NCBI GenBank assembly: GCA_947258565.1
Contig: CAMYJB010000003.1
Location: forward strand, 1-64,000
Direction of reading: 5' to 3'
Length of the DNA stretch: 64,000 nucleotides
DNA from: an uncultured Woeseiaceae bacterium
Lineage (GTDB): Bacteria > Pseudomonadota > Gammaproteobacteria > Steroidobacterales > Woeseiaceae
Part shown: piece after piece, positions 1 to 64,000 of the stretch
Position numbering within the stretch: the first letter of the stretch is position 1
How the letters are laid out: each line of letters opens with the position of its first letter
Program-made: the position numbers and the translations under genes
The notes under the pieces: generated by a model
The model's database searches: none
What the model saw: the letters and a program-made list of their open reading frames with translations, nothing else
What the model was told of the DNA's origin: nothing

Positions 1-75
1 CGTTACCGTTCGACTTGCATGTGTTAGGCATGCCGCCAGCGTTCAATCTGAGCCAGGATCAAACTCTTCAGTTTA
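1..75 (-). rRNA. rrs: 16S rRNA, 5' end only
   Basis: Read on the minus strand, this is the conserved start of small-subunit rRNA, containing the universal 27F priming site (AGAGTTTGATCCTGGCTCAG) followed by GGCGGCATGCCTAACACATG and AAGTCGAACGG. The mature 5' end is placed near 75 by analogy with the E. coli 16S start. The remainder of the gene and of the rrn operon lies outside the window. The sequence is proteobacterial but too short to place below class. Confidence 0.97.
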
Positions 76-235
76 AAGCTTTGAGCTTAAAACAGAGCGT
101 AATCCCCACTCTAAATTACTTAGAATTTAGGTTGGTTCTTACACTCGAATTTGCCTCTGCAAATTCCAGCGCAAGCACCCACACAAATTATCTGAATGTA
201 TTGTTAAAGAGCGATCCCCGGTTTTTCGGGGCGGA
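76..235 (-). promoter_or_regulatory. rrn leader with boxA antiterminator
   Basis: The minus strand carries CGCTCTTTAACA (202-213), matching the rRNA boxA antitermination element. It is followed by a stretch close to the E. coli leader (…CAGATAATTTGTGTGGG). Just upstream of boxA is a boxB-like hairpin with CCCCG/CGGGG arms (216-231). In E. coli such elements recruit Nus factors so that RNA polymerase reads through rrn without Rho termination; function here is inferred from similarity. Confidence 0.88.
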
Positions 236-241
236 CCCACA

Positions 242-270
242 ATTATACAGGCGGAGCGCCATCGTTGGCT
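242..270 (-). promoter_or_regulatory. possible rrn P2 promoter
   Basis: A second consensus -10 (TATAAT on the minus strand, 242-247) lies about 100 bp downstream of P1, the usual P1-P2 distance. The -35 region around 265-270 is poor (AGCCAA), so this is a position-based call. Confidence 0.5.
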
Positions 271-340
271 AGTACTCGCCTGCCGTCGTACGTATGTTTT
301 GGGGTCTGCCGAGGGACACCGTACCCTCGGAGAGCGGGGC

Positions 341-368
341 ATTATAGCGGCCAACGTCTTGCCGTCAA
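341..368 (-). promoter_or_regulatory. rrn P1 promoter
   Basis: On the minus strand a -35 TTGACG (363-368) and a consensus -10 TATAAT (341-346) are separated by 16 bp. The discriminator after the -10 is GC-rich (GCCCCGC, 334-340), as in promoters under stringent control. An A/T-rich stretch upstream (about 370-395) could be an UP element. It drives the rrn operon leaving the left edge. Confidence 0.88.
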
Positions 369-420
369 CAGAAAATCGAAACTTTTGTGACATTTGCGCC
401 CGGCGCCCGGTAGCGGGCAC

Positions 421-753
421 CGCTCTGCCGTGCCGGCAACGCCCTGCTTTGAGAAAGATATAATTAAAACCAATAACTTAGATGTAGCCGACCGCATTGG
501 CCTGCCGCCGGCGGCCGGTTCGAGACTGCGCAGGCCACGGGCGCGGGCGGGAACCCCCGTGCCGATCTGCGCTGAGGGCGCCCGACGGCAACCTCTCAGA
601 ACCGGAAATTAGAGCCCGCCATGTGCCCGGCGCAGGTCCGTTCTGTCTTCGGATCGGCGTCCCTGAAATCAGCCTGCTTGTACTGATAACCGAACATGAT
701 TCGATTCAGCCTATGTGGCCGACCGCGGCGCTGTCCGGTTACCATAGGCTGCC
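421..753. other. Intergenic region between rrn P1 and the first plus-strand gene
   Basis: No convincing gene is seen in these 333 bp. Short open frames here lack good starts and homology. An isolated TATAAT (459-464) sits in an A/T-rich patch but has no good -35 at the right distance on the plus strand. The right part must hold the promoter for the gene at 754, which I could not pin down. Confidence 0.6.
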
Positions 754-1671
754 ATGGTCAGGCGCCTGTACGTACGACTACTCGCACTCGTAGCCCTGGG
801 GCTGGTTGGCTCGCCCCCTTGCCTGGCACAGGAACTGGCGCCTCGCTCTTACTGGCCTGCGCCGAAAGGAACCAAACTGCTGATCCTGGGGTACTCGCAT
901 CAATCCGGCGACGTGGTAACCGACCCTTCCCTGCCGCTCACCGGGGTAGACTCGAGCATCGATAGCGGCGTGATTGCCTATCAGCAGACCTTCGACCTGT
1001 TCGGAAGGACGAGCAATCTCCAGCTGCAGCTGCCGTATGTGGACGGCACGACGACCGGCCAGGTAAATAACGAAGCGGGACGCCGGGACGTCAATGGCTT
1101 CGCCGATTTCAGCGCCACGTTGTCGCTCAACCTGACCGGAGCGCCGTCGATGACACGGGAGGAGTTCCAGGCATGGCGCTCAGATCCGCAGCCCCTGCTG
1201 GCAGCGAGCATCAAGCTGGTTGCGCCAAGCGGCGAATACGAAGCGGACAAACTCATCAACATAGGCACCAATCGCTGGGCGATTCGTCCCCGGCTCGGCT
1301 ATATACAGCCACTCAGCGAAAACTGGTTGTTGGAGTTCGCTATCGGCGCCTGGTTTTTCGAAGATAACGACGAATTCCTTGGCACGACGCGCGAGCAGGA
1401 CCCGATCGGTGCCGTCGATTTCAGTCTCGTTCGGCGTATCAGGACCGGATTCTGGTTATCACTTGACCTGACTTACTATGTCGGTGGACGTTCAACAGTA
1501 GACGGTGACAAGAGCGCCGATTTTCAACGAAACTCCCGAGCCGGGCTGACGGTCGTGTACCCCCTGAAGCGCCACCACGCTGTAAAGCTCGCATGGAGCA
1601 ACGGTCTGGTCACCGAGTCGGGCGGCGACTTCCAGACAATTTTTCTCAATTACATTTACGTCATCAGGTGA
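754..1671 (+). CDS. Outer-membrane transporter-like protein (PF13557-like, MetA-pathway family)
   Basis: 305 aa. The N-terminus is a signal peptide (MVRRLYVRLLALVALGLVG, cleavage likely after PPCLAQ). The mature part is rich in alternating aromatic/hydrophobic strands with regular turns and ends in a hydrophobic strand closing on aromatic residues, as in beta-barrels. The pattern, with early YSHQSGD, a central YEADKLINIGTNRWAIRP and late FWLSLDLTYYVGG, resembles the family annotated as 'putative MetA-pathway of phenol degradation' or generic outer-membrane transporters. Substrate is unknown. No strong Shine-Dalgarno precedes ATG 754, but this start gives a proper signal peptide. A DUF481-type barrel protein follows 51 bp downstream, possibly cotranscribed. 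Confidence 0.65.
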   Translation: MVRRLYVRLLALVALGLVGSPPCLAQELAPRSYWPAPKGTKLLILGYSHQSGDVVTDPSLPLTGVDSSIDSGVIAYQQTFDLFGRTSNLQLQLPYVDGTTTGQVNNEAGRRDVNGFADFSATLSLNLTGAPSMTREEFQAWRSDPQPLLAASIKLVAPSGEYEADKLINIGTNRWAIRPRLGYIQPLSENWLLEFAIGAWFFEDNDEFLGTTREQDPIGAVDFSLVRRIRTGFWLSLDLTYYVGGRSTVDGDKSADFQRNSRAGLTVVYPLKRHHAVKLAWSNGLVTESGGDFQTIFLNYIYVIR

Positions 1672-1722
1672 TCCTGTGATCGCAGCAGGGTTACCACGTT
1701 GATTCCGGTCACGGAGATTCAA

Positions 1723-2721
1723 ATGCGAGTCCTGCTCATTGCCCTCTTGCTTCCTTGCGCCCTGGTACCTGCCGATGCTGCGGAGATCCATACCAGGGAC
1801 GGCAGCATCATTATCGGCGAGATCCTGGGCCTGGAGGACGGTGAAGACCTGATCGTCGACACCGAGTACATGGACGAAGTGACGATCGAATGGGAGGCAA
1901 TCGTAGAAATCCGCGAAACCCAGGTCATCGAGGTCGAGCTGTTCAATGGCCAGCGCCTGTTCGGCCGGGTGGTGATCGATGAGAACGGCGTCTCGATTAT
2001 CGGCGACGAGACGACTATCACGTTGCCTCCGGAGAGGGTGTTTGCGATTGCAGAGGTGAATGAGTCTTTCTGGGAAGGTCTCGAAATCTATACCGACATC
2101 GGCATGAATATCGTGCGCGGTAATAATGAAGTCACGCAGCTCAGTTTCGGTGCCGGGGTCGGCTACGATGGCCGCGACTTCGAGACGTCCGTCGACGCGA
2201 CGACGATCGTCAACGAGCAAACCGAAGGCCAGAACCTGAGGCGCGCGACGCTCGCCGGAAACTACACCTATCGATTGCCACGCAACTGGCAGGCGAGCGG
2301 GTTACTGCAGTTCGAGTCGGATGACCAGCAGGGGCTGAACCTCCGGACCCTGGTTGGCGGCGCGATCGGCAACCGTGTATACAATCAGCGCCGCATGCGT
2401 GTCGACCTGTTCGGCGGTCTCGTGCTCAACAGCGAGGAATTCGAAGAACAGCCGCGCACCGAATCTCTGGAAGGCCTGCTGGGTGCCGCGTATCGACTAC
2501 GTTCGGCGAAAGGCATCGATATCGATGCGTCGCTCGCGGTACTCCCCAGCCTGGAGCGAAGCGACCGTGTGCGTATGCAGTTTGACGGCTCACTTAGCTT
2601 CGACCTGTTCGCCGACCTGGATTTCAAGCTGACCGTTTACGACCGCTACGACAGCCAGCCACCACCCGGCAATGAGACCAACGATACAGGACTCACACTT
2701 GGGATCAGCTGGAGTTACTGA
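1723..2721 (+). CDS. DUF481-family (YdiY-like) outer-membrane protein
   Basis: 332 aa from ATG 1723, chosen over an upstream TTG at 1699 because GGAG (1713-1716) sits 6 nt before it and it gives a clean signal peptide (MRVLLIALLLPCALVPADA). After the signal come two short beta-rich repeats with 'HTRDGSIIIGEILGLEDG' and 'LFNGQRLFGRVV' motifs, reminiscent of small Sm-like folds. A C-terminal barrel of about 220 residues follows ('YTDIGMNIVRGNNEVTQLSF' to '…LTLGISWSY', ending in an aromatic residue like an outer-membrane insertion signal). Role unknown; DUF481 proteins are salt- or acid-induced outer-membrane proteins in some enterobacteria. Confidence 0.7.
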   Translation: MRVLLIALLLPCALVPADAAEIHTRDGSIIIGEILGLEDGEDLIVDTEYMDEVTIEWEAIVEIRETQVIEVELFNGQRLFGRVVIDENGVSIIGDETTITLPPERVFAIAEVNESFWEGLEIYTDIGMNIVRGNNEVTQLSFGAGVGYDGRDFETSVDATTIVNEQTEGQNLRRATLAGNYTYRLPRNWQASGLLQFESDDQQGLNLRTLVGGAIGNRVYNQRRMRVDLFGGLVLNSEEFEEQPRTESLEGLLGAAYRLRSAKGIDIDASLAVLPSLERSDRVRMQFDGSLSFDLFADLDFKLTVYDRYDSQPPPGNETNDTGLTLGISWSY

Positions 2722-2870
2722 GCAGGATTCGTGCGGCTCCTGACTTCGCGATTCGCCGTTTCTGCGTGTTGTCTTGCTGTTCTGGACTGGCGCATCGCTG
2801 CGTTTGCCGAAGGCGACGATGACGACCTGCACCTCCGCCTGATGTTTTTTCCCGACCCGGAATGACGGGG

Positions 2871-4103
2871 TCAGTCGTTCTCGTCTTCTGCGGATTCGGC
2901 GGCTTCGGCGCGGTCGCGGCTGTCGAGCCACGTCTCGTATTCGCTCGACAACAGCAGGTCAGCCATGGGCGGATCCTTCTCGAAGGCCTCGGGGCCCAGC
3001 GTATAGCCGAAAGTCTTCTCGAGTTGGTCGAGCGCTTCCACCGCCGCGTCGAATTGACGCATCGCCGTCCTGGCCCTCAGCGCGGACCACCAGCCGAGCT
3101 CGAGACCGGGCTCGCTCTGGACGGCCTGCTCCGCGTAGCTCAGCGCGTCCTCGATATTACCGAGCACCAGCGACGCCGCAGACAAACGCGCCGCCATGGC
3201 AGAGTCCTGCACTCCGAGGGTTGACTGCAGCCGCAGCAGCGTCTGCATCGCCTGTTCGTACTTTCGCGACGGGAAGTAGTAGTCGAGCAGCATCAAGGAG
3301 TACAGCGGCTCGTTCGGAAAATATTTGTCGACGTCAATGAGTGCCGTGCGCAGCTTGCGGCGATTACGTGTTGCCTTGGTGAGCTGCACCGACGTCTCCA
3401 CGACGACCCGCTGACGCCGCAATTTCTCGTCCACGTCTTTCAGAATGTCAAAATAGCGATCGACCTGCCGGTCCCGGGACGCCTTCAGCAATTCCGTTAC
3501 CTGAAAGGTCTGCTGCTCGGTCGGACCCTGGAAGTCGAGCAGCTTGCGAACGGCGGGCTTCCCGGGATTCGCCGCGATGAGCTGCATGCCCACAATGTCA
3601 CTGAATCTCTTGCCGTCGAGGTAGTCGATCCAGTCGACAATAACGACACGGCTCCTGTCGTCGAGCCGGAGTTCGTACTCGTGATAGTTGAACTGGAAGT
3701 CAGGCAGGTCGTATCGCACGATCGCCTTGCCACGGTCGCCTTTCGAGCCGAAGCCCAGCCATGCCGCCCGGATATTGCCCCCGGTATCCGCAAACGCGGA
3801 CTTGACGATATTCGCGAGGTTGTCGTCGAAACTCTCGCGGAAGCGCTGCTTGACCTTCGGGTCGATCAGCCGCAGCCCGAAGATGCGCTCCAGCATGTCG
3901 TCACGGTCGATGGCAAGTGCAAAGCGCTCGACCGAGTTGTTGTTGAGATCGGTAACGATGTCCTGGAAGCCGGCACGAAATATTTCCTGCCGCTCCAGCT
4001 CCGCGCGCATTTCCGCCTCGCGCGCGTCTTCCTGGGCGAGCGCTGCCGGCGCCCAGAGGGCAATGCCGGCCAGCAGACAAATTCTCGGTAACGAAGTGCT
4101 CAA
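2871..4103 (-). CDS. Secreted tetratricopeptide-repeat protein
   Basis: 410 aa, starting at TTG (4101-4103), which has GGGAG a few bases upstream and yields a signal peptide (MSTSLPRICLLAGIALWAPAALAQ). The first half (about 25-200) is an alpha/beta region with no motif I recognise. The second half (about 240-400) has helical repeats such as 'MAARLSAASLVLGNIEDALS' and 'LGWWSALRARTAMRQFDAAV' typical of TPRs, followed by an acidic tail. It is 15 bp downstream of tyrS on the same strand and likely cotranscribed. It is probably a periplasmic scaffold; the partner is unknown. Confidence 0.6.
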   Translation of the reverse strand: MSTSLPRICLLAGIALWAPAALAQEDAREAEMRAELERQEIFRAGFQDIVTDLNNNSVERFALAIDRDDMLERIFGLRLIDPKVKQRFRESFDDNLANIVKSAFADTGGNIRAAWLGFGSKGDRGKAIVRYDLPDFQFNYHEYELRLDDRSRVVIVDWIDYLDGKRFSDIVGMQLIAANPGKPAVRKLLDFQGPTEQQTFQVTELLKASRDRQVDRYFDILKDVDEKLRRQRVVVETSVQLTKATRNRRKLRTALIDVDKYFPNEPLYSLMLLDYYFPSRKYEQAMQTLLRLQSTLGVQDSAMAARLSAASLVLGNIEDALSYAEQAVQSEPGLELGWWSALRARTAMRQFDAAVEALDQLEKTFGYTLGPEAFEKDPPMADLLLSSEYETWLDSRDRAEAAESAEDEND

Positions 4104-4118
4104 GGTGACTCCCGGGTA

Positions 4119-5318
4119 TCAGTGCAGGCTCACACGTGCAAAACGTCTTCGACCAACCTGGTAGACATTGGTGCTGCCGGCATCGATCGTCAGCGACCGG
4201 TCCTCGACGCGTTCGCCGTCGATACGGACTGCGCCCTGCTTGATCATGCGGAACGCTTCGGAGGTGCTGCTGACCAGGCCGGCACCTTTGAGGAGGTGCG
4301 CAATGCCCAGCGTGCCGCCCTCGGCCTCGAGCGTGAGCTCGGGCATGTCGTCCGGCATGGCGCCCTCGCGGAAGCGCGATATGAATTCCTGCTTCGCGGC
4401 ATCGGCCGCGGCATCGTCATGAAATCGCGCCACGATCTCCATCGCGAGCTCGAACTTGACGTCGCGTGGATTCATCCCGTCCTCGACGCGCTTCCCCAGG
4501 TTCGCAATGTCGTCCAGCGAGCGGAAGCTCAGAACCTCGAAGTAACGCCACATCAGGTCGTCCGAGATCGACATGAGCTTGCCGAACATCTCGCCTGGCG
4601 GCTCTGTGATGCCGACGTAATTGCCGAGCGACTTCGACATCTTCTGCACGCCGTCGAGCCCCTCCAGAAGCGGCGTGGTCATGACGACCTGCGGCTCCTG
4701 CCCGTAGTCCTGCTGCAGCTGGCGGCCCACGAGCAGATTGAACTTCTGGTCCGTCCCGCCGAGCTCGATATCGGCCTTGAGGGCAACGGAGTCGTAACCC
4801 TGGACGATGGGGTACAGGAATTCGTGGATGGAGATCGGCTGACCACCCTCATACCGTTTCCGGAAGTCGTCGCGCTCGAGCATGCGGGCGACCGTATGGT
4901 GCGAAGCGAGCCTGACGAGACCGGCAGCATCCATATCGCCCATCCAGGTCGAGTTGAACTCGATACGGGTCTTCTCCTTGTCGAGGATCTTGTAAATCTG
5001 GGCCTCGTAGGTCTTGGCGTTTTCCCTGATCTCTGCGGCAGTCAGCGGCGGCCGGGTCGCATTCTTGCCCGACGGGTCGCCGATCATGCCGGTGAAATCA
5101 CCGATCAGGAAGACGACCTCGTGGCCGAATTCCTGGAACTGGCGCATCTTGTTGATGAGTACCGTGTGCCCGATGTGCAGGTCGGGCGCGGTCGGGTCGA
5201 AACCGGCCTTGACGACGAGCGGCCTGCCCTTGCCGAGTTTCGCCGTCAGACCGTCGTCAGGCAGCACCTCGTCGGTGCCGCGGGTCAGTTCCGCAATTTG
5301 TGCCTTGATGTCGCTCAT
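4119..5318 (-). CDS. tyrS: Tyrosyl-tRNA synthetase
   Basis: 399 aa class I aminoacyl-tRNA synthetase that charges tRNA-Tyr in the cytoplasm. Visible are the HIGH signature (residues 48-51, in DLHIGHT), the KMSKS loop (226-230), the tyrosine-pocket segment '[20 protein letters not shown]' and a C-terminal S4 RNA-binding domain from about residue 335 ('[19 protein letters not shown]'). Length and motifs fit the shorter HIGH/KMSKS-type TyrRS found in Pseudomonas. It is divergent from mepM. A TTGACA hexamer on the minus strand (5409-5414) may be its -35, though the matching -10 is weak. Confidence 0.97.
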
Positions 5319-5451
5319 TACTTCCTGTCGGTGACCGCCGTCGGCGTGCAGCGGAACTGTAGCATTCTCGGCCGTCGATGAAAGCCCTTATTGGCTACCT
5401 CGGCACCCTGTCAAGCTTCTCCGTTAACAGACTGACTTATAACAGTTTTCT

Positions 5452-5480
5452 TTGACCTTGCCGCAGCGTCACGGTAGAGT
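5452..5480 (+). promoter_or_regulatory. Sigma-70 promoter of mepM
   Basis: TTGACC (5452-5457) and TAGAGT (5475-5480) are separated by 17 bp and lie about 30 bp upstream of the chosen TTG start of the endopeptidase gene. Both hexamers match the sigma-70 consensus at 4-5 of 6 positions. Confidence 0.6.
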
Positions 5481-5510
5481 AGCGGCATTCTTCAACGTGG
5501 GGTCGCAGAC

Positions 5511-6899
5511 TTGCATCGTCCGGTCAGTCCATTACTGCACGATTACAAGCCGTCTGCAGCGAACAAGCCGAAAAAATCCAAAGCCCTGCAGTGGTTTGTC
5601 GTTGGCCTTGGCATTCCGCTCGCGGGCCTCGCCTTGGTCTCCGCGCTGACATCGACCACGCCGCCGGCAGCTCCGCCGGAAGAGCCGGTGATTACTGCGA
5701 CGGACGGTTCCGACTACGATGTAGAGACCCCCGTCGAACCGGTCTACGCGGCAACGCCCCTGGTACTCGCCGATGCGATTAACCCGCCCCCCTACCAGAC
5801 GTTGAACCTGACGATCGGGCGAGGCGACACGCTCGACAAGCTCTTCAGACAACACGACCTGGACCTCGGGCACCTGTCGGAGATTTCGCGGCTGGACGAG
5901 GCCCGCAAGCGATTCCGCAAACTGAAACCCGGCGATCAGTTCGAGATCACGCACGACCGGGGCGACCTCGTCAGTATGTACTCGAACCTGAACCTCACGA
6001 GCGCATTGAAGATCGAGCGCGCCGAGAGCGGTTTCAAAGCCGAAATCGTCGAGCGCGCCATCGAGAAACGCAAGCGGCTCGCCTACGGCACGATCGAGAG
6101 CTCGCTTTTCGAGAGCGCCGCCGACGCCGGTCTGTCCGACCGGGTCATCATGAATATCGCCGGCATCTTTGCCTGGGACGTCGACTTCGTCCTCGATATT
6201 CGCTCCGGTGACGACTACTACGTCCAGTACGAGGAGATCTGGCAGGACGGCGAGTACGTGATGGATGGCGAGATAATCGCGGCGGAATTCAACAACAATG
6301 GCCGAACCTACCATGCGATCCGCTTCGTGGACGACGAGGGCCGCAGCGACTACTTCACTCCGGACGGCCACAGCGTACGCAAGGCATTCCTGCGGGCCCC
6401 GGTGGACTTCACCCGCATCAGTTCCAACTTCAACCCGCGGCGGCGCCACCCGATATTGAACTCGATTCGTGCCCATCGTGGCGTCGACTACGCGGCGCCC
6501 CGAGGCACACCGATCAAGGCCGCGGGCGATGGCAAGGTCATCTTTCGCGGCGTAAAAGGCGGCTACGGCAAGACGATCATACTGCAGCACGGCGGCAACA
6601 TCACAACCCTGTATGCCCACATGTCGCGCTATGCCGGTGCGCGGATCGGCGGCCGGGTGCGGCAGGGACAGACCATCGGCTACGTCGGCGCGACGGGTCT
6701 CGCGACGGCAAATCACCTGCACTACGAGTATCGCCTGAATGGCGTGCATCGCAACCCGCGTACCGTCAGACTGCCGCAGGCCGATCCGATCGACCAGCGT
6801 TACCGGCAACGATTTCTCGCGACCGTGGAACCGATCCTGCAGGAACTCGAGAAATTCAAGAATACGCAGCTCGCTTCCGTCGCTTACAGCAACAAGTAG
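5511..6899 (+). CDS. mepM: Peptidoglycan DD-endopeptidase, M23 family (MepM-like)
   Basis: 462 aa from TTG 5511, the only in-frame start that keeps the N-terminal anchor. One transmembrane segment (about residues 26-46, 'LQWFVVGLGIPLAGLALVSA') is followed by a Pro-rich linker, a LysM/OapA-like domain (about 95-180) and a C-terminal M23 peptidase. The Zn-binding motifs are visible: HRGVDYAAP (H-x3-D) and HLHYEY (HxH). Such enzymes cut D,D-crosslinks to let the sacculus grow. The next gene, 12 bp downstream, is anmK, which recycles anhydro-MurNAc, so the pair couples wall opening and recycling; the same order occurs in Pseudomonas. Confidence 0.92.
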   Translation: MHRPVSPLLHDYKPSAANKPKKSKALQWFVVGLGIPLAGLALVSALTSTTPPAAPPEEPVITATDGSDYDVETPVEPVYAATPLVLADAINPPPYQTLNLTIGRGDTLDKLFRQHDLDLGHLSEISRLDEARKRFRKLKPGDQFEITHDRGDLVSMYSNLNLTSALKIERAESGFKAEIVERAIEKRKRLAYGTIESSLFESAADAGLSDRVIMNIAGIFAWDVDFVLDIRSGDDYYVQYEEIWQDGEYVMDGEIIAAEFNNNGRTYHAIRFVDDEGRSDYFTPDGHSVRKAFLRAPVDFTRISSNFNPRRRHPILNSIRAHRGVDYAAPRGTPIKAAGDGKVIFRGVKGGYGKTIILQHGGNITTLYAHMSRYAGARIGGRVRQGQTIGYVGATGLATANHLHYEYRLNGVHRNPRTVRLPQADPIDQRYRQRFLATVEPILQELEKFKNTQLASVAYSNK

Positions 6900-6911
6900 T
6901 GCGGGCGCGCG

Positions 6912-8018
6912 ATGCCTGATTACTACATCGGCCTGATCTCCGGTACGAGTATGGACGGCGTCGATGCCGCGCTGGTCCGGTTCGGCGAGCGCTCGGTCGA
7001 TATCCTGAGCGCAGGAACGAGCCCCTATCCCGAAGCGCTTCGCGCAAAACTGATTGGCGCCACTCAGGCGCCGGACGCCTGCACGGCCGACGTCATCGGA
7101 ACGCTCGATCACTGGGTCGGTGAGTGTTTTCGCGATGCCGTCCTCGGACTCCTGAAGGCAGCTGGTGTCGAGCCGGGCTCGGTGCACGCCATTGGCAGTC
7201 ACGGGCAGACCATCCGGCACCGGCCCGACGATGAACGGCCATTCACGCTGCAGATCGGTAACGCGGACGTCATCGCGAAGGGCACCGGCATCGACTGCAT
7301 TGCCGATTTCCGCAGCGCCGACCTGGCGCTGGGTGGTCAGGGTGCACCTCTGGCGCCGCCGTTTCACGAATGGCTGTTCGGTTCCGGGGATGTCGATCGC
7401 TGTGTACTCAATATCGGTGGCATGGCGAACCTCACCGTCCTGCCGGCGGCGCCGGGTCCCGTCAGCGGGTTCGATACCGGCCCGGGAAACACGCTGCTGG
7501 ACGCATGGATTCGGCGCCATCGCGATGTCGCCTTCGACGACGATGGCCGCTGGGCCGCGAGCGGCACGACGATTCCCTCGCTGCTCGACACCATGCGGGC
7601 GGACCCCTACTTCGGCAAGCCGCCCCCGAAAAGCACCGGCTTCGAGTACTTCAACGAGGCCTGGCTGTCCCGGCTGGTCGATGACGATGCAGACTGCGCC
7701 GACGTGCAGGCGACCCTCGCTGACCTGACGGCGACGACGATCGCCGACGCTATTCGCCTGCACGCCCCGCAGACCCGCGAGTTGCTGATCTGCGGCGGCG
7801 GCGTGCACAACCGGGACCTCGTCCGGCGGCTCGGGGACGGGCTTGGGCCGATCACGCTGGCATCGACAGCGGATTTCGGGCTGGACCCCGACCACGTGGA
7901 GGCTGCTGCCTTTGCCTGGCTTGCAAAGCGTACGCTGAACGGCGAGCCGGGCAATGCCCCCGAGGTTACCGGCGCCAGTCGCAAAACGGTGCTCGGCGCC
8001 ATCCACCGGGGCCGCTAA
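6912..8018 (+). CDS. anmK: Anhydro-N-acetylmuramic acid kinase
   Basis: 368 aa. It begins with the family signature 'YYIGLISGTSMDGVDAALV' (ATP-binding loop), followed by GSHGQTIRH, 'GNADVIAKGTGIDCIADFR', GGMANLT and GFDTGPGN, all typical of AnmK. It phosphorylates and opens 1,6-anhydro-MurNAc released from the wall to give MurNAc-6-phosphate for recycling. It lies 12 bp behind mepM; ampD, acting in the same recycling route, is at 48.9 kb. Confidence 0.96.
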   Translation: MPDYYIGLISGTSMDGVDAALVRFGERSVDILSAGTSPYPEALRAKLIGATQAPDACTADVIGTLDHWVGECFRDAVLGLLKAAGVEPGSVHAIGSHGQTIRHRPDDERPFTLQIGNADVIAKGTGIDCIADFRSADLALGGQGAPLAPPFHEWLFGSGDVDRCVLNIGGMANLTVLPAAPGPVSGFDTGPGNTLLDAWIRRHRDVAFDDDGRWAASGTTIPSLLDTMRADPYFGKPPPKSTGFEYFNEAWLSRLVDDDADCADVQATLADLTATTIADAIRLHAPQTRELLICGGGVHNRDLVRRLGDGLGPITLASTADFGLDPDHVEAAAFAWLAKRTLNGEPGNAPEVTGASRKTVLGAIHRGR

Positions 8019-8092
8019 ACTGAGCAACAGTTAAAGGTCTCGTAACGCCTGCGTTGTTATACTGGCGGGCCAGCCAAAAAAAAGAGAAGACC

Positions 8093-10171
8093 GTGGACTC
8101 GCCCTCCCTGCCGCCCGCCGATCTGTACATCAACCGCGAACTCAGCATGCTGGAGTTCAATAAGCGGGTGCTCGCGCTGGCACAGGATCCGGACGTGCCG
8201 TTGCTCGAGCGGCTGCGATTTCTCTGCATCACCTGTACCAACCTCGACGAGTTCTTCGAAATCCGTGTCGCTGCGCTGAAGCAGCGCATGGAACTCGGCG
8301 CTCTCGCGCAGGGACCGGAGTCGCTACCGGCTCAGCAGGTATTCGACGTGTTACGTGACCGAATGGTCAACGTCGTCAGCCAGCAGTACGAGCTGCTCAA
8401 CAGCGTGATGTTCCCGCAGCTCGCGAAGTCCGGTGTGCGGTTCGTGCGCAGCGAGGACTGGTCGGAAGAGCAGCAGGAGTGGCTGAGCGACTATTTCGAC
8501 GAGCAGGTGGTGCCGGTCTTGACGCCCCTCACCTTCGACCCGTCGCGGCCGTTCCCGCGCGTGCTGAACAAGAGTCTCAATTTCATCGTCAGGCTCAAGG
8601 GCCGCGACGCTTACGGACGTCGACGCCACAGGGGCATGGTGCAGGCGCCGCGGTCTCTGCCGCGTATCATAAAGCTCCCCGAACACCTGAGCAGCCCGGG
8701 CTGCCACGAATACGTATTCCTGTCGTCAGTGATCCGGGTGCATGTCGACCGGCTGTTCCCGGGCCTCAAGCTCGATGGTTGCTACCAGTTTCGTGTGACG
8801 CGTAACAGCAACCTGTACGTCGACGAGGAAGAAGTCAGCGACCTCGTGGGCGCGCTCGAAGGCCAGCTCGAGGCAAGCCGCTACGGCGCCGCTGTCCGGA
8901 TCGAGGTCGGCCACGAATGCCCCCCGGACCTGCAACAGTTCCTGCTCGATCATTTCCGGCTGCAGGAGCAGGACATGTATCTGGTCGACGGCCCGGTAAA
9001 CCTCAACCGGCTGGCGACAGTCTGCGACATCGAAGACGGTCCGGACCTGTTGTACAAACCGTTCACCCAGGGACTGCCGGAGGAACTCCACAGCGACCAC
9101 GACATCTTTGCGATCCTGGCGAAGAAAAACGTCTTGCTGTATCACCCGTTCCAGAGCTTTGGCCCTGTGATCGACTTTATGAAGAGCGCGTCGACGGACA
9201 AGAACGTGCTGGCGATCAAGATCACACTTTACCGGACGGGCGCAGAATCGCCGGTCGTCGATCACCTCGTGAACGCCGCGCGGGCCGGCAAGGAAGTAAC
9301 CGTAATCATCGAGCTCATGGCACGCTTCGACGAGGCCGCCAATATATCGTTGGCCAACCGCCTGCAGGAGGCGGGCGCCCACGTGGTGTATGGCCTCGTG
9401 GGGTACAAGACACACGCCAAAATGGCACTCGTCGTGCGGCGGGAGGGCGAGCAGCTGCGCCGGTACGTGCATCTCGGCACGGGTAATTACCACCACAGTA
9501 CGGCAAAGGTCTACACCGATTACGGCTACATGAGCAGCGACAAGAAGCTCGGGCAGGACGTACACAAGGTCTTCATGCAGCTCACGAGCCTCACCGAAGC
9601 GCGCGACCTCAACCTCATGCTGACCTCTCCTTTCAACCTGTTTGACGGGGTGATGGCCAAGATCAGGCGCGAGGCCGAACACGCACAAGCCGGGCGCAAG
9701 GCGCACATCATCGTCAAGGTGAATTCGCTCAATGAACCGCGCGTCATCAACGCGCTGTACGAAGCTTCACAGGCAGGCGTGAAAATCGAACTGATCGTAC
9801 GCGGTATCTGCACTTTGCGACCCGGCGTGCTCGGCCTCTCCGACAACATCTCGGTGCGGTCGATACTCGGCCGATTCCTCGAACACTCCCGCGTCTATTA
9901 CTTCTATAACGATGGCGACGAGGAATTCTACTGCGCCAGCGCGGACTGGATGGAACGCAACCTCCTGCGGCGCAACGAGAGTTGTTTCCCGGTCCGCCAG
10001 AAGACGCTCAAGGAACAGCTGAAACGCGACCTCGAGCTCTACCTCGCCGATAACTGCAACGCGTGGGTCCTGCACGGGGACGGTAGCTACGAACGGCTGG
10101 TGCCTGGCGACAGGGACCCCGTATCCGCGCAGGAGACGCTGCTGCAATTGCTCGCATCCCCGAGCAGCTGA
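8093..10171 (+). CDS. ppk1: Polyphosphate kinase 1
   Basis: 692 aa. GTG 8093 is preferred to an upstream TTG (8054) because a purine-rich AAGAGAAGA immediately precedes it and the protein then starts near the conserved 'YINRELSMLEFNKRVL' segment. PPK1 polymerises the ATP gamma-phosphate into polyphosphate. The catalytic regions are visible: 'VGYKTHAKMALVVRR' with the autophosphorylated His, 'VHLGTGNYHHSTAKVYTDYG' and 'FLEHSRVYYFYNDGDEEFY' with the second active-site His. It ends directly against the convergent ppx gene with no intergenic base. A TATACT hexamer at 8058-8063 may be its -10; no clear -35 and no Pho box were seen. Confidence 0.95.
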   Translation: MDSPSLPPADLYINRELSMLEFNKRVLALAQDPDVPLLERLRFLCITCTNLDEFFEIRVAALKQRMELGALAQGPESLPAQQVFDVLRDRMVNVVSQQYELLNSVMFPQLAKSGVRFVRSEDWSEEQQEWLSDYFDEQVVPVLTPLTFDPSRPFPRVLNKSLNFIVRLKGRDAYGRRRHRGMVQAPRSLPRIIKLPEHLSSPGCHEYVFLSSVIRVHVDRLFPGLKLDGCYQFRVTRNSNLYVDEEEVSDLVGALEGQLEASRYGAAVRIEVGHECPPDLQQFLLDHFRLQEQDMYLVDGPVNLNRLATVCDIEDGPDLLYKPFTQGLPEELHSDHDIFAILAKKNVLLYHPFQSFGPVIDFMKSASTDKNVLAIKITLYRTGAESPVVDHLVNAARAGKEVTVIIELMARFDEAANISLANRLQEAGAHVVYGLVGYKTHAKMALVVRREGEQLRRYVHLGTGNYHHSTAKVYTDYGYMSSDKKLGQDVHKVFMQLTSLTEARDLNLMLTSPFNLFDGVMAKIRREAEHAQAGRKAHIIVKVNSLNEPRVINALYEASQAGVKIELIVRGICTLRPGVLGLSDNISVRSILGRFLEHSRVYYFYNDGDEEFYCASADWMERNLLRRNESCFPVRQKTLKEQLKRDLELYLADNCNAWVLHGDGSYERLVPGDRDPVSAQETLLQLLASPSS

Positions 10172-11656
10172 TTAGCTGTAACTGAGTTCGTAACCGGCCT
10201 GGGCCAGCAGGCGCTGCTCGCGCGCGAGGTCGGCGACCGTCAGGGGGTTCGCCTTCAGCCATGCCGGGTCGAAACTGACTTCCAGCGTGTGGGCATCGAC
10301 GCTCAACTCGACGGGCGGAGTCTCCGCCTGGTTACGGCTGCGATTCAGCAGGACCGCGAGCCGCAGCAGGATAGCGAGCCGCAACGCCGGCTCGCGCCAG
10401 GCCCGCGGCAATTCCTTGAGATAGCGCGTGACGATCTGGTGCCGCTGGCTTGCAATCAGGAAGGCGAGAAGCCGTTGCTCGGCGCGCGGAAACCCTGGCA
10501 TGTCCGCGTTCTCGGCTATGTAGGCCCCGTGGCGCTGGTAGCCGTCGTGCGAAATGTCGAGGCCGATCTCGTGCAGACGCGCCGACCACAGCAGGCCCTG
10601 CTCCGCGAGCGGCGAGGTCAGCTGCCACGCTTCCGCGCATTGTTCGAGTAACAGGCAGGCCGTCTCGGCAACTCGCTGCGCCTGCGCTTCGTCGACGTTG
10701 TAACGGCCCGCCATGGCGCGCACGGTGCGTTCACGCGCGTCCTCGTGTTGCAGGCGGCCGAGCAGGTCATACAGCAATCCCTCGCGCAGCGCGCCGTCAG
10801 AGACCTTGAGTCTGTCGATACGCAGCACGCCGACCAGCTCCACCAGGATGGACAGGCCACCCGGCCAGACCTGTGCGCGCCGCTCCGACAAGCCCGGCAT
10901 CCTGAGCGCATCGACAGAACCGGCTGCGATGACGCGCTCGATCAATGCCTCGAGCGCTTCGAAGCTCAGGTCACTCTCGACGATGCCGGCCGCGTTGGCA
11001 ACGCGCTCCGTTGAAATGATGGTTCCGGAGGTACCTATCGCCTCGATATCGCCGGAGCCGCGGAAGAACGCCTTAACGGGGCGCAGCTCCAGGCGCGCCG
11101 CCACCCGCGCCGCTTCGAACGCCGCGCGCGTGATGATGCCGCCCGGAAAGAAGCGCTCCGTCATGCGGACGCAGCCCAGATGGAGGCTCTCGAGCGCTCG
11201 CGGAGTCGGGCCCTGGCCCAGGATAAGCTCCGTGCTGCCGCCGCCGATATCCATAACGAGACGCAGCCCGTCGTTGGGCGGCAGGCTGTGAGTAACCCCC
11301 ATGTAGATGAGGCGCGCTTCCTCGATGCCCGAGATGATCTCGATCGGGTGGCCGAGCGCTGCCTCGGCTTCGCCCATGAAACCCGTGTCCTCGCGCGCGC
11401 GCCGTATCGTGCTCGTTCCTGCAGCGCGGACGCTTGCTGCATGCATGTCGCGCAGTCGCTGACCGAACAGCGAGAGGCAGTGCAGCGCTCTTGCACGGGC
11501 GTCCGGCGACAGATCGCCGCTGTCTGACAGGCCCTCGGCGAGGCGGACGGTTTCCTTGATGCGATCGATGATCGTCAGCTGCCCGTGGCGAAGCTCGCCG
11601 ACGATCATGTGAAAACTGTTGGAGCCGAGGTCTACCGCAGCGATAACCTCTTTCAC
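10172..11656 (-). CDS. ppx: Exopolyphosphatase / pppGpp phosphohydrolase (Ppx/GppA)
   Basis: 494 aa from GTG 11656. The ASKHA-fold phosphate-binding motifs are present: 'AAVDLGSNSFHMIVGEL' at the N-terminus and 'LVMDIGGGSTELILGQG' around residues 138-154. An HD-like helical domain follows in the second half ('LLWSARLHEIGLDISHDGYQ'), as in Ppx. It removes terminal phosphates from polyphosphate and may hydrolyse pppGpp, opposing the neighbouring ppk1. A 7-bp-stem hairpin (11665-11682) sits just upstream of the start, where the ribosome binds, and no good Shine-Dalgarno is seen. Confidence 0.93.
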   Translation of the reverse strand: MKEVIAAVDLGSNSFHMIVGELRHGQLTIIDRIKETVRLAEGLSDSGDLSPDARARALHCLSLFGQRLRDMHAASVRAAGTSTIRRAREDTGFMGEAEAALGHPIEIISGIEEARLIYMGVTHSLPPNDGLRLVMDIGGGSTELILGQGPTPRALESLHLGCVRMTERFFPGGIITRAAFEAARVAARLELRPVKAFFRGSGDIEAIGTSGTIISTERVANAAGIVESDLSFEALEALIERVIAAGSVDALRMPGLSERRAQVWPGGLSILVELVGVLRIDRLKVSDGALREGLLYDLLGRLQHEDARERTVRAMAGRYNVDEAQAQRVAETACLLLEQCAEAWQLTSPLAEQGLLWSARLHEIGLDISHDGYQRHGAYIAENADMPGFPRAEQRLLAFLIASQRHQIVTRYLKELPRAWREPALRLAILLRLAVLLNRSRNQAETPPVELSVDAHTLEVSFDPAWLKANPLTVADLAREQRLLAQAGYELSYS

Positions 11657-11739
11657 ATCGCCGGGCGCCGGAATCCCGGCGCGACTCTCTTCACTGGTGG
11701 TAGCTATGGTCCCGGCCGGATTGTCGACTCGCCGCTGGG

Positions 11740-12105
11740 TTATACCGAGAATGACGAACCGCAGCCACAGGTCGTCTGCGCGTTCGGGTTGCGGATAATG
11801 AATTGCGCGCCCTGCAGATCTTCCTTGTAGTCGATCTCGGCACCCATCAGGTACTGCACGCTCATTGGATCCACGAGCAGCTTCACTCCCTGGTTTTCTA
11901 CCTGGCTGTCGCCGTCCTCGATCGTCTCATCGAAGGTAAAACCGTACTGAAAGCCGGAGCAGCCGCCGCCGGAAATAAAGACGCGCAGCATCAGGTTGGG
12001 ATTGTCCTCCTCCCTGATCAGCTCGCCGACTTTGCTGGCTGCCGCGTCGGTGAAAACGATGGGTGGCGGCGGCGCGCCGCCGATTGCCTGATTGTTTGTC
12101 TGCAT
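11740..12105 (-). CDS. erpA: A-type iron-sulfur cluster insertion protein ErpA
   Basis: 121 aa. The three cluster-ligating cysteines of the HesB/IscA fold are visible: '[15 protein letters not shown]' and the C-terminal TTCGCGSSF. The Met-rich N-terminus and a [10 protein letters not shown] segment fit ErpA, which hands [Fe-S] clusters to apo-enzymes such as IspG. AGAGG precedes the ATG. The gene sits 15 bp downstream of a bactofilin gene in a minus-strand cluster. Confidence 0.93.
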
Positions 12106-12120
12106 GTCCTCTCGTCCCGT

Positions 12121-12546
12121 TCAGCTCTCCGCCGCAGCGGCCGCCGATTCATCAAGTTTAGCCGTTTGCTCCAGTAACGGCACCTGGCCTTCGGGCTGAT
12201 GCACGAGCTTGCCGTTGATCTCTGCGCCGATGGCCATTTCGATCAGATTGTAATACACATTGCCAATGACCCGCGCGGTGGGCCCGAGTTCCACCCGCTG
12301 GTTCGCGAAGACATCGCCGCGTACGATGCCGTTCAGCACGACATAAGGTACTGTGACGCCGCCGTCGATATTGCCCTCCTCGCTGATGGAGAGCGCCGAC
12401 TTGCTGTCCGGGTCCGCCGTCACACTGCCGTTCACGGTACCGTCCACGTGGCAACCGCCGGAGAAATGCAGGTCGCCGCTGATCCGCGTGTTCGCGCCTA
12501 CCAGCGTATCGACGACCGTGTGCCTGCGTTGTTTCCTTCCTAGCAT
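12121..12546 (-). CDS. Bactofilin-family cytoskeletal protein
   Basis: 141 aa. ATG 12546 is preferred to an ATG 12 nt upstream because GGAGG overlaps that upstream codon and lies 5 nt before 12546. The core is the short right-handed beta-helix of bactofilins, with repeating 'ISGDLHFSGGCHVDGTVNG' and 'IGNVYYNLIEMAIGAEINGK' turns. The tail is acidic and Ala-rich. Bactofilins self-assemble into filaments at the membrane and often localise wall-modifying enzymes; no M23 peptidase is directly adjacent here, but mepM lies 6 kb away. Cotranscription with erpA and the DUF6776-like gene is likely. Confidence 0.9.
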   Translation of the reverse strand: MLGRKQRRHTVVDTLVGANTRISGDLHFSGGCHVDGTVNGSVTADPDSKSALSISEEGNIDGGVTVPYVVLNGIVRGDVFANQRVELGPTARVIGNVYYNLIEMAIGAEINGKLVHQPEGQVPLLEQTAKLDESAAAAAES

Positions 12547-12579
12547 GCCTACCTCCATAAGCCGCGCTGCGGCGATATA

Positions 12580-13299
12580 TCAGCCCTGGCTCGTGGTCCA
12601 GGCAAAACTCTCCTCGATGCTCGAAATCGAGCGCGTTCTCGACCGGACCTCGACGTTCACGCGTTGCGGCGTAAAGCCGTCCGGCAATACCACCTGGCGG
12701 TTGAAGTCCTGAAAATAGCGAAACGAAAATGCCCAGGCAGCCTCCGCTTCGTCCGGCAGCAGCTCCGCGTATTTGAAGGTCTTCTCGACGCCGTCGAGGT
12801 CACCCTCGATCGTGAGATTGACGTTTCCCGACACCTTGCGGTCGTGCTTCAGTGCCTGCACCAGCACCAGTCGTATGGTGTACTCGCGCTCACTCTTGCC
12901 ACGCGTCAACTTCAGATCCTGCACGCGTAAGCCCTTGTTACCGTCCGCAGGCGACACGATGCCCCTGTAAAAGGCGATTGCGTCCCGTTGTTCCTGGATC
13001 TTGGCCTGCAATTCCGTGAGACTGGCTTCGACCTCCCTGTACGCCTCGCGATCGATGTCACGGTGCGTCTCGAGCAGGGCGATCTGCTCCTTGAGGCCGT
13101 TTATATCGTCCTCGAGGCCGTCGATGCGCTGCTCGTATGCCCGGCGGTCGCTCGCCGCATCGACGAGATCGTAGCCCGCCTGGATCCTGCCGAATTCGTA
13201 GACCAGGTAACCGCCAACGGCTGCAAGCATGACGAGCGCGGCTCGCGTCGCCCAAAGGCGCACGGGGCTGTGCAGCTGTAATGGAGAATGTCGCGCCAC
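12580..13299 (-). CDS. Membrane-anchored coiled-coil protein (DUF6776-like)
   Basis: 239 aa from GTG 13299. One N-terminal transmembrane segment ('ATRAALVMLAAVGGYLVYEF', about residues 18-37) is followed by a coiled coil (about 50-115, with heptads such as EQRIDGLEDDINGLKEQIAL). A beta-rich C-terminal domain contains 'YTIRLVLVQALKHDRKVSGN' and a segment typical of DUF6776 proteins encoded beside bactofilin and erpA in gammaproteobacteria. The inner-membrane position with a periplasmic domain is inferred. Function unknown. Confidence 0.65.
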   Translation of the reverse strand: MARHSPLQLHSPVRLWATRAALVMLAAVGGYLVYEFGRIQAGYDLVDAASDRRAYEQRIDGLEDDINGLKEQIALLETHRDIDREAYREVEASLTELQAKIQEQRDAIAFYRGIVSPADGNKGLRVQDLKLTRGKSEREYTIRLVLVQALKHDRKVSGNVNLTIEGDLDGVEKTFKYAELLPDEAEAAWAFSFRYFQDFNRQVVLPDGFTPQRVNVEVRSRTRSISSIEESFAWTTSQG

Positions 13300-13443
13300 G
13301 TATGCTCGTCAGTGCCGGGAAAGACGTTATGTTACGCGGAGCCCCGGGTAAACAGAAGTGCGGCAGGTCACGTTTACAGCGGCATAATGCAAACCTGTTC
13401 ACATTCTGGATAATGCGCGCCTGGCCGCGGCCCGCCGTGCCGA

Positions 13444-14019
13444 TCACACCTCGCGTTGCCCGAGCCGCGCGATGTCCTTGTCGAACACGGCGCGCCAGCG
13501 TTTCGGCCACCAGCGCGGCCGCGGCGGCAAACCCTTCGGATACACGGTCGAACCGAGTTCATGGAGCGCGCAGGCGTAGACGCGCCGCTTGAAGTAGATC
13601 ACCTCGTTCACGGGCCGCCAGAAATCCACCCAGCGCGCCCGGTCGAATTCCGGCTCCTCGCCGAGATCGAAGCGCAGCTTGTCGGGCGATGCAGCGAGTC
13701 GCAGCATGAACCAGCGCTGCTTTTGCCCGATACAAAGGGGGCTGCTGTTACGGCGTATGTACTTGTCGGGCAGCCTGTAACGCAGCCAGTCGCTGGTGGC
13801 GCCGAGCATCTCGACGTCGGACGACTCGAGCCCGACTTCCTCTTGCAGTTCCCGGTACATCGCCTCTTCGGCGGCTTCCCCGTGCAACATTCCGCCTTGC
13901 GGGAACTGCCATCCCTTGCTCCCGACCCGGCCGGCAATCATCAGTTTGCCACGGTCATCGGTGAGGATGATCCCGACGTTGGCGCGGAATCCCTCATCAT
14001 CGATCCAGTCGCTATTCAT
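13444..14019 (-). CDS. rppH: RNA pyrophosphohydrolase (Nudix)
   Basis: 191 aa from ATG 14019, where the conserved RppH N-terminus begins ('DDEGFRANVGIILTDDRGKL'). 'WQFPQGGMLHGEAAEEAMYR' contains the start of the Nudix box, which continues with ELQEEVG and so provides the metal-binding REx2EE pattern. It removes pyrophosphate from 5'-triphosphorylated mRNAs and so starts RNase E decay. An in-frame upstream extension is open but not conserved. It is divergent from the FecCD permease at 14087. Confidence 0.94.
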   Translation of the reverse strand: MNSDWIDDEGFRANVGIILTDDRGKLMIAGRVGSKGWQFPQGGMLHGEAAEEAMYRELQEEVGLESSDVEMLGATSDWLRYRLPDKYIRRNSSPLCIGQKQRWFMLRLAASPDKLRFDLGEEPEFDRARWVDFWRPVNEVIYFKRRVYACALHELGSTVYPKGLPPRPRWWPKRWRAVFDKDIARLGQREV

Positions 14020-14086
14020 CGCAACCGTATTAAACTCTTCAACTGCCTGTAACTTTACACGATTCAGCCGCCGCCAGGAGCCGTCT

Positions 14087-15070
14087 TTGTTCGCGACCCG
14101 ATCGATACTGTTGTTCACGGGGCTGGTCGCCATCGCCGTCGGCGCGCTGCTCATTGCCCTGGGCTCGGGGAGCGCAAATATCGGTGTCGCGGACAGCCTC
14201 GCCGTACTCTGGGGACAGGCGCCAGAGCAGGTTCGGATGCTCGTCCTGGACCTGCGCCTGCCGCGCGCGCTGAGCGCGTTTGCAGTTGGCGGGCTGCTCG
14301 CCGTCGCCGGCGTGCTGATGCAGGTGCTGCTGCGCAATCCGCTGGCCGAACCTTACATCCTCGGCACCTCCGGTGGCGCCGCGGTCGCGGCCCTGGTGTG
14401 CATGCTGTTCGGGCTGTCGAGTTTTGCCGTCGACGCCGCAGCCTTCGGCGGCGCGATGGGCGCGACGCTGCTGGTCTTCGCGATCGCCCACGGTACCGGT
14501 GCCTGGACGCCGGCGCGGCTGTTGCTGACCGGCGTCGTGCTGGCGGCCGGATTCAGCGCGGCGACGACCCTGTTGCTCGCCCTGAGCCCCGATCAGCACC
14601 TGCGCGGCATGTTGTTCTGGCTGATGGGCGACCTGAGCTTTGCTTACGCGCCGGCACGCGAGCTATGGCTGTTGCTCGGACTGACGGTCGCTGCGACGCT
14701 GGCCGCGAGGCACCTCAACGTGCTTGCCCGCGGCGAACTGCAGGCCGCGATCGTCGGCCTGCCCGTGACGGCCTTCCGCTACCTGATTTTTGCGGCCGCA
14801 TCGCTTGCGACCGCCCTCGCGGTTACGAGCGTCGGGGTCATCGGTTTCATTGGCCTGGTGATACCGCACCTCATGCGCATGTTTGCCGGCAGCGATCATC
14901 GAATCGTCGTGCCGGCGTCTGCGCTGGCCGGTGGCGCGCTCCTCGTCGTCGCGGACACGCTCGCGCGTACCCTGCTCGCCCCACGGCAGCTGCCCGTCGG
15001 TGCGCTTACCGCGGCAATCGGCGTGCCGCTGTTCCTGGTCCTGATGAGCCGCAGCCGGCAATACCGCTAG
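14087..15070 (+). CDS. btuC: FecCD/BtuC-family ABC transporter permease
   Basis: 327 aa from TTG 14087, chosen because AGGAG (14076-14080) lies 6 nt upstream and the frame upstream is antisense to rppH. About ten hydrophobic segments are present with the family landmarks 'LRLPRALSAFAVGGLLAVAG', 'RNPLAEPYILGTSGGAAVAA' and 'VGVIGFIGLVIPHLMRMFAG'. These permeases carry vitamin B12, haem or ferric siderophores. No ATPase or binding protein of the same type is adjacent; the only matching ATPase (26080) and B12-binding protein (47040) in the window are far away. B12 is therefore the favoured but unproven substrate. It overlaps the convergent downstream gene by 4 bp. Confidence 0.85.
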   Translation: MFATRSILLFTGLVAIAVGALLIALGSGSANIGVADSLAVLWGQAPEQVRMLVLDLRLPRALSAFAVGGLLAVAGVLMQVLLRNPLAEPYILGTSGGAAVAALVCMLFGLSSFAVDAAAFGGAMGATLLVFAIAHGTGAWTPARLLLTGVVLAAGFSAATTLLLALSPDQHLRGMLFWLMGDLSFAYAPARELWLLLGLTVAATLAARHLNVLARGELQAAIVGLPVTAFRYLIFAAASLATALAVTSVGVIGFIGLVIPHLMRMFAGSDHRIVVPASALAGGALLVVADTLARTLLAPRQLPVGALTAAIGVPLFLVLMSRSRQYR

Positions 15071-16065
15071 CGCCAGCGGGCGCGTTCCGCGAGCTTGACC
15101 GCGTCGGACTCGTAGAGACCGAACACGCCTGAATTGCCTCTTCCCTCCGGCGCCGTAAACCCGAAGGACCCGGCCGGGACGGCAGGGTTAGCCGGTCGCA
15201 GGGCGGACACTTCGAACTGCGCCGCTTGCGCGCGGTCGCCGACAAGCCACTCCACGAGCCTGCGCGCCGAATCCGGGCTGCGCGCATGCCGCCCGATGCC
15301 CACGGCGACGACCGTGTAGTAGCCCGGCTGCTGCCAGGTCGCCGCGACCGCTGGCCTGCCGAATTCATGCAGCGCCAGCCCCGAGACCACGCCCAGGCTG
15401 CATGTCCCGGCCTCGATGGCCTGCAGCAGTGCCTCCTCGGACTCGTGCGGCGGCAAAGCGAGATTCGCGATCCAGCCCCGTACGATCAGTTCGGCCGGGC
15501 GCACGCCGTAATCGGCGACCAGCCCGGCGATCAGCGTCCGGTTGACGGCGAGCGAGGACGAGGAGAGACACAGCCGTCCCTCGAATTCGGCGTTCCCGAG
15601 GTCCTCGAACGCACCAACCGCCTGGCAGTCGCCCTGACTGTCTGCACCACACACCACGTCGATGGAACTGAAACCGATTGCGGTCCAGTAACCGTCCGGA
15701 TCGCGCAGCCAGCCGGGAACGACGGCGGATACAGCGTCCGACTGCAGCGGCCGCAATGCACCTTCATCGGCGGCTCGCCAGACGCCGTATACCGAGCGCG
15801 TCAACAGCACGTCAGCCGGCGGCGATCCGCGTTTCTCGATGACCTCGGCGACGATCTGCTGCTCGGGCCGGTGCCGGACCGACACGGGTATGCCGGTCTC
15901 GCGCGTGAATTCCGCGAACAGCGACGGCAGGTAGTTCTCATCCTCGTAGGACGCGTAGACGACGAGCGGCTCCGGACGTGTCCCTGGCGCCGGGGGTTCC
16001 GGGGCCGGCCGCTCGCAGGCTCCGAGCGACAGCAGCACCAGCAGGCTCGCCGCGGCCTGCTTCAT
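15067..16065 (-). CDS. Fe3+-type ABC transporter substrate-binding lipoprotein
   Basis: 332 aa. The signal peptide ends in a lipobox (LLSLGAC), so the mature protein starts with a lipidated Cys and is anchored in the envelope. The fold is the extracellular solute-binding family of ferric-ion transporters (FbpA/SfuA-like): 'LVVYASYEDENYLPSLFAEF' at the start, 'PADVLLTRSVYGVWRAADEG' in the middle and 'RRLVEWLVGDRAQAAQFEVS' near the end. No cognate permease or ATPase is adjacent. The start codon overlaps the stop of the diguanylate cyclase gene (ATGA), suggesting translational coupling and perhaps a role in signalling rather than import. Confidence 0.75.
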   Translation of the reverse strand: MKQAAASLLVLLSLGACERPAPEPPAPGTRPEPLVVYASYEDENYLPSLFAEFTRETGIPVSVRHRPEQQIVAEVIEKRGSPPADVLLTRSVYGVWRAADEGALRPLQSDAVSAVVPGWLRDPDGYWTAIGFSSIDVVCGADSQGDCQAVGAFEDLGNAEFEGRLCLSSSSLAVNRTLIAGLVADYGVRPAELIVRGWIANLALPPHESEEALLQAIEAGTCSLGVVSGLALHEFGRPAVAATWQQPGYYTVVAVGIGRHARSPDSARRLVEWLVGDRAQAAQFEVSALRPANPAVPAGSFGFTAPEGRGNSGVFGLYESDAVKLAERARWR

Positions 16066-17156
16066 GCCGCCTCCACGACGACGCGGTCGCGGCCCGCCGC
16101 CTTTGCAGCGTAGAGCGCCACATCGGCTCTCGCGATGAGCGCATCACCGAGCGATTTCAGGTCGGTATCGCCGGCGTCGGGCCTGAATTCGGCAATACCG
16201 ATCGATACGGTGACAGTTAATTCGCCGCCCTCCGGCAGCTCGACCGGCGCCGCGGCAACGGCATCTCGAATGCGCTCCGCGAGATTCTGTCCGTCCGCAG
16301 TGGACGTGTCGGGTAACAGGATCACGAACTCCTCGCCACCGAAACGGGCTGCGACGTCGCTGGCACGCACCTCCGCATCGATCCGCTGCGCCAGCTCGCG
16401 CAGCACGCTGTCGCCGGCGGAATGTCCCCAGCCGTCATTGACGCGCTTGAAGTGGTCGACGTCGAGCATCATGCAGACGAGCTGGCTGCCGTCCCGGCAC
16501 GCTCGTGCAAGCTCCTCCTTCAAGCGCGCCTGCAGGTAGCGACGGTTGTGCCAGCCGGTCAGCACGTCGGTGAATCCGCTGCGCCGCAAGCGCGCCCGGT
16601 TCACCGCATTTTCGATGCAGAACGACGCGATCACGCCGAGACGGGCAAGGAAATCGCTTGCATGCTGCGGGGTAAAGCGATTCACGTCGTCGCTCGCCAG
16701 GTTGATGCTGCCGATCAGCTCGTCGCGGCAGCGCAGGGGTATCATCGCGATGCTGGCGAGGCCGGCCGGCGATGCGACGATCATGCTGTGGTCGCAGGCG
16801 GCAAACGGGCCCAGCCAGGGGCGCCGCAACGCAATGTACTGCGGCGCGAGCCCCAGCAGCGTGTCGACGAGCAACAGGTTTGGATTGCGATCGACGTCCT
16901 TCGCAATCAGCAGGCGACGAATATCGTGTCCCGGGTCGCGGAGCACGGCGCTGACTGAGCGAAGTTCGAAGCTGTCCCGCAAGCCGTCGGTCATTTCATG
17001 CAGAAGCGCGTCGAGATCGGGCGCCTGCAGCAACCGAAGCTCGCGCCTCTGCGAGCTTCGAAACTTCTCGTCGTTCTGCCGGACCTGCTCCGTGAGCGCC
17101 GCGAGCTGTCGTTCAGCCGTCTTTAATTTCGCCTCGAGTTCTTCTGCGATGTGCAT
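16062..17156 (-). CDS. Diguanylate cyclase (GAF/DUF484-like sensor + GGDEF)
   Basis: 364 aa, no transmembrane segment. An N-terminal coiled coil (about 1-40) leads into a GAF/DUF484-like sensory domain (about 45-190). The GGDEF domain (about 195-360) has the active-site loop as GGEEF (in 'VAARFGGEEFVILL'), the metal-binding 'MMLDVDHFKRVNDGWGHSAG' and 'VSIGIAEFR'. It should make cyclic-di-GMP; an RxxD inhibitory site upstream of GGEEF is not obvious. It overlaps the start of the binding-lipoprotein gene by 4 bp, so a periplasmic sensing/c-di-GMP output pair is conceivable. Confidence 0.88.
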   Translation of the reverse strand: MHIAEELEAKLKTAERQLAALTEQVRQNDEKFRSSQRRELRLLQAPDLDALLHEMTDGLRDSFELRSVSAVLRDPGHDIRRLLIAKDVDRNPNLLLVDTLLGLAPQYIALRRPWLGPFAACDHSMIVASPAGLASIAMIPLRCRDELIGSINLASDDVNRFTPQHASDFLARLGVIASFCIENAVNRARLRRSGFTDVLTGWHNRRYLQARLKEELARACRDGSQLVCMMLDVDHFKRVNDGWGHSAGDSVLRELAQRIDAEVRASDVAARFGGEEFVILLPDTSTADGQNLAERIRDAVAAAPVELPEGGELTVTVSIGIAEFRPDAGDTDLKSLGDALIARADVALYAAKAAGRDRVVVEAA

Positions 17157-17246
17157 GCCAACGGGGACCGTTCAGGATGACCGGCGCTCCTTTTACCAGA
17201 ATCGGCCGCCGGCGTCGCACGACCGGTCCGCAGAACGAATGCGCCC

Positions 17247-18332
17247 CTAGCTGCGCAGGGCCAGGTACTCCCGCCCGCGCTGCATCAGGTCGACGAAACC
17301 CTGCTCGTCACCGCTCGCGACCAGCTCCCGGATTCGCCCTGCCGCATCAACCAGCGCGTCCAGCGGGCCGAGGCCGAAGCGATTGAGATGCTGGATCTCG
17401 AAATAGAGATGCGGGTTATCGTGCGCCACGTCACCGGACACCAGCAGCTGCGAGTCGAAGGTCGTCGAGGACATCCGGGCCAGCTTCGGCGCCGCTTCGC
17501 CGCTTTCCGCCAGCGCCGTAAAGAAGGCGATGTTGAGCGCGTGCGAAAGGCCAAGCACGTACGCAATAAGGCGGTCGTGGTCGTCCAGCCCCATGTCGAG
17601 TTGTTCTACCATCGTCGCCGAGAACAGTGCCTTTGCCTCGGCTGTCGCCTCGGCGCAGCCGGCGTCGCAGACGACCAGGTGGCGTCCGGAAAGCAGCCGG
17701 GTATCCGGGCCGAACATCGGGTGCAGCGAGGTTACCTTGCAGCCCGCCTGCTGCAGCTCGCGCAGTCCGTCGATCAGGGGCGTCTTGAGCGAGCCGATGT
17801 CGAAGACCAGGCCGCTCGGTTTCAGCACGGCGAGCTGCGCGAGTATGCGTCCGGATACGGCGAGCGGGGTGGCAACGACGATGACGTCATAATCGACGCC
17901 CGCGTCAGTCCAGTTCCGGAACACGCCCGGCGCGTCTTCCGCCCCGGCATCCGCGATGGTCGTCTCGAATCCCTGGCTCGCGAAGAAATCGACGAACCAG
18001 CCGCCCATCTTGCCCGCGCCACCGATCACGAGCACCCGCTTGCCGTTGCCCTTACCCTCGGCGATCACGCGCTCTCGCTCCTGGCTGGCCAGCGAAGAGC
18101 GGATGAGCGCCGCGAGAATATTCTCGGTCAGGTCCGGGTCGATGCCGATCGCCGCGGCCTGCGCGCGCCCCCTGTCGATGACGTCTTTCTCCCGCGCGAA
18201 ATCACGCGTCGCCGTGCCGCGGGCCAGCTTGCTCTGACCGATGTCGCCGACGATGCGCTGGCGTTCCGCGATCAGGTCAATGATTTGCCGATCGACGTCC
18301 GACAGCGCATCGCGAAGGTTTTCCAGGTTCAT
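17247..18332 (-). CDS. tyrA: Chorismate mutase / prephenate dehydrogenase (T-protein)
   Basis: 361 aa from ATG 18332; upstream in-frame residues are not conserved. Residues 1-90 form an AroQ chorismate mutase ('LRDALSDVDRQIIDLIAERQ', 'KLARGTATRDFAREKDVIDR'). From about 98 comes a Rossmann-fold prephenate dehydrogenase with 'VLVIGGAGKMGGWFVDFFAS' and 'SLHPMFGPDTRLLSGRHLVV'. The fusion converts chorismate to 4-hydroxyphenylpyruvate on the way to tyrosine. This bifunctional form is typical of enterics and some other gammaproteobacteria. Confidence 0.95.
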   Translation of the reverse strand: MNLENLRDALSDVDRQIIDLIAERQRIVGDIGQSKLARGTATRDFAREKDVIDRGRAQAAAIGIDPDLTENILAALIRSSLASQERERVIAEGKGNGKRVLVIGGAGKMGGWFVDFFASQGFETTIADAGAEDAPGVFRNWTDAGVDYDVIVVATPLAVSGRILAQLAVLKPSGLVFDIGSLKTPLIDGLRELQQAGCKVTSLHPMFGPDTRLLSGRHLVVCDAGCAEATAEAKALFSATMVEQLDMGLDDHDRLIAYVLGLSHALNIAFFTALAESGEAAPKLARMSSTTFDSQLLVSGDVAHDNPHLYFEIQHLNRFGLGPLDALVDAAGRIRELVASGDEQGFVDLMQRGREYLALRS

Positions 18333-18413
18333 TGGTGTCCGGTAGCCCGTGCTGCAACGTACAAGAGTCTCTTTTACAGGACTCACGCAAACATGAGCAA
18401 GCCGGTGTTCCGC

Positions 18414-18863
18414 TCAATCGTGGTCATGGCGACGGCGGGAGTCTCTCCTGGCGACGTGCCGAGAATCGTCATGGTGCTTGCGCTTCGAGTGGCGGCGCCG
18501 GTCGTGGTGATGACGATCATGCTTGCGCCAGTAGCGCCGGTACCAGTCGTAACCGTGATGCCGCGAACCGTAGTGAACGGCATGGTGCCGGCGATGATGG
18601 TAGCGGCGCTCCCAATTATAGATTTCATGAAGCTGCCACCACGCCAGGTGATGATTGTGACGCAGCGACGTGCGGTGGTACCAGAAACGGAATCCCCTGT
18701 CGCGCCTCAGCCAGCCTGGCAGGTACCGGTCGCGATAGATACTCACGTGGTGATGACGCGGCGATTCGTAACGATCGTAACCGCGATCGTGTGCCGATGC
18801 AGTCTGGGCTACGCCCAGGCAGAGCCCGCAAATGACGGTGAGCGTGCCGATTGACTTCAACAT
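18414..18863 (-). CDS. His/Arg-rich secreted small protein
   Basis: 149 aa with a perfect GGAGG 6 nt before the ATG and a signal peptide (MLKSIGTLTVICGLCLGVAQ TASA). The mature part is dominated by His (about 26 by my count), Arg, Tyr and Trp, with clusters such as YHHRRHHAVHYGSRHHGYD and KHDRHHHDRRRHSKRKHHDD, and has no cysteines. It is very basic. Its low-complexity composition suggests binding of metal (Ni, Zn, Cu) or nucleic acid/phosphate in the periplasm, but I cannot assign a family. It is divergent from frmA. Confidence 0.75.
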   Translation of the reverse strand: MLKSIGTLTVICGLCLGVAQTASAHDRGYDRYESPRHHHVSIYRDRYLPGWLRRDRGFRFWYHRTSLRHNHHLAWWQLHEIYNWERRYHHRRHHAVHYGSRHHGYDWYRRYWRKHDRHHHDRRRHSKRKHHDDSRHVARRDSRRRHDHD

Positions 18864-18994
18864 GATGACCTCCGGTACTGTCGAGTTCGAGGCCAGATTA
18901 AGCCCAGCAGCATGAACCGATGCTTAATGCAAGCTACTGTTTTAATTAATTTTATGAATGCAGGATGAACGCGGAATCGATCGGGCATCGGTGA

Positions 18995-20191
<1,197 letters not shown>

Positions 20192-20202
20192 GGCGCCCGT
20201 CC

Positions 20203-21729
20203 GTGACACGCGTCGCCGTCGCAACGACCTCCGCGATCGCCGCTGACGCCGCTCGCGAGGTCGCCGACGCGGGCGGCAATGCCGTGGACTGCGCGCTCGC
20301 CACGGCGCTCATGTCGATGAATACGGAGCCGGGCGTGTGTGCGCTCGCGGGCGGCGCCTACGTGACGGTCTGGGCGCCGGGCCACGATCCGGTGACTTTC
20401 GACGGCAATCACGCGGTGCCGGGGCACGGTCTCGCTGTCGATGAACGCGGCAACGGGAAGGTGCCCGTCCGGCTGGGTTATGGCGGCGGCGTCTCGACGA
20501 TCGTCGGTCCCGGCTCGGTGGCCGTCCCGGGCGCCCTGGCCGCCGTCGACGAGGCGTGGCAGCGGTTCGGCAGCCTGCCGTGGAGCGAACTGTTCCGGCC
20601 GACTATCGAGGTCGTGCGTTCGGGGTTCCCGCTGCCCGCAGCATGCCGCTACTACCTTGGCTACAGCGGCGACCTTATCTTCGGCCGCAGTAGCGACGGC
20701 TACGCCGCGCTTCACGACGATACCGGCTTGCTGCACGACCGCGGCCACCTGATCCATGTGCCACACCTTGCTGAGAGTCTCGCCGCGATCGCGGACGGAG
20801 GCGCCGCCGTGTTTTACGAGGGCGAGCTGGCCGCCGCCATATCCGCGCACGTGCGTCAGGGAGGCGGTGCACTGACGCGGGACGACCTCGCCCGCTACCA
20901 GGCGATCGAGCGCCCGGCCCTGGTCGCCGACATCGACGACTGGCACATCGCCACCAACCCGCCGCCGGCTGTCGGAGGCGCCGTGCTCACCGCCATGCTG
21001 CTCGCCTGCGGCGACCTGCACGCCAGCGACTGGGACAGGCGGTCACTCGACCAGCTGATTCGCGTGCAGCGGGCATGCCTCGACTTTCGCCGCGACCGGC
21101 TCGACGTGGCCGACGACGTTCCCGGCGAAGCGGCGGAACTCGTCCGGGCGGCGAAGCAGGGGCAGCTCCTGTCGCAGTGGTCTTCGTCGTCGACGGTGCA
21201 CACGTCGGCGGTCGACGATTCCGGCATCGGCTGCGCTGTCACCGCTTCCTCAGGCTATGGCTCCGGGGAGATGCCGGAGGGCACGGGGCTGTGGCTGAAC
21301 AACGGCCTGGGCGAAATCGAACTCAATCGCCGCAACGTGGATTCGCGCGTGCCCGGCGACCGCCTGCCTTCCAACATGGCGCCCACCGTCGCGCGCAGCG
21401 ACGACGCGGTCATGGCCATCGGTTCGCCGGGCGCCGACCGGATTACCACCGCCATTCACCAGGTCCTGGTCAACAGGCTGCAGTTCGAGATGTCGCTTGC
21501 CGACGCAATCGCCCACCCGCGGGTTCATGTCGACACCACGGGCGACGCCGATCAGCTGCGGGCCGAACCGGGACTGGACATGCCCGACCTCGACCTGCCG
21601 CTGCAGGCGTTCGACGATATCAACATGTACTTCGGCGGCGTGAGCGTAGCCATGTTCGACTGCGACAGGGGATTCGAGGTCGCCGCCGACTCGCGCCGCG
21701 AAGGCGGCGTGTTTCTCTCCGATGCGTGA
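20203..21729 (+). CDS. Gamma-glutamyltransferase-family Ntn-hydrolase without signal peptide
   Basis: 508 aa from GTG 20203. The GGT fold is recognised from 'EVADAGGNAVDCALATALMS', 'MNTEPGVCALAGGAYVTVWA', 'PPAVGGAVLTAMLLA' and the autocleavage site STVHTSAVD, where Thr331 would be the new N-terminal nucleophile of the small subunit. Then come SSGYGSGEMPEGTGLWLNN and NMAPTV. GGTs transfer or hydrolyse the gamma-glutamyl group of glutathione conjugates. There is no signal peptide, so it should stay in the cytoplasm. Its place just behind frmA suggests work on glutathione adducts (inference). Confidence 0.87.
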   Translation: MTRVAVATTSAIAADAAREVADAGGNAVDCALATALMSMNTEPGVCALAGGAYVTVWAPGHDPVTFDGNHAVPGHGLAVDERGNGKVPVRLGYGGGVSTIVGPGSVAVPGALAAVDEAWQRFGSLPWSELFRPTIEVVRSGFPLPAACRYYLGYSGDLIFGRSSDGYAALHDDTGLLHDRGHLIHVPHLAESLAAIADGGAAVFYEGELAAAISAHVRQGGGALTRDDLARYQAIERPALVADIDDWHIATNPPPAVGGAVLTAMLLACGDLHASDWDRRSLDQLIRVQRACLDFRRDRLDVADDVPGEAAELVRAAKQGQLLSQWSSSSTVHTSAVDDSGIGCAVTASSGYGSGEMPEGTGLWLNNGLGEIELNRRNVDSRVPGDRLPSNMAPTVARSDDAVMAIGSPGADRITTAIHQVLVNRLQFEMSLADAIAHPRVHVDTTGDADQLRAEPGLDMPDLDLPLQAFDDINMYFGGVSVAMFDCDRGFEVAADSRREGGVFLSDA

Positions 21730-21798
21730 TCCCGCCCCGGTCGTTTGGTAGTCTGCGCCGCAGGTGACTGCAAGACCGTCACTGCAGTGGAGAACGGC

Positions 21799-22497
21799 TT
21801 GACCAACCCTTATCTAGCGCAGCACCTGCCGGACGTATTGCCCGGGAATCCCATGCACTGGGCGAAAGCCTGGCTCGACGAGGCAGCGAGACAAGGTGTG
21901 CAGCGCAACCCGAATTCGATGACGCTGGTCACTATCGATGCCGGCGGTCAGCCGGCGGCCCGCGTCGTGCTCTGCAAGGACTTCGTCGCGGATCCGGGCT
22001 ACCTCGTTTTCTACACGAACTACGAATCGCGCAAGGCCCGGGAGCTGGGCAGCAACCCGCGGGTTGCCGTAACGTTTCACTGGGATGCGCTCGGACGCCA
22101 GATCCGCATCGAGGGAATGGCGGTGTTCTCCCCCGTGGCGGAAAGCGACGCCTATTTCGCGAGCCGTAACCGGGGCAGCCAGCTCGGCGCCTGGGGCAGC
22201 GACCAGAGTGCGCCGATCGCCTCGCGCGGGGCGCTGCTCCGGCAGCTGCGTGAACGCGCCCTCGATCTTGGACTGAACGTCAGCGAGGACGTGCAGTCCA
22301 TAGAAAGCATCGACGGCCCGGTCATTCCCCGGCCCGCTCATTGGGGTGGGGTGCGGGTATGGGCGAGCGCGGTCGAATTGTGGATTGAAGGCGGGGATCG
22401 CATACATGACCGCGGACGCTGGCAACGCACTCTCGAGCGGCAGAACGAGCACGAATTTATCGTGGACGAATGGCAAGGAATCCGGCTGCAGCCCTGA
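21799..22497 (+). CDS. pdxH: Pyridoxine/pyridoxamine 5'-phosphate oxidase
   Basis: 232 aa from TTG 21799, preferred to GTG 21787 because GGAG (21789-21792) lies 6 nt before the TTG. FMN-binding split-barrel motifs are present: 'RVVLCKDFVADPGYLVFYTN', 'ESRKARELGSNPRVAVTFHW', 'RNRGSQLGAWGSDQS' and a C-terminal 'LWIEGGDRIHDRGRW'. It oxidises PNP/PMP to pyridoxal 5'-phosphate. It is followed after 12 bp by a CPXCG gene. Confidence 0.95.
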   Translation: MTNPYLAQHLPDVLPGNPMHWAKAWLDEAARQGVQRNPNSMTLVTIDAGGQPAARVVLCKDFVADPGYLVFYTNYESRKARELGSNPRVAVTFHWDALGRQIRIEGMAVFSPVAESDAYFASRNRGSQLGAWGSDQSAPIASRGALLRQLRERALDLGLNVSEDVQSIESIDGPVIPRPAHWGGVRVWASAVELWIEGGDRIHDRGRWQRTLERQNEHEFIVDEWQGIRLQP

Positions 22498-22509
22498 GCA
22501 CGAACAGCA

Positions 22510-22701
22510 ATGAGCGAACTGATCTCCGAAGAACGATGCCGTTGCCCGTTCTGTGCCGAACCGATAACCATCGTGGTCGATTTTTCTGCCGGCTCGCAGG
22601 GTTACATCGAGGACTGCCAGGTCTGCTGCCAACCGATGGGGATTGTCGTCGATGTGGGCGCTGACGGGCATCAGTCCGTAAGGGTGAAGCGTGCGAACTA
22701 G
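22510..22701 (+). CDS. CPXCG motif-containing cysteine-rich protein
   Basis: 63 aa. Four-plus cysteines are arranged as CPFC near the N-terminus and CQVCCQP in the middle, a small zinc-ribbon-like pattern of the family named for its CPXCG motif. The first knuckle here reads CRCPFCAEP, lacking the terminal Gly. Function unknown. The downstream gene starts 11 bp before its stop codon, so both are translated from one mRNA. Confidence 0.85.
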   Translation: MSELISEERCRCPFCAEPITIVVDFSAGSQGYIEDCQVCCQPMGIVVDVGADGHQSVRVKRAN

Positions 22702-24709
22702 GGACGTCGTAGCGCTGCTTGCGGCACTCGCCTGTTGCGCAACCGCGCGCGGGCAGGTAACGCTCACCGAGGGCAGCGACATGAACGTCGATGTGTCTCC
22801 CGACGGCCGCATCATCATGGACCTGCTGGGCGGAGTCTGGGTGCTGCCGCCCGGTGGCGGAAAGGCCGAGGCCATCGATGCCGGACCGTTGCCGGCCGCG
22901 CGGCCGCGCTGGTCGCCGGACGCCGCCGCCATCGTTTTCGAAGCGCGCTCCGAGCAGCGCAGTGGTCTTTACCTGTACGATTTTGCGAGCAACGAGGTAC
23001 AGGCGCTGGGCGAAGGACGTTACTCGGACCAGCAGCCCGAGTGGCATCCCGACGGCGAGCGCATCGTGTTCGCGTCGCAGCGGCACGACACCGGGCTCGA
23101 CCTGTGGGAACACGATGTAGCGACGGGCGTGTCCTGGCGCGTGACCAGTCTTCCCGGCGACGAGAGCGAACCAGCCTGGTCCGCCGACGGCCGCAATCTT
23201 GTCTACGTCAGCTATCACGATGATCGCTGGTCGCTCATGCTGCGACGTTTCGGCCAGCCCGACCGCGCACTCATCACCTCGGAAGACCGCCTGTCCGCGC
23301 CATCCTGGCGCCCGGACGGAAGCCTCGTCACGTTCGCGCGCGAAACGGCCGAAGGCGTGACGATCAACATGCTGATCCTGTCGGACCCCTTGCTCGAGCG
23401 GGTCCTGATCGACGATACGGAGCTGTTCCATGGCCCGGTCGCATGGCGTGACCGGCAGCAGATGCTGTACGCGGCAGAAGGCCGGATTCGCAAACGGCAG
23501 TTCAATTCGTGGGTATCCAGGACGGTGCCTTTCCGGGCGACGGTGGGCCGGCCGGTAGCGCACACACCCAGGAGCCGTCCGGTTCGCGACCTCGCCCTGA
23601 TTGACGAGCCCGACGGCAAGCTCGTGGTGCGTGCTGCGCGGCTGTTCGACGGTACCGGCGGCGGCTACCGTGAAGGGCTCGACATACTGATCGAGGGCGG
23701 GCGCATTGTTGCTCTCGAGCCGCAGCAGGATCGCACGGGCGCCGTTGTCGTTGACATGGGTGACCTGACGGTGCTGCCGGGTTTCATTGACGGTTACGCG
23801 TCGCTGCCGGCGGATACCGATGAAACGCTCGGCCCGGCGCTCCTGGCTTGCGGTGTTACGACACTGGTCGCGGATAATTCCGCAGCCGCTATCCTCAGCC
23901 GCCGCTGGTCGGGCACCGAGATCCCGGGCCCGCGGATTCTGGAGGCGAGGCCCGCCACGGAGGCTGCGGATCCTGTCCCCTGGCTGGTCACTGTCGCGGG
24001 CGACATGAATGCGGGCATGGAACAACGCGCCGTGGTGGAACGATGGCAACAACAGGGCGTCCCCGTGCTCGCAGAAACCTGGCAGGCCGCGCTCGGTTCG
24101 GGGGCATCGCTTCTGCTCGGCGCCGCTGCGCTGCCCGGCTCCCCGGGCGGCCACCAGTACCGGGACATGAAGCTCGCGGCTGGCAACAGCGAACCGATAA
24201 CCATCGTCTCCGGCCTCGCCGATGCGCAGACACCGAACCTGGAGGCATTACTCGCCTCGCGTCAGGGGCGCCTGCTCGGCGTCGAATCCGGCGCCGTGCG
24301 CCGTTTCGCGGAGCCGCCGCGGCTCGCGAGTGGCAAGACGACAGTGGTTGTCGGCAGCAAGCCCAATGGCCTGCCGGCAGGTCTGGGCCTGCACGCGGAA
24401 TTCCGCGCGCTTGCAGCCGCCGGTCTCACACCGGAGCAGGCTTTGCGCGCCGCCGGCGTGAATGCGGCATCAGCCCTCGGCGTCGGTCTGCAGCTGGGTC
24501 GTATCGCAGTCGGCAGCCATGCCGACCTGGTCATCGTGGATGGCGACCCGCTCGCCGACATCGACGACGCCCTCAACGTAGTGGGCGTTGTGCGCAACGG
24601 CCGCTTCTTCAGCACCATCGGCCTGATCGATCGAATCGTTGCAACGCCCGACGTCGAATTATTTGACAAACCGCGTAAAAAGTCGGGTTGGTGGCAGGCG
24701 CCCCTTTGA
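22691..24709 (+). CDS. TolB-like beta-propeller / amidohydrolase fusion, metal-site His missing
   Basis: 672 aa from GTG 22691, preceded by AGGGTGAA within the end of the upstream gene. A signal peptide (to about residue 22) is followed by PD40/WD40-like propeller repeats (about 30-300: 'VDVSPDGRIIMDLLG', 'PRWSPDAAAIVFEARSE', 'PEWHPDGERIVFASQRH') and an amidohydrolase composite domain (about 310-655: 'LVVRAARLFDGTGGG', 'VLPGFIDGYASL', 'LQLGRIAVGSHADLVIVDGD'). The normal D-x-H-x-H metal motif after PGFID reads D367-G-Y-A-S, so both His are replaced. I see no compensating HxH. It may bind but not hydrolyse, or have a new role. A terminator overlaps its stop codon. Confidence 0.85.
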   Translation: MRTRDVVALLAALACCATARGQVTLTEGSDMNVDVSPDGRIIMDLLGGVWVLPPGGGKAEAIDAGPLPAARPRWSPDAAAIVFEARSEQRSGLYLYDFASNEVQALGEGRYSDQQPEWHPDGERIVFASQRHDTGLDLWEHDVATGVSWRVTSLPGDESEPAWSADGRNLVYVSYHDDRWSLMLRRFGQPDRALITSEDRLSAPSWRPDGSLVTFARETAEGVTINMLILSDPLLERVLIDDTELFHGPVAWRDRQQMLYAAEGRIRKRQFNSWVSRTVPFRATVGRPVAHTPRSRPVRDLALIDEPDGKLVVRAARLFDGTGGGYREGLDILIEGGRIVALEPQQDRTGAVVVDMGDLTVLPGFIDGYASLPADTDETLGPALLACGVTTLVADNSAAAILSRRWSGTEIPGPRILEARPATEAADPVPWLVTVAGDMNAGMEQRAVVERWQQQGVPVLAETWQAALGSGASLLLGAAALPGSPGGHQYRDMKLAAGNSEPITIVSGLADAQTPNLEALLASRQGRLLGVESGAVRRFAEPPRLASGKTTVVVGSKPNGLPAGLGLHAEFRALAAAGLTPEQALRAAGVNAASALGVGLQLGRIAVGSHADLVIVDGDPLADIDDALNVVGVVRNGRFFSTIGLIDRIVATPDVELFDKPRKKSGWWQAPL

Positions 24710-24728
24710 AAAGGGGCATTTTCGTACA
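24699..24728 (+). terminator. Intrinsic terminator overlapping the stop codon
   Basis: GCCCCTT and AAGGGGC arms with a TGAA loop form a 7-bp stem whose loop includes the TGA stop of the preceding gene (24707-24709); it is followed by ATTTTCG. The U-run is short, so strength is uncertain. Confidence 0.65.
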
Positions 24729-24933
24729 AAGAGCACGCCGCGGCGGCGCGTGAAACCACCTGGCCTGTCGCCTAAACGGATAATTTTCAACAGCTTATGC
24801 GAATTTTTGCGGGCCGCGCGTGATGTGCGGCGCAGCATTACTGTCGGCTTTTTTTACAAATCATGAATTCGTGCCGGGTGGCTCAATGTGTACCGACCGC
24901 TAAAGCATTGAAATCTTAGCCGCCTTCGGCGGG
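24729..24933. other. Non-coding upstream region of the sigma-54 unit
   Basis: No gene is seen. The region alternates A/T-rich patches (CTTTTTTTACAAATCATGAATTC around 24848-24870) with GC-rich inverted repeats (GCCGC/GCGGC near 24814-24830; CCGCC-TTC-GGCGG at 24920-24932, just before the -24 element). This is where enhancer sites for a sigma-54 activator and an IHF bend would lie. I did not find a convincing NtrC- or CbrB-type dyad. Confidence 0.5.
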
Positions 24934-24950
24934 TTGGCACAGGTCTTGCT
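24934..24950 (+). promoter_or_regulatory. Sigma-54 (RpoN) promoter
   Basis: TTGGCAC-AGGTC-TTGCT matches the -24/-12 consensus TTGGCAC-N5-TTGCW at every conserved base, with GG (24936-24937) and GC (24948-24949) exactly 10 nt apart. Predicted transcription start is about 24961. An accidental TATAAT at 24953-24958 has no -35 at sigma-70 spacing (only 12 bp after TTGGCA). Sigma-54 promoters require an AAA+ activator, which is not encoded nearby. Confidence 0.88.
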
Positions 24951-24960
24951 TTTATAATCT

Positions 24961-25164
24961 TGCCCAAGCGAAGTGTAACTGTGCTCGGTGGCACACAAGG
25001 AACAGAGACAGGATTTAGACGCCAGAAGAACAATAACTACAAAAATAACAAGATCCAGATCCAAAACAACAAAACATCTGTATCCGATCACCGATTTCGC
25101 AGTTACCTCTTTTTAATAAAAGAGAGATTAACCCCGCCGCTCACGCTGCGGGGTTTTTTATTTT
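24961..25164 (+). ncRNA. Putative sigma-54-dependent A-rich sRNA (CrcZ-like features)
   Basis: The unit between the sigma-54 promoter and the terminator at 25131-25164 is about 200 nt and has no credible coding frame (the only long frame starts with TTG 24960, has no ribosome site and an odd Asn/Lys run). Its middle (25024-25075) is A-rich and holds five AAnAAnAA motifs: 25026-25033, 25029-25036, 25041-25048, 25044-25051 and 25065-25072. In Pseudomonas, CrcZ/CrcY RNAs are sigma-54-driven and carry repeated motifs of this kind that bind Hfq with Crc to relieve catabolite repression. A hairpin (25107-25124, CTCTTTT/AAAAGAG) and the terminator follow. Homology to CrcZ is not established; the resemblance is in promoter class, size class and motif. 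Confidence 0.65.
25131..25164 (+). terminator. Intrinsic terminator of the sRNA unit
   Basis: CCCCGC (25132-25137) pairs with GCGGGG (25148-25153) and is followed at once by TTTTTTATTTT. A strong Rho-independent terminator that ends the sigma-54 transcript before the metalloprotease gene. Confidence 0.9.
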
Positions 25165-25260
25165 CTTGATGACGTCGACACGGAATTGCGACCTGTTCTG
25201 CGGTGCCTGCACGGCCGCTATGGCCTAATCAGCATTACCCGGGTCCCGAGCCAGTCATCC

Positions 25261-26031
25261 ATGTTCAAAGCCGTCCGCATCGCGATCCTGCTGTTCGTCC
25301 TGTTCATGGTCGCCACGGGAACCTGGCTGGCCCAGCTGCGCAGCACGGACTGGAATAACAGCCTGTGGGTGAAGATCTACCCGATCAACGGCGACGGCAG
25401 CGAGGCGAGCGAAGACTACATTGCCGGGCTGAGTGTCGACACGTTTGCAGGCATCGAGAAATTCCTGGCACGGGAAGTGCGACGCTACGGCCGCAGCCTC
25501 GAGCGCCCCGTTCGGGTAGAGCTCGGCGCACCGATTGCCGAACAGCCGCCGGCAATCGCCGATGCCGGCAGCGTGCTCGACATCATGCTCTGGTCCCTGA
25601 AGATGCGGTGGTGGGTGTGGGGCGTGACGGGCGACCAGGATCAGATCGATCCGGACGTTCGTATATTCGTACGCTACCACAGCCCGAAGAGCACGCTGGC
25701 ACTCGAAAACTCGGTCGGCGTTCAGAAAGGCATGTTCGGTGTTGTCAACGGGTACGCCAGTCGCAGGCTGCGCGGCAGGAACAACGTGGTCATCGCACAT
25801 GAATTCCTGCACACGCTCGGCGCCACGGATAAATACGATCCCGCCAATGCGATGCCGCTCGCACCGCACGGCCTGGCCGAGCCCGACCGCTCGCCGCTCT
25901 ATCCGCAGAAGAAAGCGGAAATCATGGGTGGCAGGATCCCGGTCTCCCGGAACGACGCCGTCGTGCCGCAAGACCTCGGCTATGCCGTCATCGGTCCATT
26001 GACGGCGCGGGAAATCCGCCTGGTCAGGTAG
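25261..26031 (+). CDS. Membrane-anchored zinc metalloprotease-like protein
   Basis: 256 aa from ATG 25261. A single N-terminal hydrophobic segment ('VRIAILLFVLFMVATGTWLA') acts as signal anchor. The C-terminal half has HEFLHTLGATDKYD (H180-E-x-x-H184), the zincin metal motif with a conserved-looking GATDKYD extension, followed by 'PLYPQKKAEIMGGRIPV'. I recognise an uncharacterised zinc-protease-like family but not its substrate. The BtuD-type ATPase gene begins 48 bp downstream on the same strand, so cotranscription is possible. Confidence 0.75.
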   Translation: MFKAVRIAILLFVLFMVATGTWLAQLRSTDWNNSLWVKIYPINGDGSEASEDYIAGLSVDTFAGIEKFLAREVRRYGRSLERPVRVELGAPIAEQPPAIADAGSVLDIMLWSLKMRWWVWGVTGDQDQIDPDVRIFVRYHSPKSTLALENSVGVQKGMFGVVNGYASRRLRGRNNVVIAHEFLHTLGATDKYDPANAMPLAPHGLAEPDRSPLYPQKKAEIMGGRIPVSRNDAVVPQDLGYAVIGPLTAREIRLVR

Positions 26032-26079
26032 ACGTGTTTTCCGCTTCCTCTGCCATTGCCGCTGGGCTAGGCTCTGCGG

Positions 26080-26871
26080 ATGCCCGGGGAGAACGCCAGC
26101 TTGCTCGACGTATCAGGGCTCCGCGTCAGCGTGCCGGGGCGCGTGCTGGTCGATGGGCTCGACATGATGCTCGAGCGGGGTGAATTCGTTGCCGTCCTCG
26201 GCCGCAACGGTACCGGCAAGACGCTGTCCCTCCTGACGCTCGCCGGGCTGCGCCGGCCTGACGGGGGCACCGTCCGCCTCGGCGGCGCAGCGATCGGCTC
26301 GCTGCGCAGGCAACATGTTGCGCAGCGCCTGGCGTTGCTGCCGCAGGACACCGACGACATCTTTCCCGCAACCGTGATGGATACTGCGCTTGTCGGCCGT
26401 CATCCACACATCGGTCGTTTCCGCTGGGAATCGCCGCGGGACTGCGAGCTGGCGCGGGCGTCACTCGCGACCGTCGGCATGGAGGAACTCTCGGATCGCG
26501 ACGTACTGTCGCTCTCTGGCGGAGAACGCCGCCGCCTTGCGATCGCACAGGTCCTCACCCAGTCACCCGAGGTCTACCTGCTCGACGAACCGACAAACCA
26601 TCTCGATCCGCAGCACCAGGTCGATACGCTGCACGTTTTCCGGCAAGTCGCTGACAACGGCGCCGGCGTGATCGCAAGCCTGCACGACGTCAATCTCGCG
26701 GCGCGGGTGGCCGACCGCTGCCTGCTGCTGTTCGGCGACGGCCGCTGGGAGTTCGGGACGACCGACGCGGTGCTGGACGAAGAACGGCTCGAGGCACTAT
26801 TCGGTACGCCGATGGAAGCCGTGAGCTGGCGGGGCCGCCGGCTGTTTGTCGCGGGCGCCGGGCGGCCCTGA
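26080..26871 (+). CDS. btuD: FecCD-type ABC transporter ATPase (BtuD-like)
   Basis: 263 aa. Complete ABC motifs: Walker A GRNGTGKT (about 46-53), Q-loop LLPQD, signature LSGGERRRLAIAQ, Walker B VYLLDEPTNHLDP and H-loop SLHDVNLAAR. The overall pattern fits ATPases of the iron-siderophore/haem/vitamin B12 group. It has no permease beside it. The orphan BtuC-like permease (14087) and BtuF (47040) are the only fitting partners in the window, so B12 is the likely substrate (inference). Confidence 0.85.
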   Translation: MPGENASLLDVSGLRVSVPGRVLVDGLDMMLERGEFVAVLGRNGTGKTLSLLTLAGLRRPDGGTVRLGGAAIGSLRRQHVAQRLALLPQDTDDIFPATVMDTALVGRHPHIGRFRWESPRDCELARASLATVGMEELSDRDVLSLSGGERRRLAIAQVLTQSPEVYLLDEPTNHLDPQHQVDTLHVFRQVADNGAGVIASLHDVNLAARVADRCLLLFGDGRWEFGTTDAVLDEERLEALFGTPMEAVSWRGRRLFVAGAGRP

Positions 26872-26879
26872 TTGTCGCA

Positions 26880-27674
26880 TCAGTCGACGAGGCCCTGCAG
26901 CATCCCGAGGTAATGGGCATGCAGCGCCGGGTTTGCAGCGAGCACCGATCGCGTACCGAGCCCGGGCGGATTGCCGTTGAGGTCCGTGAATACCCCGCCC
27001 GCTTCAGTCACCAGGACGGACAAGGCCGCGACGTCGAGAATGTTGACGTCCGATTCGATCACGGCGTCGATCTTGCCGGCTGCAAGCAGGTGGTAGTGGT
27101 AGAAATCGCCGTAGCCCCGGATTCGGTCGGCCACGGCAATGATTTCCCCGAGCTTCCCCCAGCCGTCACTTGTTGCAAGTGACTTCAGGTTGCCAGTCGA
27201 TACGGACGCCCGTTGCGGGTCGCCGATGCCGCTGACGGCCAGCCGCTCGCCATGCAGGAAGGCGCCCACGCCTTTTTCGGCCCAGGCCAGCTCCTTCATC
27301 ATCGGGGCACTGGATACGCCCAGCACGATCTCGCCGTTGTGCATGAGCGCGATCTGCGTGGAGAAGAACGGGTATTGCCGCACGAAACCCTTGGTGCCGT
27401 CGATCGGATCGACGAGCCAGAGATACTCGGCGTCGCCGTGAGTCCGGCCCATCTCCTCGCCATGAATTCCGTGATCCGGAAAACGCTCCAAGATGATCTC
27501 GCGGATCGCGGCCTCACACTCGACGTCAGCCTGCGTCACCGGCGTCATATCGGCCTTGGTCTCGACGGTGAAGTTGCCGGCGTAGTAATCGCGGCTGATT
27601 TTCCCGGCCGCGCGCGCCGCCTCCAGCGCGACGTGCAGGTGTTCGGAGGACAGGGTCTCGTCGTAGCTGGTCAC
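26880..27674 (-). CDS. hisN: Inositol monophosphatase-family phosphatase, likely histidinol-phosphatase
   Basis: 264 aa from GTG 27674. The Mg-dependent phosphatase motifs are present: metal-binding HGEEMG, WLVDPIDGTKGFVR and the C-terminal DVNILDVAALSVLVTEAGG. The sequence resembles the HisN subgroup that dephosphorylates L-histidinol-phosphate, but inositol-1-phosphatase or CysQ-like activity cannot be excluded. A small membrane-protein gene lies 29 bp upstream on the same strand. Confidence 0.85.
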   Translation of the reverse strand: MTSYDETLSSEHLHVALEAARAAGKISRDYYAGNFTVETKADMTPVTQADVECEAAIREIILERFPDHGIHGEEMGRTHGDAEYLWLVDPIDGTKGFVRQYPFFSTQIALMHNGEIVLGVSSAPMMKELAWAEKGVGAFLHGERLAVSGIGDPQRASVSTGNLKSLATSDGWGKLGEIIAVADRIRGYGDFYHYHLLAAGKIDAVIESDVNILDVAALSVLVTEAGGVFTDLNGNPPGLGTRSVLAANPALHAHYLGMLQGLVD

Positions 27675-27703
27675 CGGCGTTTCACCGCGTCTCTCATTTC
27701 CCG

Positions 27704-28189
27704 CTAGCGGGTAAAGCGCGGCTCTTCCGGCCGCATGAATACGACCGGCACCTCCGCGAAATACAGCGATTCCTGCACCGTGACGGCAACACGCAGCATG
27801 GCCTCGGGGTCCGCGAACGCGGGTATGGTCACGGTCATCTGCGCCACCGCATCGGGCGATGCATCATGCTCAGCCTTGGCTACGACTTCGTTACCGCCCA
27901 TGAGCAACGCGAACGTCGCCTGCGTCAGCGGGAATTCCGAATCCAGCGAGAGCCTGGTGTACTGGGCGCCGAGCTCCAGGGGCAGGATGGTCATTTTCAG
28001 GTCGTTGTTGACGAGCTCGCACTCGCCGCTTTCCCAGCGGCAATTGGAACGTGCAACCAGCGGGTACGCCGCGCCCGGCTCCGCGACGCGCGCCTTCTCG
28101 CCAACGAGGGTACCGACTGCAAACCACGCCAGTACTGCAAGGATCGGCGCCACGATCATGGCGATGACGACGTGCTTGTTTTTCCACAT
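27704..28189 (-). CDS. Single-pass membrane protein of unknown function
   Basis: 161 aa. N-terminal transmembrane segment ('HVVIAMIVAPILAVLAWFAV', residues 6-25), then a periplasmic domain of about 130 residues with two cysteines (SNCRWESGEC) that could form a disulfide. The rest is predicted beta-rich ('LKMTILPLELGAQYTRLSLD'). I do not recognise the family. It lies between hisN and the symporter genes on the same strand, but a terminator (28232-28262) separates it from the symporter. Confidence 0.65.
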   Translation of the reverse strand: MWKNKHVVIAMIVAPILAVLAWFAVGTLVGEKARVAEPGAAYPLVARSNCRWESGECELVNNDLKMTILPLELGAQYTRLSLDSEFPLTQATFALLMGGNEVVAKAEHDASPDAVAQMTVTIPAFADPEAMLRVAVTVQESLYFAEVPVVFMRPEEPRFTR

Positions 28190-28231
28190 AGGCTAGGGCC
28201 TGTTGATAGTCAGCCGGCCCTAATCTTAGCG

Positions 28232-28262
28232 CAAAAAGAAAAGGGGGCATTGCTGCCCCCTC
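28232..28262 (-). terminator. Intrinsic terminator after the symporter gene
   Basis: On the minus strand GGGGGC and GCCCCC arms (28243-28260) are followed by TTTTCTTTTT. It closes the DUF4212-symporter operon. Confidence 0.9.
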
Positions 28263-28283
28263 TTCTCAGGCCGAGACTGAATC

Positions 28284-30014
28284 TCAGTGACTGATGGCCT
28301 CGCCGGCGCCATGCGGTACGCGGATGTCTTCCACGATGTGCTGGATGTGCTCCGGTGGTGCCGCGGTCATATGCGATACCACGTAGGCAACGCCGAAGTT
28401 GATCAGCGCACCGATGGCTCCGAACGCGTTCGGCTCGATACCGAGGAACCAGTTCGGCGACATGTCGCCGAGGTACGACGTGCTGGCAATGAACATGATG
28501 CCCTTGTGCTGGAATACGTACAGCAGGGTTACGCCCAGGCCCGCAACCATACCCGCGATCGCGCCTTCCTTGTTCATCCTCTTGTTGAAGATGCCCATCA
28601 TCAGCGCAGGGAATATCGACGATGCCGCCAGTCCGAACGCCAGTGCGACGGTACCGGCCGCAAAGTCCGGCGGGTTGAAACCGAGATAGCCGGCGAGCAA
28701 GATCGCGAAAGCCATTGCGATACGGCTGGCCAGCAGTTCCTGCTGCTCGGTGACATCCGGTTTGAACACGCCCTTGAGCAGGTCATGGGATATTGCCGAG
28801 GATATCGCCAGCAACAATCCCGCCGCTGTCGACAGTGCCGCTGCCAGGCCACCGGCCGCGACCAGTGCGATGACCCAGTTCGGCAGGCCTGCGATCTCCG
28901 GATTCGCCAGCACCATGATGTCGCGGTCGACCTTGACCATCTCATTGACCTCGGCATCGGCCGAGTACACGATCCGGCCGTCGCCGTTCTTGTCCTCGAA
29001 CGCCAGCAGGCCGGTTTCCTCCCACTTCTGCATCCACGTGGGCCGCTCTGCATACACGAGCTGCGTGCCATCGGGCTTGTTGACCGTCTCGATGAGGTTC
29101 AGGCGAGCCATCGCGGCGACGCCCGGTGCGGTCGTGTAGAGAATGGCGATGAACACCAGGGCCCATCCGGCGGAGCTGCGTGCATCCTTCACTTTCGGGA
29201 CCGTGAAGAAACGGATGATCACGTGCGGCAGGCCCGCCGTGCCGATCATGAGCGAGAAGGTGTACACGAACATGTTGAGATGACTTAATCGCGCAGTCGT
29301 CGTGTAGTCCGAGAATCCCAGATCCGAGAGAACCTGATCGAGGCGGTCGAGCAGGAATACCTCGCTTCCCGACATGGTGGCCCCGAGGCCTAACTGCGGC
29401 AGCGGAACACCCGTCAGAGTGAGCGAGATAAAGATCGCCGGGATCGTATAGGCGAGGATCAGTACGCAATACTGTGCGATCTGCGTGTAGGTGATGCCCT
29501 TCATGCCGCCCAGTACCGCGTAAACGAAGACGATGCCCATGCCGATCACGAGGCCGACGTTGTAGTCGACTTCGAGGAAGCGCGAGAACGCCACGCCGAT
29601 GCCCTTCATCTGGCCGATAACGTAGGTTACCGACGCGACGATCAGGCAGATAACGGCCACGATGCGGGCCGTCTTCGAGTAGTAGCGATCGCCGATGAAC
29701 TCGGGAACCGTGAACTTGCCGAATTTGCGCAGGTACGGTGCGAGCAACATCGCGAGCAGTACGTAGCCGCCGGTCCAGCCCATGAGGAACACCGAACCGC
29801 CGTAGCCCATGAACGCGATAAGCCCGGCCATCGAGATGAACGAGGCGGCGGACATCCAGTCGGCTGCCGTCGCCATGCCGTTTGCCACGGGATGGACGTG
29901 ACTGCCTGCGACATAGAAATCCTTGGTGGTTGAGGCGCGTGACCAGATCGCGATACCGATATAGAGCGCGAACGTCATACCGACAACCAGGTAGGTCATT
30001 GCTTGTAGTGACAT
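28284..30014 (-). CDS. Sodium:solute symporter, VC_2705 subfamily (acetate/monocarboxylate type)
   Basis: 576 aa SLC5/PutP-family carrier with about 13 membrane segments; 'TAADWMSAASFISMAGLIAF' and 'ASVTYVIGQMKGIGVAFSRF' are family landmarks. A hydrophilic insert near residue 340 contains DKNGDGRIVYS, an EF-hand-like calcium loop. It is paired with a DUF4212 small subunit 9 bp upstream, as in the two-gene VC_2705 systems. The neighbours crbS, crbR and acsA point to acetate or another short-chain acid as substrate (inference). GGGGG just before the ATG serves as Shine-Dalgarno. Confidence 0.92.
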   Translation of the reverse strand: MSLQAMTYLVVGMTFALYIGIAIWSRASTTKDFYVAGSHVHPVANGMATAADWMSAASFISMAGLIAFMGYGGSVFLMGWTGGYVLLAMLLAPYLRKFGKFTVPEFIGDRYYSKTARIVAVICLIVASVTYVIGQMKGIGVAFSRFLEVDYNVGLVIGMGIVFVYAVLGGMKGITYTQIAQYCVLILAYTIPAIFISLTLTGVPLPQLGLGATMSGSEVFLLDRLDQVLSDLGFSDYTTTARLSHLNMFVYTFSLMIGTAGLPHVIIRFFTVPKVKDARSSAGWALVFIAILYTTAPGVAAMARLNLIETVNKPDGTQLVYAERPTWMQKWEETGLLAFEDKNGDGRIVYSADAEVNEMVKVDRDIMVLANPEIAGLPNWVIALVAAGGLAAALSTAAGLLLAISSAISHDLLKGVFKPDVTEQQELLASRIAMAFAILLAGYLGFNPPDFAAGTVALAFGLAASSIFPALMMGIFNKRMNKEGAIAGMVAGLGVTLLYVFQHKGIMFIASTSYLGDMSPNWFLGIEPNAFGAIGALINFGVAYVVSHMTAAPPEHIQHIVEDIRVPHGAGEAISH

Positions 30015-30023
30015 GATTACCCC

Positions 30024-30284
30024 CTAGACGTCTTTGTCTTCGTGCACGTCATGCTCTTTATCGAGCTTACCCATGCGATTAGCGTAGAAAAAAATCAACG
30101 CGACGAATACGTATATCGATCCTTGCTGCGCGAACCAGAAGCCGAGCTTGTATCCCCCCAGGGATATGTTGTTGAGCGGCTCGACCAAGATGATTCCGAA
30201 GACAAAGGACACGACAAACCATATTGCGAGGCAAAGTGCGATGAGGCGCAAATTTGCACTCCAGTAATCGGCTTTCTGAGACAT
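30024..30284 (-). CDS. DUF4212 symporter small subunit
   Basis: 86 aa with two transmembrane helices ('LIALCLAIWFVVSFVFGIIL' and 'WFAQQGSIYVFVALIFFYAN') and a charged C-terminus (DKEHDVHEDKDV). It matches the small subunit that accompanies VC_2705-type sodium:solute symporters. AAGGGGGA precedes the ATG. First gene of the symporter operon, divergent from crbS. Confidence 0.92.
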   Translation of the reverse strand: MSQKADYWSANLRLIALCLAIWFVVSFVFGIILVEPLNNISLGGYKLGFWFAQQGSIYVFVALIFFYANRMGKLDKEHDVHEDKDV

Positions 30285-30357
30285 ACGTCCCCCTTATGAT
30301 GCTTTTATTGGATTTGTCACCCGCGCAATCTATCAAACGGGTCTCGAGCGCCAGTAC

Positions 30358-30508
30358 AGACTTTAGTCGTAGGTAGCCCCGGGAGGTGCCGACCGGCGTA
30401 CACTTCTTGAGCCAAAAACTCTCATGAAATTAGAGTGTTACAGTACTTATTGGTGTCGTCCGGGGCACCCCGTGTCGCCCGCGTTCGACGATAGTAGTAG
30501 ACTTGTCT
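30358..30508. promoter_or_regulatory. Candidate CrbR operators in the symporter/crbS divergent region
   Basis: Two inverted repeats: AGAC-TTTA-GTCG (30358-30369) and AGAC-TT-GTCT (30499-30508). The same AGAC-N4-GTC pattern occurs upstream of acsA. The intergenic region (30285-30568) must hold divergent promoters for the DUF4212 operon and crbS. Binding by the LuxR-type regulator encoded at 34099 is inferred only from shared pattern and context. Confidence 0.4.
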
Positions 30509-30568
30509 CAGAACTACAGAGCGTCCGCATAAGGGCGCCGAACGCCAAAAAGAGGGGAGGTTGCTGCG

Positions 30569-33500
30569 TTGATCAGCTGGTGGGCGCTGCTGCTGTTGTC
30601 GTTGGGCTACGTCTCGCTCCTGTTCGCGATCGCGCACTGGGGTGACAAGGCGGATCCGAGCCGTTTTTCCGGCCCCGCGCGAGCAACGATCTACGGCCTG
30701 ACTCTCGCCGTTTACTGTACATCCTGGACGTTCTACGGCGCCGTCGGCACCGCTGCGGAGAACGGCTGGGGTTACCTGCCGATCTACCTTGGCCCGATGG
30801 CGGTGATCTTCTTCGGCTGGGGCATGATTCACCGCATCGTAACGGTAAGCAAGCGCCAGAACCTCACCTCGATTGCCGACTTCATCGCGGCGCGTTACGG
30901 AAAGGCACGCAGCCTTGCCGTGCTGGTCACCGTCATCGCCACAATCGGCTCGGTTCCGTATATCGCCCTGCAGCTGAAAGCCGTCGTTGCCGGCTTCGAC
31001 ATCGTGTCCAATTACTCGGCCGCGGGTGCGGCGCAAAACGACACCGCTTTCGTTTTCGCCGCAGCACTCGCCGTATTCGCCATCCTGTTCGGGACCCGCA
31101 AGATCGACGTGACCGAGCACCACGACGGCCTCATGCTCGCGGTCGCATTCGAATCGGTCGTGAAACTGTGCGCATTCGTCGCGGTCGGCCTGTTCGCCTG
31201 GTCGTTACTGGGTAACAGCACGCCCGCTATCTCGCCCGAAGCAGCCGAGCGTGCAGCAGCGGTTTTCCGCCTCGATCACATGCCGGACATGTTCGTCACC
31301 CAGTTGATATTGGCGAGTGCGGCCATCTTCTGCCTGCCGCGCCAGTTTCACGTAGCCGTCGTGGAAGCCTACGAAGACGCGAATATCCGGCCGACGCGCT
31401 GGTCATTCCCGCTGTACCTGCTGATATTTTCCGCTTTCGTCATTCCGATAACGATTGCCGGTCTGAAGATGCTGCCGACCGGCGCGCTCAGCGGCGATGC
31501 TTTCGTGCTCGCACTGCCCATGCAGGGACAGCACACCCTGCTGACCATGCTGGCTTTCCTCGGTGGCTTCTCCGCCGCAACCAGCATGGTGATCGTCGCA
31601 AGCGTAGCGCTGTCCACGATGATCAGTAACGAGATCGTCATACCGGCGCTCATGAGTATCAAGATGCTCGGCCTGTCCGAGCGCAAGGACTATACCCGCA
31701 TCCTTATGCACGTCCGGCGCGGCGCTATCGTCGGCATCACAGCCCTCGGGTATTTCTATCTCGAGGCCACGGACCAGTCTGTCGCACTGGCATCCATCGG
31801 CTTGTTGTCATTCGCGGCGGCCGCGCAGTTCGCCCCGCTCATCGTGTTTGGCCTCTACTGGCCGGGCGCAACACGCACCGGCGCCATCGCCGGACTCTGC
31901 ACGGGATTCGCGTTGTGGTCGTACACCCTGTTCCTGCCGAATCTCGCCCGTGCCGGTGCGTTCAGCGACGCATTCATCACCGAGGGCCTCTTCTCGCAGT
32001 CGTGGCTGCGCCCCGAGGCGCTGCTGGTGGATATCCAGACCAATTCGCTGACGCATGGCGTCGCCTGGTCGCTGGGCGCCAATATCCTCGTCAACGTCCT
32101 GGTCTCGATGATGACCCGGCAGTCCCTGGTCGAGAAGATCCAGGCAAGGACCTTCGCGGGCCCGGCGATCGGCTTCGGGCCGGTGCGGGCTGCGGTCGGC
32201 CGCCATGACATCACGAATGCGGACCTGCGTTCGCTGGCGGAACGATTCCTGGGCGTCCACAACGTGGAGCGATCCTTTGCCGACTTCGCGGCGTCGACAG
32301 CAATCGACCTGAATTCATCGGGCCCGGCAGACAGGCGCCTGCTGCTGTTCACCGAGCGCCTGATCGCCGGCGCCATCGGGGCGTCGTCGGCCCGCGTCGT
32401 CATGACTGCCGCATTGCGCAAGACCGGCACGGAAATCGGTGATGTCGTACTGCTGCTGGACGAAACGTCGCAGGCACTCACCTTCAACCGGCGCCTGCTC
32501 GACGCGACGCTCGAGAACATTACGCAGGGCGTCAGCGTCGTCGACTCATCGCAGCGGCTCATCGGCTGGAACAGCCGCTACGAGCAGCTGATGAACTATC
32601 CGCCCGGCATGGTCCACGTCGGGGAATCGATCGTCGACCTGATCCGGTTCAACGGCGAGCAGGGCCGCTTTGGGAATACGGACGTCAACGCCGAGGTGAA
32701 CAAGCGAATCAAGCACATTCGCTCCGGGACCCCGTACAAATACCAGAGTAATTTCATCGACGGCAAGGTCATCGAGATCAGCGGTCAGCCCATGCCGGGG
32801 GGCGGCTACGTAACGACCTACACGGATATCACCGACTCCAAGATGGTCGAAAGCGAACTCGTCGAAGCCAAGGCCATGCTCGAGCAGCGCGTCGCGGACC
32901 GTACGGCCGAACTGGAACGAGCCATGTCGGCGCTGCAGCAGGCCAAGGCCGACGCCGAGGACGCCAATGCGTCGAAGACGCGTTTTCTGGCTGCGGCTGC
33001 GCACGACCTGTTGCAGCCGCTCAATGCCGCCAAGCTGTTCGCCGCACTCCTCAACGAACACCGCGACAGCATGCCGCAGGAGCAGCAGAGCCTCGTCGAA
33101 CGCGTCGAAAACAGTCTCGTCGCCGTAGAAGACCTGCTCGGCGCACTGCTCGACATATCGCGACTGGACACGTCCGCGCCCGTACCGAAGCCGGAGGTGT
33201 TCCCGGTATCGGATATCTTCAAGGCGATAGAAACCCAGTTCTCCGCGGCGTTTGCTGAGGATGAGCTCAGGCTGCGCTTCGCCAAATCTTCCCTTTATGT
33301 TCGCTCCGATCCGGCCATGCTGAGACGCATCGTTCAGAACTTTGTCAGCAACGCGCGCCGCTACACCCCGGCGGGCGGCGTGCTGATCGGCTGTCGCCGG
33401 CGCGGCGATCGCGTGGCCATTCAGGTTGTCGACACAGGCATCGGCATCGCGCGAGAAGATCAGAAGGTCGTTTTCGATGAATTCAAGCGGCTCGGAAAAC

Positions 33501-34087
33501 GTGGCAAAGGCGCGAAGCGTGGTCTCGGACTCGGACTCGCGATCGTCGATCGTATCGCCAGGCTCCTGGATCACGAGGTCCGGATGCGATCCGAGATCGA
33601 CCGCGGAAGCACGTTCGAGATCCTCGTTCCGCTTGCGGATCGCGCCGACGCCGTGCCGAGGATCAGGGGCCTGATCGACAGGGCACCGGCATCATCCCTC
33701 GACGGCACGATCGTATTGTGCGTCGACAACGAACACTCGATCCTGGACGGCATGCAGGGCCTGTTGAGCAAATGGGGTGCAAGCCCCCTCGTGGCCAACA
33801 ATTCGGAAACGGCGCTCGAGCACATGCGGAAACTCGGCAGCAACGGCGGCGGCTGCCCGTCCATGTTGCTCGTCGACTACCACCTGGATGACGGGGTAAC
33901 GGGCATCGAGGTCATTGAGGAACTGCGCGAATTTGCGGAGAAATCGATCCCCGCGATCATCGTCACGGCCGATCACTCGCATTCGGTTCGTGAAGAAATC
34001 CGCAACTGCGGGCACGCGTTGTTGCACAAGCCGCTCAAACCGGCCGCTCTGCGCGCCCTGATGTCGCGCATCCTGACTCGCCGGTAG
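30569..34087 (+). CDS. crbS: Hybrid sensor histidine kinase with SLC5 transporter domain (CrbS/MxtR-like)
   Basis: 1172 aa from TTG 30569 with GGGGAGG 8 nt upstream. Residues 1-about 480 form a sodium:solute-symporter-like membrane domain ('ATIYGLTLAVYCTSWTFYGA'). A linker and PAS domain (about 640-760: 'LENITQGVSVVDSSQRLIGW') follow, then a coiled coil, HisKA with the H-box FLAAAAHDLLQPLNA (His812), HATPase ('GLGLGLAIVDRIARLL') and a receiver with Asp1103 (LLVDYHLDD). This is the architecture of CrbS, the acetate-switch sensor, and relatives such as CbrA. The crbR-like regulator, acsA and symporter next door fit CrbS best. Confidence 0.93.
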   Translation: MISWWALLLLSLGYVSLLFAIAHWGDKADPSRFSGPARATIYGLTLAVYCTSWTFYGAVGTAAENGWGYLPIYLGPMAVIFFGWGMIHRIVTVSKRQNLTSIADFIAARYGKARSLAVLVTVIATIGSVPYIALQLKAVVAGFDIVSNYSAAGAAQNDTAFVFAAALAVFAILFGTRKIDVTEHHDGLMLAVAFESVVKLCAFVAVGLFAWSLLGNSTPAISPEAAERAAAVFRLDHMPDMFVTQLILASAAIFCLPRQFHVAVVEAYEDANIRPTRWSFPLYLLIFSAFVIPITIAGLKMLPTGALSGDAFVLALPMQGQHTLLTMLAFLGGFSAATSMVIVASVALSTMISNEIVIPALMSIKMLGLSERKDYTRILMHVRRGAIVGITALGYFYLEATDQSVALASIGLLSFAAAAQFAPLIVFGLYWPGATRTGAIAGLCTGFALWSYTLFLPNLARAGAFSDAFITEGLFSQSWLRPEALLVDIQTNSLTHGVAWSLGANILVNVLVSMMTRQSLVEKIQARTFAGPAIGFGPVRAAVGRHDITNADLRSLAERFLGVHNVERSFADFAASTAIDLNSSGPADRRLLLFTERLIAGAIGASSARVVMTAALRKTGTEIGDVVLLLDETSQALTFNRRLLDATLENITQGVSVVDSSQRLIGWNSRYEQLMNYPPGMVHVGESIVDLIRFNGEQGRFGNTDVNAEVNKRIKHIRSGTPYKYQSNFIDGKVIEISGQPMPGGGYVTTYTDITDSKMVESELVEAKAMLEQRVADRTAELERAMSALQQAKADAEDANASKTRFLAAAAHDLLQPLNAAKLFAALLNEHRDSMPQEQQSLVERVENSLVAVEDLLGALLDISRLDTSAPVPKPEVFPVSDIFKAIETQFSAAFAEDELRLRFAKSSLYVRSDPAMLRRIVQNFVSNARRYTPAGGVLIGCRRRGDRVAIQVVDTGIGIAREDQKVVFDEFKRLGKRGKGAKRGLGLGLAIVDRIARLLDHEVRMRSEIDRGSTFEILVPLADRADAVPRIRGLIDRAPASSLDGTIVLCVDNEHSILDGMQGLLSKWGASPLVANNSETALEHMRKLGSNGGGCPSMLLVDYHLDDGVTGIEVIEELREFAEKSIPAIIVTADHSHSVREEIRNCGHALLHKPLKPAALRALMSRILTRR

Positions 34088-34098
34088 GCCCTGACCCG

Positions 34099-34767
34099 CT
34101 ATTCGACGAGCCCGGGTTCCCTGGTATTGAGCCGCTGCACCGCGAGCACCGCCTGGGTACGATTCGTCACCTGCATCTTGCGCAGGATCGCCGTCACGTG
34201 CGCCTTGATCGTCGCTTCCGAAACCCCGAGCTGATACGCGATCTGCTTGTTCAGCAGCCCTTCGCCGAGCATCATGAGGACCCTGAACTGGTGTGGCGTC
34301 AGAGCACTCATCGCGGCCGCAATTCGCGCCTCCTCGTTGTCGAGCCCGCCCGCGCCAAGGTCGATGTTCTCGGGCAGCCATACTTCGCCCTGCAGGATGG
34401 CGTTGATCGCCGCTTCAATCTTGCGTATGGGCGACGACTTCGGGATGAAACCGCTGGCGCCGTGCTGGATTGCACGGCTGATCACCGCGGGATCGTCCAC
34501 TGCCGACACGATCACGGTCGGCAATGATTCGTGGTTGTTCCGCATGTAGGCCAGTGCGGAGAACCCGCTGACACCGGGCATATGCAGGTCGAGAAACAGC
34601 AGGTCCGCATCGGGGTTCGCTTCCACCACCTCGTACAGGCTCGCAAGGCTGTCCGCCTCGTGAATCACGGCGCCGGGTACGCAGTTGTGAATTGCGTGAA
34701 TCAGCGCTTCCCGAAACAGGGGATGATCGTCCGCAACGATGAAGTTACTGCTGTCGGATTCCGTCAC
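34099..34767 (-). CDS. crbR: LuxR/NarL-type response regulator (CrbR/ErdR-like)
   Basis: 222 aa. Receiver domain (1-125) with the acidic pocket ADD and phosphoacceptor Asp60 (LLFLDLHMPGVSG), then a LuxR-type helix-turn-helix ('LGEGLLNKQIAYQLGVSEAT'). In Vibrio and Pseudomonas, CrbR/ErdR activates acs downstream of an SLC5-domain kinase. Here the gene is 15 bp behind acsA on the same strand and convergent with crbS, so it is probably transcribed with its target. No sigma-54 interaction domain is present, so it cannot directly drive the sigma-54 promoters in this window. Confidence 0.92.
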   Translation of the reverse strand: MTESDSSNFIVADDHPLFREALIHAIHNCVPGAVIHEADSLASLYEVVEANPDADLLFLDLHMPGVSGFSALAYMRNNHESLPTVIVSAVDDPAVISRAIQHGASGFIPKSSPIRKIEAAINAILQGEVWLPENIDLGAGGLDNEEARIAAAMSALTPHQFRVLMMLGEGLLNKQIAYQLGVSEATIKAHVTAILRKMQVTNRTQAVLAVQRLNTREPGLVE

Positions 34768-34782
34768 AGCGATTCCGTATCC

Positions 34783-36726
<1,944 letters not shown>

Positions 36727-36811
36727 CGGATTCTCCACTCGGTAGGTACGTTTCTTCGCGGGCGACTGCCCGTTTTGTCGGCATTTTGAATTGCGGCCGG
36801 TACCCCCGCAT

Positions 36812-36832
36812 TAGACATTCGTCTACTGAGAC
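36812..36832. promoter_or_regulatory. Candidate CrbR operator array upstream of acsA
   Basis: TAGAC-ATTC-GTCTA (36812-36825) overlaps GTCT-ACTG-AGAC (36821-36832), giving three alternating AGAC/GTCT half-sites spaced by 4 nt. It lies in the divergent acsA/porin promoter region and matches the repeats before crbS. Operator function is a hypothesis. Confidence 0.45.
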
Positions 36833-36873
36833 ATACTGATTCGACTTTTGGCTAATGGTATCGACTGGCGCAC

Positions 36874-36889
36874 TGGCTGAGTATTTGCG
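36874..36889 (+). promoter_or_regulatory. Possible sigma-54 promoter of the porin gene
   Basis: TGGCTG-AGTAT-TTGCG keeps the invariant GG (36875-36876) and GC (36887-36888) at the required 10-nt spacing and the TGGC/TTGC cores, but deviates from TGGCAC at two positions. The predicted start, about 36900, is 26 bp before the porin ATG. Confidence 0.4.
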
Positions 36890-36925
36890 GCGATTCTAGA
36901 AAAAACTTTCCTGGGGGAAAAACTG

Positions 36926-38020
36926 ATGAACAGAATGAATCAACGAATTTTTGCGTTTGCGGCCGCTCTGTCGCTCACTGTGTTGTTGGGGGCGACACCG
37001 ACCGCTCAGGCCGCGTGGAACATCGAGAGCGAGGACAGCAGCGCCAGTATCAAATTCGGTTTCCTCGCAAAGCTTAGGGGGGAATCCATCAGCCCTGACG
37101 TCGGCAGCTCAGAGCAGAACCTGTTCTTCCGGCGCCTGCGTATTCTCGCCGGGGGCAAACTTAACGACAAGTGGTCATTCTTCTTCGAGACCGACAGCCC
37201 GAACCTCGGCAAGGAAGTCGGCGGCAGCAAGAACCACGGCGATATCTTTATTCAGGATTTCGTCGTCACGTACAAGCCGAAGAGCGACGCGTTCATGCTC
37301 GACTTCGGTCAGATTCTGCAGGCAGTGACGTATAACTCGAACCAGTCGGCGGTCACGTTGCTGGCGACAGATTACATGCCCACGAGCTTTGTCTGGGCGG
37401 GCGCGCTGGATACCAAGGTTGGCCGCGATTACGGTGTCAGGGCCCGTGGTTACCTGATGAACGACAAGCTCGAATATCGCGCTGAGGTCCTGCAGGGCAA
37501 CAGGGGCGCTGATTCCACGAATTCGTTCCGCTACTTCGGCCGCGTGATGTACAACTTCTTCGACCCGATGAAGGGCCTGTACTACGGGGGCACGTCGCTC
37601 GGAAAGAAGAGATCGCTGGCAGTCGGCGCGTCCGTCGACACGCAGGAGGATTACCAGACGACGAGCCTCGATTTCTTCCTCGACCAGCCACTCGGCGGTA
37701 ACGGCAACGCCATCACCGTACAAGGCAGCTGGAGCAATGTGGACGGTGACGTCTTCCTGCCCAGCCTGCCCGATCAGGACAACATGACGCTGGAGGCCGG
37801 CTTCTTGTTCGGCGAGGCAAAGTTGATGCCGTTCGTGCAGTTATCGAGCCGGGACTTCAGTGATTCGGCACTCGCCGACGTGGACACCACCATGGTCGGC
37901 CTCGCTTATTTTTTCCGGGGCTACAATGGTAACGTCAAGTTCTCGTGGCTCAATTCCGACGTAGACGGCGGTGCCAGCACCGACATAATCTGGCTGCAGC
38001 TACAGGCCTTCTATTTCTGA
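36926..38020 (+). CDS. OprO/OprP-type porin
   Basis: 364 aa. Signal peptide of about 30 residues (cleavage near AQAAWN), then a beta-barrel: 'SASIKFGFLAKLRGESISPD', 'FFRRLRILAGGKLNDKWSFF' and a C-terminal aromatic strand (LQLQAFYF). The start of the barrel resembles the phosphate-selective porin family, many of which are general anion channels. GGGGGAAA precedes the ATG. Its place opposite acsA suggests an acid-anion uptake role (inference). A strong terminator follows. Confidence 0.8.
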   Translation: MNRMNQRIFAFAAALSLTVLLGATPTAQAAWNIESEDSSASIKFGFLAKLRGESISPDVGSSEQNLFFRRLRILAGGKLNDKWSFFFETDSPNLGKEVGGSKNHGDIFIQDFVVTYKPKSDAFMLDFGQILQAVTYNSNQSAVTLLATDYMPTSFVWAGALDTKVGRDYGVRARGYLMNDKLEYRAEVLQGNRGADSTNSFRYFGRVMYNFFDPMKGLYYGGTSLGKKRSLAVGASVDTQEDYQTTSLDFFLDQPLGGNGNAITVQGSWSNVDGDVFLPSLPDQDNMTLEAGFLFGEAKLMPFVQLSSRDFSDSALADVDTTMVGLAYFFRGYNGNVKFSWLNSDVDGGASTDIIWLQLQAFYF

Positions 38021-38041
38021 GCTGAGCTTTCCGTTTGCAAT

Positions 38042-38073
38042 GGCGGCACCCCTCGGGGTGCCGCCCTTTTTTT
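38042..38073 (+). terminator. Intrinsic terminator after the porin
   Basis: GGCGGCACCCC and GGGGTGCCGCC arms (38042-38065) are followed by CTTTTTTT. A second copy of the same arrangement stands at 39761-39793, after the second porin remnant. Confidence 0.93.
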
Positions 38074-38102
38074 GTCGGGCCCCACCGTGTCAGAATTGAC
38101 GC

Positions 38103-38720
38103 ATGAATGAACTTCCCGAGATCGCCCGCTTCCTGTCCGGACTGCCCGGATTCGATGCGCTCGACGACGTACAGATCAACGCCGCCGCCGCAGCGATACT
38201 GATCGGTTACACGCGCGCCGGCAGTGACGTAATGCACATCGGTGACGAAAACACGCACTTGCGAATCGTTCGCAGCGGCGCCATCGAATTGCACAATGCG
38301 AACGGTGACCTGGTTACGCGCGCGGCCGAAGGAGACTGTTTCGGATTTCCGTCGCTGATGAATGCGGCCCCCGTGCGACACCAGTCTGTGGCAATAGAAG
38401 ATTCACTGATCTATCACCTCGACGGCAAGGTTTTCTCCAACCTGCGCGGCGATAACGCAAGTTTTGACACGCACTTCATTCGCATGCTCTCCGACCGCTT
38501 GCTTACGCGTCCAGCGGTGCAGAAGCTCCACGGCGCTGGCGGCCGAGCCGTATCCCAACTGATCACGCGGTCACCGGTCACGATCGATGCTGAAGCCACC
38601 ATTCAGCAGGCCGCCAGGAAAATGGTAGACGAGCGCGTTTCTGCCATGCTTGTCATGGACAAAGGCCTGTTTGCCGGTATCGTCACGGACCGCGATATTC
38701 GCAAACGTGTAGTGGCCGTC
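38103..38720 (+). pseudogene. CBS/DUF294 protein, 3' half deleted
   Basis: Begins at ATG 38103 and aligns closely for about 205 residues with the intact DUF294 protein at 39824 (both start MNELPEI, share 'IEDSLIYHLDG', 'KMVDERVSA' and DRD.RKRVVA). It has the cyclic-nucleotide-binding-like domain and most of the first CBS motif. Similarity ends abruptly after RKRVVAVG near 38720; the frame then runs into porin sequence and stops at 38786. The second CBS, the nucleotidyltransferase and the C-terminal domain are missing. Deletion-fusion remnant. Confidence 0.85.
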
Positions 38721-39729
38721 GGACGGCAACAGCCTGATGCGCCAGTTCTACTACACGCCGCAGATCCCGCTGGACGTCCCAGGTGAGTCCGCTGACGACA
38801 TCACGGCCGACTTCCAGGCTCGCGAAACGCGGATCAACTTCCGTGCGGATACGAAGACGGCCGGCGGTGACAGCATTACGGCTTTCATCGAGATGGACTT
38901 CTTCATCCACGGCGACGGCAATGAGGTCGTGTCGAACTCCTACAGCCCGCGGCTGCGTCATGCGTTCATCAAGTACAACAAGTGGACCTTCGGCCAGACC
39001 TGGTCGACGTTCCAGGACGTGGCTGCGCTGCCCGAAGCCCTCGATTTCGTCGGGCCGGCCGAGTCTACGACATTCATACGCCAGGCAATGGTCCGCTACA
39101 CGACGGGTGGCCTGGAACTGGCGGCCGAGAATCCGCAGACCTTCGTCGTCGGCGGGACCAGGGACCTCGCGACCATTCCCGACCTGATCGGTCGCTACAC
39201 GTTCAAGTTCGGCGACAAAGGCAGCTTCCTCAAGGTGGCGGCCCTGTATCGCAGTCTCAAGATCCAGGACACCACCGGCGGTGGGTCGCAGGCTGACGAG
39301 GCTGGTTACGGCCTCAGTGCTTCCGCCAAGTTCATGTTCGGCGGGGGCGCCGACCTCCGCGCGATGGTCACCTACGGCGACGGCGTCGGCCGTTACATCG
39401 GCCTCGGATTCGTTCCGGATGGCTACGTGGATACAGCGGGCAATATTGCGACGGCAGAAGCGGTCGCCGCCTTTGTTGCACTTCGTGTCCCGTTCGGCAA
39501 CGGCTGGCGCACGAACATCATGTTCGGCACGACCGACATCGAATACGACAATGATGTTCTTGCTGTTGGCCTGAACGACACCGGTTCGAGCTTCCACGTG
39601 AACGTGATCAAGAACATACTGCCGAAGCTGGATGTCGGCGCCGAGCTTATCTATGGCGAACGTGAGGTCATAGGCGGCGCCAGCGGCGACTTCACGCGCC
39701 TGCAGTTCTCCGCGAAGTACGCGTTCTAG
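38720..39729 (+). pseudogene. DcaP-like porin, 5' end deleted
   Basis: The frame reads SDGNSLMRQFYYTPQIP and 'DFQARETRINFRADTK', the typical interior of DcaP-family trimeric porins, and runs to a proper C-terminal barrel end (LQFSAKYAF). The signal peptide and the first strands are absent: upstream of 38720 is the truncated DUF294 gene in another frame. ATG 38737 is only an internal Met, so an exported product is unlikely. A terminator follows. Confidence 0.83.
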
Positions 39730-39760
39730 ACAGAAACACGCAACCTCCTTTGCGTTTGCC

Positions 39761-39793
39761 CCGGCGGCACCCGAGAGGGTGCCGCCGGTTTTA
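39761..39793 (+). terminator. Intrinsic terminator after the porin remnant
   Basis: A perfect 12-bp stem, CCGGCGGCACCC / GGGTGCCGCCGG with loop GAGA, is followed by TTTTA. It resembles the terminator at 38042 in stem sequence and position before a DUF294 gene. Confidence 0.9.
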
Positions 39794-39823
39794 CGTGGGG
39801 ACAAGGCGTGTCAGAATCGGCCT

Positions 39824-41662
39824 ATGAACGAATTGCCGGAAATCACCCGCTTCCTGTGCGAGCTGCAGGGCTTCGAAGATCTCGACGAGAAACAGCTCAG
39901 TGCCGCCGCGAAAGCCATGCAGATCGGCTATTACAAAGCCGGTAGCCAGGTACTGACGATCGGCGCCACCAACAAACAGCTGCACATCCTGCGCAGCGGC
40001 GCACTGGAGCTGCGCAATGCCGAGGGCGATCTCGTCATGCGCGCAGCCGAGGGGGACGTCTTCGGCTTCCCGTCCCTGATGAATGCCGTACCATTGCGCA
40101 ACCAGTCCATCGCAATCGAAGACTCGCTGATCTATCACCTCGATGGGGCCGTATTTTCGGAGCTGCGACGGAAGAACGACCGCTTCGACACCTATTTCAT
40201 TCGGCTGCTGTCCGACCGCCTGCTATCGCGGCCGGCCACGACGAAATTGCACGGGGCCGAGGGGCGCGCCGTGTCGCAACTCATTACCCGCCCCCCGGTC
40301 GCGATCGACGGGGCCGCGAGCATCCAGGACGCCGCCCGCAAGATGGTCGACGAACGGGTATCAGCAATTCTCGTAACCTGCGGAGAGAAGTTCTCTGGCA
40401 TCGCAACAGATCGTGACCTGAGAAAACGGGTCGTTGCGCGAGGCCTGCCGATCGACACGTCAATACAGGACATCATGTCGATCAACCCGATCTCCATCGA
40501 TGCCGATGACCTCGCCTACGAAGCCGCGCTGACGATGATGCAGAACAAGATCCATCACCTGCCCGTTACCAGGGAGGGCAAGCTCATCGGCATGGTGTCG
40601 CGCAGCGACTTCATGCGCATCGAAACGGAACACCCGCTTTACCTGGTCAACGACATCGCCAAGCAGACGACCGTGGAAGGCATCATCGACGCCTGCAAAC
40701 GCCTGCCGGCGCTGGTTGCGAGCCAGATCAGCGCGGATGCAGACGGCGAACAGCTGGGCAAATTCATCACGACGATCACGGATTCAGTGACGCAACAGCT
40801 GTGCCGCATCGCCGAAGCGGAGCTGGGATCGCCGCCCTGCACGTATGCCTGGGTGGCGTTGGGCTCACAGGGCCGGCACGAACAGTCCGCCCGCAGCGAC
40901 CAGGATAACGCGCTGGTACTCGACGATTCCGCGACCGACGCAGACGACGGGTATTTCGAGGCGCTCGCGCGGATCGTAAATGACGGCCTGGACGCCTGTG
41001 GCTACGTCTACTGCCCCGGAGACGTAATGGCCTCCAACCCGAAATGGCGCAAACCCCTGGAAGTCTGGAAGAAGTACTTCAACAACTGGATAACCGTCCC
41101 CGAAGAGAAAGCGCTGATGCACGCCAACATCTTCTTCGATTTGCGCTGCGTGTATGGGGACACCGGGCTCGTCGAGACGCTGAAAGAGAGTATTCGCACC
41201 GACGCCAAGCGAAACGAGTTGTTTCTTGCGCTCATGGCGAAAAACGCGATGAACTTCCAGCCGCCACTGGGCTTTTTCCGGCAATTCGTGCTCGAGAAAT
41301 CGGGCGAGCACAAGAACACGCTGGACATCAAGAAGCACGGCATCATGCCCATCGTGGAGATCGCCCGTATTCGCGCCCTCGCGGCGGGCGAGGTCCGGAT
41401 TACGACCAGAAACCGGCTGCGCGCAGCGGCAAAAACCGGAGAGATCACCGAACCCGACGCCGCCAGCCTGATCGACGCGCTCGACTTCATCGAGAAGCTC
41501 AGGATCGAACACCAGAACCGGCAGCTGCACGCCGGCAAGCGGCCCGACAATCACCTGTCACCGGGCGAACTATCGTCGCTGATCCGGCACAACCTCAAAT
41601 CCGCGTTCAGCCAGGTGAGCGTCAGCCAATCGGCGCTGCTGAACCGCTTCCACGTCGCATGA
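39824..41662 (+). CDS. cNMP-binding / CBS / DUF294 nucleotidyltransferase-like protein
   Basis: 612 aa from ATG 39824. Domain order: cyclic-nucleotide-binding-like (about 1-130), two CBS motifs (about 150-275: 'KMVDERVSAILV', 'MQNKIHHLPVTREGKLIGMV'), DUF294 nucleotidyltransferase-like domain ('VALGSQGRHEQSARSDQDNA', about 345-365, with the GS…D.D pattern) and a C-terminal DUF294 helical domain. Related genes lie beside acetate transport genes in Pseudomonas and others. The likely job is sensing adenine nucleotides and modifying a partner; the target is unknown. The exonuclease gene overlaps its stop by 4 bp. Confidence 0.9.
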   Translation: MNELPEITRFLCELQGFEDLDEKQLSAAAKAMQIGYYKAGSQVLTIGATNKQLHILRSGALELRNAEGDLVMRAAEGDVFGFPSLMNAVPLRNQSIAIEDSLIYHLDGAVFSELRRKNDRFDTYFIRLLSDRLLSRPATTKLHGAEGRAVSQLITRPPVAIDGAASIQDAARKMVDERVSAILVTCGEKFSGIATDRDLRKRVVARGLPIDTSIQDIMSINPISIDADDLAYEAALTMMQNKIHHLPVTREGKLIGMVSRSDFMRIETEHPLYLVNDIAKQTTVEGIIDACKRLPALVASQISADADGEQLGKFITTITDSVTQQLCRIAEAELGSPPCTYAWVALGSQGRHEQSARSDQDNALVLDDSATDADDGYFEALARIVNDGLDACGYVYCPGDVMASNPKWRKPLEVWKKYFNNWITVPEEKALMHANIFFDLRCVYGDTGLVETLKESIRTDAKRNELFLALMAKNAMNFQPPLGFFRQFVLEKSGEHKNTLDIKKHGIMPIVEIARIRALAAGEVRITTRNRLRAAAKTGEITEPDAASLIDALDFIEKLRIEHQNRQLHAGKRPDNHLSPGELSSLIRHNLKSAFSQVSVSQSALLNRFHVA

Positions 41663-42333
41663 CGACCGGGAGATGGTTGGCCCTCAAGCGCTGGAAAGCC
41701 GGCCGCCGGTCCGGTAACGAACGCTACAAAGCGCTCCTGGACGGGTCCCCGCCCTCACCGTCGACGGATTTTGACGATGCGGAACTGGTCTGCCTGGACA
41801 TCGAAACGACCGGTCTGGACCCGGCGACCGTCGACATGTTGAGCATCGGCTGGGTATTGATTCGTAACGGCAAGGTAGACCTGTCCACGGCCGAATCTCA
41901 TGTCGTCAAGCCAGGGCGCGAAGAACTGGGCGACAGCCCCGCGATTCACGGCCTGACCGACAGCGTCGTCGAGCAGGGCACTTCGCCGGAGGCTGCCATG
42001 CAGCGGGTCCTCGAGGTGCTCACGGGCCGGGTGCTGGTGGTGCATCATGCCGGTCTCGACAAGAAATTGCTGGACCGCCTCTGCAGAGAGCAGTTCGGCG
42101 ACAGACTGCACGTACCCGTCATCGACACGCTGGCCCTCGAGAATCGCCGCAAGTCGCGACATCACCATCTCGAAGACACCCGGTCGCTGCGGCTGCCCGA
42201 TCTCCGCAACCATTACAACCTGCCCTGGTACCGCGGACACGACTGCCTCGGCGACGCCATTTCGACGGCGGAATTGCTGATCGCCATGGTAGCCAGCCGC
42301 GATTCCGCCACCACGCTGTCGGACCTGTACTGA
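41659..42333 (+). CDS. DnaQ-like 3'-5' exonuclease
   Basis: 224 aa from ATG 41659, which overlaps the upstream stop (ATGA). The DEDDh motifs are visible: CLDIETTGLDP (Exo I), HHAGLDKKLLDRL (Exo II) and HDCLGDAISTAELL (Exo III, H-x4-D). It resembles the epsilon-type exonuclease always paired with CBS/DUF294 proteins in acetate clusters, rather than replicative DnaQ. Substrate unknown; coupling implies equal expression with the DUF294 protein. Confidence 0.9.
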   Translation: MTTGRWLALKRWKAGRRSGNERYKALLDGSPPSPSTDFDDAELVCLDIETTGLDPATVDMLSIGWVLIRNGKVDLSTAESHVVKPGREELGDSPAIHGLTDSVVEQGTSPEAAMQRVLEVLTGRVLVVHHAGLDKKLLDRLCREQFGDRLHVPVIDTLALENRRKSRHHHLEDTRSLRLPDLRNHYNLPWYRGHDCLGDAISTAELLIAMVASRDSATTLSDLY

Positions 42334-42422
42334 GTCCCCGCGTCGCTTGCGCCTTTTGTCGCATGGCCCGGCATCGGCGCGTCTTCTAAAATCGGGCAGG
42401 CTAATAACCGTGCGGATCCGTC

Positions 42423-44324
42423 ATGAGTAAATATCTGGAAATTCACCGCCGCTCGATCGAGAATCCATCAGAATTCTGGGCCGAAGCGGCCGAGGGCATC
42501 GACTGGGAAAGCCGATGGGACAAGGTACTGGATGACTCCAACCCGCCGATATACCGCTGGTTTGCCGGTGGGCGCCTGAATACCTGTTACAACGCGCTTG
42601 ACCGGCATGTGGCGAACGGCCGCGGCGAACAGGCGGCGATCATCTATGACAGCCCGGTGACAGGTTCACAACGCTCGATAAGCTATGGTGAGCTCCGCGA
42701 CGAGGTGGCCCTTTTCGCGGGCGCCCTGGTCAACAACGGCGTCAAGCAGGGCGATCGGGTCATCATCTACATGCCCATGATCCCGGAAGCGGTCGTCGCG
42801 GTCCTCGCCTGCGCCCGTATCGGCGCCGTGCACTCGGTGGTATTCGGCGGCTTCGCGCCGAACGAACTGGCGACCCGTATCGACGACGCGACGCCCAAAG
42901 CGATCGTCTCGGCATCCTGCGGTATCGAGCCGAGCCGAATTGTCGAATACAAGCCGCTACTCGATCAGGCGCTGGACCTTTCCAAGCACAAGCCGAATTG
43001 CTGCATCATCCTGCAGCGCCCGCAGCTCGAAGCCGCGCTCGTCGGACCGCGCGATATCGACTGGCAGGACGCGCTGGCGAGCGCCACGCCTCAGGACTGC
43101 GTGACCGTTGCAGCGACGGACCCGCTCTACCTGCTGTATACGTCGGGCACGACCGGCCAGCCCAAAGGCATCGTTCGCGACAATGGCGGCCACGCGGTAG
43201 CGCTGCACTGGACCATGAAAAATATTTACGGCGTGGAACCGGGCGAAGTCTACTGGGCCGCGTCCGACATCGGCTGGGTCGTCGGCCACTCCTACATCAT
43301 TTACGGACCCTTGCTGCACGGCAATACCACGGTCCTTTTCGAAGGCAAACCGATCGGCACCCCGGACGCCGGCGCGTTCTGGCGCGTCGCGTCGGAACAC
43401 AAAGTTGCAACTTTGTTCACCGCACCGACTGCGTTCCGTGCAATCCGCCAGCAGGACCCGGACGGCGACTTCATTCCGAAATACGACCTGTCGTCGCTGC
43501 GCACGCTGTTCCTCGCCGGCGAGCGTTGCGACCCGGATACCTTGCACTGGGCCGAGGAAAAACTCGGCATACCGGTCATCGATCACTGGTGGCAAACCGA
43601 AACGGGATGGTCGATTGCGGCCAACTGCCTCGGCATCGAGCTGGCACCGGTCAAGCCGGGATCGGTTGGCCGGGCGGCGCCCGGGTGGGAGGTTCGCGCG
43701 CTTGACGAAGGCGGCAAAGACGTTGCTCCGGGCGACGTCGGCGCCATCGCCTGCAAGCTGCCGCTGCCGCCCGGAACCTTGCCTGGACTGTGGAATGCGG
43801 AAGAACGATTCCGCAGCTCCTACCTCGAGACGTTTCCGGGCTATTACGAGACGGGTGACGCCGGCTTCATCGACGAGGACGGCTACATCTTCGTGATGTC
43901 ACGAACCGATGACGTCATCAACGTAGCGGGCCACCGCCTCTCGACGGGAGCAATCGAGGAAGTGCTCGCCGCGCACGACGATGTCGCCGAGTGCGCCGTC
44001 ATCGGGGCAGCGGATCCCATGAAGGGACAGTTACCCGTGGGATTCCTCGTCCTCAAGGCGGGGGCGGAAGGGAATCCCGAGGAAATCGTTGCGGACGTCG
44101 TACAGATGGTTCGTGACCAGGTCGGGCCCGTGGCCGTTTTCAAGAAGGCCGTGGTCGTCGATCGTCTGCCGAAGACCCGCTCCGGAAAGGTGCTGCGCGC
44201 GACGATGCGCAAGATTGCCGACAGCGAGGATTACAAGGTTCCGGCAACGATCGAGGATCCGCAGGTGCTCAACGAAGTCGAGTCCGCGCTCAAGACGCTC
44301 GGCTACGCAGATACCGCCAAGTAG
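42423..44324 (+). CDS. prpE: Propionyl-CoA/acyl-CoA synthetase (PrpE-like)
   Basis: 633 aa, second adenylate-forming ligase of the cluster. Motifs: LLYTSGTTGQPKGIVRDNGG, DHWWQTETGW, YYETGDAGFIDEDGYIFVMS and [18 protein letters not shown]. The GIVRDNGG sequence after the P-loop and the WSIAAN after QTETG are PrpE-type, unlike AcsA. It would activate propionate (and perhaps acetate). No 2-methylcitrate cycle genes are present in the window. A B12-controlled operon follows, and propionyl-CoA could be handled by B12-dependent methylmalonyl-CoA mutase (inference). Confidence 0.88.
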   Translation: MSKYLEIHRRSIENPSEFWAEAAEGIDWESRWDKVLDDSNPPIYRWFAGGRLNTCYNALDRHVANGRGEQAAIIYDSPVTGSQRSISYGELRDEVALFAGALVNNGVKQGDRVIIYMPMIPEAVVAVLACARIGAVHSVVFGGFAPNELATRIDDATPKAIVSASCGIEPSRIVEYKPLLDQALDLSKHKPNCCIILQRPQLEAALVGPRDIDWQDALASATPQDCVTVAATDPLYLLYTSGTTGQPKGIVRDNGGHAVALHWTMKNIYGVEPGEVYWAASDIGWVVGHSYIIYGPLLHGNTTVLFEGKPIGTPDAGAFWRVASEHKVATLFTAPTAFRAIRQQDPDGDFIPKYDLSSLRTLFLAGERCDPDTLHWAEEKLGIPVIDHWWQTETGWSIAANCLGIELAPVKPGSVGRAAPGWEVRALDEGGKDVAPGDVGAIACKLPLPPGTLPGLWNAEERFRSSYLETFPGYYETGDAGFIDEDGYIFVMSRTDDVINVAGHRLSTGAIEEVLAAHDDVAECAVIGAADPMKGQLPVGFLVLKAGAEGNPEEIVADVVQMVRDQVGPVAVFKKAVVVDRLPKTRSGKVLRATMRKIADSEDYKVPATIEDPQVLNEVESALKTLGYADTAK

Positions 44325-44382
44325 CGCTTGCCCGGTCTGCGCGCCACTTCTGCTTGACATGGCGCGCGGCGCTTCCTATCGT

Positions 44383-44590
44383 GGCAGCGTCATCAGGCAA
44401 GCCCGAATCGTTTCGATCGGGTGACGGGAAGCCGGTGTGAATTCCGGCGCTGCCCCCGCAACGGTGATCGAGTAAAAGCCCCAGCCCCGTGGTGCAACAC
44501 GGAGCCACTGCGACACCTCTGACGTGTTCGTGGGAAGGCGCTGCGGCAGGATGCAATCCGCTCGTAAGCCCGGAGACCGGCCTGGTGAAC
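44383..44590 (+). promoter_or_regulatory. Cobalamin riboswitch
   Basis: Conserved blocks appear in order: GGGAAGCCGGTGTGAATTCC, GCTGCCCCCGCAACGGT, the B12 box AGCCACTGCGA (44502-44512), GTGGGAAGGCG and AAGCCCGGAGACCGGCC near the 3' end. It sits in the leader of btuB, about 120 nt before the ATG. When adenosylcobalamin binds, such aptamers usually block translation or transcription of btuB and the downstream adenosyltransferase. The interval 44591-44710 would be the expression platform. Confidence 0.95.
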
Positions 44591-44710
44591 ACGCGAACGG
44601 CGCGGCGGGCGCTTGTTCGGGCCACCGCAAGCCGCTGACCCGACTCCCCCGCAGCCTTTCTGGCAAACAAGAAGCGGGTCGCGTGCGGAGGGCACGCACA
44701 GGGGAGACAC

Positions 44711-46489
44711 ATGACATTGTTCCGTTTTGTCGCGATGACGGCTTCGCTGCTGTCTGTCGCGTCGCACGTCCATGCATCGGACATTTCGCCGAGCGACACG
44801 ATCATCGTGACCGCAACACGGACCGAGATCCCGCTGGAGCAGGCAACGGTCCCGGTGCGGGTGATCACCCGCGACGATATCGAGTTATCGCTGGCTACGG
44901 ATCTTGCAGAACTGCTGCGCTTCGAAGCCGGCATCGATATCGGCCGCAACGGCGGTCCCGGCCAGGCGACCTCGTTTTTCATGCGCGGCACGGAAAGCAA
45001 CCACACGCTCGTGCTCATCGACGGTGTCCGCATGAATCCGGGCACCATCGGCGGGGCCGCGATACAGCACGTTTCGCCGGAAGTCATCGAGCGCGTCGAG
45101 ATCGTGAAAGGCGCACGCTCGGCCCTGTTCGGCACCGACGCAATAGGCGGCGTCATAAACATCATCACGCGCCGCGCCGACAAGACGTATATCGAGGGTG
45201 GCGCCGGCGCGGGCAGCTTCGATTCGCGCTCCGCATTCCTGTCGGGTGGCGTCCGCAATGAAAAGAACCAGTTCGGTTTCACGCTGGACTGGCAGGATAC
45301 GGACGGCTACCCGCCCCGCGTCGAGTCGCAGGTCGACCGGGGTTACGACAACGTCTCGCTCAACATCCATGCGGCGCGCGACATCGGCAGCGGCGAGATC
45401 AGCTTGCGGCACTGGCGTGCAGAAGGCACCGTCGAGTACCTCGACTTCTTCCTGACGCCCGTCGACCAGGACTTCCGCAATTCGGTTACCGCTTTCCAGT
45501 TCGACAAGCAGCTTTCCGAACGCGGCAGCAGCAAACTGATCGTCTCCCATATGCTGGATCGTATCGAGCAGAACCAGTCCGACGACTTCGTCGAATCCGA
45601 TCGGATCAGCCTGGACTGGCAGCACACTCTCGCCCTCGCCGAACATACGATCACCGCGGGACTGTTTGCCATGCAGGAGACCGCGAAGACGCTGTCATTC
45701 GGTTCGGGTTTCGACGAAGACACGGACGTCAGAGCGTTGTTTCTGCAGGACCAGTGGATTCGCGGCAGGCATCGGGCGTTCGTCGCGGCACGGCTCACGG
45801 ACCACGATACTTTCGGCAACCAGACGACCTATAACGTCGAGTACGGTTTTGAATTGACGCCATCCTGGACGGTGAGGGCCGGAATGGGACGCGCTTTTCG
45901 CGCGCCGGACGCGACCGACCGCTACGGCTTCGGCGGCAATCCGGATCTCGAGCCCGAGGTCGCGGACGAATACCAGCTGGGCCTGCGCTACGCGCCGGGC
46001 AGCCGTCACAGCGTCGATATCGAGTTCTACGCCAAGGATATCGAGGACCTGATCGAATTCGACCTCGCCGCCTTCACGCTCGTCAACATCGATACCGCGG
46101 AAATACGAGGGGCACAACTGGGCTACGAATATCTCGGCGACACTTTTTCACTGCGCGCAGACCTTGTCAGGCAACGCGCCGAGAACACCAGCAGCGGCAC
46201 CAGGCTGTTGCGCCGCGCCGAGGAGAGCATCACGTTGAGCTATACCCAGGACGTCGGGCGGCACCGGCTCGGTTTGTCGGTGCTCGCGAGCGGCGATCGC
46301 GAGGACTTCGGCGGCGTGATCCTGCCGGGCTACGTGGTCGCGAGCCTGACGGGACAGATTGAGCTCTCGAAAACCCTGCAGCTCAATGCGCGCGTCGAGA
46401 ACCTGTTCGATGCCGACTACCAGACCGCCGCGAACTTCCGCATGCAGGGTCGCAGCGCCTTCGTCGAACTCAAGTATCGCAGGCCATAA
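44711..46489 (+). CDS. btuB: TonB-dependent vitamin B12 receptor BtuB
   Basis: 592 aa outer-membrane receptor. Signal peptide to about residue 22, then a TonB box (DTIIVTATR), plug domain ('FFMRGTESNHTLVLIDGVRM', 'VERVEIVKGARSALFGTDAI'-like segment) and a 22-strand-type barrel ending in VELKYRRP. Length and plug sequence fit BtuB, and the riboswitch upstream fixes the substrate as a corrinoid. GGGGAGA precedes the ATG. The adenosyltransferase gene starts 2 bp after the stop. Confidence 0.95.
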   Translation: MTLFRFVAMTASLLSVASHVHASDISPSDTIIVTATRTEIPLEQATVPVRVITRDDIELSLATDLAELLRFEAGIDIGRNGGPGQATSFFMRGTESNHTLVLIDGVRMNPGTIGGAAIQHVSPEVIERVEIVKGARSALFGTDAIGGVINIITRRADKTYIEGGAGAGSFDSRSAFLSGGVRNEKNQFGFTLDWQDTDGYPPRVESQVDRGYDNVSLNIHAARDIGSGEISLRHWRAEGTVEYLDFFLTPVDQDFRNSVTAFQFDKQLSERGSSKLIVSHMLDRIEQNQSDDFVESDRISLDWQHTLALAEHTITAGLFAMQETAKTLSFGSGFDEDTDVRALFLQDQWIRGRHRAFVAARLTDHDTFGNQTTYNVEYGFELTPSWTVRAGMGRAFRAPDATDRYGFGGNPDLEPEVADEYQLGLRYAPGSRHSVDIEFYAKDIEDLIEFDLAAFTLVNIDTAEIRGAQLGYEYLGDTFSLRADLVRQRAENTSSGTRLLRRAEESITLSYTQDVGRHRLGLSVLASGDREDFGGVILPGYVVASLTGQIELSKTLQLNARVENLFDADYQTAANFRMQGRSAFVELKYRRP

Positions 46490-46491
46490 GG

Positions 46492-47043
46492 ATGGGGAAA
46501 CGACTCAGCAAGATATACACACGCACGGGCGACGACGGCTCGACCGGCCTGGGCGACGGCACGCGGACGCCAAAGGACAGCCCGCGCGTCGAAGCTTACG
46601 GTACGGTCGACGAGGCCAACAGCGCAATCGGCGTGGTCCTGTCGCATGACGCCTTGCCCGATTCGATCCGCGCGAGCCTGACGGACGTGCAGCACGACCT
46701 GTTCGAACTGGGCGGGGAGCTGTGCATCCCCGGGCACAGTGCCATCACGGATGCGATGATCGAACGGCTCGAGCAGGAACTCGATGAACACAACGATGCT
46801 CTGCCTTCGCTGCAGGATTTCATACTGCCCGGTGGCAGCCCCGCCGCATCGGCCTGCCACCTCGCTCGCACCATCGTGCGCCGTGCGGAAAGGCGTTCAA
46901 AGACGCTCGCCGACGTGGAGCCCGTGCGAAGCGAAGTACTGCGCTACCTGAACCGGCTCTCCGACCTGCTGTTCGTCTACGCGCGTGTATTGTCGCGAAT
47001 GGAGGGCGCCACAGAAGTGCTCTGGAATCGCGATCGCAGTTAG
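46492..47043 (+). CDS. pduO: Cob(I)alamin adenosyltransferase, PduO type
   Basis: 183 aa. The N-terminal ATP-binding motif KIYTRTGDDGSTGLGDG and the central 'RVEAYGTVDEANSAIGVV' are diagnostic for PduO/MMAB adenosyltransferases; 'FILPGGSPAASACHLARTIV' and 'YLNRLSDLLFVYARVL' follow. It converts imported corrinoid to adenosylcobalamin, the ligand of the upstream riboswitch, giving product feedback. It overlaps the convergent btuF gene by 4 bp. Confidence 0.95.
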   Translation: MGKRLSKIYTRTGDDGSTGLGDGTRTPKDSPRVEAYGTVDEANSAIGVVLSHDALPDSIRASLTDVQHDLFELGGELCIPGHSAITDAMIERLEQELDEHNDALPSLQDFILPGGSPAASACHLARTIVRRAERRSKTLADVEPVRSEVLRYLNRLSDLLFVYARVLSRMEGATEVLWNRDRS

Positions 47044-47930
47044 GAATCTCCTGCGGCGGGAAGCGCGTCTGAGCGCCGCTGTCTTGCGGTCTGCAGCGCG
47101 TCGCAGATGACCTTGCCTGCCACCAGCACCCGGGTCGTCGGCCGGCTGAGTTCGTCCGCCGGCAGCAGAAACCGGTTGCCGTAACGGTTCGCCGTGATCG
47201 CGGGCCAGCGATCCCATTCGCCGAATGCATCGCTGCCGGCGTCGGTGCCGGCCAGCATGACCTCGGGGTCCCGGTCGATCACCGCCTCCACGTCGATCGC
47301 GGGCGCCAGCTCATCGAGATTCGCGAACACGTTAATCCCGCCGCAGAGCGAAATAAGCCCGCTCGCGTAGTGGTCGCGGCCGACCGTGTACAACGGCCGG
47401 CTGGACACCTGGTAGAACACACGTATCGGCTCGGCATCACCGAATGCATCGCCGAGTTCCTGCAGCGCGACAGAGAATTCCGTGGCGACTTCGCGCGCTA
47501 TATGCGGTGTGCCCGCCAGTGTGCCGATCCGGGCGAGCGCTGCCGCGATATCGTCGAGGCTGCGTGTCCTGATGACTTCGACCGCGTATCCCGCCTGCCT
47601 CAGTTCGTCGACGACATGTGCCGGCGTGCCGCTCTCCCAGGCGAGCAGCAAGTCCGGCCGCAACAGTGCCAGCCGCTCCTGGTCGATCGTGAAGGCGTCG
47701 CCGACGAGGGGCAGCGCCTTTGCAGCAGGCGGATAATCGGAATAGGCACTGACACCGACGAGCGCATCGCCGGCGCCGGCGGCGAACACGAGTTCGGCGA
47801 GATTCGGCGCGAGTGTAACGATACGCAAGGAGTGCGGGGTATTCGGCGTGCTCTGTGGGGCGCCGGGACTATCGCAAGCGAGAAGCGTCGGCAGCGTTGC
47901 GATGAAGAGGATAAATGCCGCTGGCCTCAC
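47040..47930 (-). CDS. btuF: Cobalamin-binding lipoprotein BtuF
   Basis: 296 aa from GTG 47930, overlapping the ampE stop (GTGA). A lipobox (TLLAC) makes it an envelope lipoprotein. The cluster A-type binding fold of BtuF is recognised from 'RIVTLAPNLAELVFAAGAGD', 'VGVSAYSDYPPAAKALPLVG', 'LLRPDLLLAW' and 'GGINVFANLDELAPAIDVEA'. It should deliver B12 to a BtuCD complex. It is in an operon with ampD and ampE rather than with transporter genes. Confidence 0.9.
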   Translation of the reverse strand: MRPAAFILFIATLPTLLACDSPGAPQSTPNTPHSLRIVTLAPNLAELVFAAGAGDALVGVSAYSDYPPAAKALPLVGDAFTIDQERLALLRPDLLLAWESGTPAHVVDELRQAGYAVEVIRTRSLDDIAAALARIGTLAGTPHIAREVATEFSVALQELGDAFGDAEPIRVFYQVSSRPLYTVGRDHYASGLISLCGGINVFANLDELAPAIDVEAVIDRDPEVMLAGTDAGSDAFGEWDRWPAITANRYGNRFLLPADELSRPTTRVLVAGKVICDALQTARQRRSDALPAAGDS

Positions 47931-48847
47931 ACGGTCCAGCCGTACAGCGTCATCGCCGAGATAATGACGGCCCAGATGAGCAACAACCTGAATACCAGCC
48001 GCTTGGCTGCGGTCGCGCCCCGCACGCCACGCGCGCTAAGGTCCTCGTCGTCGGCCTCATGAAGTGCAAGGGCCGCCACGCCCACCCTGGCGAGCAGTCT
48101 TTCGCTGTTTTCGGACGCAGTGCCGGCTGGCTCGCCGTCACCGGCACGCCAGGCGGCCAATGCGGCGTCGAAATGGCCCGCGACTGCGTAGCCGACCGCT
48201 GTGAGTCTTGCGGGGATCCATGCCAGCCAGCCATGCAGCGCCTCGGCCGCGTGACGTAGCGGCTCGATCGTGGTCGACTCACGGTCATCACGGCCCGCCT
48301 GGAACACCGCGCGGCGGCGCACCAGGTCGGTCACGCGGTATGACCAGGCCCCCAGCGGACCCAGCGGGCCCAGCAGTACGAACCAGAAGATAACCGCAAA
48401 CAGGCGGTTGTTGGCCTGGATACAGACCGCTTCCTCGACGCAGCGAATTCGTTCGAGCGGGTCGTCAGGCACGGCATCTTCGACCAACGCCTTGGCCGTC
48501 TGGTCAACACGCGCATCGTCGCCATCCTCCAGGGCACTGCAATACTCGTTGACATCCTCACCAATGTCGTTGGGGCCGAGGGAAAAGAACAGCACCACCA
48601 CCGCAAGGATCAGGTGAGGAAAGCCGAACAGGCGATCGACGAGTGCGATCGTGACCCCTGCAACGGGCAGGACCAGGGCGATGGTCAACGCGATGACCGG
48701 AATCACGGGCGGCCAATTCGCGAATCGTGCGGAAAGCGTAAAACCCTTGTCGATTATCCGGTCGAGCCAGCGCATGCGGCGCCAGTGAAAAATCTGCGTT
48801 GCGAGACGCTCGATAATCAGTCCGATGAGCAGGGCGATCAGGGTCAT
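47927..48847 (-). CDS. ampE: AmpE-like membrane protein
   Basis: 306 aa with about four transmembrane segments ('MTLIALLIGLIIERLATQIF' at the N-terminus, 'PVIPVIALTIALVLPVAGV', 'FAVIFWFVLLGPLGPLGAW', and a C-terminal 'VFRLLLIWAVIISAMTLYGW'). The pattern 'FSLGPNDIGEDVNEYCSAL' and FWFVLLGPLGP is AmpE-like. AmpE is an inner-membrane protein of unclear role linked to AmpD and beta-lactamase signalling. It starts 9 bp after the ampD stop. Confidence 0.88.
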   Translation of the reverse strand: MTLIALLIGLIIERLATQIFHWRRMRWLDRIIDKGFTLSARFANWPPVIPVIALTIALVLPVAGVTIALVDRLFGFPHLILAVVVLFFSLGPNDIGEDVNEYCSALEDGDDARVDQTAKALVEDAVPDDPLERIRCVEEAVCIQANNRLFAVIFWFVLLGPLGPLGAWSYRVTDLVRRRAVFQAGRDDRESTTIEPLRHAAEALHGWLAWIPARLTAVGYAVAGHFDAALAAWRAGDGEPAGTASENSERLLARVGVAALALHEADDEDLSARGVRGATAAKRLVFRLLLIWAVIISAMTLYGWTV

Positions 48848-48856
48848 GGAAACGGC

Positions 48857-49429
48857 TCAGGCAAGTTGGCCAGTGAGTCCATCATACAATCGGAGCCAGT
48901 CGAAAGCAGGGCCCGGGTCGGTTTTTCGGCCGGGCGCGATATCCGAATGCGCTGCAATCTCGCGTGCCGATAGTGCCGGATATGCGCGCAGCACTGCGGC
49001 CAGCAACGCGGTCAGTACCTCGTACTGCGCGTCTTCATAAGGCACGTCGTCCTCGCCTTCGAGCTCGATCCCGATCGAATAATCGTTGCAGCACGGCTGG
49101 CGCCGAAAACAGGAATCGCCAGCGTGCCACGCCCGATCGGTAACAGGAACGAACTGCACCACGCCGCCATCGCGCCTGACGAGCAGATGAGCGGACACCT
49201 CGAGTCCGCGTATCTCGTCGAAATACGGGTGGGTATCCCAGTCCAGGCGGTTGCAGAACAGCTGCTCGATCTCCGGGCCGCCAAAGCGGCCGGGCGGCAG
49301 GCTGATCCCGTGCAGGACAATCAGGCGAGGTTCTTCATAAGCCGGGCGTGCATCCCGGTTCGGGCTCCGGCATTGGCGTGCGGGTTCGATCAGGCCCGTA
49401 TCCGTATCGACGGTGAAAGACTGCTTCAT
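48857..49429 (-). CDS. ampD: 1,6-anhydro-N-acetylmuramyl-L-alanine amidase AmpD
   Basis: 190 aa from ATG 49429; an upstream in-frame extension is not conserved. Zn amidase with metal ligands in LIVLHGISLP, and HSDIAPGRKTDPGPAF (His and Asp). The middle has 'VSAHLLVRRDGGVVQFVPVT' and YSIGIELEG. It trims the peptide from anhydro-muropeptides in the cytoplasm, in the same recycling route as anmK at 6.9 kb. First gene of an ampD-ampE-btuF operon, divergent from rsmE. Confidence 0.95.
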   Translation of the reverse strand: MKQSFTVDTDTGLIEPARQCRSPNRDARPAYEEPRLIVLHGISLPPGRFGGPEIEQLFCNRLDWDTHPYFDEIRGLEVSAHLLVRRDGGVVQFVPVTDRAWHAGDSCFRRQPCCNDYSIGIELEGEDDVPYEDAQYEVLTALLAAVLRAYPALSAREIAAHSDIAPGRKTDPGPAFDWLRLYDGLTGQLA

Positions 49430-49514
49430 TGGTTGCCAACTGCGGGTCGATTGCCGATAGTCCTCTGTGCAGATATTGGCTGTCAACGCCAATACGGTGA
49501 CCGACGCAGCGATC

Positions 49515-50249
49515 ATGCCATCGAAGAGACTCTATGTAGCCGAAAAGCTTGCCGCCGGAGCCGAGTTACGTCTCGGCGACGAACCGGCACGCTATCTCGG
49601 ACGCGTGCTGCGCCTGCGCAGCGGCGATACCGTGCACGTTTTCAACGGCGACGATGGCGAATGGTCCGCCACGATCGGCAAGTTCGGGAAGGACCGCGTA
49701 ACGTTGTTGCTGCAGGATGCCATCGAGAACACGGCCGAGCCGGAACTGGTCATCCACCTCGTGCAGGGAATTTCCCGCGGCGAGCGCATGGACTTCGTCA
49801 TACAGAAGGCGACCGAGCTGGGGGTCGCGCGAATTTCGCCGGTCCTGACGGACCACGGCGTCGTGAAGCTGGACGGCAAGCGGGCAGAGAAGCGCCGGAG
49901 ACACTGGCAGGGCGTCGCGGCAAGCGCCTGTGAACAATCGGGACGCATCAGGCCACCCCGGATCGATACGCCGCTGCCATTGAACGACTGGTTCGGCTCG
50001 GACCGTGCCGGCGATGCCTTGCGCCTCGTTCTGCGACCCGGCGCGGGACAGCCGCTCGCCACGATCGACAATCCCGAAACCGGACTCTGCCTGCTCGTGG
50101 GGCCCGAGGGAGGCTTCAGTGAACGCGAATACGACGACGCGCAAATCGCGGGCTTCGCGGGGGTGACCCTCGGCCCGCGCATATTGCGCACTGAAACCGC
50201 GGCGGTGGCCGCGATCGCCATCGCGCAGGCACTCTGGGGCGATCTGTAA
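49515..50249 (+). CDS. rsmE: 16S rRNA m3U1498 methyltransferase
   Basis: 244 aa from ATG 49515. A PUA-like N-terminal domain ('ARYLGRVLRLRSGDTVHVFN') is followed by a SPOUT methyltransferase with 'GISRGERMDFVIQKATELGV' and the knotted SAM site LLVGPEGGFSEREYD plus 'LGPRILRTETAAVAAIAIAQ'. It methylates U1498 of 16S rRNA. The adjacent gene downstream is convergent chpC. Confidence 0.96.
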   Translation: MPSKRLYVAEKLAAGAELRLGDEPARYLGRVLRLRSGDTVHVFNGDDGEWSATIGKFGKDRVTLLLQDAIENTAEPELVIHLVQGISRGERMDFVIQKATELGVARISPVLTDHGVVKLDGKRAEKRRRHWQGVAASACEQSGRIRPPRIDTPLPLNDWFGSDRAGDALRLVLRPGAGQPLATIDNPETGLCLLVGPEGGFSEREYDDAQIAGFAGVTLGPRILRTETAAVAAIAIAQALWGDL

Positions 50250-50263
50250 CGCCCGATCGCGCG

Positions 50264-50734
50264 TCAGGCCTGCAGCGATTCCCGCGCCAGCATGGCTTCC
50301 ATACGCTCGAGATCGGGTATCAGGGGAAACTCGTTGATCATCTTGACCCGGCAGAGCACGGGAGCGTCCTTCGGCCAGCCTTCGGTCGAATCGAGCTGCA
50401 GCACGTCCCGATTGACGCGCACGAGCTGTGGGAATCCCTGGGTTATCGCACCGAAAAATCCGGTCTTGAGCTGGCCCGTGCTGGCGCTAAAGACGACGAT
50501 GCGGGTGCGGCCGGTGGCTGCAGGCACGTCCATGCCGAGTGTGCCCTCGAACGAGACGACGGGCAGCGCGCGCCCGTTCCAGTTGACCGTACCCAGCATC
50601 CAGCTGTGGGCGCCCGCTTCCTGCCGTGGCGCCGAGTAACGCACGACCTCGGCGACACAGGCGCGCGGCACAATGAGCCGTTCATCGGCGAGCGGCACGA
50701 GCAGGCTGTATAGTTCGTCGGCTTCGGCACTCAC
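50264..50734 (-). CDS. chpC: CheW-like adaptor ChpC
   Basis: 156 aa with a single CheW-like domain ('[20 protein letters not shown]', '[20 protein letters not shown]'). Its GTG start overlaps the chpA stop by 4 bp. Position after chpA identifies it as ChpC of the Pil-Chp system, a second adaptor that links a receptor to the ChpA kinase. The methylesterase gene chpB that lies between chpA and chpC in P. aeruginosa is absent. Confidence 0.87.
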
Positions 50735-53700
50735 TGCAGCTGGATTCCTCTGTCCTCAAGCTGGCGCTGGATCGCGTCGAGCAGTTGTGCATCCTTGTAC
50801 GGCTTGCCCAGGTAGTCGTTCACGCCGAGTTCGATGGCCCGTGCGCGATGCTTGTCACCGACCCGTGACGTAATCATGATGATCGGCACGTCGGCGAAGC
50901 GCTCGTCGTTGCGCACGTGGGACGCGAACTCGTAACCGTCCATGCGCGGCATCTCGATGTCGAGCAGGATGACATCCGGTTTGGTGTCCTGCAGTACGCT
51001 GATCGCGTCGAGTCCGTCCTTCGCCGTCATCACGCGCATGCCGTGACGCTGCAGGAAGCGCTCCGTAACGCGACGCACCGTAATCGAGTCGTCGACGACA
51101 AGCGCGGTAGGGCGGACGTCGTCGGGTGTCGGCGCCGCCTTCTTGAGCTCTACGACCGGCGCGCCGCTGCGGACGAGCGAATTGATATCCAGGATGAGCA
51201 CGATGCGGCCGTCACCGAGTATCGTTGCGCCGGCAATGCCGCGGATACTCGCGAGCTGAGGGCCGACCGATTTGACGACGATCTCGCGACTGGCGAGCAT
51301 TTCATCGGTCAGAAGCGCTGCGGAAAATTCGCCGGCGCGCACCAGGATCACGGGCACGAAAGCCTCGTCCTTGGGCAGGACCGCAGCCCGCCCGCCGAGG
51401 TACATGCCGAGATGCCGGAATCGGTAGGTTTCCTCTCCGTACTGGTAGCTCGGTTCGCTCTGGCTGAGCAGGTTTTCGAGTTCGCCCCGCGGGATTCGGG
51501 CCACACCTTCGACGGACGGCAACGGCAGCGCATAAACCTCTTCGCCCGTGCGCACGATAAGCGCCTGCGTTATGGCGAGCGTGAACGGTAGTCGCACCGT
51601 GAAATTCGTACCCTGCCCGGTCACGGATGAAATGCGCAGGGAGCCACCGAGCTTTTTGACCTCGTTGGCAACGACGTCCATGCCGACACCACGCCCGGCA
51701 GCCTGCGTGAGCTTGCCCGCTGTGGAAAAGCCCGGGGTCAGGATCAGGGCCATGATTTCTTCGTCGGTGACCTTGCTGTCCGGGCGCAGGAGTTCGAGTT
51801 CGTAGGCCTTGCGGCGAATCGCCTCCACGTCGAGACCGGCGCCGTCGTCGGAGATGTCGATCACCATTTCGGCACCTTCGCGATGCAGGCGAATGGTGAT
51901 CTGGCCGGTCGCCGGTTTGCCATTGCCCTGGCGAACGTCGGGTTCCTCGATGCCGTGAACGACGGCGTTACGCAGCATGTGCTCGAATGGTGGCAGCATC
52001 TTCTCGAGCACCTGGCGATCGAGCTCGCCGGACGCTCCCTCTACCGACAGCTCGGCACGCCTGCCGGCCTCCTGGGCAACCTGCCGGACCAGCCGCGTCA
52101 GCCGCGGCACGTGCCGCTCGAACGGCACCATGCGCGTGCGCATAAGCCCGTCCTGCAGTTCCGCGGTCACCCGCGACTGCTGCACAAGCAGGCTCTCGGC
52201 TTCGGTTGTCAGCGATCGCAACAGGTCCTTGATGCTCTCCAGGTCGTTGGCCGACTCTGCGAGCGCGCGGGAAAGCTGCTGGATGGTCGAATAACGATCC
52301 AGCTCCAGCGGGTCGAAGTCCTTGGCGACCAGCGTGTCCTGGTGACCGGCCATGATCTGCGCCTCGGTCTCGATCTCGAGTTTGCGCAGCTGCTCGCGCA
52401 GGCGCGCAACGGTCTGCTCGAACTCCTCGACATGAAACTCGACCAAGCTGACCTGTTGATTGAGGCGCGAGTGATAGATGCTGATCTCGCCCGCGGCATT
52501 GAGCAGGTCTTCGAGTAGCTCCGCATCGATGCGTGCATATTCCTTGCGGGATTCCGGTTGTTTGGCCGGCCGCAGCTCCGCCGCGGGGCGGGCGGCAAGC
52601 ACCGGCTCCGGCCGGGGTTCGGGCTCGGGTTCCGGTTCCGGTTCCGGCTCGGGTTCCGGTTCCGGCTCGGGTTCCGGTTCCGGCTCGGGTTCGAGTTCGG
52701 GTTCCGGTTCCGGCTCGGGCTCGGGTTCCGGCTCGGGTTCGAGTTCGGGTTCCGGTTCCGGCTCGGGCTCGGGTTCCGGCTCGGGTTCCGGCTCGGGTTC
52801 GAGTTCGGGTTCGAGTTCGGGTTCCGGCTCGGGCTCGACGGCCGGCGGGCTCGCCTCGTCCCCTGCGCTGGCGCCGATTTCGGCCAGTTCGTCGGCGAGG
52901 GGCGTATCGACGATCACCATGCTGACCGTCTCGTCGGGTTCGACGGTGAATGCCGCAGGCTGCACGCCGGTCTCCGCCGTCGCCAGTTCGACGTCAACGT
53001 CACTCGCAACTTCGAATCCGGCGTTGGCATCCCGGATTCGCTGTTCGAGTTCGGCAGCCGGCGGCACAGCCTTGCCCGCAATTACCAGGTCGCGCATGCG
53101 ATGCAACTCGTCGATGCTCCGCTGCAGCAACTCTTCGACGCCGGCGCTCGACTGCACGCGACCCTCGTCCACCGAAATAAGCAAGGTCTCGAGCTCGTGA
53201 CTCAGGTTGCCCATCGCCGTTATGCCGGCCATGCGGGCGCCACCTTTGAGCGTGTGCAGGTGCCGCTTGAGTTCCTGCACGGCCTGGCTTGCGTCCTTGT
53301 CCCTTGCCCAGAGGCCGAATGCCTTGTCTGTCGATTCCAGGAGTTCCGCGGACTCCTCGGTAAAGATCGCGGCGATCTCCTTGTCGTAATCGGCTTCCAG
53401 GTGCTCCGCTGCAGCGACGACCGGCTCCGCTTCCGCAACGGCCGGCACGGGTTCTGCGACGGCTGGTTTCGCTTTGCCTGCCGGTGCCTGTTCCTCCGGC
53501 AGGTCCACGACGGTGCCGTCAGGCTGCAAGGCGTTCGCCAGCCTCGTGATGTGTGTGACGAGCGCGGTGTAGTCGGCTCGCTTCTGATCGGGCTTGTTGA
53601 TGTCGCCGACGATCGTCGCTATCGCTTTTGCCGCGGCTTTCAGGGCGTCGATGCCGGATTGCTGAAAACCGACCTTGTAATCGTAAACGCGCCGTACCAG

Positions 53701-56250
53701 GCGGTTCAGCGCACCCGCAACCGCCACGCCCCGCTCGACGTTTGCCATGTTGGTACTGCCGTGCAGCGTATGGCATGCACGGTAGAGCTTGTCAGTAACC
53801 TCGAACGGCGGCTGGCGTCCATCGCAGGCCTTGAGGTAGTCGACGATGACCTTCAGATGCCCCGCCGTCTCTTTCGCGAATATGTCGAGCAGCACGGGAT
53901 CCATTTCCAGTGCCGGCCGTTCCTCTTCCGCGGCGTGCGGCGGCTTTTCGATGGTTAGCACGGCCGCGTTGGGATCGCCTTCGGCGAACGCGTGTGCGCG
54001 TGCTACCAGCAGGCTGATATCGCTGCCCGGCTCGGTACCGACCTCGAGCTGCTCGACCAGCTCCGGCACGGCGGCGGCCGCCTCCAGGATGAAATCCACC
54101 ATCGGCGGCGTGCGCACCAGCGTGCGGTTGATCAATTTGTTCAGCAGATTCTCGACGGCCCAGCAATACTCGCCGATCCTTTCGGCGCCGACCATGCGGC
54201 CGCTGCCCTTCAGAGTGTGGAACGAGCGGCGCACCGTGATGAGAGCTTCCATGTCATCGGGCGAGTCGCTCCAGACCGGCAGATTGCGCTTGATCGAGGC
54301 GATCTCCTCCTTTGCTTCCTCGATGAAGAGCTCGAGCAGCTCGGGATCCAGGTGCTCGGCATCGGGCGCGACAACGGGCAGCGGCATGATTGCGGTCGCC
54401 TGCGGCACGCCCGCCGCTTCCCGGGCGATCGCATGCGCCTCGATGTCGGCCTGCGGTATCTTCTGCGTCGTCTCGGGTACCTCGCTGGCAGCGTCCTGTT
54501 CGAGGCGTTGCCCGACGTCGCGCAGCACCGCAAGACAGGCTTCTGCATTGTCCAGCATGTACCAGGGATCGGTGCGGCCGGCTTTCACCGTTTCCATGTA
54601 GTACTCGATGCTGACGATGGCGTCCGCGAGCCGATCGGTTTCCTTTTGCGTAAGCCGGGACGGTCCGCCGCCCTGCAGGGTCAGCACGATCAGCTTGCCG
54701 ATGCGCTCCATGACATCCATCGCGCGCGTCTTGTTCAGCATCAACAGGCCGGCCCGGATACCGCGCACCAGCGACGGCACGCTGTCGAGGCCCTGCGACG
54801 GCGCCTGTGACGCGATGCTCTGGCCGATGGTCTCCTTTATTCTCGCGAGGTTGATGATGCACTCGCGCATGACCGACTCGGCTACCTGCTGGTAGTCGGC
54901 TGCATCCTGCGGCGACATGTCGTCATCGGCCTGCACAGGCGCATCGTGGGGTACCGTCAGCCGGATGAGTTGCTGGTCGAGCCGGTCCTCGACCCGTAAC
55001 AGCGTGGAGGCAATATCGAGGACGACGTGGTCGTTGGTGGCGCCGCCGCGTTCCACAACCGATTTCAGGCGGTCAATTTCGCCGTCGATGTCGCTGCGAA
55101 GTTCACCCAGTCCGAGCACGCCGAGGGTGTCGCTGATCTTTTTCAGGAGCTCGAGCTGCGGCACCAGCTCGGACGACTTGTTCATGCCGGTGCGGACGAA
55201 GATGTCCAGCACGTCCTTGACCCGCGCGAGGTCCTCCTTGATCGCCGCCGCAACCGTCTTCATCAGCTTTACGCTTGGCGCCGACAGGGCCTCCCGGGCT
55301 TGCTCTACCTGTTCGTCGCCCGGCAGCAACTCGGCGAGGTTGAACGCCGAACGAATTTCGCTGATGCGTTCGCCGGCGGTACTCGACCGCGCCACGTAAT
55401 ACAGCAGGTTGTTCAGCAGATCGTCGACAGGGTGCTTGTCGAAGGCCTCGATACCTTCGTCGATAACGAACTTGATTTGCCGGTCCGCCTGCGCCAGCAG
55501 CCGCTTGAGCGCAACCGACGTCTCGAGCCCGCCATTTCGCAGGGCCTCGAGCACGCCCCCCGTCACCCACCACAACTGGTACATGTCGTCACGAGTGGCC
55601 GAGTTTTCCAGCGCTGCCGTGACCTTCGAGAGCGTTTCGAGATGCTGCTGGCTATTGCCGCCCTGGATCCATCCGAGCAGCGCCAACTGGAATTTCGGGC
55701 GCAGGCGCCTGGCTACGGTGACGGGATCCTGCCCGTCGGCCTCGGGCTTCGCCATGGCCGTCTGGCTGCGGCTCGGCGACAGGTTCAGCAGCAACAGTGT
55801 GCCTTCCGACAGCAATGGTTCGCCGCGCGCAGCACGCAGGTCGTTGAGCATCGGCAACAACACGAGTGCAATATCCCGCCCACCGCCGAGCAAGCGCTCG
55901 ATATACGACGGCAGCTGAACCATCGAACGCGTCAGGGCATCGAGTCCGTCTTCCCGGCCCTTGCCCGGTCGCAGCGCCGCGAGGTACTTGGAGGCGAGCT
56001 CCATCTCCTCGGCGAGCAACGCCGCGCCGTAGGTTTCCGCCAGCTGCAGCGCGCCTCGCGCCTGGTGCAGCAGGCCCCCGGCGCGAACCAGCGCCTGGGA
56101 ACCGCCGCGCCCGTCGACACAATCCTCGACCGCAAGGTGGGCGTTGCGAATCGTCTCCATCAGCTCGCTGCTGATGATCGCGAGTGCGTTTACGGGACCC
56201 GTAATTTCGCTCTGCTCGCGCTCGTCGCTTATGCCAGTATCGCCCGTCAT
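50731..56250 (-). CDS. chpA: Hybrid chemotaxis kinase ChpA of the Pil-Chp system
   Basis: 1839 aa from ATG 56250 (a longer open frame upstream overlaps pilJ and is not conserved). Several Hpt-type helical domains; canonical phospho-His motifs are [11 protein letters not shown] (His678), [10 protein letters not shown] (His827) and [11 protein letters not shown] (His999). A Glu-Pro linker covers about 1138-1216. Then come dimerisation, HATPase ('[19 protein letters not shown]'-like region), CheW and a receiver with Asp1764 ([16 protein letters not shown]). It autophosphorylates in response to PilJ and passes phosphate to PilG/PilH to steer type IV pilus motility. The pilus genes themselves lie outside the window. 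Confidence 0.95.
52603..52837 (-). repeat. Hexamer repeat tract coding a Glu-Pro linker, with a 48-bp tandem duplication
   Basis: About 235 bp of 6-bp units (GAR-CCN/GAG-CTC on the coding strand) encode some 79 residues of almost pure (EP)n, with scattered Leu. On the plus strand the 48-bp block 52693-52740 is repeated base for base at 52741-52788. The reading frame is intact because units are multiples of 3. Such tracts gain and lose units by slippage. Confidence 0.95.
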
Positions 56251-56263
56251 CGTACCCTTGCTA

Positions 56264-58249
56264 TCAGCCCGTGCCTGTCTTCTTTCCTGGCTGCACCTGC
56301 GTCGCATTGGCAGACGTCATCGTCATCCGCGTGGTTCCCGTGAGCACATCGGCCGGCAGCGTGAACCCGGCGACGCTCTTCCTGAGCTGCGATGCGAATT
56401 CCGACAGTTTCGAGATCGCCGCCGCCGTCGCCGTCGTCGCCTTGCCCGTCTGTTCACTGATCTCGCGCAGTTTGGTCGTGCGCCGCGTCACGTCTGCGGC
56501 CGAGCCCGCCTGTTCGCGCGCCGAGCCCGAGATATTCTGGACCAGGCTCGCAATCTGGTTCGATACCTGTTCGATCTCGTCGAGGGCCGCACCCGCATTC
56601 TCGGCGAGCAGCGCACCACCAACCACGTCCGTCGTGCTGCGTTCCATCGACACGACCGCTTCCTTGGTATCTGACTGAATGGTGCTGACAAGGACCTCGA
56701 TCTGCTTGGTTGCATTCGTCGAACGTTCGGCGAGCCGCTGCACCTCATCGGCGACTACCGCGAACCCGCGTCCCGCCTCGCCCGCCATCGAAGCCTGGAT
56801 CGACGCATTCAGCGCCAGTATGTTGGTCTGTTCGGCGATATCGTTGATCAGCTCGACGATGTTGCCGATTTCCTGGGAACTCTCGCCGAGGCGCTTTATT
56901 CGCTTCGACGTATCCTGAATGGTTTCCCGGATAGTGTTCATTCCGTCGATCGTGCGGCGCACTGCCTCGCCACCCTTGTGCGCGACTTCGACGGAGTGAC
57001 GTGCGACATCCGACGAACGTTCTGCATTGCCGGACACCTCTTCGATCGATGCGGCCATCGACACGATCGATTCTGTCGCCGCATTGATTTCCCGCGTCTG
57101 ATTCTCCGCTGCTCGAGACATGTGCACCGCAGCGCTCTCGGTCTGCTTGGCCGCCGAGTCGACCATGATCGCCGTCTCGTTGACGGTCGTGACCAGCTTG
57201 CGCAGTTCCTCGATTGCATAATTGAAGGAATCGGCAATTGTGCCGGTGATGTCTTCGGTTACGGTCGCTTCCACCGTCAGGTCGCCGTCCGCAAGACTGC
57301 CCATTTCGTCCAGCAATCGCAGAATAGCCTGCTGATTTCGCTCGTTCTGTTCGCCCTGGTCGCGGGCCTGGCGCTCGAAGGCAGCCATGCGCACGTTGAG
57401 CAGAACCAGCACGACGACCAGGACGACGGCGAGCAGGATCAGCGCCACGGGGATCCACGGGCTCGACAGCATGCCGGGCAGCGCGGCGCCCGCGCTGCCA
57501 CCACGAAACGCACCAGCCAGCGTGTTCGCAGCGGCAGTGACTTCCTGCTGGGCCGTGCCGAGCCCCGCCAACTGTGCCGTGTTCTGGCGGACCGTTTCGA
57601 TATGCACCTCGAGATCCGCGATCCGCGCGGCGAGGGGTTCCACGACCGTGGCCTGGCCGTCCGCATCGAGCGGTGCGACGTCGAGCGCGCTCGCCTCTCC
57701 TGCCAGCGCATCGCTCACGGAACGCAGGTACCCGGCGTTCTGCGCTATGGCGTCCAGCACCGCACTGACGTCAGCATTACCTCGCAACCCGGCCGCTGCA
57801 CCCGCGATATCACTCGCCCGCTGCTGCATCTCCTGGATAACCGCGGTGGAGCCGGAACGCGCCAGCAGCTCGTCGGCCATTGTCACGATCTCGTTGCCGC
57901 TTCTGCGAATGCCGCTGACGGCCTCGATCGCGGTGCGTCTGCCCAGGATCATCGATGCCCGTGATTCGAGCTGCTGCCAGTCGGCGGCGCTGCCGGGCGC
58001 ATCGGAAGTGCGCCGCAATTCGGCCATCCTTCCGAGATCACGCTCGAGCGTGTCGAAGGCGCCGTCACGGCCGGCCAGCGCACTCGCCGTGCGCGCGGGA
58101 ACGGCCTGAGACAACGCCGCAAGCTCTGCCGACGCGGCACCGCCTCCCGACGGCTGCAAATACACGAGCCCCGCCGCAGCCAGCAGCGCAATCGCGATCA
58201 ACAGCGCAATGATCCGGAACAGGTTGGTTGTGTCAGTTTTCTTGGCCAT
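56264..58249 (-). CDS. pilJ: Methyl-accepting chemotaxis protein PilJ
   Basis: 661 aa. N-terminal transmembrane helix (about 10-31), a long helical periplasmic domain (32-265), second transmembrane helix ('[20 protein letters not shown]', about 265-285), HAMP-like segment and a cytoplasmic signalling tip ('[20 protein letters not shown]', '[20 protein letters not shown]'). It is the receptor of the Pil-Chp array, thought to sense pilus retraction or PilA. It lies 13 bp upstream of chpA. Confidence 0.94.
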
Positions 58250-58309
58250 GAGGTGTTACCCGGTAGATGACTCCAGCCCGGCGTTGCGGCCGTGCTTGAA
58301 ACGGCGCGA

Positions 58310-58873
58310 TCATTCGTCTGCCGCCTGCAGGAACAAATTGCTTTCGATGAACCCGAACAGGTCGAAAATCGGCCAGCTCACGTCGCCACGTCGATACTCG
58401 CCTGCAAGATAGCGCTCGCAGCGAACGGCCGTCTCCGGCTGCGTTTGCGAAAATTCGTGGTCCGTGAACCGCCGAAACCCCTGAACCTCGTCCACGACCA
58501 GGCCGGCCGGAATTTCGCGATGATTGACGGAAATCACTCGTGTCGTCCGCCGCAGCGCCGTTCTTCCGCTGCCGAGCAGCAGTTTCAGATCGACGAGCGG
58601 CAACAGGTGGCCGCGCAGATTCGCGATGCCGAGAAGCCAGCGCCTGGCGCCAGGCACGCGCGTCATGGAATCGGGGAGCATCAGTACCTCCCGAACCTGC
58701 TCGCGGCTCGCCAGAAACTGCTCATCGCCGATGCGGAAACCGATACCGACCCACTCTGCCTGCATCGCTGCCCCGCCCTCGCCCGAATGCGCCGTGATGC
58801 TGCGGCGTTCGATCTCGCGCAGCAGCTCGAAGGGCTGCTTGACCAGGGAAACGAGCTCGACCGGGGCACTCAT
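58310..58873 (-). CDS. pilI: CheW-like adaptor PilI
   Basis: 187 aa with a CheW fold ('WVGIGFRIGDEQFLASREQV', 'WLLGIANLRGHLLPLVDLKL'). It couples PilJ to ChpA. Its ATG follows the pilH stop with no gap, and pilJ begins 60 bp downstream. Confidence 0.93.
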   Translation of the reverse strand: MSAPVELVSLVKQPFELLREIERRSITAHSGEGGAAMQAEWVGIGFRIGDEQFLASREQVREVLMLPDSMTRVPGARRWLLGIANLRGHLLPLVDLKLLLGSGRTALRRTTRVISVNHREIPAGLVVDEVQGFRRFTDHEFSQTQPETAVRCERYLAGEYRRGDVSWPIFDLFGFIESNLFLQAADE

Positions 58874-59239
58874 TCAGTCAGCCATCACCGCGTTGATCTT
58901 CGCCACGAGTTCGTTTTCACGAATCGGCTTGACGAGGTACTCGACGGCGCCCTGCCGCATGCCCCAGATCTTGTCCGTTTCCTGGTCCTTCGTGGTAATG
59001 ATGATCACCGGGATACTGGATGTCCTCGGGTCCTGGTTCAGTTTGCGTGTCGCCTGGAACCCGTTCATGCCCGGCATCACCACGTCCATCAGGATGCAGT
59101 CGGGACGCGAAGCCTGTGCCTGCCGCAGACCCTCCTCGCCACTGTCCGCGACGAGTGTGTCGAAGCCGTTGTTTTCGAGCATGTTCTGAAACAGGTGCAG
59201 CTCGGTCGGCGAATCGTCAATGATAAGAATGACTGCCAT
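58874..59239 (-). CDS. pilH: Response regulator PilH
   Basis: 121 aa single receiver domain from ATG 59239 (a TTG directly before it is also in frame; GGAAG precedes). Acidic pocket IIDD, phosphoacceptor Asp in CILMDVVMPGMNGFQ, then IIIITTKDQ and YLVKPI. PilH controls pilus retraction opposite to PilG. Adjacent to pilI with no intergenic base. Confidence 0.94.
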   Translation of the reverse strand: MAVILIIDDSPTELHLFQNMLENNGFDTLVADSGEEGLRQAQASRPDCILMDVVMPGMNGFQATRKLNQDPRTSSIPVIIITTKDQETDKIWGMRQGAVEYLVKPIRENELVAKINAVMAD

Positions 59240-59281
59240 CAATGCTTCCTTCTGCAGAGTAATGACAAGGTGTGCCGCGCC

Positions 59282-59674
59282 CTACGCGATCTGGTTGGAT
59301 ACGGCGCCCAGCAATTCGTCCTTGGTGAATGGCTTGGTCAGGTATTGCTCCGACCCGACTATGCGGCCACGCGCCCGGTCGAACAGGCCGTCCTTGCTCG
59401 ATAGCATGATCACGGGCGTATCCTTGAACATCTTGTTGTGTTTGATCAGCGAGCAGGTTTCGTAACCATCGAGCCGCGGCATCATGATGTCCACGAAAAT
59501 CAGGTCCGGTTGGTGATCCGCAATCTTCGAAAGTGCATCGAAGCCATCGATGGCCGTAAATACCTGGCAACCCTCCTTGGTCAGCAGGGTCTCTGCCGTG
59601 CGGCGAATGGTCTTGCTGTCATCCACAACGAGAATCTTGAGGCCGTTAAGACTTCGAGATGCACTACTGGACAC
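59282..59674 (-). CDS. pilG: Response regulator PilG
   Basis: 130 aa from GTG 59674 with GAGGAAA upstream. Receiver domain with ILVVDDSKTIRRTAETLL, phosphoacceptor in LIFVDIMMPRLDGYET and YLTKPFTKDEL. PilG promotes pilus extension and cAMP signalling in Pseudomonas. First gene of the pilG-pilH-pilI-pilJ-chpA-chpC operon, divergent from gshB. Confidence 0.95.
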   Translation of the reverse strand: MSSSASRSLNGLKILVVDDSKTIRRTAETLLTKEGCQVFTAIDGFDALSKIADHQPDLIFVDIMMPRLDGYETCSLIKHNKMFKDTPVIMLSSKDGLFDRARGRIVGSEQYLTKPFTKDELLGAVSNQIA

Positions 59675-59729
59675 CGGCTTTCCTCACGATAATGCGAATC
59701 TATGCGACTCGTTCTTCCAAATCCCCACA

Positions 59730-59775
59730 TTCCCGAACGACGGTCGCCAGGTACCCAGGGTTCGTTCGGGAACGA
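59730..59775. promoter_or_regulatory. Inverted repeat in the pilG/gshB intergenic region
   Basis: TTCCCGAACGA (59730-59740) and TCGTTCGGGAA (59762-59772) are perfect 11-bp inverted arms, centres 32 bp apart, about three helical turns. The right arm is also part of a 14-bp palindrome, TCGTTC-GG-GAACGA (59762-59775). The spacing and position (55-100 bp before the pilG start) look like an operator for a dimeric regulator; the regulator is unknown. Confidence 0.5.
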
Positions 59776-59908
59776 TGTCTTGTACCATATTGACATAAGT
59801 CCCGCTACGACGAGTGCCGCAGTTGCGCTGTGCGCCAATGAAAAGCGCGCGCGCTGTGTCGCCTGTATAGTTGGCGCCTTCCGGAAATAACAGGAACCAG
59901 TACTCAAG

Positions 59909-60874
59909 ATGGCCACCAAACCGCTGTGCGTCGGCATCGTCATGGACCCGATCGAGTCCATCACGCCCTACAAGGACAGTTCGCTTGCCATGCTTCTCGA
60001 GGCGGAGCGCCGCGAGGCGGAAATCCACTATTTCAATCAGTCGGACCTGAAGCTCGTTTCCGGCACCGCTCTCGGGCGTTCGCGGCGGCTCAATGTCGAG
60101 GACGACCGGACGCGATGGTGGCAGTTCGGTGCGGAACGCGAGATTCCCCTCGGCGATCTCGACGTCATTCTGATGCGCAAGGATCCGCCGTTCGACATGG
60201 AGTATATCTACACCACCTACATCCTGGATCGGGCAAGGCACGCCGGCGCGCTGATCATGAACGATCCCGAGGCGCTGCGAAACATGAACGAAAAGGCTTT
60301 CACCGCGTGGTTTCCGGATTGTGTCCCTGCGACCCTCATTACCCGGTCCATGGACGAGATGCGGGCCTTCCTGGCCGAGCACGGTCATGTCGTGATCAAG
60401 CCATTGAGCGGCATGGGCGGCCGCTCGATTTTCGTCATCAGGCAGGGCGACAAGAATGCCAACGTCGTGTTCGAAACACTGACGGACCACGGCCAGCAGT
60501 TCGCCATGGCGCAAGGCTATATCCCGGAGATCTCGCTCGGCGACAAGCGCATCCTGCTGTTCGACGGCGAGCCCGTACCGTACGCGCTCGCGCGGATACC
60601 GTCCGACGACGACAATCGCGGCAACCTTGTCATGGGTGCCGTCGGCAAGGGCCAGCCGTTGTCCGAACGCGACCTCGAAATATGCGCTCGCGTGGGGCCC
60701 GTGCTGCGCGACGCCGGCGTCATATTCGCCGGCATCGACGTGATCGGCGATTACCTGACCGAGGTCAACGTTACGAGTCCGACCGGGATGCGCGAGATCG
60801 ACGAGCAGTTCGACCTCAATACCGCCGGCCTGATGTTCGATGCGATCGAGCGCCGCATGGGGCGCAATGAGTGA
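59909..60874 (+). CDS. gshB: Glutathione synthetase
   Basis: 321 aa ATP-grasp enzyme that joins gamma-Glu-Cys and Gly. Family segments: 'GIVMDPIESITPYKDSSLAM', 'LMRKDPPFDMEYIYTTYILD', 'VIKPLSGMGGRSIFVI' (ATP-grasp loop) and TEVNVTSPTGMREID (metal site). The order gshB next to pilG, followed by tonB-yqgE-ruvX-pyrB, matches Pseudomonas. Glutathione made here feeds frmA and perhaps the GGT-like enzyme at 19-21.7 kb. Confidence 0.97.
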   Translation: MATKPLCVGIVMDPIESITPYKDSSLAMLLEAERREAEIHYFNQSDLKLVSGTALGRSRRLNVEDDRTRWWQFGAEREIPLGDLDVILMRKDPPFDMEYIYTTYILDRARHAGALIMNDPEALRNMNEKAFTAWFPDCVPATLITRSMDEMRAFLAEHGHVVIKPLSGMGGRSIFVIRQGDKNANVVFETLTDHGQQFAMAQGYIPEISLGDKRILLFDGEPVPYALARIPSDDDNRGNLVMGAVGKGQPLSERDLEICARVGPVLRDAGVIFAGIDVIGDYLTEVNVTSPTGMREIDEQFDLNTAGLMFDAIERRMGRNE

Positions 60875-60916
60875 CACAGGTCTCAGGCCAGCTACCGCTG
60901 CCACGATAGACTGTTA

Positions 60917-60944
60917 ATCGCGCGCCGAGGCGCGCTCCTACAGG
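60917..60944. repeat. REP-like palindromic element
   Basis: ATCGCGCGCCGAGGCGCGCT followed by CCTACAGG: GCGCGCC/GGCGCGC stem with the CTCCTACA 'foot', the form of Pseudomonas/Xanthomonadales REPs mobilised by RAYT transposases. Only one copy is seen in the window, between gshB and the TonB gene. It may also act as a terminator-like hairpin for gshB. Confidence 0.6.
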
Positions 60945-61018
60945 AAGTATTTCTTGTAAGCGGTTGTTTTCCTGAAAAATATGCATCATCATTCGCGCCA
61001 GCATCCCAGCCTTAACCT

Positions 61019-61942
61019 ATGGCCGATTTCGCGCTAAAAACGGACCCGCTCGACGAGCTGAGACAGCTCGCCGACCCGCAACCGGACCGGTTGCCGGCGA
61101 TGCTGTTTCTCGCCGCGCTGCTGCACGGAATCCTGATCATCGGCGTTACGTTCAATCCGGCAATGCTGGAGGACTTCAGCGACGCGATATCACTCGAAGT
61201 CACCATCGTCGCCGACCCGGACCAGGACATCGATCGGCCCGACCGCGCCGAATACCTCGCCCAGGCGAGCCAGGAAGGCGGCGGCAATACCACTGACCAG
61301 GTGCGGCCGTCGGCCCCGGCGGAAAACGCCTCGCCAATCGATAATCCGGGCGACGAAACCGGGGACAGCTTCCTCGAATCGACCGAGCACCAGGTCAGCT
61401 CGGACCAGCTGCTCGCGACTGCGGCTGAGCAGGAGCAGAACGTCACTGACGATCCGCGCCTCGAACCTCAACCCGAAACGCATACGGCGCTCGCGCTCGA
61501 GGCCGGGGCCGAGACGACGTTGCCATTGCCGCAGGATGACAGGGCCACCTTGCTCATCCACGACGACGATCCGCGACAGCTCGTCGTCAGTGCCGACACC
61601 CGCGAATCCGTGGTGGCCGCCTATCTCGACAACTGGAAGCGCCGCATCGAGTCGGTCGGCGACGAGTATTTCCCGACACTGGGCAGCCTGGACGGGCTCA
61701 GCGGCAGCCCCACGCTCGAAGTCAGTATTGACGCATCCGGGCAGCTGGCCGAGGTTATCATCCGCAAATCCAGCGGCTCGCGCATTCTCGACAAGGCCGC
61801 GCTCGACATATTGCGGCGCGCGTCGCCGTTCGATCCCTTCCCTGTCGAAATCAGCGCCGAGTACGACAGCCTGCGATTTGCCTACAAGTGGCTGTTCAGC
61901 GAAGAATTTGTTCCGTCCGCGGCGAACGTCGTACAGCCATAG
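61019..61942 (+). CDS. TonB-family energy-transducer-like protein
   Basis: 307 aa. One transmembrane segment near the N-terminus ('MLFLAALLHGILIIGVTF', about 28-45), a long acidic, low-complexity periplasmic spacer (about 70-190) and a C-terminal TonB-like domain ('SPTLEVSIDASGQLAEVIIR', 'GSRILDKAALDILRRASPFD'). The spacer is acidic and poor in Pro-Lys, unlike classical TonB, and no exbB-exbD are adjacent. It may be one of the TonB-like paralogs always found in the gshB-yqgE-ruvX cluster. Any role in powering BtuB is unproven. Confidence 0.75.
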   Translation: MADFALKTDPLDELRQLADPQPDRLPAMLFLAALLHGILIIGVTFNPAMLEDFSDAISLEVTIVADPDQDIDRPDRAEYLAQASQEGGGNTTDQVRPSAPAENASPIDNPGDETGDSFLESTEHQVSSDQLLATAAEQEQNVTDDPRLEPQPETHTALALEAGAETTLPLPQDDRATLLIHDDDPRQLVVSADTRESVVAAYLDNWKRRIESVGDEYFPTLGSLDGLSGSPTLEVSIDASGQLAEVIIRKSSGSRILDKAALDILRRASPFDPFPVEISAEYDSLRFAYKWLFSEEFVPSAANVVQP

Positions 61943-61999
61943 ACTGATCGCGGCTGCCCGCCGGTTGTACCCGCCGTCGCGAGAGCGGATACTGTCCGC

Positions 62000-62563
62000 A
62001 TGGAGACCCCCGGAACGCTGGCGAATCAGCTGCTGATAGCGATGCCAGGCATGGCAGACCCGAACTTCAGCAGCACGGTGACTCTTATCTGCGAGCATAA
62101 TGACGAGGGCGCCCTGGGCATCGTCATCAACCGCCCCCTCAATCTCAAACTGGGCGGCCTGTTCGAACAGCTGCAGCTCGACAATCCGGACTCCGAGGCA
62201 CTTGATCACCCGGTACTTATGGGCGGACCCGTCGGGCCCGAGCGCGGTTTCGTGCTGCACGACACCTCGCACCAGTATGAAAATTCGCTGGCAGTGTCCA
62301 GCGAAATTTGCCTCACCCTGTCGCGTGATGTCATCGATGCCATGGCGAGCGGCAAGGGGCCCGAGAAATCACTCGTCGCACTCGGTTACGCGGGATGGGA
62401 AGCCGGCCAGCTCGAAGCCGAGATGCTGGCCAACTCCTGGCTCAACGTTCAGGCTACCGCGGAGATCGTTTTCGACATGCCGTTCGCGGACCGCTGGGCG
62501 GCGGCGGCGAAGGCCCTGGGGGTCGACCTGACTTTGTTATCCCCGGAGGCCGGCCACGCCTGA
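62000..62563 (+). CDS. yqgE: UPF0301/AlgH family protein YqgE
   Basis: 187 aa. Characteristic segments are present: 'LANQLLIAMPGMADPNFSST', 'VTLICEHNDEGALGIVINRP', 'VLMGGPVGPERGFVLHD' and ALGYAGWEAGQLE. Function is not settled (AlgH was linked to alginate transcription in Pseudomonas). It is followed after 7 bp by ruvX, a standard pairing. Confidence 0.94.
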   Translation: METPGTLANQLLIAMPGMADPNFSSTVTLICEHNDEGALGIVINRPLNLKLGGLFEQLQLDNPDSEALDHPVLMGGPVGPERGFVLHDTSHQYENSLAVSSEICLTLSRDVIDAMASGKGPEKSLVALGYAGWEAGQLEAEMLANSWLNVQATAEIVFDMPFADRWAAAAKALGVDLTLLSPEAGHA

Positions 62564-62570
62564 TACCGAA

Positions 62571-62990
62571 TTGCCCGAGACGATCCTGGCTTTTGACTAC
62601 GGATTGCGGCGCATCGGGGTCGCCGTCGGACAGGACGTTACGGCGTCCGCGAGCCCGGTCGGTGTCGTCGCCAACGGTGAAAGCGGCGTCGATCATGACC
62701 GGATTCGCGCCCTTATTCAGGAATGGCACCCGACGAGACTGGTCGTCGGCATGCCGACGCACGCCGACGGCTCGCCAGGCGCCATGACCGCGGCGGTCGA
62801 GGCCTTCATCGACGAGCTGGCGCACTACGAACTCCCCGTCAGCACGATCGATGAGCGCTACTCGTCGCTCGAAGCCGAAGGGGCGCTCAAGAACGCCCGC
62901 AGACAGGGCTCGCGGGGCCGCATCTCGAAGCAGGACATCGACGTCGCCGCTGCCGTTTTTATCGCGGAACGGTATCTGGCGGGACGTTAA
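62571..62990 (+). CDS. ruvX: Holliday-junction resolvase-like / pre-16S rRNA nuclease
   Basis: 139 aa from TTG 62571, 7 bp after the yqgE stop. RNase H-like fold with catalytic ILAFDYGLRRIGVAVG, VVGMPTHADGS, STIDERYSSLEAE and the final DIDVAAAVFIAERYL. YqgF processes the 5' end of 16S rRNA; the RuvX name reflects an older proposal. No good Shine-Dalgarno is seen, so it may depend on translation of yqgE. Confidence 0.92.
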   Translation: MPETILAFDYGLRRIGVAVGQDVTASASPVGVVANGESGVDHDRIRALIQEWHPTRLVVGMPTHADGSPGAMTAAVEAFIDELAHYELPVSTIDERYSSLEAEGALKNARRQGSRGRISKQDIDVAAAVFIAERYLAGR

Positions 62991-63007
62991 TGTAGAATGC
63001 CCGCGCG

Positions 63008-64000
63008 ATGAACGCCGCCGAGCCAGACCAGATCTTCGACGATGAGTCCTGCCTGCAGTTGAACGAAGACGGCAGCCTGCGTCACCTGCTCACGTTGAAG
63101 GGCCTCGACCGCTCATTGCTCATCGATATCCTGGACGACGCCGAACGCTACCTCACCCCCGCCGGCAGCCTCCCGGTGCACAGCACCGCGCTTGCCGGGC
63201 GCACCGTCGCCAACCTGTTCTTCGAACCGAGTACACGTACGCGCGCATCGTTCGACCTTGCGGGCAAACGCCTGGGCGCTGATGTACTCAATCTCGACGT
63301 GAACACGTCGTCCCGAAAAAAGGGCGAGAGCATCCTCGATACGATCTACACGCTCGAAGCCATGCGCTGCGACATCATGGTCGTGCGTGACGCAAGTGCC
63401 GGAGTGCCCGCGTACATTGCACGCCACGTCAAGGAGCACGTCAGCATACTCAACGCAGGCGAATCCGACGTCTCGCATCCGACGCAGGGCCTGCTCGACC
63501 TGTTGACGATCCGACGCCACAAGGGCAGTTTCGAAAAACTCGTCGTTGCGATCGTCGGTGATATAGGTCACTCGCGCGTTGCCAGGTCCACGGGCTGGGG
63601 CCTGCACACGCTCGACGTCGGCGAGCTGCGGCTGGTATCGCCGCCGTCGATGGCGCCGGATCCCGACGAGATGCCGTTCGCCCGCATCTGTGGCGATCTC
63701 GAGGAGGGACTGGCCGACGCCGACGTCGTCATGGCCTTGCGTATTCAGCGCGAACGTATCAGCGATCTCGAGGGCATCCCCGGCACCGACGAATATTTCT
63801 CGAGCTTTGGCGTGAGCCACGAGCGCATGAAACTCGCCAGGCCGGACGCCATCGTCATGCATCCGGGGCCGATGAACCGTGGCATCGAAATCGAGGGCAG
63901 CCTCGCCGACAGCAGCCAGTCGGTGATCACCGAACAGGTCGCCAACGGCGTTGCCGTTCGCATGGCCGTGCTCGAACGGGTAGCGAAGTCGCTGGGCGGC
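63008..64000 (+). CDS. pyrB: Aspartate carbamoyltransferase catalytic subunit, partial
   Basis: Starts at ATG 63008 and is open to the window end (331 codons, no stop). Motifs: FFEPSTRTRASF (carbamoyl-phosphate site), SSRKKGESILDTIYTLEAM, HPTQGLLDLL, DIGHSRVARS and MHPGPMNRGIEI. It commits carbamoyl phosphate and aspartate to pyrimidines. The gap after ruvX is 17 bp. A pyrR-type regulator gene, present between ruvX and pyrB in Pseudomonas, is missing. The residual 3' end and a dihydroorotase-like partner would lie to the right. Confidence 0.95.
   Translation, partial: MNAAEPDQIFDDESCLQLNEDGSLRHLLTLKGLDRSLLIDILDDAERYLTPAGSLPVHSTALAGRTVANLFFEPSTRTRASFDLAGKRLGADVLNLDVNTSSRKKGESILDTIYTLEAMRCDIMVVRDASAGVPAYIARHVKEHVSILNAGESDVSHPTQGLLDLLTIRRHKGSFEKLVVAIVGDIGHSRVARSTGWGLHTLDVGELRLVSPPSMAPDPDEMPFARICGDLEEGLADADVVMALRIQRERISDLEGIPGTDEYFSSFGVSHERMKLARPDAIVMHPGPMNRGIEIEGSLADSSQSVITEQVANGVAVRMAVLERVAKSLGG

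Follow-up and report, generated by a model that had tools for sequence, protein, structure and literature searches.

Class II Hfq-dependent small RNAs are exemplified by ChiX and MgrR, and GlmY and GlmZ are small RNAs controlled by GlrR and sigma-54. The Woeseiaceae, the family of the DNA analysed here, form a lineage abundant in marine sediments. Titration of Hfq by a sigma-54-dependent RNA has been described for the carbon system of Pseudomonas and Azotobacter (PMC6296734, PMC8871633, PMC4063720, PMC6422490). The distal face of Hfq binds RNA by an A-R-N rule (PMC4063720, PMC6422490), and CrcZ contains six (A-R-N)n tracts with n≥4 (PMC4063720); CbrAB has been described as unique to Pseudomonadaceae (PMC8871633). 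In a second sigma-54 system, Haft et al. reported a 17-nt motif with the 3' end TTTACA before 99 of 167 proteobacterial PEP-CTERM genes, followed after a spacer of 62.8 ± 10.6 nt (32–92) by a sigma-54 site, and predicted PrsR as its ligand (PMC1569441). For a regulator of the PrsR kind in D. vulgaris, all five predicted PEP-CTERM targets were enriched in DAP-chip (PMC3333781).

The predicted gene at positions 24934–25159 of the window, i.e. the whole stretch of 64,000 nucleotides that was analysed, shares features with each of these systems. Like CrcZ, CrcY and CrcX (Rfam RF01675; Pseudomonas and Azotobacter), it combines a sigma-54 promoter with a noncoding RNA carrying several (ARN)n tracts for the distal face of Hfq, and the help by IHF found for CrcZ is predicted here. 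However, the RNA comprises about 198 nt instead of about 400 nt, lies in another neighbourhood, displays a closed stem with an A-rich loop, is not matched by the CrcZ model and is preceded by a PEP-CTERM box where crcZ has CbrB sites. With the PEP-CTERM-box regulon of PrsR and sigma-54 it shares the 17-nt box ending in TTTACA, a 75-nt spacer to a −24/−12 promoter and an encoded PrsR, whereas the switch drives a noncoding RNA here and protein genes there, and the spacer is unusually constant here. A-rich distal-face motif and U-tail are common to ChiX and MgrR, from which the present RNA differs by several long tracts and by the lack of an identified target. The resemblance to GlmY and GlmZ lies in the class, a sigma-54-dependent small RNA of about 200 nt, and in a GlrR-like protein encoded here; in contrast, there is neither an Rfam match nor an enrichment of GlrR sites, and (AAN)n tracts dominate.

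Architecture of the small-RNA gene

The segment 24934–25159 is almost certainly a genuine small-RNA gene and represents a new sRNA family. The sequence comparisons are based on 105 sequences, which collapse into 77 distinct ones (window included, a Nitrospira locus, L109, excluded beforehand). Alignment of stems and AAN triplets comprises 75 of these, with L065 and L086 dropped since they end before the terminator; upstream counts refer to the 75 with at least 150 bp of upstream sequence, with L113 and L123 dropped owing to their short upstream part.

The sigma-54 promoter TTGGCAC-N5-TTGC is situated at 24934–24949 on the forward strand. TGGCAY-N5-TTGC is present in all 77 distinct sequences, 73–79 bp upstream of the conserved core, TTGGCAC is kept exactly in 60 of them, and the former pattern occurs only once in the window, both strands counted. 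From here, an RNA of about 198 nt is predicted (24962–25159, +), beginning with GCCCAAGCGAAG, probably at position 24962, and ending in the T-run of the terminator. This extent follows from the drop in conservation past the T-run, from the covariance model R1 and from the noncoding frames; upstream, the conserved unit reaches to about 24785. The intrinsic terminator, AACCCCGC...GCGGGGTT plus T-run (25130–25159, +), was missed by a generic terminator scan. Hairpin and T-run are found in 75 of the 77 distinct sequences, the window included, and the other two stop short of this position.

The fold of the RNA is more stable than that of its shuffled versions (z −5.1). In stem P1a, positions 24975–24982 pair with 25099–25106 (GCAGTTAC), and in stem P1b positions 24985–24992 pair with 25087–25094 (both +). 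P1a is paired in 97.8% and P1b in 82% of the alignment cells, with two-sided changes at three of eight pairs in the former and at all eight in the latter; RNAalifold alone did not propose P1b as such. The apical hairpin P2 is built from GGATTT (25011–25016, +) and AGATCC (25057–25062), which are paired in 99.1% of cells and display no two-sided changes in the 75 sequences. Its loop contains the first two A-rich clusters, the remaining A-tract being located beyond the apical loop. The terminator stem is paired in 99.6% of cells, with two-sided changes at three of seven pairs. Together, the four stems, which were named after viewing the alignment and one fold, are paired in 94.2% of cells. They carry two-sided changes at 14 pairs and in 81 cells, compared with 9.6 and 22.7 in shuffles, and with at most 8 pairs and 53 cells when the stems are slid.

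Five AAnAAnAA motifs start at 25026, 25029, 25041, 25044 and 25065 of the predicted transcript, out of ten on the + strand of the entire window. Dinucleotide shuffles of the transcript contain 0.45 on average, and five were reached in 0.2% of 2000. Clusters 1 and 2 (25026–25052, +) read AAG AAC AAT AAC TAC AAA AAT AAC AAG, thus two runs of four AAN flanking one TAC, and cluster 3, with the motif at 25065, occupies 25063–25074 (+). In the window, clusters 1 and 2 are unpaired with a probability of 0.97–1.0, and the mean unpaired probability is 0.91 inside the A-motifs versus 0.39 elsewhere. The AAN register, defined after viewing the sequences, begins with AAG-AAN-AAN-AAN at 25026, and its triplets 4–9 fall outside the key that was used to search for loci. 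Among the 75 sequences, triplets 4, 6, 7 and 8 are AAN in 97–100%, triplet 9 in 84% and triplet 5 in 33%. The longest in-register run comprises four to nine AAN in all 75, as compared with one to four in one shuffle per sequence, where a single sequence of 75 reaches four. The third base is variable, least so in triplets 6 and 9 (64 of 75 alike). Near-fixed AA combined with a variable third base in the main repeats fits the requirement of the Hfq distal face. A first-pass annotation of this DNA had pointed out an RpoN-consensus promoter, a strong intrinsic terminator and five AAnAAnAA motifs; all three are borne out, and promoter and A-motifs are kept in close relatives, where it is the downstream side that varies.

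The genome encodes RpoN as well as Hfq, the latter with a close best match in the PDB (1u1s, presumably the Hfq of P. aeruginosa). On balance, the small RNA may be taken to act mainly by titration of Hfq. Both the 5' leader GCCCAAGCGAAG and the loop AGACGCCAG are near-invariant, a conservation beyond the needs of a pure sponge, so that they could contain base-pairing seeds. The RNA might then be a class II Hfq-dependent base-pairing sRNA, whose A-tracts serve for docking only while base pairing through the leader GCCCAAGCGAAGUGUAA and/or the loop AGACGCCAGAAGAA selects particular mRNAs, such as those of the surface regulon. The leader hardly varies among the 75 sequences and is mostly unpaired in the window (0.78, compared with 0.75 for the loop), and GCCCAAGCG is retained at the start of a strongly diverged copy (L177). 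On the other hand, the leader is replaced by GCGCACAAAAAA in a second family described below, in which the A-repeats stay or expand, and several (AAN)≥4 runs would exceed the needs of docking. Targets of leader and loop in cis were rejected: among 329 complementary matches in the loci, 77 of the 80 listed were the gene's own antisense strand. Base pairing as the main activity is thus possible but unlikely, and Hfq titration is kept as the working interpretation.

The upstream box and its probable activator

A 17-nt box, TGTCGGCTTTTTTTACA (TGTCGG-N5-TTTACA), is located at 24842–24858 (+) and is predicted to be the enhancer bound by PrsR. The window contains one exact copy. A tolerant pattern with a few variants (approximately GTCG-N6-TTTACA) finds the box in 74 of 75 upstream regions, separated from the promoter by 75.0 ± 2.3 nt (range 73–87). 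One IHF-like site lies on each side of the box. The distal one, TTTCAACAGCTTA (24785–24797, +), matches the known IHF consensus WATCARNNNNTTR at 12 of 13 positions and, with at most one mismatch allowed, recurs in 49 of 75 upstream regions where shuffling leaves about 4, in an interval picked after viewing the alignment. For the proximal one, TTTCAATGCTTTA on the reverse strand (24901–24913), the count is 65 of 75, against some 1.7 expected from shuffles.

Box and spacer fit motif 1 of Haft et al., as compared with its text description and not with its logo (PMC1569441). Because the published motif was comparable by text description only, the identity of the box was tested within the lineage. 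Of 40 related genomes, 33 contain the pattern TCGN6TTTACA-N52-82-GGCAYN5TTGC, with 58 matches in total, and a reversed control pattern yields none in the 40. Twenty-eight matches are situated at copies of the sRNA (one being the diverged L177) and 30 elsewhere. Seventeen of these 30 precede proteins with a PEP-CTERM-like C-terminal end, the patterns for box and protein end having been set after viewing the sequences; all eight such proteins that were scanned score above the TIGR02595 cut-off. No recognised PEP-CTERM protein follows the other 13 sites, of which one precedes a long adhesin-like protein and six may be chance matches. The remaining six (L191, L195, L198, L208, L215, L221) are found before a secreted-looking family of about 180 aa, grouped by eye. 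A single member was scanned (L198) and bears a weak resemblance to PagP (40 bits, cut-off 155); if the PEP-CTERM-box regulon did include an enzyme that modifies lipid A, this would be of interest. In the window genome no exact box plus sigma-54 site was detected besides that of the sRNA, and its surface regulon is therefore not seen directly. Since box and sigma-54 site precede the sRNA and PEP-CTERM genes alike, the switch appears to be common to the sRNA and a cell-surface regulon, and judged by these upstream sequences the gene very probably belongs to the PEP-CTERM-box sigma-54 regulon.

PrsR is the likely activator. The window genome encodes a PrsR with 705 bits (TIGR02915, cut-off 502.6). 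In a first classing of genomes, PrsR above cut-off was present in 24 of 30 with and in 3 of 20 without the sRNA. Two genomes classed as sRNA-negative had to be moved, as one (G631) carries the ordinary RNA and the other (G476) the diverged copy L177. After this change and the addition of G050, PrsR accompanies the sRNA in 26 of 33 genomes and is found in 2 of the 18 without it (p 4e-6). Once reduced genomes are set aside, the latter figure becomes 2 of 7, with 26 of 33 as before, and only a weak association persists (Fisher p 0.017). Seven of the 33 sRNA-bearing genomes lack a TIGR02915 match above cut-off (G022, G515, G551, G562, G513, G567, G631), among them the 100% complete G022, which yet carries a boxed PEP-CTERM gene (L213). 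Conversely, PrsR is present in G005 (98% complete) and G008 (64%), in which no sRNA was detected. No PrsK was recognised beside the PrsR of the window genome, as judged from the best 25 of 43 families for the adjacent kinase.

At L171:2494–8530, the neighbours of PrsR are a GlrR-like regulator, a 210-aa frame and a histidine kinase, these three pointing in the same direction, with galE near; the arrangement resembles the known gene order glrK-qseG-glrR. TIGR02915 matches of both kinds, PrsR and GlrR-like, are close together in many relatives. As a GlrR-type protein adjoins PrsR, another activator is conceivable: the same RNA could be activated by this neighbour, in a control like that of GlmY and GlmZ, or by a different enhancer-binding protein. 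The best NCBIfam match of the neighbour is GlrR, with 644 bits and below the cut-off of 763, and the lack of a PrsR above cut-off in seven of the 33 genomes that carry the sRNA points the same way. However, the GlrR site, known as TGTC-N10-GACA, is present exactly in only 1 of 75 upstream regions and with one mismatch in 7 of 75, compared with 13 of 75 in one shuffle. Furthermore, a match to the Rfam families of GlmY and GlmZ is absent, and the box is common to the sRNA and PEP-CTERM genes, which renders an activator other than PrsR rather improbable. The NtrC site, sought in its known form in the 75 upstream regions, was rejected or gave no result.

Relation to CrcZ, genomic setting and distribution

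The first-pass annotation had compared the RNA to CrcZ and suggested a carbon-catabolite function. The likeness stands in so far as the RNA is sigma-54-dependent by its promoter, A-rich and noncoding and as Hfq and RpoN are encoded, but membership in RF01675 does not. The CrcZ model gives no match at the gathering score, nor is CrcZ among the 16 Rfam matches with E up to 10, and a scan of 369 genomes with RF01675 under stricter filters returned no match in the window genome. The best low-scoring matches of other Rfam families overlap the terminator. As a yardstick, the crcZ locus L129 scores 306.8 bits against RF01675 and differs from the window sRNA in start, length and GTTAC/GTAAC elements. 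The dyad TGTTAC-N13-16-GTAACA, the known form of the CbrB site, occurs in none of the 75 upstream regions. PF00158 has 12 matches in the window genome. Eight proteins of this type were set against a presumed CbrB, namely the response-regulator ORF next to L129, so assigned by its position. Identity is at best 39–44% over long stretches and reaches 51% along 232 aa of the ATPase domain, a level to be expected between paralogues; none of the eight is closely CbrB-like. An R1 match in a CrcZ-bearing genome (L165) was rejected, as it comprises by eye only the terminator.

In Pseudomonas, crc is positioned beside pyrE, and an ExoIII/Crc-type protein is encoded beside pyrE here as well (L043:1441–2268, +). 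It scores higher with the exodeoxyribonuclease 2jc5, which we take to be that of Neisseria (317.5 bits), than with Crc (270–273 bits), and retains the GDWN and SDHAP segments of 2jc5; it might shed light on the origin of Crc. Of the partners that the annotation had proposed to look for, hfq is thus present and a candidate activator of the PrsR type was found; the candidate for crc encodes a protein that scores higher with an exodeoxyribonuclease, and no closely CbrB-like activator was seen among the eight proteins compared. A genuine carbon-catabolite RNA of the CrcZ type, under the control of a CbrB-like activator, would agree with the sigma-54 promoter, the (ARN)n repeats, Hfq, the pyrE-linked protein and the predicted assistance of IHF, which acts on crcZ in P. 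putida too (PMC6296734). Given the missing RF01675 match, the differences from L129, the absent CbrB-type site and a box that is that of PEP-CTERM genes, this reading is very unlikely. Lacking CrcZ membership and a CbrB-type input, a specific carbon-catabolite role is unsupported and that proposal is not upheld. The RNA is not a homologue of CrcZ but may work like it.

The annotation had also placed the sRNA away from cbrB, correctly so: cbrAB is not among its neighbours. An amidohydrolase/PD40 gene lies upstream in 72 of 76 loci; in the other four, the upstream sequence available is 311 bp or less. Downstream, the window contains a gene with a HEFLH motif (by eye), whose distance ranges from about 0.2 to 2.9 kb across loci; a methyltransferase-like and/or amidase-like gene (by eye) intervenes in all nine loci with listed ORFs. 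Elsewhere in the window, a hybrid sensor kinase is encoded at 30569–34087 (+), possibly the one that the annotation had likened to CbrA. Its C-terminal part scores 414.7 bits, above the cut-off of 400 of the NahK/ErcS near_NosP_CTERM family. A cobalamin riboswitch (44379–44599, +; 85.2 bits) is located just before a gene resembling a TonB B12 receptor (44711–46489; 334.5 bits, cut-off 599.7). That the segment is a small protein gene, as a 69-codon frame with a TTG start in the window might suggest, or a degenerate leader belonging to the next gene has practically no probability, since all three frames are interrupted by stops in relatives, a start codon is found in few of the 75 sequences and is not constant, landmark spacings are not multiples of three, and the terminator separates the RNA from a next gene that varies among genomes; the annotated lack of a credible ORF is thus confirmed, and no conserved protein survives in any frame across the 75 sequences.

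Of 60 related genomes searched by BLASTn, 29 contain the segment, every one of the same genus. These matches mostly extend from near the promoter to the terminator, several extend further upstream and two are short fragments. Conservation is focused on upstream elements, promoter, RNA and terminator, and identity drops directly past the T-run. The exact core pattern retrieves 77 loci among 84,980 species genomes, and wherever a family is stated for them it is Woeseiaceae, with the exception of the Nitrospira locus L109, rejected as a chance match because it lacks the promoter. As the loci were collected with this pattern, the invariance of the core is in part a product of ascertainment. Among 396 genomes of the order, the covariance model R1, built from 75 sequences, has matches in 88; nine genera of Woeseiaceae account for 85 of these genomes, many of them being training genomes of R1. 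The diverged copy L177:1618–1817 (+) stems from a different genus; it keeps box and promoter, starts with GCCCAAGCG and has only four AAnAAnAA. In G029, a second partial match (L030, L014) lies at a contig end, as does the first, and the two are therefore most likely one copy split by assembly, not a duplication. The genus g290 (G488, G565, G570, G600, G654, G656, G662, G675) comprises small Woeseiaceae genomes of 1.1–2.0 Mb (65–99% complete). In these eight, neither an sRNA match nor a TIGR02915-type match at E≤1e-100 was detected, an apparent joint loss of the sRNA and this type of regulator.

In a second family, R1 gives three weak full-length matches (31.5–42.1 bits), and a fourth copy (L175) was found by pattern. 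The four copies possess a sigma-54 promoter, 8, 10, 11 and 11 AAnAAnAA, and a closing stem of different sequence (consensus of four), although much of the remaining sequence has diverged. Rfam gives no match at the gathering score for L168–L170. Folded singly (z −5.7), L169 displays an apical hairpin, AGGAU/AUCCU, that encloses an A-rich loop and has no sequence counterpart in L168 and L170. Synteny holds for all three copies tested: the ABC-transporter gene of the window lies downstream of the first three (43–48% identity), with pdxH upstream in two of them. A model of the second family only, R2, recovers the window copy (31.8 bits, E 1.3e-4) and, among 369 genomes of the class, also one further Woeseiaceae genome as well as G050, which had served for training. 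Five further genomes with weak R2 matches (six loci) were rejected, as the box is present in none and promoter and A-motif are not combined. L227 and L230 contain four AAnAAnAA in 150 nt and no sigma-54-like site; L232 has two sigma-54-like sites (≤2 mismatches), one about 50 bp before the match, and no A-motif; L225 has one sigma-54-like site on the opposite strand. Beyond the order, R2 under strict filters found nothing convincing.

Proposed mode of action and implications

Gene, promoter, box, noncoding structure, AAN register and the genes for Hfq, RpoN and PrsR are read directly from the DNA and lead to the following model. A PrsR-type enhancer-binding protein would occupy the 17-nt box, located some 110 bp before the transcription start, IHF would bend the DNA, and sigma-54 polymerase would initiate the RNA of about 198 nt together with PEP-CTERM surface-protein genes. 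The transcript is predicted to form a long interrupted stem, to expose its (AAN)n tracts as single strands within a large loop, and to end in a U-tailed terminator. The tracts would most likely load several Hfq hexamers by the distal face. Hfq, perhaps with a Crc-type partner, would thereby be drawn from A-rich ribosome-binding sites, releasing the mRNAs concerned as long as the surface and exopolysaccharide programme is on. As a whole, the explanation of the locus as an autonomous small-RNA gene encoding a PrsR-switched Hfq sponge is held with slightly more confidence than doubt.

On a wider scale, the RNA might represent an old sRNA family, comprising at least two families within one order, in which a PrsR-driven Hfq sponge constitutes a second, independently built CrcZ-like device; this is put forward as a serious but tentative proposal. 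A separate family with another input, if true, would imply either repeated origins of the principle or a greater age than so far assumed. Among the papers listed on PEP-CTERM or PrsR and small RNAs, titles and abstract beginnings describe no such sRNA, and the literature searched on Woeseia or Woeseiaceae with sRNA or Hfq contains no sRNA study. As far as this literature reaches, the gene would be the first case of a regulatory RNA within the PEP-CTERM/exosortase regulon; a covariance-supported RNA family is now available for Woeseiaceae. The question of what PrsK and PrsR control becomes directly testable. If the model is true, these bacteria would couple their cell-surface and exopolysaccharide programme to a global post-transcriptional derepression via an Hfq sponge.
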